Below are positions 1 to 64,000 of a stretch of DNA of 64,000 bases, one piece after another (the first letter of the stretch is position 1; every line of letters starts with the position of its first letter). The translations under genes were made by a program, and so were the position numbers. The notes under the pieces are model-generated. The model had not been told where the DNA came from and did not search any database. It was given only the letters and a program-made list of their open reading frames with translations. This DNA comes from Liolophura sinensis (lineage: Eukaryota > Mollusca > Polyplacophora > Chitonida > Chitonidae), in assembly GCF_032854445.1 (NCBI RefSeq), contig NC_088300.1, forward strand, positions 57,758,984-57,822,983. Reading direction: 5' to 3'.

Positions 1-462
1 TTACATGAACATTCTTCCTCAGAAATATGATAATGGGTATTCATCATCAAAAATTCATATACATGTGCCAGTCCTAAATGCAATGAGGGACTTGTGCTTG
101 TATATTAGTAACACTTTAACTCTGCCAGGTGGATATATTCCAAAAGCGAACAAAAAAAAGGTTACAATTGAAGCCTCAAGTTCCCCACAAATTTGCAGGA
201 CTCTACAGAACACACATAAGCTGATCACGACAAAATAATCTGGGTCCAGGACAGATTCTGATTGGCTGGCCTATTAAATGTGACTAGCAAACTAGGTAAA
301 ATAGCTGGGTCAAACATGCACATACTGTGCTCTTATCTTATCGTAGATAGCAGACAGCCCTGGACAATACATGATACCTGGACTGTCTTACTAGTGCTAT
401 GCACATAATTATAGCATTTTCTGGTACTTGTACATGTGGTACATGTAATTTGTTTATAGGGC
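1..462. other. Intergenic, no gene seen
   Basis: No exon, RNA gene or repeat that I can support. The sequence runs into the minisatellite that starts near 463. Confidence 0.5.
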
Positions 463-905
463 AAAAAAATGTATGTACATCTACCTGTGCATGTTTGCAC
501 ATCTACCTGTACATGTGTGTACATCTATCTGTACATGTCCTGCACATCTACCTGTACATGTCTGTACATCTACCTGAACCTGTCTGTACATCTACCTGTA
601 CATATTTGCACATCTACTTGTATATGTGTGTACATCTACCTGTACATGTCTGCACATTTACCTGTACGTCTGTACATCTACCTGTACATGTGTGTACATC
701 TACCTGTACATGTCTGCACATTTACTGTATATGTCTGTATATCTACCTGTACATGTCTGTACATTTACCTGTACACGCGTGTACATCTACCTGTACATGT
801 CTGCACATCTACCTGTACATGTCTGCACATCTACCTGTACATGTGTGTACATCTACCTGTACATGTGTGAAACATCTACCTGTACATGTGTGAAACATAC
901 AGGTA
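463..905 (+). repeat. Minisatellite, ~22-bp unit
   Basis: About 20 imperfect copies of TGTACATCTACCTGTACATG and variants, with spacers TCTG, TGTG or TTTG. The unit is built around TGTACA and ACATGT palindromes. The apparent reading frames across it (Cys/Thr/His/Leu-rich) are products of the repeat. Confidence 0.93.
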
Positions 906-922
906 CTGTTCATTCTTAGGGT

Positions 923-1160
923 ATGGGGGACTCCGTGGCTCAGTTGGTTAGCGCGCTAGCGCAGCGTAATGACCCAGGAGTCTCTCACCAATGCGGTCGC
1001 TGTGAGTTCAAGTCCAGCTCATGCTGGCTTCCTCTCCGGCCGTATGTGGGAAGGTCTGTCAGCAACCTGCCGATGGTCATGGGTTTCCCCCGGGCTCTGT
1101 CCGGCCATAATGCTGGCCGCCGTCGTATGAGTGAAACATTCTTGAGTACGGCGTAAGGTT
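923..1160 (+). mobile_element. tRNA-derived SINE, near full length
   Basis: The head carries an A-box-like TGGCTCAGTTGG (954-965) and a B-box-like GAGTTCAAGTCC. The conserved body (GGGTTTCCCCCGGGCTCTG, ATAATGCTGGCCGCCGTCGT) and tail (TTCTTGAGTACGGCGTAA) follow. It is the best reference copy in this window of the family also present at 17682, 39776, 56186 and elsewhere. No target-site duplication is obvious. Confidence 0.88.
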
Positions 1161-3949
1161 CCTTATAGGTACCTTATAGGTTCAAAATCAGGTTCTGCTG
1201 ACATTTGCAATTTACACATGCTGTGCACATTCTTTTGTTGCCTTCTATACTATAATTTCCGGTTATTTACTTCTCTGAGTATCGTCCAATGTTGTTCATT
1301 TCCCATTTCCCAATAGTCTGCTTGCTGCTGCCTCATAAGAGTGAAGTGAGCAGCGGTCCGTGGTCTCAAACATATACCTTCGTGGGAGTAGTCAAATGGT
1401 ACATGTACATATGTAATTACATTAAATGAGCTAAAATTTCACCCATGAATAATTTGCACATTTTACAGGATTCCGATCATCTTAAATCTAATCATCTTAA
1501 GTAGAAAGCTCTTTGAAGTTGGCTTGGAAAGTAGAATGCCATCTTACTCTGAAAACATAGGTTTCAGAACCAAACATAATATAAATTTACTTTTTATATG
1601 CCTTTAAAAATGCACTTTAGTGAGGAAAATTTTAGGGCATTTACTGTATATGGTATTTGAGAACACACACATACATCTGCCCACTACCTGAGGATTAATA
1701 CATACACACACTGATAGGCCTTTGCAGTTCACCTTTAAAAAGGATATTCTTAATTAAACTGAACGGTAATGAGGAGCGATAACAAAGCTGTGAGGTGTAT
1801 CAGGAAATACAGTGAAAGAATAATATATTTTAAAGACCTTGAAGTTATTAAGTATGCAGTTAAGTAGGTGTTTATTCTAATTTTAATCTTCTTGTTTTAA
1901 AGAATTCTATCATAGTAGAAAGAACAGACAAGCAACTATACACTGACTTCAAAACAACAAAAATTATCTTTAAATGATAATTTTGTTTCAAGTAACATAT
2001 GCTTTTAAGTGTATGTAGTATTTTTGTTTACTGCCAATATATCTCTCTCCAAATTTAAGCACATTTTCATGTAACCTTCAAAAGTCATACAGCTGAATTC
2101 GAACCCTTTTGCTGAAAATGTATGAGTGTGACAGTGTCTAATATTAATAAAAAAAGACATAAAATAAAAAGCTGACTTCTGATATGTATATGTTAATCTC
2201 AAGTCAAAGTTACAAATATAGACCATTGTCTCAGCCACTTATTTTAATGGCAACATTGGGCTATCTGTTCTATTTTCCTCCGTCTACGAACTATGCTCCA
2301 AATACTCACTATTTCTCCATTTTCCCCAATTACAGTGAGTGAACAATTCTGGTTTCTTCATGTATTTGTTTCATAGTTGTTTAACATAACACTCATTTTT
2401 CATTAATACAGTGGTGGTCATGCAATCATCTTGTAAGTGGAGGAAACCAGAGTACCGCAGGCCATTGATAAATTACTGTCAAACTTTCTAATGTGTGACA
2501 AACAAGTATGCACACCATATGCACTACATCCTGTCATGAAAACCCCAGAAACATTGAGACTGGGGAATCCACAAATTCAATGTCCAAGGCTGTGAATGAA
2601 CTCGCTCCTCATCACATTCATGTGCCTTGTGACCGAAAAGCATGCAACTTAACCATGGCCCTCATGGTATTTACGTATGAGTTAACTGGCTGTATTCATC
2701 TTACTGGTCACAATTAATAGTAAAACACAACTTTTTATCCACAAATTTCTCATTCTTGTCCATATCTCGTCCATCTTTTTTTGTTAATTATTCATGAGAC
2801 TAGCTTATTTTATAGATTTATAGTTTGTGTCTCCTTTAGTTACTAATTCAACAACGTTAAATGTACTACCTCCATATTTTATATTTCTGACATTCATTCA
2901 GTCTGTCGACTGATTAGGTAATTAAATGTCAATCTTAAATAAAGACGGAGATTATTTAGACGGAGGAATTATTTAGTCACTTAAATTTGATGTTCGATCA
3001 AAGATATCTGAAAGGTTTTTTGAAACTTTATTTTGACAGATTTTTATACAGCGTAAGGCTGACAAATTCTTTCAACAGTAAAATATTTCCCATAGATTAC
3101 TGAATTTATAAAAGTGTGACAGTTGCGAGATTCGAATCCCTGTCTTCTGACGGCAACATGTGTCCAGTTTCTCTTTAACTCTAGGGACAAATATACTGTC
3201 ACGAGCGAGTAAATCGGATACTGTTGTATAGTGCCTACAGTCTGTAACGACCTACTGATACACCACGGCCATACTCGGTCATACGGTCAAGCTGACCCTA
3301 GTGTGGCCAGCATTCTCTCCGGCCACTCAGTCAACTGACCATCCGAGGTCGACCATCTCGTTTTCTCGATACAAACAAACAAAACAAATATTCACTCTTA
3401 CTTTCGATTTACTTACCGGTCAGTGTGATATCTGATCAGCTTTCGTCTTAATTTGATGCCAACTTTACGCTAAAAACAAGAAATAAACAAACAAAAAATA
3501 GCGGTTCGCAACTAGTAACATTCAGCTCAGAAATTCTCGACCAGCGTAATGAATTATGGGTAATGTAGGTCATTCTCGGGTCATTGGTACACAGGCTGGC
3601 ATCCCATTCTATCTTGAATCGGAAGCCAGCTGAATGATCATCTCACTCACCCCACACGAGACTGAATTCGCTGCAGCTTCATACCTAGGACTTATATGCT
3701 AAAGTAGTCCCAGTTCAAACATAACACAGACGGGTTCAACACAAACCGATGCGCTAAATATCTTGGAGTGAAGTATATGAGACATAGGAAAAACATAATA
3801 TCGCTTTTGGTCTTTGTTTTACATATATACATTTTTTTTGTATTATATTTTTTGTTTAGTCCTAGACATGCCACTGTTCATTTATTCGGCTATTGAACGC
3901 GATTTTACATTTGTAACCCTCACACTATCCATGTTACATATACATACTC
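1161..3949. other. Intergenic, AT-rich, mostly unassigned
   Basis: No supported gene. It holds a CAGTTCACCTTT word at 1725-1736, also found at the end of the element at 57441-58293. It also holds a dispersed repeat around 2815-2960 that recurs at 7930-8050. The GC-richer stretch 3230-3360 shows no exon. Confidence 0.45.
2815..2960 (+). repeat. Diverged dispersed repeat, copy A
   Basis: Shares ordered blocks with 7930-8050: AAATGTACTAC, CCATATTTTATATTT, GACTGA, AAATGTC, AATAA and TTTAG-like ends, in the same orientation. The class is unknown. Confidence 0.55.
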
Positions 3950-3997
3950 AGCTCTGGCAAACATATACATATATATATATATATATATGCCAGAGCT
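3950..3997. repeat. Inverted repeat around a TA microsatellite
   Basis: Perfect 10-bp arms AGCTCTGGCA (3950-3959) and TGCCAGAGCT (3988-3997) flank a 28-base loop made mostly of alternating TA. It would form a cruciform or hairpin. It could be a tiny palindromic element whose centre grew by TA slippage. Confidence 0.8.
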
Positions 3998-4044
3998 AAG
4001 TACAGTAAGAGTTGCGGCCCTTCCAGCGATGAATGAGCTCTTAG

Positions 4045-4175
4045 CCAAGCGGTTCATTTATTTTATTTGTTTATTTTATTATTGTTTTCCGCTGTACGAT
4101 TTCGGTGAAAAGGAAACACACGACCAACCGCAGCTTGCTGCAGACCTTCTCACCTACGGCCAGAGACGAAGCCAG
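4045..4175 (-). mobile_element. Degenerate SINE fragment
   Basis: Diverged minus-strand copy of the common SINE: T/A-rich tail, TTTTCCGCTGTACGATTTCG, ACACGACCAACCGCAGCTTG and CTACGGCCAGAGACGAAGCC line up with the tail-to-body order of better copies. Confidence 0.65.
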
Positions 4176-5590
4176 TATATGGTATAGGCGGGTACTGGGT
4201 TAAAATTTCACACCCAGGGTTTAAATACCCATATACCCTTCTCAACACGCAGATAACTTAAAATACATTCGTCTTTTGCGTTTGTTTACTTGCTTGGAAA
4301 ATCAAGTGTAGATCTTGCATGCAAATTTACATGACTGAGGCAGTACAGAATCAGCCGAGTCATCGGCCGGCATGTGGCCGACACTATATGTCTTCCCGGC
4401 ATATACAGGTGTATAGCCTGTTCTGATATCTACTGCAATTGAAAGGTAAATAAATTGGTCTTTCGGTTATCACCTATGTTCAATGGTTCGTCATATAGTA
4501 TATACTAACATGCAAGAAATATACCGTAAAAGCCTATACAATGTGGAATCGGAGACAGACAAGACATACAGTTCCTGCAAGAATGCACGCAGTGCTATCA
4601 GTATAGGCTAGGCCCAAATGTGTTACACAGTCTGTTTTGCTGGGAATTTACTCATTTTTGCCAGTACGAGGGCCGCTTTGAACAAATTTGTTTTGGTAAT
4701 TGACTTTGAAATTCAACAATGTTGCTTATAATAAAGGTAACATTTCTCTTTTTGTTCAATTAAACGCAAATATAAGGGTGAAATTTGTCATGTTTATCAA
4801 AAGATATAGCGTATAGAAACCATTCTTTTTCATCCATATGAAACACTCAGTTAAGCGCATTAAAACATACCTCCTTGTTTCAGTTTAAAACACGTGCTCG
4901 GATTTTATAAACTTTAATATCCAAGAACTCAGAACAAGAAGGGTCCGCCGACATTAAAGTTTCTAGGGTTGGTATCAGGCATACATAGGCCAACAGCAAC
5001 GTTTTTCGCCTTCTCCAAAAGGAAAAACGCGGCCTTCACTGAAAAGTCACTTTTAAAGAGTAACTGTGTAAATATTTCGTTGTGTAAGAATATCCCTGAC
5101 TCACCCAGTACCAACAACACTCTTATTTGAGCACGACAAATTCATTCCACGAAAAACGTTTTTATCAAAGACTTCATAAAGTGAAATAAAATGTGATGGT
5201 TTATGCTACATCATCTGCTACGGCGAATGAAACAAGATTGCTGTGACACCACGACGATCGAAAATTGTAGGGAGAGAAGCCAGGCATAGCCAGTGCTTTG
5301 AATAGATCTCATACTGTAAATTAACGTGGTTTACTTCCGGCCGCATGTGTTACTTCAAGAAACCACACCTAACAATACTGCAGAGTTATTAAGCGTTTCT
5401 TTTGAAAAGTAGAAGGTTAACTTTTCTGTTTATCAAACTCGACACTGGCCCTGCTGTCTATATATGCCAAGCAGTTGCGATGGCGCTACGTGTGTTTGTA
5501 TTGACACTTATAGGGATAGATCAAACGCAGTTCATGGGTGTTCATGGAGTTTTTCGTACAGTCAACGTTTTTATGTAAGGAAAACGCATC
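4176..5590. other. Intergenic, no gene seen
   Basis: A modest minus-strand reading frame at 4929-5120 has no recognisable family and no supporting splice partners. Nothing else is supported. Confidence 0.4.
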
Positions 5591-5598
5591 AAAAGAAT

Positions 5599-5756
5599 AT
5601 TTGATTATTTATTTATTTATTTTGTTGATGTTTTACGCCGTATACTCAAGAATATTTCACTTATATATTCGAGGACGGAGAGAATTATGGTGAAAAGAAA
5701 ACCCACGATCACCCGCATGTTGCTGAAAGACTTTCACCCGTACGAAATGCATAGCT
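5599..5756 (-). mobile_element. SINE copy with 8-bp target-site duplication
   Basis: Tail ATTTATTTATTT then TTTTACGCCGTATACTCAAG and ATTTCACTTATAT mark the minus-strand SINE. It is flanked by direct AAAAGAAT at 5591-5598 and 5757-5764. The 5' (head) part is missing. Confidence 0.75.
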
Positions 5757-5764
5757 AAAAGAAT

Positions 5765-7036
5765 TATATGGGTTTCGCACTGCAACGCTTGTATGTGTAA
5801 TTTCACCTCGGATGCAAACCATATATACTGCACTGGAAGAGGTCAGTAAATAACGAATATCTATAGTGTATATAGAGCGAAACTGGAAAGCGTACTGCTT
5901 CTTCGTGTGTTATACGAAAGCAGAAAGTGAAATTTGTCACGTCTGTATTAGACATTATACTATGTATATATAACTACGATTTAGAATATAACTTGCGTTT
6001 TGTCGCCACGGTGTGTATATATGGAAGAAATCGATGTCAATGCAGACCTGGGCAAAAAGCATATACAACATTTTATTGGTCGCACTTGTCGCATGCGGCA
6101 ACCTTGTATAGGCTAAAACCAATTTGCAATAAAATGAAATATGCACATATATGTACTTTGGGAAATAATTTGTATAGTAATTTTGTGAACAACAATATGA
6201 TTGCTATATTCATTTCATGTAGTAAAACCATACAGACTACATTATAAGTCGGCGTGTGCAAGAATATTTTATAACATGCTATATGCATGCTAAATAGGGA
6301 TATAGCATTGTATCAGCACATCGATGGAAATATTTGAAGCAAAAATCCTACATCCTGATACAAGTATAACTGTATAGAAGTACAATGAAGCATATATGGC
6401 TCTTAGATTAATTCAGGCCCCCCATTAAGCTTATATTTACAATTTAACCATTGTAAACCCTTTGATCATCAATGCATGTATAAGGCCTATACACGTAGTT
6501 TCCTCTCCTCTTCCAGCGTTATGTGCCAGGAATAGTCATTGAAAGGGTGTAGTATATATATCGTATATGCATGCATTATGGTATCAGCATATAAGAAAGT
6601 TGCTTTCTTATATTTTAACATTTCAGACTTCAGGCCTTACAGGTTGACAAATCCGTAATATACATTAAAATAAACGAAAAAGAAGCCCTCAGCTGAGCAA
6701 ACTGTGGCAGACTGGTATACACCATTTCAAGACATCTTTTTATTATATCTTTATAAGTATTGTATGTTTTCAATGACATTACACACTGAAACTCTATTAT
6801 ACTCGGTTATGAATAACGTACAATACTCAAGTATATAATTATATATACATATGTATGTAATGTATCTGTATATGTTTCTCAAAAGCCCCAAGGACAAATA
6901 CGTATATATAATACGTATAAGGTGAACTTCACGAAATAAACAGATAAATAATAAAATGGGTCAAAGGGAATTTGTTCAGTGGAAGCCCTGCATGTAGTGG
7001 TTGAATATCCTCAAAATAAACAAAATGAGGTCCAAA
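5765..7036. other. Intergenic upstream of RMND5, no gene seen
   Basis: Very AT-rich with many TATATA words. No exon, tRNA or repeat with clear boundaries is visible. Confidence 0.4.
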
Positions 7037-7165
7037 ACACTTATTTATTTATTTGTTTGTTTGTTTCATTGATGATTTACGCCGTACTCAGGAATATTTC
7101 GCATAGGCCTATATGACGGCAGCAAGCAATATTGAAGGAGGAAACCGGCAGAGCCCCAGGGGAAT
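7037..7165 (-). mobile_element. SINE 3'-end fragment upstream of RMND5
   Basis: TTATTTATTTATTTG then GATTTACGCCGTACTCAGGA, ATATTTCGCAT, GGAGGAAACCGGCAGAGCCC. This is a truncated minus-strand copy ending about 260 bases before the RMND5 start codon, so it may lie in or next to the promoter. Confidence 0.85.
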
Positions 7166-7425
7166 AGTAACACTGAATATTTTGTTTTACACTTCTGTGC
7201 GTGTTCTCCATAACGGAAATAAAAATTTTATTGTTTAGCTTTTCTGAGTCATTAATAGCCGCTTGAATAGTAATGAACCACAGGTTCATTATGCAGCATG
7301 TAACCAAGGTGGGAAGTGGCACAAAATTACCCAAGTCACATTTGACGTTAATTCTCCACACAGAGTTACCAGCCCTTTGAACATGTTATGAGAGGGCGCT
7401 CGTGCAGGGATTGTATCAAACAAAG

Positions 7426-7564
7426 ATGGATGCGTGTATCGCAGTTGAAAGAGAACTGGACAGAGTTTTGTCAAAGTTCTCTGGTTTACAGGAACACGAT
7501 CGAAAAACCCTAGATGATATCGCACAGTATGTACAAAACATCCGAGAGAATTGGTTGATGGTAG
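7426..7564 (+). CDS. RMND5A: RMND5 exon 1
   Basis: Encodes residues 1-46 and one base of codon 47, starting [20 protein letters not shown]. Two donors lie four bases apart, after 7560 (ATG|GTAGGT) and after 7564 (TAG|GTATTC). Only the second keeps the frame with exon 2, giving the joint WLMV-VPSDQ, so it is chosen. A SINE remnant ends about 260 bases upstream. The 5' UTR and transcription start are not determined. Confidence 0.9.
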
Positions 7565-10500
7565 GTATTCGAACCTCGCTCTAGAGTACCTCAATCTATA
7601 CTTTTGTGAGGTGCCACTACTGGTTACTACCAAGTAAACGTAATAGATAACATTTAGATGTGTTAATAGATGTAACTTTGACATTCGCGTTTGAGTGGTT
7701 ATTATAAAGTTTACTGTGAAATTTGACTCTTTCACAAAAAAACAAACAAACCAAACATCTCGAAACATTTCCAAATTCTAAATTCTGTCAGTTTATGAAA
7801 GTAGGCCTAAGTAAGAGGTATGACCCGCGTCTATCAGGAGTTTTTAGCAGATGATTTGACAACTGGACCATGTTGGGAATATATTATTATTCATTCTAAT
7901 TCACAAAAACAGAAACCTATATACATTATACAGTTATTCAACAGCATGAAATGTACTACTGTATTTCCATATTTTATATTTACATTCTTTCGGTTTGTTG
8001 ACTGACAAAGTAAATGTCCGAATGTTGAATAAGGAGGGAGACCACTTAGCTTGCTCCATTACATATACAGTAAATCAGTGATGATTTCAAAGAAATTGTT
8101 TTACTGGCTAATTGTCTTGTTGAACCAAATTGTAGTACAATGAGGTACTACATCCAGTGACATCCTTTACCTTATGCTATGGAAGTGTTGGTTGATATAA
8201 AGGTTATTTGCGTCTAGTCCGAAATAGAGATGCCAAGGCAACTCTTTTGATGAAAGATGTCATTAGCAGCAAAATACACTCCGATTTGTGGTTTTGCAGT
8301 GATGTCATGGCTGCTCTGAGCCAATCAGCAGCACAATCTTTGGTCACTTGACTAGGGTACTGGAGGTGAAACCCAAGTGAGATAGGTACTAAAGGAGATT
8401 TTCGCATAAAAATTGACAAATATAGCTTTTAGGTGAGAATTTGTTTTTGGAAAAGTAATCAAGATGTATCTTTCCTTCAGGTATGATAGTTTGAATGCCC
8501 TTTAGTTCTTCAAATTTTAGCAGTCGCAAAAATCTGCATTTCGATCATTAGTTCCATGTTATTTATCACCACCTGCTTGTTGCAAGAAACCCAATGCTTG
8601 AAACTATAAATACAAGGAACTGTCTCTTGTATGTAGCAGTTGGATAGTCTTCTTCGAAGGATAAAAAACACTCAATATGGGATATCCTTTGGCTAATTTA
8701 AAACATAAAACATGTTACATCTGTTGATAATTTCTTTATCAGGAAATGCTCTTTCCAAAGTCAGGCATCCACTTGAACAGTCATTATTGTTTAGTAATAT
8801 CTTTGTGGAATCTTATCTCTGCCACAAGGGACCTTCATAAATTCACATGATAGTAAGGATTGATCTGGTGAACAGTTGACGTGTGGGCACTGGTACAAAC
8901 TTGAAGGAAAATTGTTCATGGCTGTAATGTTTTGTGTTTTATTGTGATACCATAATTAGATGTACGTGTACATTTGGACTTTCATCGTTCAAAGGGGAAG
9001 GCCCATCACTATCTCACGAAGTTGCACCCAACAGACTTTTTTTATGTAGGAATGCTTTCAGACATTAATAATGCCCGCCATCATCAAAAAAGTATTGTGG
9101 ACTAATCTGCATGAAACCTGGGTCACACAGGTAATGTTATGTAATAGGCAGACTGGTGGTGTGAACCTTTGTCTCACAGATATACATTAATTGGTAGTGG
9201 GATGAGAGGGGTGGGCGGCAGATGTTAGTCACTGATCAAGCCTGAGAGCCATGTACCTCTCCAGTGAGTTAAATCCTCACATTGAGGTACCTTCCATTAA
9301 AATTATCGTTCCGCTGACCTTCATGGTTTTAGTCCTTTTGTACAGATGATTTTGATTTCATACAGTATCTTTAGTAATTAAGGTACAGTAACGTTTGCTT
9401 CTCAATAGTGTTTTGAATAATTTTACCACACTCATCTTGCCACACTAAATTTCTGTCTGATGTGACAATAACATATTCAGTCCATCATTGTAACATATTG
9501 AAGGCTTATAAAACACACAAAAGGATAGAATGTTCTTTTGTAAACTATTTTGTTATAAGGATAAAGTCAGTTACAAGATGTGTGTAATCTACCAACATCC
9601 ACAATTCCACATGTTTTCCTCATCTTGCTGTTTGAACACATTAATATTTCTAACACCAGAACATGTACTAACCCACCACATGTTGTTGTTACCGCTGCAA
9701 TAGGTATATATTTTACAGTGCCAAGTGACCAGGAGCTGTCTGCCCCTCACAAGCTCATCCTGACACAATGTCTAAGAAAGGTCAGGGACACGATAACCAG
9801 AGTGGGATCAGAACACCGTGACCTCCACAGCTCCGTCTCCAAAGTGGGCAAGGCCATTGACAGGGTTAGTGTAGCTTTCAGATAGTTCTTCATGTGATAC
9901 TGGTGTCAGACAGGATACTATTCAGTATACTAGACACAGTGCATCAGTTTTTTTCATGTACCCCGTTGATTTACTTAAATCATTCAGCATGCTGAATAAA
10001 GTCATTTATAGAATTGAATTTAACATCCTGATATATTTGTTCACATATATTTAAAGACATATTCAGTAAAATTTCTTTTACATGACAGCAGTTGTATGGG
10101 CACAGCAATCCAGAGGAATACCTTTTTTTTTTTTTTTTTTGATGTGTTCATGTAAGAAAGGTGTAAGCAAGCCAGCATGACAATGATTTACTGAAGATAT
10201 CAATTAAAGGCAAGTAATCAACTTTGCTAAAAGAGATAAATTGTCAAATACCTATTAAAGAATGATTCCTGCCCTTTTCCCTCTTTGGCATCCTTCATCT
10301 GTAAAACCTAATATGATCATCGCTTACGGGAAACATGTATGAGTTTGATGTCAAACCACAATCAAATAATTTACATAAACAGACATGAGGTAGCTGAGGT
10401 TTCTAGGGAATTTACATGTGTGTTGTTGTGTTTGTGTTTTCAGAATTTTGTGGCAGAGTTCCATTCAGTGACAACAGCTGGGGTGTTTGAGGGAGAAGAT

Positions 10501-13500
10501 AAAAGCCGACAGTTAAATGAAGTGGTTTGTGAGCACTTTCTACGACAGGGAATGTTGGACATTGCTGAGCAACTTAACGAGGTACGAAAGTAAATACATG
10601 CAGATAACTTACATGTACTGTGTATGGTAAAGTGAGGCAGGGAATGTTGGACATTGCTGACCAGCTTAATGAGGTTCACAAAGGAAATACATAGGATAAC
10701 ATACATGTATTGTATATCGTGAAGTGGGATGTGCTTTTAAATAGCATTATAGGTGTTGTGTCAGAAATCTGTGCCTTGAAATGCCCACTTAACTTTGTTT
10801 AACTCTATAAAATAAGTGAGAACTTTAACTTTAAACTTTTGAATGGTAAAACTAATGCAAAGAGCCAGAATTAACATTGGGCTTATTTATTGGTTAGGCT
10901 GCTGAGCAAATGAGCTGTCTTGACCTTTTTAGTGATGATGTTTCACAAGCACATTGTTAGCAATGCATAAATTTGTGTGCATCTTTCTAACAGCTGGTTT
11001 CAAGAATTTTTCCTACAATAATTTGCTTTTATCCTGTTTATCTTTCAGGAAGCCCAGTTGAATATGTCTGGAGATCAGAAAGAGCCGTTCTTAGAGCTTC
11101 ATCGTATATTAGGGGCTTTAAAGCAGCGGGACATGCAACCAGCATTAAGGTATGTGTTGATAAGGATATATCGATCATCTTGGAGAGGCACTGTGTTTTG
11201 TTTATGAGTACAAATAGGTCGCCTGGTTATAACCTGACATGGTAAAAAGTAAGTTTGACATAAATGTGCTGTCATGTTACTAATATACTTGATATTTTAT
11301 TATCACACTAAATACCATACATGAAAGAATGTGTGATGCTCTTAGTACTGTGCCTATGCAGTATGATACAATTTTTATTCACACAAATTTCTGTGTTTGC
11401 AGATGGGCACAGTTGAATCGCAATCAGCTTCTGGCTCATGGAAGCTCTTTAGAGTTCAAACTTCACAGGTTATACTTCATTGATCTGATCAAACAAGGCC
11501 CAAGTAGGCAGAGAGAAGCCCTTATGTATGCCCGCAATTTTTCCCTCTTTACCAGCCATGACAAAGGTCAGTTTCAAATCATTTGTGAATTATCATAACT
11601 TTGTCCAGTTAAGTAGTATTTCTCATCATACAACCGCCCATGTTAATGCCTGTGTAGTTTTATCTTTGCATCCATAGCAGCATATTACAATGGCCAGCAT
11701 GAACAACTGTTACTGTTACCTGTGTCTGTTATCCTTTCCGTCCACAAATGCCAGTATTTGGTATTAATAATATCTCTAATTGGATATAAATTGAATTTCA
11801 AGATAAACATGATGCATATTCTCCCAGTTGATGATAGATTGAAATGTTATAAAAGAAAAGCTTAAATAACCTGTTACATTTATGAGTAAAACGGTGAAAG
11901 AATAGCCATTTAAAATGAGCTGTGTGATGAAAGTAAACGCATTTTGTTGACTCTTTTGATGTGTTCATCTGTTCATTTTTGTAATGCTTATATATTATAA
12001 ATATTGTTGTCCATTAGACCTGCAGGCATTGATGGGCAGCCTTCTGTACCTGAGACAGGGGATACAGAACTCTCCCTATGCATACCTCTTGGACCCGCTG
12101 TACTGGGATGAGATCTGTGACGTGTTTACTCGTGATGCCTGTGCCCTTATGGGTCTGTCTGTAGAGAGTCCCCTTAGTGTCAGGTATACACCTTGTGACT
12201 ACCCATGGAAAGTCTTATCACTCCAGACATCTATATTTATTGCCTTAATCTAACACTTAAATTTTACTTGCACAGTACAGAAATGTCTTAGTTATCTAGT
12301 CTGCGACTACTGTAAATCTTCAACCCTTTTGACCTTGCATGCACTTTTTTTAGTGGAATTTATGCATACAATTATTATTACGCTAAAATAATTTTTTTGC
12401 ATCACTAAAGGTTTTCTAGTATCCCTTTTGCTTCTCAACTCTATCAGTATACGTATTACGTGTATATTGACATCTGTATGAGAGGTCTACCAGCAGCTGG
12501 CAGACCGTCATGGGTTTCACCCAGGGCTCTGCTCGGTTTTCTCGTACTATAATTCTGGCTGCTGCGGTTTAAGTGAAAAATTCTTGATTGCATCGTAAAA
12601 CCCAAATCAAATGAATAGAGTTTGAAGCACCTCTGTACCTGACTGCATCTGTTTTCTTATATTTAGTACCTCTGCATAGAGAAATGGACCTGCTATTTGG
12701 GAATCAGGGCTGTCATACTGGACAGCTGTTACAAATGGGTGTCATTGTTTATATTTTTGTAGCAAGCTGCATCAAGATTTAGCTAATTTTCACGATGTAA
12801 CTGTTTGTGCCCCGCATCTGTTTGGATACCACTCTTGAAGAAACAAGTGAAACCATCTCCTCCATAAATATTTCTTTGGTTGAGGAAAGTGATGAATGCT
12901 CATCCAATCTCCTTTATATTGGACAGGAAGCTTGGTCACTAACTTATGTGAGCAATTCATAAAAAATAAATACATGTATAATATATACCAATTGTAAATA
13001 TTTATTTTTATTTTTTCTAATGTAACAATGTAGTAATCATAGGTTTGTGTCTCTACTTTTCCAGTATACGGGCTGGTTGTATAGCTCTTCCTCCTTTATT
13101 AAATATTCGTCAAGTGATGCAGGCTCGCCAGTGCTCGAATGTGTGGTCAGCTAAGGATGAATTACCTGTAAGTACTGACAGCTGGTTACATGTCCTAACA
13201 CCCTGAAGACAAATGGCTGAGGGGGCTTTAAAAGTGTTCTTACATGCACCTTTGACCAGTTTGGGATACGTTCTACTGCAGTCAGGATGTTGGTAAGGCA
13301 CCTAATTTCACAAACTGGTTTCCTCCACCAATAAACTTGACCGCTGTTATATTTATAGTATTATTATTATTATTATTATTTATAGGATTATTAAACACAG
13401 TCACATATGTCAAGCATCCCAGTAACTTACTCTTTTCTTTAATTCCTAATAGGTTGTTTCTTGATGTAAGATTGTATAGTGGATAGCCATCATGCTGTAA

Positions 13501-15719
13501 TGTTCTCAGAATGTCTATACCATGTATTACATGTACCATGCAAATACCTCTAACTATTTCAGACCTCTAATGTCTACTTTCCATCATATTAATGTTACTA
13601 AACATTACCGAACACTTAGAATGCCAAAATACCAGGGCAAACCATGCACCTCGGCATACCCAACACTTCAATATATCAACGTTCCAGCATACCCTATACC
13701 TCACCATACCCCATACCCCTGCATACCCCCACACTTCAGCATATCCAACACTAGTACATAAAGCACACCTCAGCATACCCAAAATCTCAATCATGCTCAA
13801 CACCTCAGCATATTCAACACTTCAGAATGCTCAACTCCACAGCATATCCAACACTTCAGAATGCTCAACTCCACAGCATATCCAACTATTCAGGATGCTC
13901 AACTCCACAGCATATCCAACAATTCAGGATGCTCAACTCCACAGCATATCCAACAATTCAGGATGCTCAAACCTCAGCATATCCAACACTTCAGAATGCT
14001 CAACACTTCAGCATATCGAACACTTCAACATGGTCAACACCTCAGCATATTCAACACTTCAGAATGCTCAATTCCACAGCATATCCAACACTTCAGAATG
14101 CTCAACACTTCAACATGCTCAACTCCACAGCATATCCAACACTTCAACATGCTCAACACTTCAGCATATCGAACACCTCAGCATATTCAACACTTCAGAA
14201 TGCTCAACTCCACAGCACATCCAACACTTCAACATGCTCAACACTTCAGCATATCCAACACTTCAGAATGCTCAACACCTCAGCATATCAAACACTTCAG
14301 AATGCTCAACACTTCAGCATATCGAACACTTCAACATGGTCAACACCTCAGCATATTCAACACTTCAGAATGCTCAACTCCACAGCATATCCAACACTTC
14401 AGAATGCTCAACACCTCAGCATATCCTACACTTCAGCATGCTCAACACTTCAGCATATCCAACACCTCAGAATGCTCAACTCCACAGCATATCCAACACT
14501 TCAAAATGCTCAACACCTCAGCATATCCAACACTTCAGAATGCTCAACTCCACAGCATATCCAACACTTCAGAATGCTCAGCACCTCAACATACCCAACA
14601 CTTCAAAATGCTCAACACTTCAGCATACCCAAACTCTCAATCTTGCTCAACTCCTCGGCATATCCAAAACCTTAGCTTAGATGTATCCAAAACCTTGACC
14701 TACCCAACGTATCAACAGTGATCTGTAATCCTGATTTGATTTGTGTTGACCAGGTGGAGATAGACCTAGGCTCTGAGTACCGCTTCCACTCTATATTTGC
14801 CTGTCCGATCCTCCGTCAACAGAGCAGTGAGAACAACCCACCTGTGCGCCTCATGTGTGGTCATGTCATTTCTCAGGATGCCCTCACTAAGCTGGCCAAT
14901 GGCAGCAAGTATGTGTACGTTGTTTGGCAATCAGTGGATTGTTTGCTTTTTTCATTATCATTTTCTCTTGAAAGTAAAGCTAACTTGCTATGTTTGTGCA
15001 TGTAGAAAGTCATTTTTTGCTTATCTGTAAATACACACTATCCCAGTTGGACGTTTTCTTTTGTTTTGGACAGTTTCTCCATGCATTGTTGAAGACTTAC
15101 ACTTTAAAATATTTACACAACCAAAGATTGAATCAGTATGAATAACTTGTAGAATTTGTGCATTTGTGGGTAAATATTACATCTTAATTCATAAGCAGAT
15201 GAATTATTCTGGATAAGATGATCTGGAAGTATTGACATATGAAAATTGATTTTGTGCAGCACCATGTTTACTTTGTTACTTTTGCTGTGAAATGTGCCTT
15301 GATACCCTTAAGGTGTTCCAGACTTCCTCATTTGTTTTGTCATGTAACATTTCCATGACTTTTATGAATACATAGAGATGCTTTTTGCTCTGTTTTGATC
15401 TGTTGAGTAATTTGATATATATTGAGAACTCAAGATATTAAGGAGAAAAAAATGTGGTTAATTAAAAAAGCCAGCAGTGTTACAGTACTTATGAAGGCCA
15501 AGTGGTCATTGTAAATGATTAGTTTTTGTTCTTTTCACTCTGTCAGAAAAGTGGCCTCAACACAAAGAGGATAAATTTTTCAACCTCATGTGCATGTAAT
15601 TTGATTTTGTCCAGTGTGATCCGGATTTTTGTTTTTTTGTTTCTGCTTTACTCAGGGTAAAATGTCCTTATTGCCCGGTGGAACAGAATCCCGAGGAGGC
15701 CAAACGGATTTGTTTCTGA
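7426..15719 (+). CDS. RMND5A: RMND5 (Gid2) RING E3 ubiquitin ligase subunit, 9 exons
   Basis: Exons 7426-7564, 9719-9864, 10444-10581, 11049-11149, 11403-11566, 12018-12183, 13065-13167, 14754-14908 and 15656-15719 join to 1176 nt, that is 391 residues plus stop. This equals the human RMND5A length, and every intron is GT..AG with matching phase. By family knowledge the protein is the RING subunit that, with MAEA, forms the catalytic pair of the CTLH/GID E3 ligase in nucleus and cytoplasm. Visible domains: N-terminal helical part (1-95, [12 protein letters not shown]), LisH (about 114-146, [13 protein letters not shown]), CTLH (about 153-210), CRA-like region ([50 protein letters not shown]), and a Gid-type degenerate RING (336-377) with C336, C354, H356, C374 and C377. 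The C-terminus is RICF, close to the vertebrate QIFF. The start is the ATG matching the vertebrate MDxC start; the in-frame codon at 7402 is GTG, not ATG. Alternative MAEA is excluded by the RING and end sequence. Confidence 0.96.
7565..9718 (+). other. RMND5 intron 1 (2.15 kb)
   Basis: GT..AG intron. It includes dispersed repeat copy B (7930-8050), related to 2815-2960. Otherwise no gene, SINE or array is seen. Confidence 0.85.
7930..8050 (+). repeat. Diverged dispersed repeat, copy B
   Basis: Same block order as 2815-2960 (AAATGTACTAC, CCATATTTTATATTT, TGACTGA, AAATGTC). The two copies have diverged strongly, so this is an old, unclassified repeat. Confidence 0.55.
9719..9864 (+). CDS. RMND5A: RMND5 exon 2
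   Basis: Acceptor TTTTACAG|TG and donor AGG|GTTAGT. It enters in phase 1 and leaves in phase 0. It encodes [20 protein letters not shown] through [13 protein letters not shown], aligned to the vertebrate LTQCCKRIKDT..HSSVSRVGKAIDK block. Confidence 0.95.
9865..10443 (+). other. RMND5 intron 2
   Basis: GT..AG intron of 579 bases with an 18-base T run near 10123-10140. Nothing else is seen. Confidence 0.9.
10444..10581 (+). CDS. RMND5A: RMND5 exon 3 (LisH)
   Basis: Acceptor TTTTCAG|AATTTT and donor GAG|GTACGA, phase 0 at both ends, 46 codons. It carries the LisH motif around [20 protein letters not shown]. The last ~40 bases and the adjoining intron start are tandemly duplicated just downstream (10633-10725). 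Confidence 0.95.
10541..10725 (+). repeat. Tandem duplication of exon 3 end plus intron start
   Basis: 10541-10632 and 10633-10725 are two diverged copies about 92 bases apart. Both have CAGGGAATGTTGGACATTGC, GAxCAxCTTAAxGAGGT, then AAATACAT, ATAAC and TACATGTA. Copy 2 is a pseudo-exon fragment reading [13 protein letters not shown] with a weaker donor (GTTCAC) and no good acceptor. Confidence 0.85.
10726..11048 (+). other. Rest of RMND5 intron 3
   Basis: Intron sequence with a normal pyrimidine tract and acceptor TCTTTCAG. No other feature is seen. Confidence 0.85.
11049..11149 (+). CDS. RMND5A: RMND5 exon 4 (CTLH start)
   Basis: Acceptor CTTTCAG|GAAGCC and donor TTAAG|GTATGT. It enters in phase 0 and leaves with two bases of an Arg codon. 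It encodes [20 protein letters not shown], the start of the CTLH helix bundle. Confidence 0.95.
11403..11566 (+). CDS. RMND5A: RMND5 exon 5 (CTLH/CRA)
   Basis: Acceptor TTTGCAG|ATGGGC and donor AAAG|GTCAGT. It encodes [20 protein letters not shown] followed by [20 protein letters not shown], nearly identical to the vertebrate [27 protein letters not shown] stretch. Confidence 0.95.
11567..12017 (+). other. RMND5 intron 5
   Basis: GT..AG intron of 451 bases; nothing further is seen. Confidence 0.9.
12018..12183 (+). CDS. RMND5A: RMND5 exon 6
   Basis: Acceptor TCCATTAG|ACCTGC and donor TCAG|GTATAC. It encodes [20 protein letters not shown] through [20 protein letters not shown], the most conserved block of the family. 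Confidence 0.95.
12184..13064 (+). other. RMND5 intron 6
   Basis: GT..AG intron of 881 bases that contains a degraded SINE copy (12481-12617). Confidence 0.9.
12481..12617 (+). mobile_element. Degraded SINE fragment in RMND5 intron 6
   Basis: CAGACCGTCATGGGTTTCAC, GGGCTCTGCTCGG, ATAATTCTGGCTGCTGCGGT and AAGTGAAAAATTCTTGATTG follow the order of the SINE body and tail. The head is absent and the copy is clearly old. Confidence 0.8.
13065..13167 (+). CDS. RMND5A: RMND5 exon 7
   Basis: Acceptor TTTTCCAG|TATACG and donor CCT|GTAAGT. It encodes [20 protein letters not shown] followed by [14 protein letters not shown], matching the vertebrate [21 protein letters not shown]. Confidence 0.95.
13168..14753 (+). 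other. RMND5 intron 7, mostly minisatellite
   Basis: GT..AG intron of 1586 bases. An (ATT)n microsatellite lies at about 13358-13382. From about 13640 onward it is a minisatellite. The acceptor is TTGACCAG. Confidence 0.9.
13640..14720 (+). repeat. 17/34-bp minisatellite in RMND5 intron 7
   Basis: About 60 copies of a ~17-base unit, in alternating forms CTCAACACTTCAGCATA and TCCAACACTTCAGAATG, which give a 34-base dimer. The edges are more degenerate (CACCTCGGCATACCCAA) and the centre more uniform, as expected for unequal exchange. All three plus-strand frames stay open for over 280 codons because the unit lacks plus-strand stops. The frames are not evidence of a protein. Confidence 0.95.
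14754..14908 (+). CDS. RMND5A: RMND5 exon 8 (RING, first part)
   Basis: Acceptor GACCAG|GTGGAG and donor GCAA|GTATGT. It begins [20 protein letters not shown] and contains C336, C354 and H356 of the Gid-type RING ([14 protein letters not shown]). The split Lys codon is completed by exon 9. The minisatellite in intron 7 ends only a few tens of bases before this exon. Confidence 0.95.
14909..15655 (+). other. RMND5 intron 8
   Basis: GT..AG intron of 747 bases with no distinct feature; acceptor TTTACTCAG. Confidence 0.9.
15656..15719 (+). CDS. RMND5A: RMND5 exon 9 (RING end and stop)
   Basis: Acceptor TTTACTCAG|GGTAAA. It encodes [20 protein letters not shown] and stop TGA at 15717-15719. C374 and C377 finish the RING. 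The last codons and the stop form the first copy of a 33-bp tandem repeat. Confidence 0.95.
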
Positions 15720-15833
15720 TCATGTCATCTGGTCAAGCGGATTTGTTTCTGATCATGTCATCTGGTCAAGCGGATTTGTTTCTGATCGTGTCATCTGGTC
15801 AAGCGGATTTGTTTCTGATCATGTCATCTGATC
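15702..15833 (+). repeat. 33-bp tandem repeat spanning the RMND5 stop codon, 4 copies
   Basis: Four copies begin at 15702, 15735, 15768 and 15801. The first contains the last RMND5 codons (RICF) and the TGA; the others lie in the 3' UTR. The unit is a multiple of three, so copies 2-4 repeat CGGATTTGTTTCTGA in the same frame as the gene. Copies are nearly identical, so the expansion is recent. Confidence 0.93.
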
Positions 15834-15990
15834 ATTGAGAAATGGATCCTGGAGAACATGTCCACTGGAACAGAGTGATGGCCAGAACAGACTCACAGGA
15901 GGGATGCCTACTTTATTATGGGTTTCACATCCACACTGTTGTCCATCCCTTATTCATCCAGCTACACATTTCACATCTCCATGCACATTG
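15834..15990 (+). other. Probable RMND5 3' UTR start
   Basis: Unique sequence after the stop-codon repeat. No polyadenylation site can be assigned with confidence; AATAAA words occur near 16726 and 16914. Confidence 0.4.
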
Positions 15991-16500
15991 CATTACACAC
16001 AGCCCACATTTACATGTAACCTGCAGTGCAGCCCAGATAAAGACACACTGCAGTACAGGCCACATCTAAAGGCACACTGCAATACAGGCCACATCTATAG
16101 GCACATTGTAGTACAGCCAACATGTAAAGGCAAACAGCAGCCTAGCCCAGATCTAAAGGCACACTGCAGTACAGCTGAGATCTGTAGGTACACTGTAGTA
16201 CCGCCCAGATCTAAAGGTACACTGTAGGACATCCCACATTTAAAGAAAACTCCAATAGATCCAACTTCTAAAGGCACACTGCAGTACATCTTCACATGTA
16301 AAGTCACAAGGCAGTACATCTCACATATAAATGCAGACTACAGTGCAGTCCAGGCCTTACGGCACACTGCTATGCATCCCGCATGTAATGCTACACTGCA
16401 GTGGAGCCCACACCTGAAGACACACTGTGGTACATCCCACATCTAAAACCACCCTGTAGTACAACCCTTATCTCCATGCATGCAACAACACAGCCCACTT
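15990..16500 (+). repeat. Degenerate ~30-bp minisatellite (array 1)
   Basis: About 16 loose copies of AAAGGCACACTGCAGTACAG followed by CCCACATCT. The core CACACTGCAGTAC and the CCCACAT end are the same as in the array at 18590-20300, so the two arrays belong to one family. Confidence 0.85.
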
Positions 16501-17204
16501 TTAACTGTAGCTGAATGTGGTTCTTTTATTTTCATTTAACCAAGCTAGTGATGTCCGACATCATTGGCCATGATTTACTGAGCCATATTAACTCTTCAAA
16601 GCCCTGAACTTTCCTTCATAAATATGCACGTTTCATGGTCCAATCAGATTCCTTTATTTATTGACACTGACAGGAGTTCAAAACAACATGGGTTGTGGCT
16701 GATGTGAAAAGTATGGGGTACTTTGAATAAATAGAAGTGCTAGCGCAAAAAATAACTCCCTGCACATCAATGTGTTAAGAGTTATTGGTGGGGATGATAG
16801 AAATTAGTGACGAAACAACCACATCATAGGCTACGTCATTCCTCTGTTTGACCTCTTTCGCTATCACCAATATTACCTGATAGCACAGTAACTTTCCGTG
16901 TCTGTTCGTGTCAATAAAAGCAACATTCAAAGCACTGCTTATTGCTTTGTATAATGTTGTGCCAAGGAATATATTGAATCCGAACATACATGCATTTGCT
17001 TTGAAACAAAGAAATACACACTTATATTGATTGGCTGAAAATGTCGTAGGGGAATTGCACAAGCAGCAATGCCACTGGCTGTTGAAAGAGTAGGTTTCTG
17101 AAGACTTGGATATGTACAGCAAGGGTAATTATGAAGCCTATAGCAAGTATCAACCTTGCTGATGGGAAGATGGGTTCGGTGGGTATGATACATGTATTTG
17201 TTAA
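16501..17204. other. Intergenic, unassigned
   Basis: No gene supported. AATAAA at about 16726 and 16914 could serve as RMND5 poly(A) signals. Confidence 0.35.
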
Positions 17205-17530
17205 GTGTGTCTCTATGACTGGAACCTTTCTAAAGCTGAGCGGTCTAAGACTGAGTTTCTCAGACTGGGACATTTTCAGCGCTGAGTGTTTCTATGGCTG
17301 GAACTATTCTGTGGCTAAAAGGTTTCTGCTGGGAGGGTTTCTGTGCCTAGGGCAGTTCTAAGGCTGGGAGTGTTTCTGTGGCTGGACAGTTCTAAGGCTG
17401 TAGTGTTTCTGTGGCCGGGATGATTCTAACTCTTGTAAGGTGGATAGTGCTTTTATGACTAAGGAATTTCTATTACTGAGTGTGTTCCAAGGCTGAGTCA
17501 AGTTTTGTTGATGGAAACAGTAATTCTGAG
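17205..17530 (+). repeat. Degenerate tandem repeat, TTTCTGTGGCTGGGA-like
   Basis: Repeated short blocks such as TTTCTATGGCTGGAAC, TTTCTGTGGCTGGACAG and GTTCTAAGGCTG recur every 20-30 bases. It is heavily decayed with unclear edges. Confidence 0.6.
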
Positions 17531-17681
17531 AATTAGTTGTTTTTGGGGTGGTAAGGTATTTTTCTTGGCAGTTTTCTCTGCATTTTGTGATCAGCTAATT
17601 TATGAGTAATTTTTGTGAGGCAAAACGGTGAAGGATATGCTGTAATACAAGCACACCTCCAGGGTTAAAGAATCCTTTGGG

Positions 17682-17875
17682 GCCTCCGTGGCTCAGTTTA
17701 AGTCCAGCTCAGGCTGGCTTCCTCTCCAGCCGTACATGGGAAGGCTTGTCAGCAGCCTGTGGATGGTCGTGGGTTTCCCCTTGGCTCTGGCCGTTTTTCT
17801 CCCACCATAATGCTGGCCGCCATTGCATAAGTGAAATATTTTGGAGTATGGCGTAAAACACCAATGAAATAAAAT
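17682..17875 (+). mobile_element. SINE copy with deleted tRNA head centre
   Basis: CCTCCGTGGCTCAGTT is followed directly by TAAGTCCAGCTCAGGCTGGC, so the part between A box and B box present in the 923 copy is missing. The body and tail (GGAGTATGGCGTAAAACACC, AATGAAATAAA) are intact. Confidence 0.88.
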
Positions 17876-18589
17876 AGTAAATAGTCTTTTGTTTTTTTTT
17901 ACACCAGTATGATTAAGACATGTCTTTCATTGTGTGATCTATACTTCAGTATGCCTCTCTTTAGTAACTGTATGAACAGTTTCTGCTTTAGCCTGTGTAA
18001 GTATGTACGTACATGTATATGTGTATGTATGTACGCCTCTTAAATTTTGCCGCTGACTGTAACATAAAATCATCTTTATCATCTACATACCTTCAACTGT
18101 AGCTATAAGGACTGTTCATGGATATACATTGTAGCATGGATATACATACATAAGACAGTCTTCACCTCACGGTCTGGAATCGCCCTGCCACAAGAAGACA
18201 CAGTACACGCACCTAATGACTCTTGGTGTCATATGACTGAAAAACAATTAAGTACAACATAAAGTCCTAAGCATACATTCACACCTACACATCATGATTT
18301 CTCACCTGACAATATAGACATGACACTGAGCTGAGCACTCACCATTCCCTCACCCACACACCTTCACAACTGTACAGTTGTTTAGAGTTTATACACAAAA
18401 CCCTTTTGTGTACATGTTTACAGTTACCTATGCTATCACCATAATGGCAGCTACATGACACTGAACTGTGCAGATGTCACCAGTGTTGGACACTGTCACT
18501 ACTGATGTACACATAACATCCTTTCACAGAGTACCAGTGTTTACCCTTGAGTGTATTGTAGTTTTTTGTGAAGACACAGCATGTCCCAC
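17876..18589. other. Intergenic, unassigned
   Basis: No gene supported; a GTATGTACGTACATG-type short repeat patch lies near 18000-18030. Confidence 0.4.
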
Positions 18590-20300
18590 AGGTAAAAGAC
18601 ACACTGCAGTTCGTCTCACATGAAAAAACAAAAGTGCAGTATGTTTCACATGTAAAGACACTGCAGTATGTCCCACATGTAAGACACACATCAGTATGTC
18701 CCACATGTAAGACACAAAGCAGTCTGTCCCACATGTAAAGACACTGCAGTACGTAACACATATAAAGACACTGCAGTACGAACTACATGTAAAGACACAT
18801 AATGGTGTGTACCACGTAAAGACACACAGAGGTATGTCCCACATGTAAAAGACATTCTGCAGTACGTTCTACATGTGAGACACACTGCAGTACGTCCCAC
18901 ATGTAAAGATGCACTGCAGTACACCCCACAGTAGACATACTGTGGTACGTCCCACATGTAAAGACACACTGCAGTGTGTCCCACATGTAAAGAGAGACAG
19001 CAGTATGTCACACATGTAAAGACACACTGCAGTATGTCCCACGTAAATACACACGGCAGTACGTCCCACATGTAAAAGACACTGAAGTTTGTCCCACATG
19101 TAAAAGACACTGCAGTTTGTCCCATTTGTAAAAGACACTGCAGTATGTCCCACATGTAAAGACACTGCAGTACGTACCACATGTAAAGACACTGCAGTAC
19201 GAACTACATGTAAAGACACATATGGTGTGTACCACGTAAAGACACACAGCGGTATGTCCCACATGTAAAAGACATTCTGCAGTACGTTCTACATGTTTGA
19301 GACACACTGCAGTACGTCCCACATGTAAAGATGCACTGCAGTACACCCTACAGTAGACATACTGTGGTACGTCCCACATGTAAAGACACACTGCAGTATG
19401 TCCCACGTAAATACACACTGCAGTACGTCCCACATGTAAAAGACACTGAAGTTTGTCCCACATGTAAAAGACACTGCAGTTTGTCCCATTTGTAAAAGAC
19501 ACTGCAGTATGTCCCACATGTAAAGATGCACTGCAGTACACCCCACAGTAGACATACTGCGGTACGTCCCACATGTAAAGACACACTGCAGTGTGTCCCA
19601 CATGTAAAGAGAGACAGCAGTATGTCACACATGTAAAGACACACTGCAGTATGTCCCACGTAAATACACACTGCAGTACGTCCCACATGTAAAAGACACT
19701 GAAGTTTGTCCCGCATGTAAAAGACACTGCAGTTTGTCCCATTTGTAAAAGACACTGCAGTATGTCCACATGCAAAGACACACTACAGTACATCCCACAT
19801 GTAAAGACTCACTGCAGTAGGTCTTACATGTAAAGACACGCTACAGTATGTCCCACAAATAAGGACACGCTGCAGTACGTCTCAGATGTAAGACACACAC
19901 TGCAGTATGTCACTTGTAAAGATACTGCAGTATGTCTCACATGTAAAAGACACTGCAGTATGTAGCACATGTTAAGACACACTGCAGTACGGCCCACGTG
20001 TAAAAACACACACTGCAGTATGTCACTTTTGGTAAGATACTGCAGTATGTCCCACATGCAAAGACACACTGCAGAACGTCCCACATGTAAAGACACACTG
20101 AAGTACGTCCCACATGTAACGGGCACTGCAGTATGTCCCACATGTAAAGACACACTGAAGTACGTCCATATGTAAACATGCACTGCAGTACATCCCACAT
20201 GTAAAGACACGCTGCAGTACATCCCACGTGTAAAGACACACTGCAGTACATCCCACGTGTAAAGACACGCTGCAGTACATCCCACGTGTAAAAACACCCA
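18590..20300. repeat. ~30-bp minisatellite with higher-order structure (array 2)
   Basis: Roughly 58 copies of AAAGACACACTGCAGTACGT followed by CCCACATGT, 27-31 bases each. Blocks of variants recur in order: the run near 18751-18990 repeats at about +420 (19171-19410). The run starting at 18901 repeats at +617 (19518-19770). The minus-strand frames (CSVSLHVGHTAV-like) come from the repeat. Confidence 0.95.
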
Positions 20301-22088
20301 ATTTGGCCTCTTTAGCAAAGCAGAACATGTCAGCAGGTTAGATGACGTTTCTTCTTGAATTCTCCTCGGACATTGGCATCATCACCAGCTAGTGGTAAGG
20401 CCAGGCATTATGATTTATTCTATCATAAATTATGTTGTGATGCTACATTTAACATGTATCATTTATTCATAACTACTGTGATGTTTGGCTTTATAGTTTT
20501 GTCACTGTGACAAAACGAATATTACACGTAACACTATGGTGCCAGAAGCGATTATTTTGATAAGTTTGATGTCTGTTCATTTTGTTAGTCATCTTTGGGT
20601 TGTTTTTTAAAATCCATATTTGTTGTGACAGCAGATATAATCACAGGGTAGCTCAGTATTAAATTAACAGACCCAACAGTAAGTGAGAAACACAGGACTG
20701 TTAATATTTAATATGAAATTGAAGGTTTCATAGTTACATGTACATGGCAATTGTGTAAAATAAGATTTTGATATTTATACACTCTGGTGGTGGAGTTTGA
20801 TGTAAACTGAACCTTATTTATCTTTCTCAAGCTTATTTGAGTGATGTAGTTAATTGAAACAGTCGAAGGAATGGAAGATCTCAGTCTTGAAGAACATTGT
20901 TTGGGACACATGGGTATTGCATGTGAAATTATTACATCTCAGTATTGTTAGTCACTGTACATGTATAATACTTCTGAAATAATCACATCTCAATATTATA
21001 ATTGACTAGTCCTGGAAATAAGCATAGTGGCTATATTTTATGATGCAACAGGCAGAGTTTTCCTGGTTCGGTCCATGTATCACACATTCAGTGACAAACG
21101 TAAATTACTTAGCTCAAACCATATGTAGGCCTACTGTTTTTTTTTTTTTTCTACTATGCGTACTCTTTTACCAAGGGATGTAACTCTTGCTTGTATGGCA
21201 GAAACAAAGGTGTTCTTACTGTGCTCATCTGTGTACATAAATGTTTTATCATTGAGAATTGAGAATGTAGCAACTTGTTTGTGCGTTACCAGTGCTTTTT
21301 TTGTTGGCTGTAACAGCTTTTTGACATGGATTGGACTTGGTGCTGTTGTAAATGGAAGTGGGACAGACTTTCATAGTCATGTTTGTGTGTTTAGGTAAGC
21401 ACATGGAATAAACACACACACACTGTCATATTCAAGAAGTTATTTAGTTTCAACATAATTGATACATGTAGCCAAAACTTTTGTAAAAATGTTTTGGGCA
21501 GATTTTTCACTGTGGAAGATTCCTTATCTAGTACAGGTCTCTTCTAGCCTAGAGTCCTTCACACATAAACTTGATTCTGCTGTGTCGAAGTATGCAAGAA
21601 TCTGGACTGATAGTTCAGCCTATTTGAGGCCCAGCAAGTTTGTACATGTCTGAAAACAGTTTTTTCTGTTGCAGAGAGCCCATGGTTTAGTTTCAAATAT
21701 TGATTGCTGCAGTACAGAATAGTTGCGATTTCCATGTGCCATTGCTGTTTATACTGTTGTATTTTTTGAGCTGATGTAAGTCTTATGTACAGATTTATGA
21801 AAATCAACCCTGTGAGCATCCTCCTAGCTGTGTAACTTAAGGGAGGTAATCGCAGGAGGCAATAAATATTTCTTCCTACAGCTCTATTTAGAATTGTGAA
21901 CAATGTTGATAAAATAGTGTATTTGTTTCAAATCTGTTTTATATAAAATTGAACCTTGTAATATTTACATGACTGTATAAATGTACTTGATTATATGTAA
22001 CATAATGGAATAAAAAATAATATTTAACAGTCTTGCTCTCAGTCCTTCCTAAACCATAGCCATTTTATTGACATCAACTCAGAGATTA
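20301..22088. other. Intergenic, unassigned
   Basis: No exon recognised on either strand; a T run lies at 21138-21150. Several modest reading frames lack any family resemblance. Confidence 0.4.
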
Positions 22089-22462
22089 TTTGAGAGTGAG
22101 TGAGTGAGTGCTTGGGATTTAACGTCGTACTCAACAATTTTTCAGTCATATGACGACGAAGGAATCATTAGGGTGCATGTACGTGTAATGTGCCTCCTTG
22201 TTGCAGGACGGATTTCCACTGCTCTTTTATTTAGTGCTGCTTCACTGAGATGACTTACCGAAGGCAAGTAAGCCTCCCCGCCCGAGCCATTATACTGATA
22301 CGGGTCAACCAGTCGTTGCACTATCCCCTTCATGCTGAACGCCAAGCGAGGAAGTTACAACGTCCTCTTTTAAAGTCTTAGGTGTGACTCGATCAAGGAT
22401 TGATCCTGGATCTACCGATCCCGAAGCGGACGCTCTACCAACTGTGCTATCCGGGCCGGTGA
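22089..22462 (-). mobile_element. Second tRNA-derived SINE family, full-length copy
   Basis: Read on the minus strand it begins CCGGCCCGGATAGCACAGTT GGTAGAGCG (A box) and has a degraded B box near GGATCAATCC. The body and tail follow (GTCATATGACTG, GTTGAGTACGACGTTAAA) with a CACTCACTCACTC end. Relatives lie at 28610-28745, 45375-45425, 51130-51165 and 61000-61310. Confidence 0.88.
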
Positions 22463-22739
22463 GATTCTATACTAACATTATGTGCTTCTTCCCAGCTGGC
22501 AGACCTATTCATATAAAACAAATGGTTGTGACACATTCTTGTATTCACAGGCCTTAAGTTTTCTTATTCAAAGTCAATTTTAATTTTATAGCCATGCAGT
22601 TGAATAGTGTGTTTGTTTCAGCAGGAATGTTCAGCCATGTAGGTGATGCAGTCACCAGATTAGAGGCAGACTTCTTGTAACAATGACAGGCTTTTTGACA
22701 CCAAATGCTTAATAGCAGGAGAACTGCTTTAACAAACGA

Positions 22740-23500
22740 ACCCCATGATCTAAAACTGTAGCTGAACCAATGAGAGTTGGATTTGAACATGCTACATTGT
22801 AAGTGAAAGGCCTTGCCCCTTCATCTGAGGAAAACGAGAGGAGGATTTGATCCTGGTACCTAATATGGAGCTTTTGAGGAGTGATGTGACATCACTTTGT
22901 GCTTAACCTCGTCACTTTGCAGCATGGTTAGGCCAATCAGTGCATTTTAACATGGCTGCATGTATACTATAATTACAGTCATGTTTTGTGGATAATAGTC
23001 ATTATTGTGTATACTTTCCCATGTTAAAATGCAGTGGTTTACCTAGATCTCAGATCTGTTTCATTCTTCCCAGCTTCACTTTCAGCAATAGGTTAATGTT
23101 GAAGCTAAGCTGGGAACATGGCCAACCGATTTCAGAGCTATGGTTTACCCCACTGAACCGTAAAGCAATCATGTCACAACACCTTGGCATGCTACCATGA
23201 TGTTGTAATGTCATAACTTGACACCCCCATATTTGTACTTTGCCAGGGAGGACACCCCTCATTTGGGAAGTTGGATTTAAGCCGATAATGTTATTGCACA
23301 ACGGCTGTGCTGAGACACAAAGACCATTTATCTGCAGAATATGAGAGCTTGATTTCAACATGCCACCCAATTCGCCAAAGACTGTGCTTGGCCAAGGTGG
23401 AAACTCTTTATCTGATGAACACGACAGCTAGATTTGAACCTGCTACTTCATAGGTGAAAGGCTGCATCTAGCCGGGGAAACTCTTAAATCAACTGACATA
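22740..23500 (-). repeat. Decayed tRNA-like SINE fragments
   Basis: Repeated phrases GATTTGAACATGCTAC, GATTTGAACCTGCTAC, GGTGAAAGGC and GGAAACTCTT resemble a minus-strand SINE head with a GGTTCAAATC-type B box. A similar patch lies at 51560-51650. Boundaries are unclear. Confidence 0.5.
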
Positions 23501-26030
23501 AAAATTAAGGCAGAAAACCAACACAACAATAAAAACAACAGAATTACCATGAAAAATGTCTCTTTATTTCTGTAAATTGGGAAATAGCATTGCTGGTAAA
23601 ACTGGTTTTTGTCAACTGACACAATCTTCATGTATATGTGAGTAAGCTGTGGGAACAGCTTGTGTGATCATTCATCCATTGTACAAAGACACCTATTAAC
23701 TATGTACACACCTGGTCAGCTAGTTAGCTGGCCTCAACTGAGTGCCTAAACCAAAACATGGACAAATAAGTAAGAACTATTGTATAACGCTGACTTGAGT
23801 AGAACTTGACGGATCTCTAGAGAGCGGTTAATTGCTAACTTGAATGAACCTAGTGGCTGACCGGGGGGAATCCCCACCCATCACAGTATGCAGTTCCCCC
23901 ACAGGCTGTCGATTTATGATATACTCACTTGGTCTTTTATTTGGAATCTGACTTGCATAGTAGTTAAACCCTTAAACAAAGTAAAAACAAAAACAAAACA
24001 AAACATAACTGTGACTTAATTAGGGAATTTAAAAATTTGCACACACATAGCTCCAGCTATAAACACCATCTTGGCTACCTTTATGAGTACCTGTGGTCAC
24101 AAACCAATTAACATGTACATGATGTTGTTAACACATGTGACTAACCATTAATAAAAAGCTTGGCGGTATTACAATAATCCATAAAGCAAAAATTTCTTGC
24201 TGCATAATTGAGGTGTACAGTGCAGCACTGAATATATATATCTATACATCCTCTTCCAAACATATACATCAGTAACACACAAACAACTACGAGCTTTTGA
24301 AATGGCCAGTTAATACACAAACTGTGGAAAAATACTCTAATATTTAAAAAAAAAATTATGAACTATGTTATAGAAAAGCAATAAAATCTGTTTTGACAGT
24401 ATATATAATAATAATACACTGCACCGTGTTCTAGCAATGCAATCTTTTTGTGGGTGGGGCTGTGCGCAGGAAAATTTAAATGTCCAAAAAGTGGCAGACA
24501 TTTTCAGAAGTACATGTATCACTATGCAATATGGTCAGTTCATATTCTGACAAGACTAGTTTGATATTAAGAACTTTTTCACTGGAGGTGCTAGTTCACA
24601 CAATATAGTTTTCTTCAGACAGAATTCTATCTTTACAAATTCGCCCTTACATTCTTTAAAAAACAAAACCCACATGTTCGCTTTCTGGTGAGCCAACCCA
24701 ATAAATGCAACTTCATTTCCACATTCCAAATGATGGAGGAATAAAATGCAGCCAACTCTAGTAGGTGAAAATTCAACAAGGAAACTTTAGATTCCTACTG
24801 AGGAAACTAGCGATCAACACTAACAGATTTAATACAGTTACAAGTTTTATCAACCAAACTAATCTATGGATTGGCAAAGTTGAAACTTGGCGTGAAACTG
24901 AGGTTCAAAAACCTCACATCATAGTGAAACTGTAGTTTCAAAGCAAAAGTCACATATATTATTAATCTTATCAGCTGTATTTTTTTTTTTTTTTTACAAT
25001 AAAAACAAGAATTCTACATTTTCTTACTTTATGAATGTAGATGTTGGGAATGGTTCCAAATTGGGAATCCTGGTGCGTATCTGGAGAGCTGTCCAACAGA
25101 TATACGGTGAACACCTGACTAAAGGTGACTAACTGCCTTCGCTCAAAAATACAAAAAGAGCAATACATGCACACATACCAATACTGCGTATAGGTCAAAG
25201 TAGGTATTTTGAGCTTATCATGAAATGTTTGGGGCCAGCAAATAACCCTTAGCATAAAAGCTAAAAAAATCAAAAACAAAATTAAACATCTTAATGTCAA
25301 CACACCATTTCTACCTCTAGTATGACATACTCAGCACTATATGTGCTGAGTATATGTGCACTACATTTACTGTGGTTATCTATTTGAAATGGGTTAAGAA
25401 AAAACCAAAAAAATTAAAACAAATACATAAAATGTTATGTGATCCAAGTAAATGTAAATATTTATCATAAAATGGGTATGATATAAAGGGTTTTGTTTGG
25501 TCAGTACCAGGGTGTGAACTCTTCAGGCTCAAAATAAACATACAAGTCTCTTATTTCAATAACAAAAACACTAATAAAGTAGTAATTCACTCCAAGTATA
25601 TACATGTATAGAAGTTTAAAACACATGTATTTTCTATTTCATTTTATTTTTCCTGGATAGGAAACCGTGAGAGTTTTAACAACCTGAAATGTGAAAATTT
25701 AGACAATATGCCATGGTTTATCTTGAGTCATTGATCACAGCCTACTTCCATCCTTACAGTTATCTCTGTATAAACAAAGTACATGTACATCCTTCACCAT
25801 TAACAAGAACAACAACTCTACTGCTGGCATGGTACAACTGAAGAAAACCGCCTGAGTAAACCCTGATTTCTACACAACAGAATTTCATTTGTAGTTAAAA
25901 ATCTGCAGTCAACTCCCACAAACAATATGAATTCATTATTGAACTTTTGTCACATTATTATTTTCCTTTTGTAATAGTTATTTTCTGATTCTTATGTCAA
26001 CATCTTCTACCACCATGTCAGAGCTCCAGT
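23501..26030. other. Region 3' of NDRG, possible 3' UTR
   Basis: No gene supported. TTTATT words (AATAAA on the minus strand), for example near 23563 and 25641, could be NDRG poly(A) signals, but none is decisive. Confidence 0.4.
25327..25353. repeat. Perfect 11-bp stem with 5-base loop
   Basis: ATACTCAGCAC (25327-25337), loop TATAT, GTGCTGAGTAT (25343-25353). It lies about 680 bases after the NDRG stop, so it might sit in the 3' UTR as an RNA hairpin. Confidence 0.8.
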
Positions 26031-26284
26031 TCAGTTTTTCACGTCCATGGGTTCTTTGCCTTCCTCTCCTGTCTTCTCGGTCTCTGAGGTCTCCATGTTA
26101 TTGGTCTCCTGATCCTCTTGCGGGACAGTTTTGGGCAGGCTGCTAGACAGGAAACCGCCCTTTGTTGGACTTGTTGAGTAAATCCCCCTCGGTTGGTCGG
26201 CCTCCTCCATCGATTTGCTGCGTGAGCGACCAACTCCATCCAATGAAGATTGTCGTACCATGCGTGGCATGGGTACACCTCCAA
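26031..26284 (-). CDS. NDRG: NDRG exon 13, C-terminal tail and stop
   Basis: Acceptor GTTACAG|TTGGAG; stop TGA at 26031-26033. It encodes the disordered polar tail: GGVPMPRMVRQSSLDGVGRS, then RSKSMEEADQPRG and an acidic end finishing MDVKN. Ser/Thr/Glu-rich tails with RxRxxS sites are usual in the family. Confidence 0.93.
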
Positions 26285-28516
26285 CTGTAACCAATAGTCA
26301 ACAAAGTTTACATATATTTATTTATTTATTTAATTGTTTTATGCCATATTTCAGTTATATGACATCAGCAATATTATCATTAAATGAACAACAAAATGGC
26401 CGGATGACCATCACAAATATAATTACTGAACAAAAAGGACTTTCCTGCCTTATCTTACTGACTTTTCTTACTCACTGACAGGTGATGGACCAAAATTTCT
26501 TACATTTATATTGTAAGAAATACAGTGTATTTATACAATATTAAATTTGTTTTGCATTTTTTGAGGAACATATGACTTTAATTCAGAAGGTTTAAAATTT
26601 ATAGTAGGTTGAAGATGCAGAAAACATTTCACGGTCAGTGTGTTCAAATGTTATCTGGAGTTGCAGCATAGCATCAGTGAGATTTGTTGTGTTGATTTAC
26701 AACATTCAATAAGTGCAATAAAATACGATGTCCATCTGATAAGCCGTGTTTAGACAACACAATCTGTTGAATGTTACAATAACATAAAATAGCCCACGTT
26801 CTTTTTTCAATGGGCTAGTCGAATCAGATTGGTCGACTCGACAATCGCGCCGTACAAACACAACTTAAGTGAGATCAAACCTTGAGTAACATTAGTCACA
26901 TTTGTGAGTGAATGGGTGAGTGAGGTACCCGCCTAGCCTGTAAGGAGCCATAGCTATAGGATGCATTATTCATTATTCACACAGCCAGCCACTGCCAAGA
27001 AGACTTACTTGCTCCAACACCTTGCAGGAAATACAGAAAACTCTCGGCTAGAGTTGAAGTCTGAAAACAGACAAGGAACATAGATTAAAAACTGACAAAT
27101 TCAAATTTTCAAGATACAAGTCTGAGGTAATACGTGAAAAATTATCAAGCAAAAATCAAATGAGTAAATATATTAACACAAAGTATAGACCCTTTCAACA
27201 TTATAATGTTAACTCTAAACATGGTATAAATGCAGGAAATAATTGACTGCAACCTGGCTCAAATCTAACAATATGGTTGTTGTCAAAAAAATATTAAAGT
27301 TAAATATAAAGTTCAAACTCATTCTACATATTAAATATACATTTGAGTCAAAATGTCAATGTCTGACAGATTTGTTTACACAAAACACTTATCAGTTGTT
27401 CACAATTTAATGTATTTATTTGGTGTTTTACACCGTGCTGAAGAATATTTCACTTATAAGATAGTGGCCAGCATTATGGTGGGAGGAAACCAGGCAGAGC
27501 CAGGGGTATACCCAGGATCATCTGCAGGTTCCTGACAGAATCTACTTGACAATNNNNNNNNNNNNNNNNNNNNNNNNNNNNNNNNNNNNNNNNNNNNNNN
27601 NNNNNNNNNNNNNNNNNNNNNNNNNNNNNNNNNNNNNNNNNNNNNNNNNNNNNNNNNNNNNNNNNNNNNNNNNNNNNNNNNNNNNNNNNNNNNNNNNNNN
27701 NNNNNNNNNNNNNNNNNNNNNNNNNNNNNNNNNNNNNNNNNNNNNNNNNNNNNACAATTCAAATGCCTGAGATTGAAAAAACATTTGTTTGCAAAGCATA
27801 AGCAACTCAAAGTTGCTCTTTGGAAGTGCCCCCAGATCTTTAGTAGAAACCTGCAAGTGGATGTGCATATTAGCTAGTTCCTGTAGCAATATAAATTGGT
27901 CACTCTCAACAGGCCACATGAACAGGCACGTAGGCTCTGTGCCAGTCTTCACTACTGAGAAACTACTGTGATCAGTTACCCTGATCATACAGACACACTA
28001 ACCTTCTCCTCCAAGACATTAGCCACTTCCCTCCACTTCTAACAGCTCCACCTTCTTCTTGTCCAGTTTGTGCAGCATGGCCTGATGAAAGGTGTGGACC
28101 GTGTGGTTAAAGGAGGCCTTGGAGCCTGTCACCAGCAGGGCAGGGCACCTGTTACAACACAGATATGCATGTGTTATTCCAAGACAGAGATGGTCATACC
28201 GTCTATATCATATTACTTACACAATAGGAGTATGGCCTTTACAGAGTAACATTAGTTACTTACAGAACTAAATGGGAATCCACATATGAAAGTATACCAT
28301 AAAGAAAAGCATTCTTTTTTAATAAAAAAATGAGCTGAAATCACATGGATTAAATTTCTTCTAAAAATTTTCAAGCACTCATGTACATGGAAAAAGCTCT
28401 ATTTTCTTACAACATGAAAATATGACCATAGAGGGCGGCACCACTCGGGGTTCAAAGTGTCCCAACACGCAGATCAAGTTCAAATTCTGTTGTGACAAAA
28501 TTGTGGCCTTTTGGAG

Positions 28517-28555
<39 letters not shown>

Positions 28556-31500
28556 AACCTTTTCACCTGGAAGCGGTATGTATGGTATGTATATACTTTT
28601 TCTCTTGTTTTAACTTTTCAGTGCTAAGCACCAAATGAGTCAAGAATGAGTACCATTTTAAAGTGTCTTTGGTATGACCCAACCCGGGTTAGATCCCAGA
28701 TCTCCCGACTATATGTCAGTCAATACAGTTACCCATGAAGATTAAGCTCAATTTGATGTCATTACTTAGATTTTCCGTTCATTTCATCATAAAGAGCCCT
28801 TTTGAAATAATCTTAAGGAAAAGATTTTGTTAATTTTCTCCTGTGTGTTCAAGTAGCTTCAGAATTTTTAAAGCTGTTCAGTATTGCTGTACCATACAGC
28901 CTATTTCAACGTGATTAAAATGCCCAAATGCTCAAAAATGACCTTGTTATATCTTTGTTGTGTGAAAGATCTGGAGTTAACACAGTTTATTCAAAAGTAA
29001 GATGCCCAGAGTGGGTTCCTGTTGTACGCTGATAAGGCTATGTCCTCCAGGGTATTGTGCACAGTACATAAAAGGCTGTGTGACCATGGCTAGTATCATT
29101 CAGAGCACACAGGGTGTGTCCGGCCTTATCTCTGGATGATCGGGCAAGTTGTGCCGAGCGATTGGGCAATGTGTGCCTGGATGATTGTGCCTGGATGATC
29201 GGGCAATGTGTGCCTGGATGATTGTGTCTGGATGATCGGGCAAGCTGTGCCGGGATGATCGGGCAATGTGTGCCTGGATGATTGTGCCTGGATGATCGGG
29301 CAATGTGTGCCTGGATGATTGTGCCTGGATGATCAGGCAAGCTGTGCCTCCTCCTACTCTAACTCAAAGTTAGATTCAGCTCTACTCTACTTACTGTAAT
29401 TTCCCAACACTGTCTGTGATATTGGTCCGGCTGAAAGTTAGGAAAATAAAAATGAGGAAAACGTAAAAATTACACCTAGAAGTAGCCATTAAGAGGAAAT
29501 CTGAGACCTGGGACTAATATAACAGAGGGAAAGGCAACACCTGCACTTGAGTAACGGAGACATGACTCATGAATCCTGACTGCCTCCCCATTATCATGTA
29601 AATGAGCCGGTTTAGTCCTGCACTCAGTGTGTAATATGCACCCACGCACGTGTCAGACAAACTTGTTCTCGCGTTCGCTAGGCAATGGACATATATCCAA
29701 GTTATTCTCATCTCATTCACCTTGCCACGCACTGTCAGGTTCACGAGACGTCTCACCGAGGCCGTGAAATAATGTGATTTCGTCTCACTGCCTATTCCTC
29801 TATTACATCAGTCCCAGGTAAGACATACACAGCTACATGGCCTCGGTAATATACTCCTCCATGTACTCTTTATTGTGCAGATATCACTTAGCATTCCTTA
29901 CCTACATACCACAAGGTAAACATAATCTTGTACTGCAAATAATGAACACAAATTATTTAGAAAGTCAGACTTGGGTACTTTTACATGTATCTCCTTCAAA
30001 AGAAAACAAGGGCTAAGACAAAAACTATTATGGTTCTCAGTGAAGTTGAAGGCCTACTGAATGAGTGGCTCTTTGTTAAGGACTAAGTTCACTATGACCA
30101 AAGGCTGGCTACAAGAACTGCTGGTAGTGGGTCAAAAATTACCCATTTCAACATTAAATGACAATGTTACATGTAATTCTTCTGGAATGGGGCTGACACA
30201 ATTATGATGAATTCCCAGAATTGCTCACTTGAGAAAACTTTCCACAAAGCGTCGCAGGTTCTTGGCATTGATTTTGGACCTAAGGGACTGTTGGAATGAC
30301 TCGATCACCTTATTTAGCTGTTCCTTATTCTGGGCGCTTTCAAACTTTCAAAAAGAAAACAAAAAGATATTACCAAAAATATACAGTTAACAAAGCAAAA
30401 AGAAATGTTGTGCATCTCTTTTAATACTATGGGCGTCAAAATTGTTTATTACTTCTTGTTGTGTGATGGTTTAAACATGTAATAAAGTTTTTGTATTTTA
30501 TGTCTCGGCAGGCCAGGAATCAGGAGTACTCTACTTCTTCAACCTTCTCAACCACCTCTGCAGCCAATATTCTGACAAATTCCGAGAGAACTATGGGGTT
30601 TGGAGAAATAATTTGAACACCCTTATGAAGCTTGAACCTTTAGTGATACAAAAGAATAATTTTAGTCTCATTTTCATTTGATTGAATGGTATTTTACACC
30701 GTACTCAAGAATCTTTCACTTGTACGCGACGGCAGCCAGCATTATGGTGGGAGGAAACTGGGCAGAGCCCGGGGTAAACTCACGACCATCTGCAGGTTGC
30801 AGACAGACCTTCCCACTTACGGCATTTTCATAATATATTGCATGCATGAATTCCACTGAAAAAAGTGCTTTAGAGGTAGAAAAGGCTGAAGATTTATGGT
30901 ACATCAGTAAATCTGCTACATGCTGTAAATTCAGAACATGTACGACAAGGATTAAAGAAATAAAATGTATAACAACATGGAAGAGAGAAAGAGATAGCAA
31001 CATGTAAATCGTTCTACACACTCATCAATCTTGACATCAAAATACACAATGATCAATTAATATTATTGATGCACAGAGTTACAGCTTTTGGATGTTTGTA
31101 CATGGGCATGCCCAGCCAAATTATCACAGTCATTTATTTACAACTGACAGAACATTAAAAGCATTATATTTAAAAAAAAAAAAGGGCATTTACTTACAAC
31201 AAACATACAATACAATACATCTGAATTGCTTGTCGAAGGCTTATTAGTAAAATATTAATCAGGGAACACTTCAAAGAAAAAAAAAAAATTTTTTTGCAGA
31301 AGAATTTTCTTCAACATGCCTAATCACAGACTAACCACATGTACATTCACATGAAGAAATGTTCTTCCGGAGTTTTATTTTTTTTCTAAGTGAATTCTGG
31401 GGTATACAAGTGCATATTACATACTGTAGGTCTGAAATTAGTTGCAGTCTTTATAAGATAAGCAGCATGAACAGAATGACCAGAATAAGAAGATTCATTC

Positions 31501-34500
31501 CGATTGTGGCTTAGCATATCAGGAAACAAGAGCTTCCCCTAGGACTATTCGAGATCACAGACATCCGGGCATTAACCGTTTTACTCGCACCAACGCCCTT
31601 ACTTGCTTACACATGGCGGTGAAAACATTGTCTAAATAACATGGGAGTTAATACAAAACTACTGGACGGCCTCACAAGTCCAAAACGAGGCCTTGTTGAT
31701 GTTCACAATTTATGTATGCTGTGCAGATGGTTGTTTAAAGGAGAAGAAAATTTAAATATCAATAAAATACCATTACAAAGAGTATGTATTTCCTCGCAGG
31801 CGCATGCCATAAAAAATATTCTAATATGTACCTCAAGTTAAAAAATTATTAAGTCATCGCCAAAATCCAATGTGGGCGACTCCATTTTGCCTCAGAACTA
31901 GTCCTGAAATCTTCTGTGTTAAGAGGAGAATTGCTGTCGGAAACCGCCGAAGTGCAGTTCGTACAATTCCAGTAGAACTCTTCTTCCCAGAAGTACAGTT
32001 CGTTTTCCGCTTGACGATCGGGAAGCCAGAATGTTGGACATAGGTTCAGAGTTTACACGAACAAGCTGGCAGTTTTGACCACTCTCTTTGGCTGAGAGGT
32101 ATAAATTACAGGGTGTTGAAGATGGAGGACGCCATGGACTCAGCGATTTATGCTGATTCATGTTTTTAAGTTTTCTTCTCCTTTAACTTTCTATAAATTT
32201 CTCATTATAATCAGCCGTAAACTTCATTGAATATCATCCAATGCTGTTCCTTTCCCTATACCTCCCCGTGTCATCTTTCACCTCGGCTGTGTCATATGAG
32301 AAGTGCCCTTATGTTCATGATCTCGAACACACGTGCACATGTACACATGTAACTACTGAGGTAAATGAATCTTCGAATTCTTACAAAACAATATGTGATA
32401 AGATTCACATGTGGAAAAGAGCTCATGTTTCAATTAGATACAAGAAAGCTCCACAGGGCTACGGGTTTATATACAAGTTAGACACAAGAAAGCTCCAAAC
32501 AGGTATGACGATGATAACATGTAATTTAAATCAGACAAAAAGAAACATGAGGTATACAGTGGAGTACATTTCCTGTATATCCACCACACCATCCCTTTAT
32601 ACGCTCTCATGCATACAGGTAGGTTATGTACAAATATCTTATAAAGCTGAAATGAGTAAATTTCAGATAATAGAAAGAGTATATTAAAGCCATCCATAAA
32701 TTCACAAAGTTGTAACTAATTAATTTGTTATGCTATGGATATCTCACATAAATGCCACATCTGCCTTCAGTACCTCTAGTCCAGGAGACAAACATTTGTT
32801 TCAAAGTATCACAAACAAATCTCTTTCTCCGGCCACTGAAAGAAGCTTAGGGGTCTGAATGGGTGAAATAATGCTGAACAAATAACGTCTGACTTTTTAC
32901 CATACATATTTCAAAATAAAATCAGATTATATTTCAGTGTGCCTGCCATAGAAGTGGTGCTTAGAGACGATTGAACAAACCTCACACATAGGAAGAACAA
33001 CCTCAACTATCCACATGATATAAGCACACTAAATGGGGAATGACATTATTTTCTATACAACTGGATGAACTGTATTTCACCAAAATTTCAAACATGACTA
33101 GGTTGCTCATTTCACCTGCTTCTGAAAGTTTTTCTCAGAAAGACATACAATGTACTTTCCTTGGAATGAGGGATGATACATTGTTGGGAAAATGCACCAG
33201 AGTTTCAAACCCAAACGAATATTTGACCACCTATACTGAGCTAAAAATGCATTTCTACATGCGTATATTTAGGATATTTAGGTGTTCTTTCTGTGCTCAA
33301 TATGCCTCACTGTAGCACTTTATGGCGAAATCATTAATCTATCACCCTGTGGTATATTAAATCATTAAAAACTAATTAAGCAAAACAGAATTATAAACAA
33401 TGTTGTTGAGCAGTCCACCTTTGATAACAAGGCTTTGGTGATCCTTATTCCGTAACTTCATGAATAATACGATCTATATTTCTCTGAAGAGAAGTATCGA
33501 CAGCTTAATTTGAACTCCGTCCATTTCCCAGAGATTGAATCACACAAATGCCTAGGTGTATTGAGGTACAGGGGACTCAATCATAAACCTTGTGAGGCAT
33601 ATTTTTCATAACTGTTGTGTAAATTACATTGGCCGCAGGATATAGAGCCACAAGGTCAAGTTCTTTAGTTGCAAGAGAAGTTACGAAAAATTGTTTTATG
33701 ATGTTTTGTGAGAGTGGGCCTAGGACTGTTGTATAAACATACTTGAAAGAGACCTGGTATTTAAGTCAGTATTCACTATAAGTACACAACTGAAAGCCTA
33801 CAAAGAAAATATGCATGAATGAATATGGATGTAGATACATGTTCTTTTTATACAGGCTAAATAATTCTGGTGTAAAAAAATGGTGCTGAATAAAGGAGTA
33901 CACTCTACTGTGGTGACTGTAGAAAAAGTAAGGTGTAAACAATAGCTAAAATGGTGACTAAAAATCTGCATTCTGCACACCAAGCTAGAGACTTGTTCAA
34001 GACTAGAGGGACAAGTAAATAGCATTAAAAAGCATTAGTACAAAGCTAAATGTGTCAGTCAGTGGGGCCCACAGCAGTCAGTACTTTACCTCAGTCGTAC
34101 TCTTTACAAGTCAGCGACATGAACAGAATATGGAAGAAAACAACAATTAGTTATTTTGACATACATGTACAGGAGAGATTCAACACATTGGCAAGAAAGG
34201 CAAAGCATCAAATAAAAACATACATGTACACCATGTCATTTGCTGAACACACTGTACACTGCAGCTCGCCAATCATATGTGGAACATACCAGCACTTTAC
34301 TCTTGCTATTCAAAGCATGGGCATGGATACAATGGTTTTCTCTTTTTAAAAAACTACAATAAATATTAAGTACAATTAACCTTTGTTACTACTGGGCAAT
34401 AGATCTAAGCAAAATCCACCTACCAAGTGCAAACTACTTGTACACACATAAAAAAATATTCATATGCAGATACTAGACACATGCAGGTTTATACAATAAT

Positions 34501-37500
34501 CAAAGCTTTTTGAATTCATTACAACAACAACAACAAGATGCATACATTCTGACCTGTTGAAGAGAGAGACAGAGAGAGGGCATCACTGTACATACATATA
34601 AATTCTAGGGTGTTGTGCACAGTTTGGTGCTGCCAACACAGTGAGAGTTACGAGCAGTGTAGTGTTCATTCCAAATGTTAAGTGCATAGTTTGGAGAGAA
34701 AAGTATTGAAAATTTGTCCCCAATTACCACTTGACATCATTTCACCAGGGTTGTAATTAGAAATGCATGACTTAATCAATACTTCGGTACAGAAAAGTTC
34801 AAATGCATTACGTGTAAATGGCCTACATTGATTTACCAAATTTCAGGTGTTTGTAAACAGGAATTTCCAGAAGAAATGCAGAACTTTATTTGTGTCTGAA
34901 TAATTGGTTTACATGTACCATATAATACCTCTGCACTTCAGTTGCTACAATGTGCTAGTATATTACTTATGTTAAAACAGCCATTCCACACATTTAAACA
35001 TAATTATATTCTTATCGCCCAAGAGCTAATGTAGTGACTTCTAATTCAATTTTAATGTAACAAATACCTGTTTAGTTTAATAGGAAATTAAGAGTGTTTT
35101 TCCTTTAAAAAATGTGTTGAATATTGAACAATGAAGTATTCACATCATGTGGTACCTGAAAATTAATCTGTTGACACACTCGTCATAAAATAATCTTGGT
35201 TCAAAGCACATATATTTAATAATCTATGTTTATTAACATTATATACTGCGTGATGTGTCTACTGTTTTAAACAGCTTTTTATCACAAAAATCTCAGCCCC
35301 ACCCCCAAAATCATTACCCATTATATGGCAATGTTGAATCTCAATCAACTGAGGAGAAAAGATATGCAACATCACAGCATCTTCATTTGAACTTTTGTGA
35401 ACAAGAAATAATTGACATAAAATGTCCCATATCAAGGGACTGTCACTATTCTGAAAAAAAAAAAGAAGATAAAAGGTTTTTTTTTTCATGAGCCCGACAC
35501 TCATCTGGCATATTGTGACAATCCTTTATAATATATACTGGATTTTTACCTAAAATTTTAAGAAAATATTAAATCAAATACACCCATGTTCACATGCTTT
35601 TGAATTTTACACTTTTTTGAATTTTGTATTAAAGCCTGATTGTAGAATCAGTTAAGTGGGTAGAAATGATTCTCATACACTTAATGCAAAAATTAATTCC
35701 TAAACTAAATTCCTAAATACCTTTCTACCTTGGGTTGATTTTTGGCAAAAATGAAGAAGTTAGCTATTCCCATCATGAACAAAACAACTGATAACTCCAC
35801 ATTAGGAAAGAGCTATTAAGGTGACTGAGATTGTCTTTGTCCAGGCTAGACCAATCACTCTTGCAAGTTTTCCCTTATATACAAATATGCAATTAACTTT
35901 TTTTTAGTTTTACTTTCCTGGTTTCATAAGCTGTTATAAAATACTCTGTGCAATTTGCAAACACACTTGACATGTAGGTTTCCGTATAATGCAGAAATAA
36001 GATACAAAATGTCTTCAGTATATTATCATGTGAAATTGTTTCCCTTACTGCTGGACAGATCACCACGTGTCAAAACTTACAGAGCCAAACCTATGGAGGA
36101 CCAGGTAGGTCTCCGCTGTAGGATTCATCCCGATGTGATCAAGCTTCCAGTTGATGACCTGAAGACAAATGTGAAACCTGTAAAGGCTTGGCCAAGTAAA
36201 CAGGAATTATATAACATTACATTTACAACATACACGACAACAACAAGAAGTGTGTGACACACCCAATCACACTGCCAGATTTTAAAGCTTTGTGACACTT
36301 TGTGAAAAGTGTGAAATTCCAGAATTGTAACAATTTTCAGTTTGTTTCTTCAGAAACCAAAAATCTGATCAAATCAGTCCTAATTTAAACTGAAATTACC
36401 TATACCCACATGAGCTTGTAAACTTGGAATCTCTGTGTAAAACCCTAGGATTAGCATTGTGTTCATTGGCTAGTTTCAATCTGTTGCCATGGAAGAAAGA
36501 AATTTGATCAAAACCCCAATCCTGTGTGAAGTACAATGACTACCATTTTTCATGTTGTGTTTAGCCGAAAATTCTAGCCTTAATATGCCACAATTACTCA
36601 ACACTGCCCTCCACCCTCAATGCAATCAAGTCACTGAAATTTGATATGTCCAATCCATTGCCACGGACACCAGAAATTTGATTGCAACAGCCCTGTTCTT
36701 TATAGGGAACTACACAACTCTTCAACCTTTTCAACCACCACTGTGAGCAATATTTTGAAAAATTTTGAGAGATCTATTGGGTTTAGAGAAATAATCTGCA
36801 CAGTTTTGTGAAGCTCACATCTTTCGAGACACAAAGAAACTATTTTTGGTCTCATTTTCAAAGTAATTGTGTGCATAAAATCCATTGAAAAAAGTGCTTC
36901 AGAGGTCAAAAAGAGTTGAACATTTATAGTAGTTCATCCCAGTATGAACCCGTATAGGAAATATAAAAGTAAAAGTGGTTTGACTATATAGCATTTAAAG
37001 GGATTTACAGACGTTTTGAGAACAAAATCTCCTGTATAAAAACTTCATAAGCCAATGGAATGAAAACAAACAAAATTCTCACATTTCGCATCACATTTTA
37101 TCACTACTTTGCAGGAATGCAATACTTTTAACATCTTACAAAGCTATGTAATTTACTTGACACATTCGTAGGTGCTAATATACATATTACACATGAACAT
37201 GAACATGAACCAGTCCACTGTCCACAGACATGACAGTCACACATACTTCTGCACCCATTCTCATTTCAAACTCAGACATGTCAAATGTGTTACCTAAGAT
37301 GTGATAGGGTTCTCCAACCTGTCTCAACATGAAGAGCCGTGTACAGGTGCACCTCGTATCACTCGGTATTAGGAATTTTAAAAGAAGTTTAATTGCTATC
37401 TGTCTACCCCCAGTCTAAATATAGCCGATATCACAAAGATTACAGCAGAAACAACAGTAACGGTATGACTGTCATAATGCTCACCTTATCCTTGAGAGAC

Positions 37501-40500
37501 TCCATGAAGCCCGCAGTGGTTCCAGTACAGTGGATAAGGCACACTCCCATCACACGGTTTGGCTGTGCCATCTGTAACATACACATCAGCTCACTTCAGC
37601 AACCAGGTTGTCTGGTAACAATAACAATATTATCAAATCTGATACAAAATTTCAAAATTTGAACTCACACAACAAAGATGATTCACTCCAAAAAAGTTAT
37701 TCCCCTTCCCTCCCACAAAATAACCCAACCCACCTCCAAAAGAAAAACTGGTTTTAAAAAGGTCTTTCAACTTTCTTCTTTTTTTTTTCTTCAAAAAGAA
37801 ATCACAGGCTAGGCCCACTTTCAGAAAACTTCCTGACTCTCATAATGTATAGTATCAGAACACCAAAAGTTGAAATGAGTTAACATAAAAATGTTATAAA
37901 TTAAAGTGAACCTACCGCGAATCTACAGACAATATTGGCTCCTGCTCCCTCACCCAGACACACCACCTGAGTGATACTGAAGAGCAAAAACAAAAAACAA
38001 TCATGAGGATGGCATCATTCAATCATAGCAACTTTGCTGACTTTCTCCCATGTAAATTTTTTATTTAGCAACTTTATTAAGTGACAGTGAAGGCTTCGGC
38101 TAGCAAAGAGAGAAACTTCATGCTTTTTATCATTATTTCAGCATACCTGATGCTAGATCTCAACTATTATGATTATTATTTAGTACAATTCTTGACTTAA
38201 GTCAGCAAAAAAATCTTGGTCACTGCTTGCATTTATATCACAGTATTTCACTATGCATATATAAACTGTATTAATCAAAAGCATAGTTTTGAATGAATAA
38301 GGGAATTAACTCACTCTAGCTGGTCCAGCACACACACTAAGTCTTCACCAAGACTCTTCATTGACGGAAATTTATAACTGAAAAGAAATTTACAAAAAAA
38401 AAAAAAAAAAACCTGAATCAAGAAAGGGTACATGAAGTGGAAATTCAAGCTACTCAAATAAAGCCTTCCTTCCACCTTAAACAATGAACCAACAGTAGCT
38501 TTCTTTTTAATAATGCTGATGTTATGTGATTAAAATATAGATGACAAAAGCACACTGCTAAAAAACTAAACCATGGGAGAAGATCATGAAATGAGTGACT
38601 GGAGAAAGGAGTACACGATTATTTACACTTTGATCAGCACACTGTGCTTCCACTATTTTTCCAAAAGGACTGCTCCATGCTACATATACTCTATTATGTT
38701 GTACTTTAGACTTGAGCACAGTTCCTTATCTGACTGAAAGTAAGGGGAGGTAACTGAAAAAGAAGCAATACTCGGGTTTGAGATCTTCAGCATTATCCTC
38801 CTGGCCTGGGATGTCCACATGGATCCAGGCGACTCTCTTTGTGATCTCTGCCACATCTGGATGATTGACAAACCGTGCCCACATCGTGTCTGAAAGCACA
38901 TGAGAAAACTCCACTGATACGTAAATACACAATTTTAACCTTCTATGGCAGGACAAAAAGTAGTGATTTTTTAAACTTTATTTCTTGTTTTTTTAAATAT
39001 ATGTATTCGTGTGTCTGCCATCTACAAATTTCATAGCACACACATGGATTCACCATCTTTTTTCTTTCAAAGCTGATCTTTATTTTTTCCAGGTCACATA
39101 ATATGCATACATTCCTGTCTGTGTAAAGCAACAACACCTCATGCAATTTTCAATACATATTATCCATATACCACATATTATGTTGATATATCTATCAACA
39201 TAATAATGACATTTGTATGATTCCCTATCTATAAATTTGCAAAGTATACATTAGAATCAATACAGATACAGGCATACATATTTTAATTAATATGATGAAA
39301 TGACTTTGAAAGACTTACGGTTGCATCCTAAATCGTGTACCGTGAGGATCTTCACTCCACTTTTCAGGCTTCCCTACAAACAGGAACACACGAGTGGTAC
39401 CGGTAATTATCATGTTACTTACGAGAGCACTGGGTAACAGACTGATGTACAAGTATATGCACTACAAAACACATGTAAGGTAGTAGAACATTACTACAAG
39501 TAACTTCATGTATCTTAAACTGAGAAATTTATCAGGCAACCTAATCCATGCTAATTCACACTGTGATCTTCTGCTAGTGGTGTATGTCACACATAATGAA
39601 ACTGTACAATTTTTCTTTTTGAGAAAATCGGACAATGTATACAGAAGCCACTGCACAGAAGCCAATGACAAATGAGAATCATGGTAATTATTAAATAAAT
39701 AAAACTTATGTAAGGACATCTCTGGTTTTCAAACTTGATCTGGATGAAGTTATTCCCTAGAAACCAAAGGTGTCATTTTATTTATTTGATTGGTGTTTTA
39801 CGCTGTACCCAAGAATATTTCACTTATACGATGATGGGAGGAAACCAGGCAGAGCCCAGGGGAAACCCATGACCATCCGCAGGTCACTGAAGACCTTAGC
39901 ACGTACGGCCGGAGAGGAAGCCAGCATGTGCTGGACTTGAACTCACAGCAGCCGCATTAGTGGGAGGATCATGGGTCATTTCGCCGTGCTGGCGTGCTAA
40001 CCCCAAAAGCGTCATAGATGCACAGACATGCAGACAAATCCAAATTAATTTTTGGTTAACTTCCTGGCAAAAGCGCAGGATAAAAATTCAGTTGCACACA
40101 TCACGATATGAGAAAGAGATGTGCAAATGGTAGGTCATTTCATACCCAAAGCAATGGAGACTAAGTCGTCTTGACTGGCTGATATTTAGAGAGCACTAAT
40201 CATATCACTCTCCCAGCAGTGTTTCAATTTGCGGAATTCCATGAGCTCTGAACACCTTGATCAAGCTTACAAAAATAATTTGTAGCTAGTACATTTTACA
40301 TGTAGAATAATACTTTTTATGAAGTTTATTGCCACTTTTTTGATACAATGCATCCATTTTTTTTGGGGGGGGGGCTATCTTTTCCATTAAATAAATGAGT
40401 GCCTAAACAATTACATCATTCATGAATATCTCTTAAATCAATACGCATCTATTGTCTCAATAGGCAGCAGTGCTACTCTTTAAATTAATCATAACTAAAA

Positions 40501-43500
40501 TTGTCGTAAATATTGTTCTACACTTGCAGATTTCATAATGCGGCAGAAATACATGTAGTTACGTAAGCGAGAATGCTACATGTACCATATTCACCATGTG
40601 GGCTTCTTTAGATCTTCCCAAAGTGAAAAGGCACAAACAACATGTGGTGTACTGCTGTTTTGGTGAGAATCAGATGAGCTTCTGCTTACATGTACTTCTC
40701 TTCGGGCTATGGGATGCAAGCATTTGGTGAGGGTTTCATGTGAACTGCGCTTGTTGTATCAGTAATAATTTCTCCTTTGTGAGATATACACATGTATAAG
40801 TGGAGTTGCATAACCTTACACAAACAGAGCCGAAACAAAGTTATATGGCAATAAGAACTGATTGCAAACAGTACTTGTTTTATTGAACATGCAGCTTGAA
40901 TTATAATGCAACCCACTAAGCCATGCACTCTATGAAGCAAGTGGCAAAAAAAAAAAATCCCTATATGTTTTATTTATGCTTGGTACAAGAAATCCATATA
41001 ATTAGCACATTCTCCGACATCATGTACACTGTGACACTTCGCAATTCCTTTGCTCCAACATACGTGTACATGATGGAATCCTGCCCCACCCACAAGCATT
41101 GTGAGTACCTCAAATACCCACACATGCCCCAGGACAGAGAAATCCTAAAACAGTTTTATTTCTGCACATGTGCATGCCAAAAAGTTGAACCAGCGCTTCT
41201 CCACATACATGTATGTCTATTCCTCTACACAGACAGAAGTACATGCAAATGTAAATAACGTATAGGTTAGTCTGTGGCCAGTGGTAGGGGAAGATTTGAT
41301 TTCCAAGTGGTGAGGGTAAACAGGCAATCAGCACGCCCCTCTTACACAATGCAGCTGTATTCCAGACAGCCCTCTGCCTGTGCCAGGGAGTACCAGGGAG
41401 AAGTTCAGGGTTTGCAGTCTGCACTACATGTACTGCTAGCCCAACTCTATATTCAGTGATAAACACTGGGGATGAGGCCATTATGGAACCATACTGAATA
41501 AACCTGGTGTACTGGCCTTGCACTTCCCTCAAAATCAGGCCAGTGGTAGATTAGGTTATCACTAAGGGCACAGGAGTGTAGGCTACCAATCAACTGGGCT
41601 GCCCAAGAATAACACTACATGTACATGTGACTAGTGCCTATAGATGCACACGCTGTGTATACGTGCAGCAGAAAATCACTTTTCTTTGTCATGGATTTCA
41701 TGTCTTTTACTAGATACATGTATGCACAGTTTTCTAGCCTAAAATTTTGGCCAGCCTATTAATGCTAGTATGGTGCAGCAATTACATGTGCCAAACCTTT
41801 CTCTAATCAGAAAAGAGAGAATATCTGCATGACACAATCATTCTTAAGTGAGAGTGGTGCCCGGAATTCCACTGGTCTATTCGCCTGGCGCTTGATGTCA
41901 AAGTAAAACTGATCTAGTGCCTCGGAGAATCATGATGACGTCAACAATAACACAATTGGTATTTAACATGTGGAAAGAAGTTTGGTCTCCTGGGCTCTGC
42001 TGATGTCCTGTTATATAGGAATTCAAAGTCTGAAATTTGAAAGCCTGTGTCACAGTCACTGAAACAGTTCGTATTTATGGCTCCACTGCACAAACTCTTC
42101 ATCGACACTTCCACATGGAAAAAGGCAACTCTTAAACATCATTTAGGCATAGTAATGGATGGTTTTGCAGAAAATACTATGCTGGCTTGGTCAGACAAAC
42201 TTGGGACAAAAAAACTCCATACAGAATTATGGCTTCAAAACATTCCTGAAAGTTCTAAATGGCCTGGTTGTACACATACATTGCTGTTCTTTAAAGTTAT
42301 GGACAATTTAAAAGTGTACATTTACTGTTCTCTGAAGTCAAGGACAGCTTGGAAATGAACATAATACCGTTTTCTGAAGTCATGAACAGTTTAACAGTGT
42401 ACATTTACTGTTCTCTGGAGTAATGGACAGCTTTGAAATGAACATAACACTGTTCTCTGAAGTCATGGACAGTTTATTACAGTGTACATTTACTCCTCTA
42501 TGGAGTCATGGACAGTTTATTAGTGTACATTTACTCTTCTCTGGAGTCATGGCCAGTTTATTACAATGTACATTTCCTGTTCTCTGATATCATGGACAGC
42601 TTGGAAATGAACATAATTCTTTTCTCTGAAGTCATGGACAGTTTATTACAGTGTATATTTACTGTTCTCTGAAGTTATGGACAGCTTGGGCATGAACATA
42701 ATACTGTTCTCTGAAGTCATGGACAGTTTATTACAGTGTACATTTACTGTTCTCTGGAGTCATGGACAGCTTAGTAGTGAACATAGCACAGTTCTCTGAA
42801 GTCATGGATAGTTTATTACAGTGTACATTTACTGTTCTCTGGAGTCCTGAACAGCTTAGTAGTGAACATAGCACAGTTCTCTGAAGTCATGGATAGTTTA
42901 TTAGTGTACATTTACTGTTCTCTGGAGTCATGGACAGCTTAGTAATGAACATAATACAGCTCTCTGAAGTCATGGATAGTTTATTACAGTGTACATTTAC
43001 TGTTCTCTGGAGTCATGGACAGCTTAGTAGTGAACATAACACAGTTCTCTGAAGTCATGGATAGTTTATTACAGTGTACATTTACTGTTCTCTGGAGTCC
43101 TGAACAGCTTAGTAGTGAACATAACACAGTTCTCTGAAGTCATGGATAGTTTATTACAGTGTACATTTACTGTTCTCTGGAGTCATGGACAGCTTAGTAA
43201 TGAACATAATACAGCTCTCTGAAGTCATGGATAGTTTATTACAGTGTACATTTACTGTTCTCTGGAGTCCTGAACAGCTTAGTAGTGAACATAGCACAGT
43301 TCTCTGAAGTCATGGATAGTTTATTACAGTGTACATTTACTGTTCTCTGGAGTCATGGACAGCTTAGTAGTGAACATAACACAGTTCTCTGAAGTCATGG
43401 ATAGTTTATTACAGTGTACATTTACTGTTCTCTGGAGTCATGGACAGCTTAGTAATGAACATAATACAGCTCTCTGAAGTCATGGATAGTTTATTACAGT

Positions 43501-46500
43501 GTACACTTACTGTTCTCTGGAGTCCTGAACAGCTTAGTAATGAACATAATGGACAGTTCAACAGCATTTATACATGTATAAAGCCCTACAATATACATGT
43601 ATACACGCTCATTTAGGTAATGGTGAATTCCGTGGTAATTTACCACTGTCTTTCTGGTCTTCCTTGTGGGGACCATTAATCAGTCTTAAAGCCTGTTCTC
43701 TAAATGGACAGATGTGTCAATGTTATTAGATGCGACTCACAGCTAATGAGTACACGTATATTGATTTAAAAGACACACCAGATATATGAAGCAATCATGA
43801 TTTGCAATGCAATATCATCTTTTGAACTGATTGGATCATCCCCTATAATTGAGTTTATGCTTGGTTGACCAACAAGCAAAAGGTACTTTTTTATGAAACA
43901 CAAATATTTAACACTGTAACTGTTCTCTCTATGAAATCAACATATGTTATGACTAAAAGTTGCTTACAGAAAACAGAAGCTAATATATGAAGGTGAAGTA
44001 AACAGTTTACCTGTAGTGCATGTACAATAGACCACTGCTTTGATGAAAAATGAGGAACTCATTTCTTTTTATAATAAATGTACATGATCATTCCTACCCT
44101 CTGTAGAAGATTATGTGTCATTTGGCTCTGACTGTACATGTATTTTAGCAAATGCCCACATTGATATTTTATCAGTATATAATATAAACCGCATGTTATG
44201 AAACCATTCCCCAAAAAAGCAACAACCTTTCAGCATCATTCATTAATTACATGTACGCCCACATAGTTTTTCCTGATTTAGTTACATGATCTAATAGCCA
44301 GTCCTACACTTGATCCCAAAAGCAGTATTCTCACAAAATATCATTGTTACTGGAATCCTACAATCGCTCTTAAAACAATAAATGTAAATATAAATAAAAA
44401 ACATAAACCTGGACAGCAAATCTGAAAAATCTGTCTCAACCAGTATAGCTTTTATCTTCTTCGTGTCACCATTTTTGGATGGATGGGTGGATACATGAAT
44501 ATTGTACATACAACTGTACTTTCCTTTTCCAACTGCAATCTGATGCATTTAGATCATGGCTGCCTTAATAAAATATGGCAGCCTCTGGCATTTTGTAATT
44601 TATAGAGCCCCACCACTAAGCCAATCACCGTAATTCATGGTGTTGGGGCATCTGGAAGAATTTGCTGTAATCCTGACAAATTAGCAAAAATGATAGCAGA
44701 TGATCTTGGATCTGTAGAGTTAAGATAAGCCTGGCTGCCTGTCAGCAGATTTCATGCATGCACATTCTCAGTCACAAGATTTCTTTCAAAAAAAAAACTT
44801 GTTTGGCGTCTCATAAACAATCCTCAGTATGTGAAAGTCAATGACCCTTGCAAACATGATTATGATACCTGGATAAACTAGGGTAGGTTGACCTGCTTGA
44901 TGACAGGAGCTCTACAGGTGCAAAACCACCCTCAAATAATACTATACCCAGAACACCTAGCTAGATCAAAATACATGCAGGGCAATATCAAGAACAAACT
45001 TAAGATCCAGAAAATGTTTTGGTACCGAAATTCTTGGGCTTCCAAACTGAAAATGAACAAAAATATGATCGCTTTGTTACAAAACCCTTTTCCCTCACTG
45101 ACTTTAAATCTCTCTGAAAGCATATTTTTTATGAGTTGGATTTTACAAAATTTTTTCAATGTACAGTCACAATGTCACTTTAAATGTTTGGGATCAGAAA
45201 TGAATTTTTTTTCTAGACATGGGCTGGAACCCATGAACAGCTGTACAAAGTTCTTGCACTTATTTGTTTGAAGTGCATGCACTCCTAGAAATCATTTTAC
45301 CAGCATAATGTATTTGATTTCAAAGATTGTTCAGAACTTCAGTGCATTTGTAGGTACATATACATGTGTATGTATGTATGCTTCAAGTTTTACGTCGTAC
45401 TTAATATTTCAGTCATATGACAATTACCATCACTTTAAAACAAGTTTAAGTATTACACTTTTATTCATAACACTTATTCTACAGCCTGTTGATCTGCTAT
45501 GCAGGTATCAGCATTATATAGTGTCCACCTGACCTAGGTGGGTCATTTTCCTAAGAAACAGGCGACAACAGAAGCTACTTTTTATTTGTGGAAGGTGCGT
45601 TTTACCTCATTAATTGTGTAAATTCTTGAACTATTTTTGTTTCAAAAACAAGCACATTAAAATTTCATAACTAGGCACAGTTTAAATCCACAGCGTCTCC
45701 ACTGATATCACCACAATATGGCTGAAACATTGCCGTTGTGGGGTTAAGCCAAAATCATTTATTCATTCTGCACTGATATTCGCACGGTGACATCTGCGAC
45801 GTATGTACTCTGCTTACTGGGACTGAGGCTTTAGTTCAACATTCAGTGTCACCAACATGACATAATAGGTTGGACTGTACTTTTGCAGGTAGCCAAGTAC
45901 GCTCATATAAAGGCACTTTTCACTCAAGACTAATAGAAAAAGCAGTTTGGTGAGCTTTATTTTTATTTGATATACTTTATTCTGGCAATGATTTTTAAAG
46001 AAAACAAAATTTTTTTAAAAATTCTGAGTGTTGAAAGTCAGGCAAAATTTTACATTTATACCTTTTGTGTATTGCATACATTAGTAAAAGGACAAATTCT
46101 ACCTATACAAAGGCATTTTTAATCTTCAATTCATAAAAACGTATTTCGCTGAACACAATTTTTTTTCTTACTCCATATGATTTGTTCTTGCAACAATTGC
46201 TCTCACTTTACGAATTTTTTCAAAGTGTGAGTCTTTTGAGTAAAATGTATTGAGGTAACTTTATCATTTCAATCTGCAGTTTAGTATTTGTTGAAGGAGA
46301 ACCCCAACAAGTTTATTTTCACACTAAATGTTCAGTAAACACAATATTTGTGCTATGTTAGTCCGTAAACTGCATTTAAAAAACTATTATGTAAAACTAG
46401 TTCCATTAAAAAAAAAAAAAAAAACTATTAAAGTTGGACCTTCTGACTATCTTGTTAACCGGGGAGCCCTGGCAGGGTGACATCATGATGTGAATACCTG

Positions 46501-49500
46501 CCAGGATTATGCACTGAAAGCCTTGCAAGGCATAGCCGAATCCATGCATTAGGCCTACTCGCCGTGTGGTTTTCCAGAAGCTATCATGTGACTTAAGCTA
46601 TAATTAATCCTACATGTACACCTCTCAATTAGCACCCTGAAAGTAATATAAGTTTTACTACAAATATTTTGAAAGATAGGCTACCGGAGTTGTAGCCCTA
46701 TTAGATCCGGGAAAACGTGTATAGGGCATAGCAACTGGTCGAAACGATGACTAATTTTTGCTCACATATCGGCCACAAGAATGACACAAATGTGCTCTGG
46801 TCTGGTTTGCCTGACACGAATTGGACATCCACAGAATTATGCTAGTACCTGTGGAGAATCTGGCACGGTTTTGCAGTTAACGGACTAAATTTTTACAGCC
46901 AAGTTGAGCGAAACTGGCTGTGACACAAAGACCCATGCAGTTGGGCCAGCCAACTGTGAGTTTCACTGACACAACTAAAAATCAAGGTACGCTTTTATGT
47001 TTTAAAAAAGTATCACTGGCAGAAATAAATAAGGTCTGAATTATAGTGAATGGAAATAGCAATCAACAACACATAGAAATGCCAGTTTAAAATCTGTAGC
47101 CACGTGGCCATTGTAGGGCAAAGGCTTGAGGCTCCCTACAGTTTGTGTCACAGCCTGCTGTTTCAAACAAGCAAGTACATGTAGCTAAACAACTTCTGCA
47201 TTCTGGGAGTGAATTAGAAGTTATGGCTGAATTAGCACAAGACTATGATGCTATGATGGAGTCCAAGGAAATTGAAGGGAGTTTTTGACGAGGACTGGTC
47301 CACATTTTGTAAATCTGTGCAATTTATAGGCCATGTAACTTTACAGTATTCTGCATTGTGTTACTGCAGTCGCATGCCTCACGTGGGCATGGAATAATCT
47401 CAAAATTATCTGTAGAAGTATAGTGATGTTTCCTGCTGTCTGTGTTGTCCACATAGAGGAGCCTCAGATGCCTGCAGTGAATGTACCGACATCACAAAAT
47501 CAACGGTGGCTCGATCACAGCAGAGTAAATTTTCTGATGTTTGATGACCAAATTCTGCCGTTTTTCTTCTGTTTTTGGCGTATTAACGATCAGAGTGGAT
47601 TCACGGGACATCAAACTGTCTGCAGTTTGGAAAGCTCAGTGTTTGGGATCTTCTTTTAAAGATGCAGATGTGTTGAGGTGTAGAAACTTTTGGTCAGGTG
47701 AAAAGGTTACATGCCACTGAGACATATAGTACAAAAAAAATGATTTCAACCACTGCTTGACAGTTAAGTGTGGAGTAAGCTGTCAGCATTGTGTTCATGG
47801 TGTGGAAACATGTGACACACATGTACATAGATTCTACACAGGAGTGCATATAAGCAATGAAGCCTGCCCATTAATGATGCTGAAACTGTGCTAGCTAGTG
47901 TTATCATGTCAGCACTTGATAGAAGTCCAAAGGTTAAAACACAGTTCCCACTATGCACCAAGCTTTATTAAAGAATACATGAAAAGGTAGTACATGTGCA
48001 TGTATAAAACTAAGCGTATGGATTTAAAGAAATGAAGAAAGACATGACCAAAAAAATTTCCATTTTTGAGGTATATGTTAACATATTGCTCAACAGCCAG
48101 AAATGATGCCCTCAAATGAACATCATATATCCTGTTTTAAGAAATAAAAAGAAAGTGTTTCATGTATCCTTAGAGAATGTCCGCTTTTTTAATCTCTTAA
48201 AAATGTACATGTACTTGTACTTGTAAACTTATGTCATTATGTTGCTTAACCTGAAGCTGTATAATAGCAGATGTATACTGACATACATGTAATGCTTCAA
48301 AGAATTTAAAAAAACAAGAACACAGGTAGCAAACAAATACACAGGATTATAATCCAGCTCCTGTTGGTTTGGACGGGGCCTCATTCTGGAGGTTTGTCAG
48401 GTACGTTTTTCTCTATTTTTCTTGAGTATCCATCAAACCTCAATCAAATAAAATCAAATGCACAAATACATGTGTGTATATATATCTAAGAAAGAAGCTG
48501 ATTTTTCTGATGTGGAGAATGGGTATAAGAAAAAAGTAAGGAAACCTTCTCACATTTCCACATCATTGTATTAAAACTGCAGTTACGAGTTTTCATCCCT
48601 GATGAGAATGAAAGTTCTAAACTGCAGCTGGAATACAACCATGTAGAAATTTGACAAAGTGTCCCTTGTTTTTCTTAGGCTAACATGACTAATTTTGACC
48701 TCAGGGGTATTGGGCCTGAGCACTGTGTGTTAGTCCAAGCTCTGGGAATAGAACGAAAGTCAGTGAAGCAGTAAACTGTGTGCATACACAATTCCAACTA
48801 CTACCCCCTATGCGACTGTGCTACATGTAACTACTGACATCTCAGCTGGTACACTCTTATTACAGAGAGTGTGTGGAACCTGGTCAGAAATCAGGCATCC
48901 TACAAACCCTCTCATCTATCAGTATTGATTGACACATGGGCCAGAGATATTTATTCCAGCTCCATCCTGGCATTGTCCAACTGGACTAGGGTGTGCTGAA
49001 AGGTTTGCCCAGCCCCATAGCCTAGTGCATGGAGAGATGTGGAGAATGGAGGTGGAGGGGTGGGAATCAGGGTGAAGCTGACCTAAGGCCATGGCCCACT
49101 CAGCTTCACCACTCTGACAAATTACATAATTACACTGCATGTGTACTTTAACATGAAATCCTCTAGTCATCCTAGGCAGAGTACATGTAGTACTTATAGA
49201 TATCATCCCGGCTCCCTCACAAATTATTCATGAATACCATTTTGGTTTGGAATAAATCCACTGGTAGCAACAACGTGACACAGAGAGGAGATACTAACTA
49301 ATCCATACAAGGAAATGTCGCTGGACAAAAAAAATATATTGCAAAATGCATGTACATACGACTGTGTACACAATCAACAGCTGATATTTTCAATGAAAAA
49401 TTTCTGTTCCAAATGATTTAACCTATTCAGCAAATAGAGCTTGTACTTCCTTGCAAGACATTGTGAAAAGGCATTAGCAATTAGCCATTTTTTTACTTCA

Positions 49501-52500
49501 GGAAAAACCATCTAAATCAGTTCAATAATGGGAAAAAGGCTACAGCTCAGTATAAGTTAAACGTTGACTTGCTTCACGCCTCCTCCCATCACATCATTCA
49601 CTTAGGCCACTAGGTTTTTGCCAGATCTCTGTTGCCCTACATCTCTGAACCCTTCAGGCTCTGAAGAGCCTCCAATCAGATACTGTTACATGTTACACGG
49701 TTTCATATGAGACTAAAGAGTTTGAATGCTTGACTTACAAACATATATGTTCTAAGCATGTAATAATATTATAAAAATGTAAAACATGTTTTATTTATCT
49801 GTTTGATCTTTTAAGCTGTTCTCAGAAACTTTCCACTTAAAATGGTTGAAGAAATCAGAAGCACCCAAGTAAACTACTGCCCTTTCCCAGGTACCGGACA
49901 AATCAAGTGATTTCCACATGTAGATAAAAAATTCAATGTCTGTCCATAACTTGTGCACAGGTACACATTTTGCAAATTTACATACAGCTTAACCATAAGT
50001 ACTCAGGTACACAAATCTAGGGGTCTGGCTGTCAAGGTTTTGTGCTTTATTCAGCTACACGTTATTTAAACAGATATCTCTTAAGATTATGGTCCTAGAA
50101 GTGGTGAGAGTTTAAAAGGTCAGAAATATTTGATCAACACAAAGTCATAAATTCCTCTGGGGGTCACCTTTGCAAGTTTTTCAAAACAGTGCTAAAAAGA
50201 AATGGATGAACTAGGTCAGAAATTGATAAAATATATGCTTAGATATCTGGCATGCCTAGAGAGGATGTTTTCCACAGTAAGTCATTATCTTTTCTTAATT
50301 TTTTTTCCAGGCTCATAAATCTGTAGTAATACAAGTATTTAGGCCATGTCATCTGTCCTCTATTAGTTACAGTAGATAATCTGCATATAGATAAGTATGT
50401 ACACAGCATTCTGATTCCCATCTGTCTTAATGACATTGTCATTCATATTCCACTAATTAACATCATAAGAACAGGGGTCTAAATAATAAGGTGTGCACCT
50501 GTCCACGACAGGTTTTTTTTTGGTGCAAAACCCATGTTCCTGGTCTTTTGTCACAAGTGCATTTCAGAACATTATTTGTGAAATTTCTGAAATTTCTTTC
50601 CGCTTTATCTGATGTGTACAGGTGGAGAAACTTTTGGACAGGTAGATAAAATTATATTTCACATGGAAGAGATATGAAAAATGTAAGAGTTCAAATTCAG
50701 CCAAAGTAAGAAGTGTATAAACAATAAATAGAAATCTAATAAGCGAGTGGAAACATAAACATAACTGTATACCAGCATGGGCATGGGTAATGCCAGTTTC
50801 ATGTATCAAGAATGTTAAGACAATCTTCTTTGCATACAGCAGATGTTTCTGTACAATTTTATCTGACACATTCACACACAAATGAATAAAGAACTACTTG
50901 ACTGATCAACACTGGTATTTCATAACAAATGTGAAAAAATAAAAAAATAAAAAAACTGCTTAAATATCAGTTGACCAAGATACCCGTGCTGTTTAGTTCT
51001 GTTAATAATATATGTAATAATACAAACAGCACACAAACATAACACTCTTCTCTCACCTACCCACATCTGTGCATTACCTTCTCAACCACCACTGTCTTAT
51101 AACTGGCATAGACTAAGAACTTCTATTTTTGCACGTTAAACCCCAAGCACTCACTCACTCACTCTATTTTTGCTCTTAGGTTAAAAGATGTTAAAAATTT
51201 TGTCTGACCAGACCAATTATATAGCTGAGTGGCTAAATAGCCCAATTTTGTCAACTGACCATCACCTATGTTCTCAAATGATATGATAAGACTGAAGATA
51301 CATCCAGAAAGCCAGAGTCCATTTATACTGAACCTATTTTAATGAAAAAATGGCATATTGAAGATCATAAAAGTACATGTATGCAAAGGTGGTAGCTGAA
51401 ATTTCTGACTGTGAAGTGATTGATTGACTGACAGGAGTTGAACTTTAAAGAATTTTGCAATCACATGTGCATGTGTATGACAGCAGTCAACTTTAAGGGT
51501 GGTGGAGTGCTTGACTAAACTTTGCCAGGTAGCGAAAAAACCTCTTGGCTTAAAGCTGAAACTGAGCCAGCAAGAGGTGGATTTGAATACATGACTTCAC
51601 TGGTCATGGGTTGAATTGTTGCAGCCAGCCAGAGCACTTCATCCATCCAAGCAATTGAGGTCCCCTGGATTGAACAATGCCCAATGACCAAGATGGCTCA
51701 ATTCCAGGCTGCAGTTATAGATGTCAGAAGGCTTGTCAGTTACTGTTCACGTACCCAGAAGGACAGTGGTCTAGTCACCCCAGATTCCTCCCATCAATGG
51801 CATGGCACAGGTGAAAAATTCTCAAGTAATGGTAAACACCCCCTCCCTGCCCTCCAAAAACACAGCAATCTGTATACTTTAAGACCATTTACATGTAGCT
51901 TCTTTACATCATTTGATCACTGCAATGACAGATGTACACATTAAAAAAAGAAAGGACAATGTGTGTATGACATACTAGTATTACAATATATTTGCTATTT
52001 ATTAATTATAATAAATAACAAATATGAAAACTCCCTAGACATTTTGAATCTCGTGACACCCTCCCACCCTCACTCGAAAAATATTTTTGCTTTATGTTGT
52101 TCAGCCATCACTGTGCCATACCCACTCAGATAAAATAAACACAATGTGTTAGCATATTCAAATGCATGAATATATTACCCATCATATACATTAAAATAAT
52201 GCAATCTGCCATATAAACGAGTGAACATGCGGCAGTATTACCTATGTATGTATTCAGTTATGATAAAGATAACCTTTGGGTTATACATTAATGGGTAGCT
52301 GAAATCAAATGTTCATGTGCTTCTCATTGTTGTCATGTATACGATGACATCTGCTTAAATTTATGATGATATACAGAGCTGTTTCAAACATGCTTCAGAC
52401 TGGAACCAGATGGTGTTGATGCTTACAGAGATAAACCTTTTATCGTGCCACACATGGCTGTATCTACACGCCATCTTTCTATTGGCCACCATTGGCTTTG

Positions 52501-55500
52501 ATTGAAGTCTGTATTCTAACCCTTATTGGACATCTTCATGTTGAAGTTTGAAAGTGTGTTCAGCTAGCTTTGTGTCGCGAATCAAGATACAAAGTATCAC
52601 TTAAATGCAACTTGTAAAATAACTTCACCTGTATAAATGTATGATAAAGTGGTTTTAGGAGAAAGAATTGTATTTCCAGCATACAGCACATACACATGTA
52701 CAGGTAAATGATGGTTACATGTACACTGTGCATTACAATGTAAAAAAACAATAGGTATGTTTATAATACATGCATATACAAAAAAAAAATGCTGTTGATT
52801 TGCAGAATGCCTTTAACAATACGCCACTTGATAGAATGAGAGTGAAGCAATTTGCTTGTATTATAATGGTAAGGTTTATCTTCAGGAAAAACATCACTCA
52901 TAGAAAAGTACTGTGGAGTCATGGTACAAGCGACGGTGAAATACACCGTTCTTTCCAGACCAATCTTGCAAATTTTTATAAATATCTCCCTCAGCACCTT
53001 TTTGGACCCATGGAATTGGATGTTACTCATTTTGATAAAAATTGCCAACATAGTTTTAGAGAAGTTCTACGTTCAAAAGTAAGCTACAAACTGTTAAAGA
53101 AGCACATGTAACACCTAGTGTTGCTGTTGTGATATATTTTGATGCAAGGACATTAGGTGTAGCCTGCAGAAAAAAGAAGAGTTTTTCACATGTAATGAAC
53201 ACCATTCCATAATTGTCTTTACCTTTCCCTTGATGGAGATTAATCTTTATCAAATGATCAATCTACAACTGAATGGTGCCCATATGTTATATTCTCTGCA
53301 CACCACTTAAGAAGCACGAGAAAGTTTTGTTTGACAGCGGAGTCAAAATCTGACCTCTGGTCCAGACACACAAGACAGAGAGACAGAAACAAGGAGGGAC
53401 AGTCTCAAGACAACGCTTCCTAGATTTAGAGGGCTGAGAAGCAAAAATGACACAGGTTATGAAAATAAATAAATGCTGGTTCGAGCTGAAGTTCAGAGTA
53501 CATTGTTTTATACATCATTACACGAACGATCAAGATAAAGCTGTAGATTTCTGGCTCATAAACACCAGGCAGGTACATGTATGTAAACTTGGTTTATGTT
53601 TGCTTCCAACCGATTTAATATTGCTTTTTGAGTTTATTAGCCATATAATAAATGGTGTTGTGAAAACACAACAGCTAAAATATTTATACTACTACTACTG
53701 TTTAATGTATGGTTCCTTCCCATAAATCTCACTTGAGATGTCACTTTGTCACCTTGGGTACAAATGCAGAGTTAGCAATACAACAACGACTATAATGATA
53801 TCCCTTGCAGACAGGCGATCCCAGAGGTGAATGTATGTTCTTTGCTGTGCAAACGGTTAAATGCTTGAAAGAGAGGCCCTTGCAATTGGGGACATCCTTC
53901 AACAGGCCAATAAAATTGAATTCTATATACAAACTGACACTTTGGATAGTCTGTGTAGGTCACATTATTTGGTGAACCAAACAATTCATTGTGAAGGCCC
54001 TTAGGGGGAGCTAAGGGTCGGACAAAAGCCAGCTGCTAGTTTACCATGTATTTATTTCTTTACACCATTGCTTTCTAAATTACTTCGGTCAAAATATTAA
54101 TAGTGTACTCGTAGATTCATGGTCGCACAAGGCTTGGTATGAAGACTGAAGACGTAACCACCCACTCAAAGACCTAAAACACAAATTTGCTGAAGCTGTG
54201 ATGACCTGCACAACGCTGATGTCAGAGTTAGTAAGGCATATGCTGTTCTTACTAAGTTGACATATTATATTAATAAGTGTTTACACCAGCTGTTCAAGCT
54301 TGGAAATAATTTTTGAGTTGGTGCATGACACAAGAGTAAATCTTCCAGCTATTCATGTTAGTAAAAAAAAGGTACAATGTTATTTATTTTCAGTTTTGTC
54401 CTGTATCGAACCGTTGGCTAGTACCTAAAAATGATGTGGTCCAGACATTGTCACTGTCCTGATGCTTTTTTCCAGGCTTGCCATTTACCATTTTGTATGT
54501 CTGCACCATGCACACCAAACACTGAAGATTTAACCAGAAGCTAATGTGAGCCTATTATAGTTGTGAGTTTACAATAACCTCAAAAGGAAAGTCAGTTGTG
54601 ATCACGTCCCCACAACTAGAGAAACAATTATGCTTATCAGAAAAATAAGACATTAATTTTCATTTCTCACAACAACTTGAGGTTTTAAGCACACCTGAAG
54701 ACTGAACAATGTTGAGTGAGCACACCATATAAAATATCTTAACAGATTTACTCTGAAATCAGATGTCATGTAGATTAATGACTTTTCACCAAGTCTGTCT
54801 TCTGTGCTTCACGGTTTATTTGTTGTGACAACAACTAGGTAAATTATTCATGAAAGGTCTGGATACCCTATTGTTCCCTCAACAGTCCCAACAAAAAAGT
54901 GCAGTGGCCAGTCTGCATGGCGTCTGCTACAAAGACGTAAACAACAATGACCTAGTTTTATACTGTTTACAGTTATCGTCTATATATATTGATGTAGGTC
55001 AGGGCAGTGAAGGTTGTATTCAGGCCACACAAAATAATTCAAAATCTGCAATGTAACATATGCAATGTATATGTAGTGCCTTAGGCGAAGTCATTCTTTA
55101 TAGCCTAATCACAATTAATACATGTACATTACATGTATGTTAAGTTTGCATGCAAGCACACAACAACATATCTCCATATGCAATGGGGGCTGTATCAACC
55201 TTCTTCTGCTATTAAGTTTTCAATACTACATGTACATGTGTATCTCCTTGGCATATTGCACACATAACTCATATCATAATATAAGCACTCTATGCTGGGA
55301 CACTTATTGAAATCGTTCTTTCTCATCCGGTTTTTTGAAAGCTTAAAAAGCTGTAAAAAGAAAAGTTTTTATTGGATGTTGTTGAAATTTGGTAATTTTT
55401 GGATAAGATTACCGGGCAAATTTTGGCTGTTTTTGGTTAACTTTGGTCGTGTGACATGGCGGATATCTTGGATTTGATTAAAATCCTTAAAAATCTTTAA

Positions 55501-58500
55501 ATCTTAACAGCCAACGAACAGATTCTTTTGAAATTTGAGAGATCCCTGTTGGAACAAATTTGAAAAATTCTTGGACACGCACTGAAAACTTTGGAAGCTC
55601 ACCAGTGGTGGAATAATGTCATAAAAAGAACTTGATAATGTTTTCATGTATTGTGGTGAGTTTGACACGGCTGATTCTGAATCTGCTTTTGGATTTTGCC
55701 CATCTTTGTAACTTTTTGAGATATGGTGACAAAAATTTTCAGTCATGTAATTTCAATGGCCAGTGACTCGAGAACTACGGAAGATACGAGTCTGAGATTT
55801 GCACCAAATTGTAGCCCAAGACATGTAGTATCTGCTGCATACCAATAGATTTGAGGTACGATCTATAGTTTTCTCGCTAGAAATATTTAAATGACACCAC
55901 TCTACTTCAGAAATAGAAATGTGAGCCTGTGCATTCAACTTATTTGGGGATAACTGTGTATTACCAAACATGTGCTGCAGGTAACCTGCCCCATAGTTTG
56001 GCGGCCTGTCACTCAAACCCACAAATGAACAACTTTCCCTCCTCTCCACAGCTATTAAAGGACAATTTTCAATATTTGCACATAAAGCCAGCCCTGTTTG
56101 CAATGCATTATGGGTAATTCTCAACAATCCCGATTGCATTCCCCATGCCCCTGTGCTACCAGGAATATAAGTCCAAAGCCATGGCTCCTTTCTGGTCATA
56201 CGTGGGAAGGTCTGTCGGCAGCCGGCGGGTGGTCATGGGTTTCCCCCGGGCTCTGCTCGGTTTCCACCCACCCTAATGCTGGCCGTCATCGTATAAGTGA
56301 AATATTCTTGAATATGCCGTAAAACACCAATGAAATAAATAAATACATAAAAGCCATGGCGAAATATGCAAAAAATGTCTATCCACACATGTACCTTGAG
56401 TCCAAAACATGTTACTCTTATTCGGCCAAATTCAAATGTTAAAGATATATCGCGGTTTACACTTTCTATGCAGGTCTAAACCTTACATGCCCGTAAGGAA
56501 GAGACAGGCCTTAGGATGCTGCACAAAAAAATAACCACAAAACCTTACATCATGTCTTTGGACTGAGGCTTTCTTTAAAAGAAAACAACACACAACACCT
56601 CTAACTATTTAAACCAAAACGTCATATCTTTAACTGTCTCCGAACAGTTCCTGTCACCTTGCCCTTGCCCGCCCTAAAACTCAACTGAACCCATGCACAT
56701 GAGATAGGACGCTAGAGTGGGGTGATTGCACACCATGTGTTGAGCAACCTGAAATGTACATACTTAACCAGGTGAGGTGATTGTCAAGGCCTAACTCGAT
56801 CATGACGTTGTCGTGGCTTTCAGCACTAGACGCACTGTATATGATATCCGGTAGTGTGGGGTTCAAACCCAGTTGATTACTTTTCATTTTTGTCATGCTT
56901 TTTCTCCATGTTGCCTGTTTTTGTAAATACTGTTACAATTTGTACATGAAGGTTGAATGTGTTCACTTTTCTGTGTCTAAGTACTTTGGCAGTTGAATAA
57001 AGATATTCGTCTTCATGTGTGTTAGCATCTTTTTTCCAAAGCTTAATTTTTCTAATCATGGCAAATTAGTTCAGTGCATTAAATTCATAGTGCTTTCCTT
57101 ATTTGACAATCTCTGGGCCTTGCTGCTTAGCCATCGGCATCACTGTAAGAAACGTAACAACTTTTCAATATATTTGTTTTTATATATTTATAAACATTTG
57201 ACTGAAAGTACACTTAAACCTCCTTCTTGCTAAATTCCCTAATATCATTTCTAATGCATCATGTACTTCAATATTTATGTATATTTACTGGAGAATTAAA
57301 ATAGTAAAATCCTGTATTTTGTTAAAGAAAGTTTGAAATGATGAATGTGATACTTCCACAGATTTTAAATAGTAAATTCTATGTACTACTACATAAATAT
57401 TCAATATATTTAAAGTTCATCTAAATGGCTATGTATATTTAAAGGTGAACTGTCTCGGTTTCATTTCTCACCTTACCTAACTGAATGATATACCTAGGAT
57501 ATGGAAAAAAATTAAAAAAAAACAAAAAAATGTATCTGGTGAGTTGTTTTACTTTTAGAAACTGAAAATATAATTAACACCCAAAATTTCGAGAGAAAAA
57601 AACTGTGCCCTTGAATGGCGCTAGTGTGCCAAATGTGTGACGTGTGGTACTCCGGTTCAGAGGCAGAATGTCACTTACATTGGATTTGATCAGTTACACA
57701 GAGGACATAGACTTCTGACAATGAGCCTTTAAATCTTGTAGAGGGTCGGATTTGACCATATCAGTTTGAGCCTATTGACATCAGCGATTTCAACTGTCAT
57801 CAGATTTTTTTACTTTCCATTCCACTTTGGAATCCAATTCAAGACCCCAATTTTAGCCTGTAAGCTGGGTCATAACACACCTCCTCAAAATGGTTGGAGC
57901 ATACTTTTGAGTGCTCATTTGTCACGAAATAATCTTGTCGCATGACAATTATTCATTTTCGTCGCATGGAGGAGTCCAATGGGAAGGCATGAAAACTAAT
58001 ATCAGCATAATTCGGCATGCCATTAGCACAGTCAATAGCTGCACAAAACAGCATTGCTCCACTGTGACGTCATAAACTAGGAGGACATTAAGGGCAGATA
58101 AGCATGTAGAGAATGCCAAGCTTCATAAAACTCTGCCTATTGGCCTTGAAAAAATTTTTTTTTTTTTTTTTTTTTACAATATCTAACGATTTTAAGTCTT
58201 TAAGTCACTTATGGCTCTGTGTTTCAGATACCTCTAGGATATACTGTGTTCATTTTGCGAGAAAAAATTGATCAACCAGGACAGTTCACCTTTGAAATCT
58301 GCAATCCTATATTCCAAGTCACAACAGGGATGTATACATATATGTCAAAGTCTACTTGGTCGCGAGAACTAGTTGGTTGACACATTATGGTAACATGGCA
58401 GGAAAATACTGTTTGAATACTGTGCTAACCACTGTTGTTTACAGAGGAAACCAAATAAAAGTCAGACGCACAGGTCATGCACCAGCAAGTAAAAGATTCA

Positions 58501-61500
58501 GACTTCCTTCAGATTTACAGTAGCTCTTGCTTAAACTGAATATTTCTCTGAGCTCCACACCCATTACACAATGTTAAAACTTGAAAGCAATTTCATTATT
58601 GAATCTGAAGGAAAATGGACCTATTCCATCTCTCAATATTGGATTTTGGTCTGTTTATGGGCCCTGTCATGTTGGCTGTATTTCTGGAGTCCGCTGAAAA
58701 GAGGGCACAAGACAAATGGCATTTCCATAGGCCACAAACATACGCAAGACCTACATGCAAATGCTGCATATATGCAGAAAAATGCTAATATAAAGAACGA
58801 CACGTTATTCAATACACAAACACACTGCTTAATTTTATTCTCTCTGCGTTGAAATGTTTTTTTACATGGCAGATTAATTTGAAAAATGTTGTCACTACAG
58901 ATTTCTCTGTAGAACACTTGTCTTTAGATACATGTGTGATAGTAGTCAGGTAAGTGGATAAGACATGTAGGTCAGGGAGAGGACTACTACCATTTAGGGC
59001 AGTGTGACCCAGTATGTTAACACCAGCACCTTGACCCAAGTGTCAATCACAGCATAACAATTCCAGTATAAACTCTTCAGGCAAAGAGGTACAACCTCTG
59101 GGCGATACTGACAAAGGTGGAGCAAAACGGACAATAGCCAACTCTCAACACAATCACATATGCAATGGGAAATTTTTGCAGGATATTTCAAGTTTAATAG
59201 ACTCCGCAATTACACAGAATTTAGCAATGGTAAAGTGATACAGTGCATTATGGAGGACTACAAATATATTCTTATATTGTAGAGCTACAGATGTGTGAGA
59301 TACAAATCTGTACAGTCCTCATGCATAGCAGTTACTCAAGACATCCCATAGAAGACCCTTGGGCAAATACCATTCAGGATTCTCTTTCAGCTGACAAGGA
59401 CTTTCACTGACACACAACCTTCAAAGTGATGGACAAAGTTTCAAATCCTGCCTTCAGGCAATCAATGCATTCATTTGGAAGTCAGATGCGTCCATAATCA
59501 TAAATCACTTCAGAAAATCATGAGAAAAGTTGAGATTATGATAATTCACTGCATATGTAAGATTTTCTGCATTTTTCTACGGCCTATTCATACAATAGAC
59601 ATTTACACTATCAATATTGTACAGTAACGGCTACAGCTAAAGACTGATGCTTTGCACAATCATCTTTCCAGGACTCTTCGATCTAATACACCTCTAAACA
59701 TTCACAACTGTATTAACAATCCTTAGAGGTCTAACAAATCTACTCAAATTACACCTGATCATCCAAATAAAGCCAATGAATGCCCCTTCACAATAGAATT
59801 AAATTCATGGTTTCAAGTATTTCACTTCTACGACAGTGGCCAGCATTATGGTGGGAGGAAACCAGGCACAACCCAGGGGAAACCCACAACCATCTGCAGG
59901 TTGCTGACAGGCCTTCCCACTTACTATATAAATGGAATTACCAATGGTAATGGTAATAGGTCATGTAAAAGCCTTGTGTAACAGAAGTCTGGTGCACAAG
60001 TTCATGTACATGTATATTCCCAGCAGGCTGTTTGTCACAAATTTTACTTTCACAGTTGAAAGGACAACAGGAAGTGTGTCTCTCTTCCTTCATCCTACAC
60101 TGTGCAGAACTGCCAACACCGGTGGACAGCACTTAATCTATAATAAACACTCATCACAGCCCTGTTGCTGTGGGTGACTAATGTACACATGTGTACACAC
60201 AAATCATTCTCCATAAAACAGGAACTAGGCAAGATCTGGTTTACTGGGGCTGGAATCTGTTTATCAGGACCAGCCTAAATGGAAAAAAAAAAGGTTCACT
60301 GAACCTTTTTGCGATATGTGAAGTATACAGCTCTCTAGAAATGTACGTGACAATGTTCTCTGGATGTATAAGCCTTATCTTTACTTCTTGTGCAATACGT
60401 GGCATGCACGTCCATGCACATAAATCTTTGTGTATCAACAAAGAAAAAGCTCACTGTCAAGTTGTCAGATCACCAGACCATGTCCCAAATCCAGGCGGGC
60501 TGTTTTCATTCACTTGATCACATCCCAGACATGGTGACCATCAATTACACACCTACAGTACTGAATACTAAACTCTATATGGTCTGTAGTCCTATGAAAA
60601 CTAACAACTTCCAAGCGAATTTTTAATCAACTCATTCACAAGGTACAGGTGCATGTAGGGAATAGAATATCATTTTAAGGGGCAAGCTTTCCTTGACAGC
60701 CATTTAATTTTGTGTCAAGTAAACTTTTATGACAGCAACCAACTTTTTAAAATCACTTGCTCTGAAGCAACCATCTCCAAAAGTTAAGTTCCAGCACTGC
60801 AATAGCAACAAGTAGCTATAACCATGTACATTGTTATCCTACAAACATCTATACAGTGTGGTCTCAGCAGTGATCTAACTAATCCACAAAATCCCCATTG
60901 CGCATTCACGCTCTGATGAAAACCACCATTTTGACAGCCTGCAAAACAAAGCTATGCGACAGTAGGATATATAGTGAATAGAAAATGTATGTATATATGT
61001 TTGAGGTTAAACGTTGTACCTAATTTTTCATAACGAGTGGGAATTATTAGGTGTGTGTACATATATTGTGTCTTCTTGTGGCAGGATGAGTCCATGTCAC
61101 CAAAGTGCTGCAGCCACTGACGTATCCTGCCAAAGGCACCAGACATGACACCCCACCCATTCACATTATACTGACATTGGGCCAACCAGTCTTTTTTCCT
61201 TGCTCTAACCTCTCAGTGCTGAGTGCCATGCGGGGCAGCAACAAGTACCATATTTAAAGTCTTTGGTATGGCACAACCTGTTTTGATCCGGGGTCTCCTG
61301 ACTGAAGCCTTTAACAAATAGGCAAACGAAGCAGTCTGGGAGAACAGAATGAAAAAATAACAAAATTTTGAAGGCAGTACACATACGATCCCTGGCACCA
61401 TGTCATAAAAAATGCCACAGTTTATCTGGCTATACAATGTCACTAACTATTATACATGATTCATACATGATAAAGGACTAGCATGCACATAACAACATTA

Positions 61501-62412
61501 TCTGGACTGACAGTTAATGGACTTTCAGTAACCCTATTGGCTTGTAGTCCAATGTTTAACCACATGCCCCAGGGTTCTACAGGGCCTATACAGTTCTTCA
61601 TTGCCAGAGGTTGTTGAGAGTGGAGTGCATTAAACCGAACTCAGTAGGGCCAGGATCAACCTATAGGTATTCTATTATAGAACCTGCCAAATAGGACACT
61701 CACAAATGACACTGATGCATCATCTGTGAATTTGTAAAAAGCAAATTGCAAGCTACAATGTGTGCCATTAACACTTGTCTCAAAGTCATAAAATTATTTA
61801 AAACATGAACATGATGAACCTACATGACCGTCCACAGAAGAACTGCACATTGCTCTGAGCTAGTAATGAACACTAGAACAGATTTTTTAATACAAACTGA
61901 GATATTTGACATTTAACATTGCTATATCTTACAAATATATGGTGAATCAGTAACTTTTGACAATAATACAATTCCACTCATCTTGCAATTCGGGATTTAC
62001 TTTAAACAAGTCAATGTCAACACTTATCAATATCTTAATTTTCGCAAGGATAAAGAAAATTCGGACATCTGAATGCGGACATAAATTATTGTTACCTGCA
62101 CGTATACGTTGAATTTTCCCACCCTTGGAGAAGAGATTTCTCTGTGCTGAAAGGTAAAGCGAACAGAAATGTCAAAATGTGCTAAACTGCACGTCGTACA
62201 GACGATTAAAAGAGAAACATTGTGTGATCTACGGAGAGACTGGCGGCAAAACTACACTATTTGCAAAATCGAACCCGATTCCGACCCAGTGCATTATTGG
62301 ATGAGGACCCAGAATAATGTCCGCCCAGAGAACGATAGCCAAGAACCGAATGCACAGCTTTGAAAATTTAAAACATCCTTACTTCCATTGCTGTGGTTTC
62401 CTGAGACATCAT
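26031..62412 (-). CDS. NDRG: NDRG-family protein (NDRG1-4 type), 13 exons, one frameshifted
   Basis: Thirteen exons on the minus strand: 62383-62412, 62096-62146, 39319-39373, 38772-38889, 38315-38377, 37916-37976, 37485-37571, 36081-36158, 30229-30344, 29395-29430, 28003-28148, 27009-27060 and 26031-26284. All introns are GT..AG and phases agree except across exon 11. One base fewer in exon 11 gives 381 residues, the usual family size. NDRG proteins are cytosolic alpha/beta-hydrolase-fold proteins linked to stress, differentiation and trafficking; they lack catalysis. Visible marks: VHDLGCNH (39-46), HVDIPGQEDN (69-78), a nucleophile elbow GEGAG (114-118) with Gly in place of Ser, CPALLVTGSKASF (from about 233), LAESFLYFLQGVGA before the tail, and RSRSKSMEEAD (317-327) in a polar C-terminus. 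RSRSKS fits an RxRxxS AGC-kinase site, as SGK1 uses on vertebrate NDRGs. Two adjacent ATGs (62412 and 62409) follow an in-frame stop at 62461-62463. Vertebrate paralogue assignment is not possible. Confidence 0.94.
26285..27008 (-). other. NDRG intron 12
   Basis: GT..AG intron of 724 bases. Around 26315-26375 a TTATTTATTTAATTGTTTTA tail and CATATTTCAGTTATATGACA resemble the 3' end of the second SINE family. Confidence 0.85.
27009..27060 (-). CDS. NDRG: NDRG exon 12
   Basis: Acceptor TTTTCAG|ACTTCA and donor GCAA|GTAAGT. It encodes TSTLAESFLYFLQGVGA, equivalent to PGKLTEAFKYFLQGMGY of vertebrate NDRG3. This is the last helix of the hydrolase fold. Confidence 0.95.
27411..27540 (-). mobile_element. 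SINE copy next to assembly gap
   Basis: TTTATTTGGTGTTTTACACC, TGAAGAATATTTCACTTATA, GCCAGCATTATGGTGGGAGG and AGGTTCCTGACAGAAT follow SINE tail-to-body order. Its head side runs into the N gap at 27554. Confidence 0.85.
27554..27753. other. Assembly gap, 200 N
   Basis: Exactly 200 consecutive N, a typical placeholder size. It lies inside NDRG intron 11. Confidence 0.99.
28003..28148 (-). CDS. NDRG: NDRG exon 11, with +1 frameshift
   Basis: Acceptor GTAACAG|GTGCCC and donor AAG|GTTAGT. The first two thirds read CPALLVTGSKASFNHTVHTF and HQAMLHKLDKKKVELLEVE in one frame. The end reads EEVANVLEEK in the next frame, which is the phase needed for exon 12. The exon is 146 nt where 145 would fit. 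The extra base lies in the CCC run at 28029-28031 (GGG on the coding strand). As written, translation ends at TAA, 28019-28021, after about 274 residues. Confidence 0.9.
28517..28551 (+). repeat. (GT)n microsatellite
   Basis: About 17 uninterrupted GT dinucleotides. Confidence 0.97.
28610..28745 (-). mobile_element. Fragment of second SINE family
   Basis: TTTTCAGTGCTAAGCACC, AGTGTCTTTGGTATGACCC and CCCGGGTTAGATCCCAGATC match the body and head side of the copies at 22089 and 61000. Confidence 0.75.
29125..29345 (+). repeat. Minisatellite, TGGATGATCGGGCAATGTGTGCC type
   Basis: About nine alternating units TGGATGATTGTGCC and TGGATGATCGGGCAATGTGTGCC (37-base dimer). Minus-strand frames (PDHPGTIIQAHIARSS-like) are products of the repeat. 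The array ends about 50 bases from NDRG exon 10. Confidence 0.9.
29395..29430 (-). CDS. NDRG: NDRG exon 10 (36-nt microexon)
   Basis: Acceptor CTTTCAG|CCGGAC and donor TACA|GTAAGT. It encodes RTNITDSVGKL and joins FVESFLN to QCPALLVTG in matching phase on both sides. The exon sits about 50 bases from a minisatellite and is easily missed by gene finders. Confidence 0.9.
29431..30228 (-). other. NDRG intron 9
   Basis: GT..AG intron of 798 bases; nothing else is seen. Confidence 0.88.
30229..30344 (-). CDS. NDRG: NDRG exon 9 (cap-like helices)
   Basis: Acceptor TGAAAG|TTTGAA (weak for pyrimidines) and donor TCAA|GTGAGC. It encodes FESAQNKEQLNKVIESFQQS followed by LRSKINAKNLRRFVESFL. This is the divergent helical insert that ends in the NxxNLxxFVxSY-like motif. 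Confidence 0.9.
30530..30960 (+). repeat. Dispersed repeat copy A, split by a SINE
   Basis: Left part (CTTCTTCAACCTTCTCAACC, GAGAAATAATTTG, GTCTCATTTTCAT) and right part (CACTGAAAAAAGTGCTTTAG) match the uninterrupted copy at 36705-36935. Confidence 0.85.
30678..30822 (-). mobile_element. SINE insertion with perfect 9-bp target-site duplication
   Basis: Minus-strand 5'-truncated copy: TATTTTACACCGTACTCAAG, CCAGCATTATGGTGGGAGG and CAGACCTTCCCACTTACGG. The direct repeat CATTTTCAT flanks it at 30669-30677 and 30823-30831. The related repeat at 36.8 kb lacks it. Confidence 0.93.
31735..32186. mobile_element. TTAA-flanked inverted-repeat element (possible piggyBac-type MITE)
   Basis: Ends TTAAAGGAGAAGAAAA (31735-31750) and TTTTCTTCTCCTTTAA (32171-32186) are perfect inverted repeats of 16 bases, extending imperfectly inward (ATTTAAA and TTTAAG sides). 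Both termini are TTAA, the target duplicated by piggyBac-type transposases. There is no transposase inside its 452 bases, so it would be non-autonomous. The class is inferred from the ends only. Confidence 0.7.
36081..36158 (-). CDS. NDRG: NDRG exon 8
   Basis: Acceptor TCTTCAG|GTCATC and donor TCT|GTAAGT, 26 codons. It encodes VINWKLDHIGMNPTAETYLV followed by LHRFGS, the W..KL..T..V..IIL.HHFG region. Confidence 0.93.
36159..37484 (-). other. NDRG intron 7
   Basis: GT..AG intron of 1326 bases that contains dispersed repeat copy B (36705-36935). Confidence 0.88.
36705..36935 (+). repeat. Dispersed repeat copy B, uninterrupted
   Basis: CTCTTCAACCTTTTCAACCA, GGGTTTAGAGAAATAATCTG, GGTCTCATTTTCA and CATTGAAAAAAGTGCTTCAG line up with 30530-30960 minus the SINE, which confirms the insertion there. 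Confidence 0.85.
37485..37571 (-). CDS. NDRG: NDRG exon 7
   Basis: Acceptor TTACAG|ATGGCA and donor AAG|GTGAGC, 29 codons in phase 0. It encodes MAQPNRVMGVCLIHCTGTTA followed by GFMESLKDK, the NHPELVEGLVLINVDPCAKG equivalent. Confidence 0.94.
37572..37915 (-). other. NDRG intron 6
   Basis: GT..AG intron of 344 bases with a T/C-rich patch; nothing else. Confidence 0.9.
37916..37976 (-). CDS. NDRG: NDRG exon 6 (degenerate nucleophile elbow)
   Basis: Two AG acceptors are ten bases apart. Only the upstream one (TCTTCAG|TATCAC) keeps the frame, giving DITQVVCLGEGAGANIVCRF. The donor is GCG|GTAGGT. GEGAG replaces the GxSxG of true hydrolases, as in vertebrate GVGAG, so a catalytic serine is absent. 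Confidence 0.94.
37977..38314 (-). other. NDRG intron 5
   Basis: GT..AG intron of 338 bases; nothing else. Confidence 0.9.
38315..38377 (-). CDS. NDRG: NDRG exon 5
   Basis: Acceptor TTTTCAG|TTATAA and donor TAGA|GTGAGT. It encodes YKFPSMKSLGEDLVCVLDQL, the YxxPTMDxLAExLPxVL equivalent. Confidence 0.94.
38378..38771 (-). other. NDRG intron 4
   Basis: GT..AG intron of 394 bases with a poly-A run near 38393-38411 (a T run on the coding strand). Confidence 0.9.
38772..38889 (-). CDS. NDRG: NDRG exon 4
   Basis: Acceptor CTTTCAG|ACACGA and donor CCGA|GTATTG. It encodes TMWARFVNHPDVAEITKRVA followed by WIHVDIPGQEDNAEDLKP, matching the vertebrate DMQEITQHFAVCHVDAPGQ block. Confidence 0.94.
38890..39318 (-). 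other. NDRG intron 3
   Basis: GT..AG intron of 429 bases; nothing else. Confidence 0.9.
39319..39373 (-). CDS. NDRG: NDRG exon 3
   Basis: Acceptor TTTGTAG|GGAAGC and donor ACC|GTAAGT. It encodes GSLKSGVKILTVHDLGCN and leaves one base of a His codon. HDLGCNH matches the family HDIGLNH motif. Confidence 0.93.
39776..39998 (-). mobile_element. Full-length SINE
   Basis: Minus-strand copy from head (GGGGTTAGCACGCCAGCACG) through B box (GTGAGTTCAAGTCCAGC), body and tail (GTACAGCGTAAAACACCAAT CAAATAAATAAA). A diverged flanking repeat (AAAGGTGTCAT and AAAAGCGTCAT) could be its target-site duplication. Confidence 0.9.
42285..43559 (+). repeat. 85-bp dimeric tandem repeat
   Basis: About 15 copies of an ~85-base unit made of two related ~42-base halves: CTCTGAAGTCATGGATAGTT... 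and CTCTGGAGTCATGGACAGCT.... The first copies (to about 42720) are more variable and the later ones nearly uniform. The second half occurs in three variants (GTCATGGACAG..AGTAG, GTCCTGAACAG, GTCATGGACAG..AGTAA) in a partly regular order. Confidence 0.95.
45375..45425 (+). mobile_element. 3'-end remnant of second SINE family
   Basis: GCTTCAAGTTTTACGTCGTA CTTAATATTTCAGTCATATG AC matches the tail side of the copy at 22089-22150. Confidence 0.65.
51130..51170. mobile_element. Tail remnant of second SINE family
   Basis: CACGTTAAACCCCAAGCACT followed by CACTCACTCACTC is the reverse complement of the tail at 22092-22122. Confidence 0.65.
56186..56349 (+). mobile_element. 5'-truncated SINE with perfect 11-bp target-site duplication
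   Basis: Body and tail GGGTTTCCCCCGGGCTCTGC, ATAAGTGAAATATTCTTGAA and AACACCAATGAAATAAATAA are intact; the tRNA head is missing. Direct AAAGCCATGGC flanks it at 56175-56185 and 56350-56360, so insertion by target-primed retrotransposition is clear and fairly recent. Confidence 0.95.
57441..58293. mobile_element. Terminal-inverted-repeat element, ~850 bp
   Basis: Ends AAAGGTGAACTGTC (57441-57454) and GACAGTTCACCTTT (58280-58293) are a perfect 14-base inverted pair. Further inward GATATACCTAGGATATGG and the reverse complement of AGATACCTCTAGGATATAC also match. The left end is preceded by TT, giving TTAA; the right gives TTGA. There is no coding capacity. It is probably a non-autonomous DNA transposon. 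Confidence 0.72.
58149..58175. repeat. Poly-T run inside the inverted-repeat element
   Basis: A long T tract with few interruptions, preceded by an A run (AAAAAATTTT), making a small A/T foldback. Confidence 0.85.
59810..59925 (-). mobile_element. SINE fragment lacking the 3' tail
   Basis: GTATTTCACTTCTACGACAG, CCAGCATTATGGTGGGAGG, CAACCATCTGCAGGTTGCTG and CAGGCCTTCCCACTTAC match the minus-strand body, but the CGCCGTACTCAAG tail is absent. Confidence 0.85.
61000..61310 (-). mobile_element. Second SINE family, older copy
   Basis: GTTAAACGTTGTACC tail, ATTATACTGACATTGGGCCA ACCAGTC middle, and GCTGAGTGCCATGCGGGGCA, AAGTCTTTGGTATGGCACAA toward the head. The order is the same as at 22089-22462 but more diverged. 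Confidence 0.82.
62096..62146 (-). CDS. NDRG: NDRG exon 2
   Basis: Acceptor CTTTCAG|CACAGA and donor CAG|GTAACA, 17 codons in phase 0 at both ends. It encodes HREISSPRVGKFNVYVQ, the first beta strand region (compare vertebrate HGVVHVTIRG). Confidence 0.88.
62147..62382 (-). other. NDRG intron 1
   Basis: GT..AG intron of 236 bases. A plus-strand reading frame (62169-62363) across it has no known family and is likely chance. Confidence 0.85.
62383..62412 (-). CDS. NDRG: NDRG exon 1
   Basis: Encodes MMSQETTAME with donor GAA|GTAAGG. The first ATG at 62412 follows an in-frame stop (62461-62463); the second at 62409 could also be used. The short non-conserved N-terminus is usual for the family. 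Confidence 0.85.
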
Positions 62413-64000
62413 AAACACGTTATCCTCAAAATTTGCGCATGAAAGATTCAGGTCAAAGCGCTAACAACACACAGCTCTCGTAAACCCACGCTTGTGAAGC
62501 ACATCGGTTAAACGTTCGGCAAAACTCGGATTGGTCCGTGAATGATGGACTATGACAATTTTCTTTGTATATATTCACCCCTGAAGTACTGCTTATTTCT
62601 TCATAAATAACCAATACGTAGGCTGAATGGGTTGTACAGAAAAGATGTGAATATTTATTTCTGAATAAATTACCCATGAATGCGCGCCTTGTTATTGACT
62701 CTCCCACATGGAGGTTTTGTGTGGTTCAATGATATTACTACTACTACAACGTATCTGACTGAAGACTAGAGTCAGGGTGATTTCAGCCTCCGCAGATGTA
62801 GTTGGCTTTACACCAGGGGCATTGTTAAACGTGACCAATTTGTGTTGTCGATAAAGTATGCACAGTATGATAGCCCTGCTGGTGATATATGCACACAAAA
62901 CAAATCTGCAATCAAATGAAATGGCTTGAACCAAACAATCGCGCTAGTCTTGTTGCCATGGCGATAACTTGTTTTCAATATGTCTTCCCTCCATATCGTG
63001 TAGAAACGGGAAACATTTCTCATGCATAGATCAGCGCTGTGCGAATGCCGGTTCATCCCTGTCATAGTAAGTTGTGCTGCACTTAGTTATCAGGCATTCA
63101 ACGAATGAAAATAATTCATTTATTCGTCTGAAACTGTAGGTTATAGCGAATAAATGAACACCAAATCATTCGCTGAACCTGGGTTATATGTGTAGGTTGT
63201 TGTAGTGAGTAGCGTTGGTTGTTGTTGCAATGTAACTGTAAATCTTTATAGTTGTAAACACGGTTCCCACGAAACCCTTAGAAAGTCAGGGAGAACTAAA
63301 TGAGTGCTTAATTCTGTGAAAGTATGTAACTTTTGAACAGAAACTGACTAGTTTAAGGAGTGTATTTCTAATATTTCTGCCATGGCTGAAGGGGTTAGAA
63401 TGGGTCTCACCTCTCTGTAGTCCATCCCTGCCTCTCAAAAAACAAAACTCGATGGAGCCGATTCCAATTTGGTCCACGCTTCATGACGGCACCAGAAATT
63501 ACCTACACTGAGAATACAATAATAGACAATATATGTTCTTTTATATGCCCTTCTGGGTTGAATTAAGAAGACTGAAGTTGTGCTTACAGACGGTAATGGA
63601 AAGACAGGTATAATATAGTTTTCTGGAGGATGTCAAATCCACAAGTAAGGTCACAAGACACTGCAAAACGGCTGTCAACGACGAGACGCTGGGTACTGCT
63701 CTGTTCTAGCAAATCAATGTAACCACAAGACAGTGAGTTAAGTAGTTCCATCGGTGAGGATAGTTTATTAAGAGGACACTTCAAGATTGCAATAGAAAAT
63801 GACGTGGAAATGAGCAGAGGTGAGTTAGATCACCATGAGTGCGAGGTTTGAAATCTGCATCTTGTTTTTGAGAGGTGGGGACGGACTCAGTTTTACAATT
63901 AATGTCAGAATTTTAAACTAGCACACTTAGTCCATCTAAATGGGCCGCCAACTCTGCAGCTTTATTTCATTTTGTGACGAAATTTTCACTTCCATGACAG
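62413..64000. other. Upstream of NDRG start, probable 5' UTR/promoter and beyond
   Basis: No confirmed gene. In-frame stop at 62461-62463 sets the 5' limit of the NDRG frame. A minus-strand candidate exon (63411-63484) with a good donor is discussed under findings. No TATA box or poly(A) site can be assigned. Confidence 0.4.

Follow-up and report, generated by a model that had tools for sequence, protein, structure and literature searches.

The described proteins closest to the product of the present gene are those of the NDRG family (PF03096; NDRG1, 6zmm; NDRG2, 2xmq; NDRG3, 6l4b), which have the alpha/beta-hydrolase fold. Counting both of its reading frames, the gene resembles the family along columns 26-282 of the Ndr profile, and it shares with the family the ILTxHDxGxNH start and the LAE-F-YFxQGxG last helix; it is unlike the family in that its assembled exon 11 has one base too many, and nothing else in the parts read was unusual. 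For the surplus base itself the closest described case comes from long-read vertebrate assemblies, in which the commonest errors before polishing were short consensus-calling indels that gave amino-acid frameshifts, and in which the TLK1 locus, left unpolished, showed frameshift errors (PMC8081667). TLK1 would be like the present locus in that a gene acquired a frameshift error in a locally less reliable stretch, and unlike it in that an alternate haplotype drew the polishing reads at TLK1, whereas the cause at NDRG is deduced from proximity to a run of 200 Ns (PMC8081667).

The window, by which we mean the whole 64-kb stretch of DNA that was analysed, carries the NDRG gene on its minus strand. 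Eight upstream exons, recognized by their splice signals and open in one frame, were located at 39373-39319, 38889-38772, 38377-38315, 37976-37916, 37571-37485, 36158-36081, 30344-30229, and 29430-29395. Exon 12 (27060-27009, minus strand; 52 nt, TSTLAESFLYFLQGVGA) was placed by tblastn, splice phases, and structure-sequence alignment, and exon 13 (26284-26031, minus strand; 254 nt including the stop) by motif search and phases; the SLDGVGRSRS tail of exon 13 resembles SLDGTRSRS, which we take to be the tail of vertebrate NDRG proteins. AG acceptors were present in all ten of these exons and their phases were compatible, GT donors were present in 9/9 exons where a donor exists, and nine of the ten located NDRG donors had a G at position +5. 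The first-pass annotation had described all twelve exons other than exon 11 as intact; this was borne out for the ten located, and the two most 5' exons were not found in the window by motif searches and tblastn. A second frameshift, in exon 4, was suggested by the occurrence at the start of this exon (38888-38874) of HDVGT, close to the HDxG motif of NDRG, in the wrong frame; we concluded that this was a coincidence, because the true motif, HDLG, belongs to the exon before it (39373-39319), and across the junction the phases give HDLGCNH/TMWARFVNHPDV, which aligns to NDRG1 and NDRG3.

Exon 11, so numbered in the first-pass annotation, was delimited by splice signals, phases, and three-frame translation at 28148-28003 of the minus strand, and it contains the break in frame. 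Its splice sites were both clean on direct reading, with gtaacag (longer, gtgttgtaacag) immediately before the exon and gttagt (longer, gttagtgtg) immediately after it. At 146 nt the exon exceeds by one base the 145 nt that the phases of its neighbors lead one to expect, and it is out of phase with them by that base: the upstream exons deliver phase 2 to it, it ends in phase 1, and exons 12 and 13 require phase 0. Translation of the minus strand in frame 1 gave CPALLVTGSKASF...VELLEVEGSG followed by a stop, in full QCPALLVTGSKASFNHTVHTFHQAMLHKLDKKKVELLEVEGSG, so that, read literally, the stop comes three residues past the end of the conserved frame. This premature TAA (28021-28019, minus strand), placed by direct reading and splice-derived distances, is followed by the exon 11/12 junction after 16 nt and by the last exon junction after 68 nt. 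In frame 2 the sequence EVANVLEEK continues as far as the donor, and the frame that it leaves is the open frame of exons 12 and 13. The single-base frameshift, the run of the conserved frame into TAA, and the fit of the downstream half and its splice phase to the next frame, all of which had been proposed beforehand, were thus confirmed. The surplus base had also been assigned to a GGG run; such a run, GGG on the coding strand and CCC on the plus strand, does occur at 28029-28031, where the two conserved frames meet, but the sequence by itself shows that the break falls after VELLEVE and before EVANVLEEK and does not fix which base is surplus. A change of frame throughout the exon offers no rescue, as there is at least one stop in each of its three frames. 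By blastn no duplicate of exon 11 was found within the 64-kb window, the longest other match being 13 bp.

To what extent the two frames belong together can be judged from the profile matches, for which the PF03096 cut-off is 23.3 bits. The eight upstream exons and exon 11 up to the break matched Ndr with 235 bits (columns 26-254 of 283, E 9.5e-70), and a 27-residue piece made of the other frame and exon 12 matched columns 258-280 with 13.9 bits, which is below the cut-off. When exon 11 was taken from its start, with its two frames joined by an X, and was extended by exon 12 and the beginning of exon 13, the score was 45.1 bits over columns 220-282. Read to its stop, the upstream frame of this exon by itself gave 23 bits (columns 220-257), and the frame 2 tail, extended in the same way, gave 12.2 bits. 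The extension alone, from exon 12 into exon 13, yielded no profile match. Searches with Pfam profiles likewise matched no family to the literal tail of exon 11 in frame 1, from its first to its second stop, and gave no Ndr match for the C-terminal tail piece alone, for which just a sub-threshold Ysc84 match appeared. Among the sequences of solved structures, a search with just the peptide of exon 11 retrieved no NDRG; the two-frame reading of the located exons, to part of exon 13, retrieved NDRG1 (6zmm; phmmer E 2.2e-33) and NDRG3 (6l4g; E 5.9e-29), with alignments that covered exon 12 and extended through the last helix. Both its match to the Ndr profile and its likeness to NDRG proteins of solved structure mark the gene as an NDRG. 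On the same alignments the two frames are two halves of one conserved domain, and the break exceeds chance. In the assembled sequence the break in exon 11 interrupts the frame that would run through the Ndr domain; we infer that this interruption belongs to the assembly and not to the gene.

The only N run in the window occupies 27554-27753, is exactly 200 bases long, and interrupts the intron that separates NDRG exons 11 and 12; from its near edge it is 249 bp to exon 11 and 275 bp to the three-base run. In an assembly scaffolded with YaHS, 54 gaps are described as each marked by 200 Ns (PMC12134992). Because of this correspondence in size, we read the N run as a probable scaffold join, so that 275 bp would separate the lesion from what looks like the end of a contig; N runs are, however, also produced by masking and by other scaffolding programs. 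The order of the NDRG exons continues across the run, supporting a join. Its two edges share, end to start, the five bases ACAAT, a weak similarity; the 1-kb flanks otherwise showed no shared alignment by blastn at E 1e-3. A dispersed repeat has one copy at 27405-27539 that stops 14 bp short of the N run; this copy may be the reason why the contig broke off here. Relatives of this repeat lie on both strands near 1105, 5611, 17747, 30687, 39775, 56211, and 59818, and their pieces are 78-87% alike. A dispersed repeat ending in CACCAAATAAATA lends the window a molluscan appearance; a literature search with 12 bases of that repeat gave no match.

The only other gene identified in the window was an RMND5-like gene on the plus strand (7426-15716), which tblastn with an RMND5A probe revealed as nine pieces, at least 244 bases apart, that covered most of the probe; one piece matched RMND5A (8pjn) with E 4e-13. 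No switch of frame within an exon was seen in it by tblastn, a weak control since the pieces are one-frame by construction and one is partly intron-like. It is suggestive that the one break in the coding sequence examined falls near the one gap of the window. In a 92-bp tandem duplication at 10546-10726, the 3' end of an RMND5 exon occurs twice together with what follows it, the peptide of the second copy lying at 10635-10667. Long minisatellites were observed at 13685-14667 (17/34-bp units), 18577-20297 (29-bp units), and 42313-43559 (85-bp units), the first two of which run through long open reading frames, probably by virtue of their unit structure alone. Within the 64-kb window no tRNA was found, and no Rfam family matched at its gathering threshold.

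We consider it very probable that the surplus base in exon 11 is a local assembly or consensus error. Assembly error had been put forward as the simplest reading before the N run was taken into account, and the run at 27554-27753 strengthens it: read support is usually thinnest at contig ends. We propose that the assembly misrepresents an ordinary invertebrate NDRG gene by a single base of exon 11, through an error of consensus or assembly that arose near an apparent contig end and shows up as one base too many in a short run of G, and that the genomic gene would most likely be frame-intact and yield a normal NDRG protein. Two observations temper this proposal. The run is only three bases long, and thus is no classic site of long-homopolymer error; and exon 12, at 493 bp from the other apparent contig end across the gap, is free of errors, so that proximity to a gap does not by itself imply them. 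The main rival is a recent loss-of-function allele, heterozygous or strain-specific, really present in the sequenced animal, which we regard as unlikely. According to this explanation the stop in exon 11 would cost the protein its C-terminal tail and the final portion of the hydrolase fold, and nonsense-mediated decay, for which the usual rule is 50-55 nt, would probably destroy the transcript; as 68 nt separate the stop from the last junction downstream, more than that distance, the mRNA is expected to be subject to decay. Such an allele would agree with the otherwise clean state of exon 11 and with the fact that populations segregate single-base indels; against it, the nearness of the 200 Ns makes error, in our judgment, the likelier source. 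With error as the favored source, the surplus base would, we infer, be absent from the animal, and the organism itself most likely does not have the lesion.

The remaining alternatives accept the base as genuine and ask how the gene could live with it. A shortened NDRG, fixed in the species and ending at VELLEVEGSG, would take the literal reading at its word, in that a clean stop follows just after the conserved frame; we hold this to be very improbable. Exons 12 and 13 (306 nt) have one frame open to a single terminal stop, namely the frame left by EVANVLEEK, versus two stops in each of the other frames; the last helix LAESFLYFLQGVGA and the tail MPRMVRQSSLDGVGRSRSKS, both encoded after the premature stop, remain family-like, so that constraint has not visibly lapsed. 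Because the sequence beyond the stop is open and family-like, an old or fixed shortening is unlikely, and the position of the stop predicts decay of the mRNA rather than a stable short product; the shortened protein raised in the first-pass annotation as the interesting alternative has consequently lost ground on both counts. The eleven located exons carried a single lesion, and with open sequence after the stop the gene does not have the several lesions or relaxed constraint of a pseudogene. A surplus base could also be genuine and be bypassed by splicing. GT sites in phase occur in exon 11 before the TAA at offsets 16, 49, 97, and 112, and out of phase at 105 and 122, the rest lying past the start of the TAA; of the in-phase sites, the one at offset 97 was weighed as a rival. 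This internal donor, AAG/GTGGAG, 97 nt into the exon, would join exon 12 in phase and delete about 16 residues before the last helix. It lacks the +5 G found in nine of ten located NDRG donors, the regular donor GTTAGT is closer to consensus, and its product scored 20.6 bits against Ndr, compared with 45.1 for the two-frame reading; bypass by this donor thus seems extremely improbable, and that a surplus base both real and common in the species is tolerated because such splicing keeps NDRG useful is a notion to which we give hardly any credence. Programmed +1 ribosomal frameshifting would link both conserved frames by a single +1 step; at that step direct reading revealed neither a stop codon nor any known slippery motif, antizyme being, to our knowledge, the only well-known animal case of +1 frameshifting, and we consider such a mechanism here almost vanishingly improbable.

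Returning to a local assembly or consensus error, the explanation that we favor, the finding is an ordinary one and carries little biological weight. Literature searches combining NDRG with mollusc, and NDRG with frameshift and premature stop, returned no title among the matches listed that describes a lesion in NDRG exon 11. The consequences would lie mainly in how the gene is read by others: automatic annotation might shorten NDRG here or add a false micro-intron, so that comparative work could claim a false loss of the gene, and distance to scaffold gaps would provide a quick filter for frameshift findings of this kind. If, on the other hand, the lesion were real and common, this would be an animal that tolerates loss of the conserved C-terminus of NDRG.
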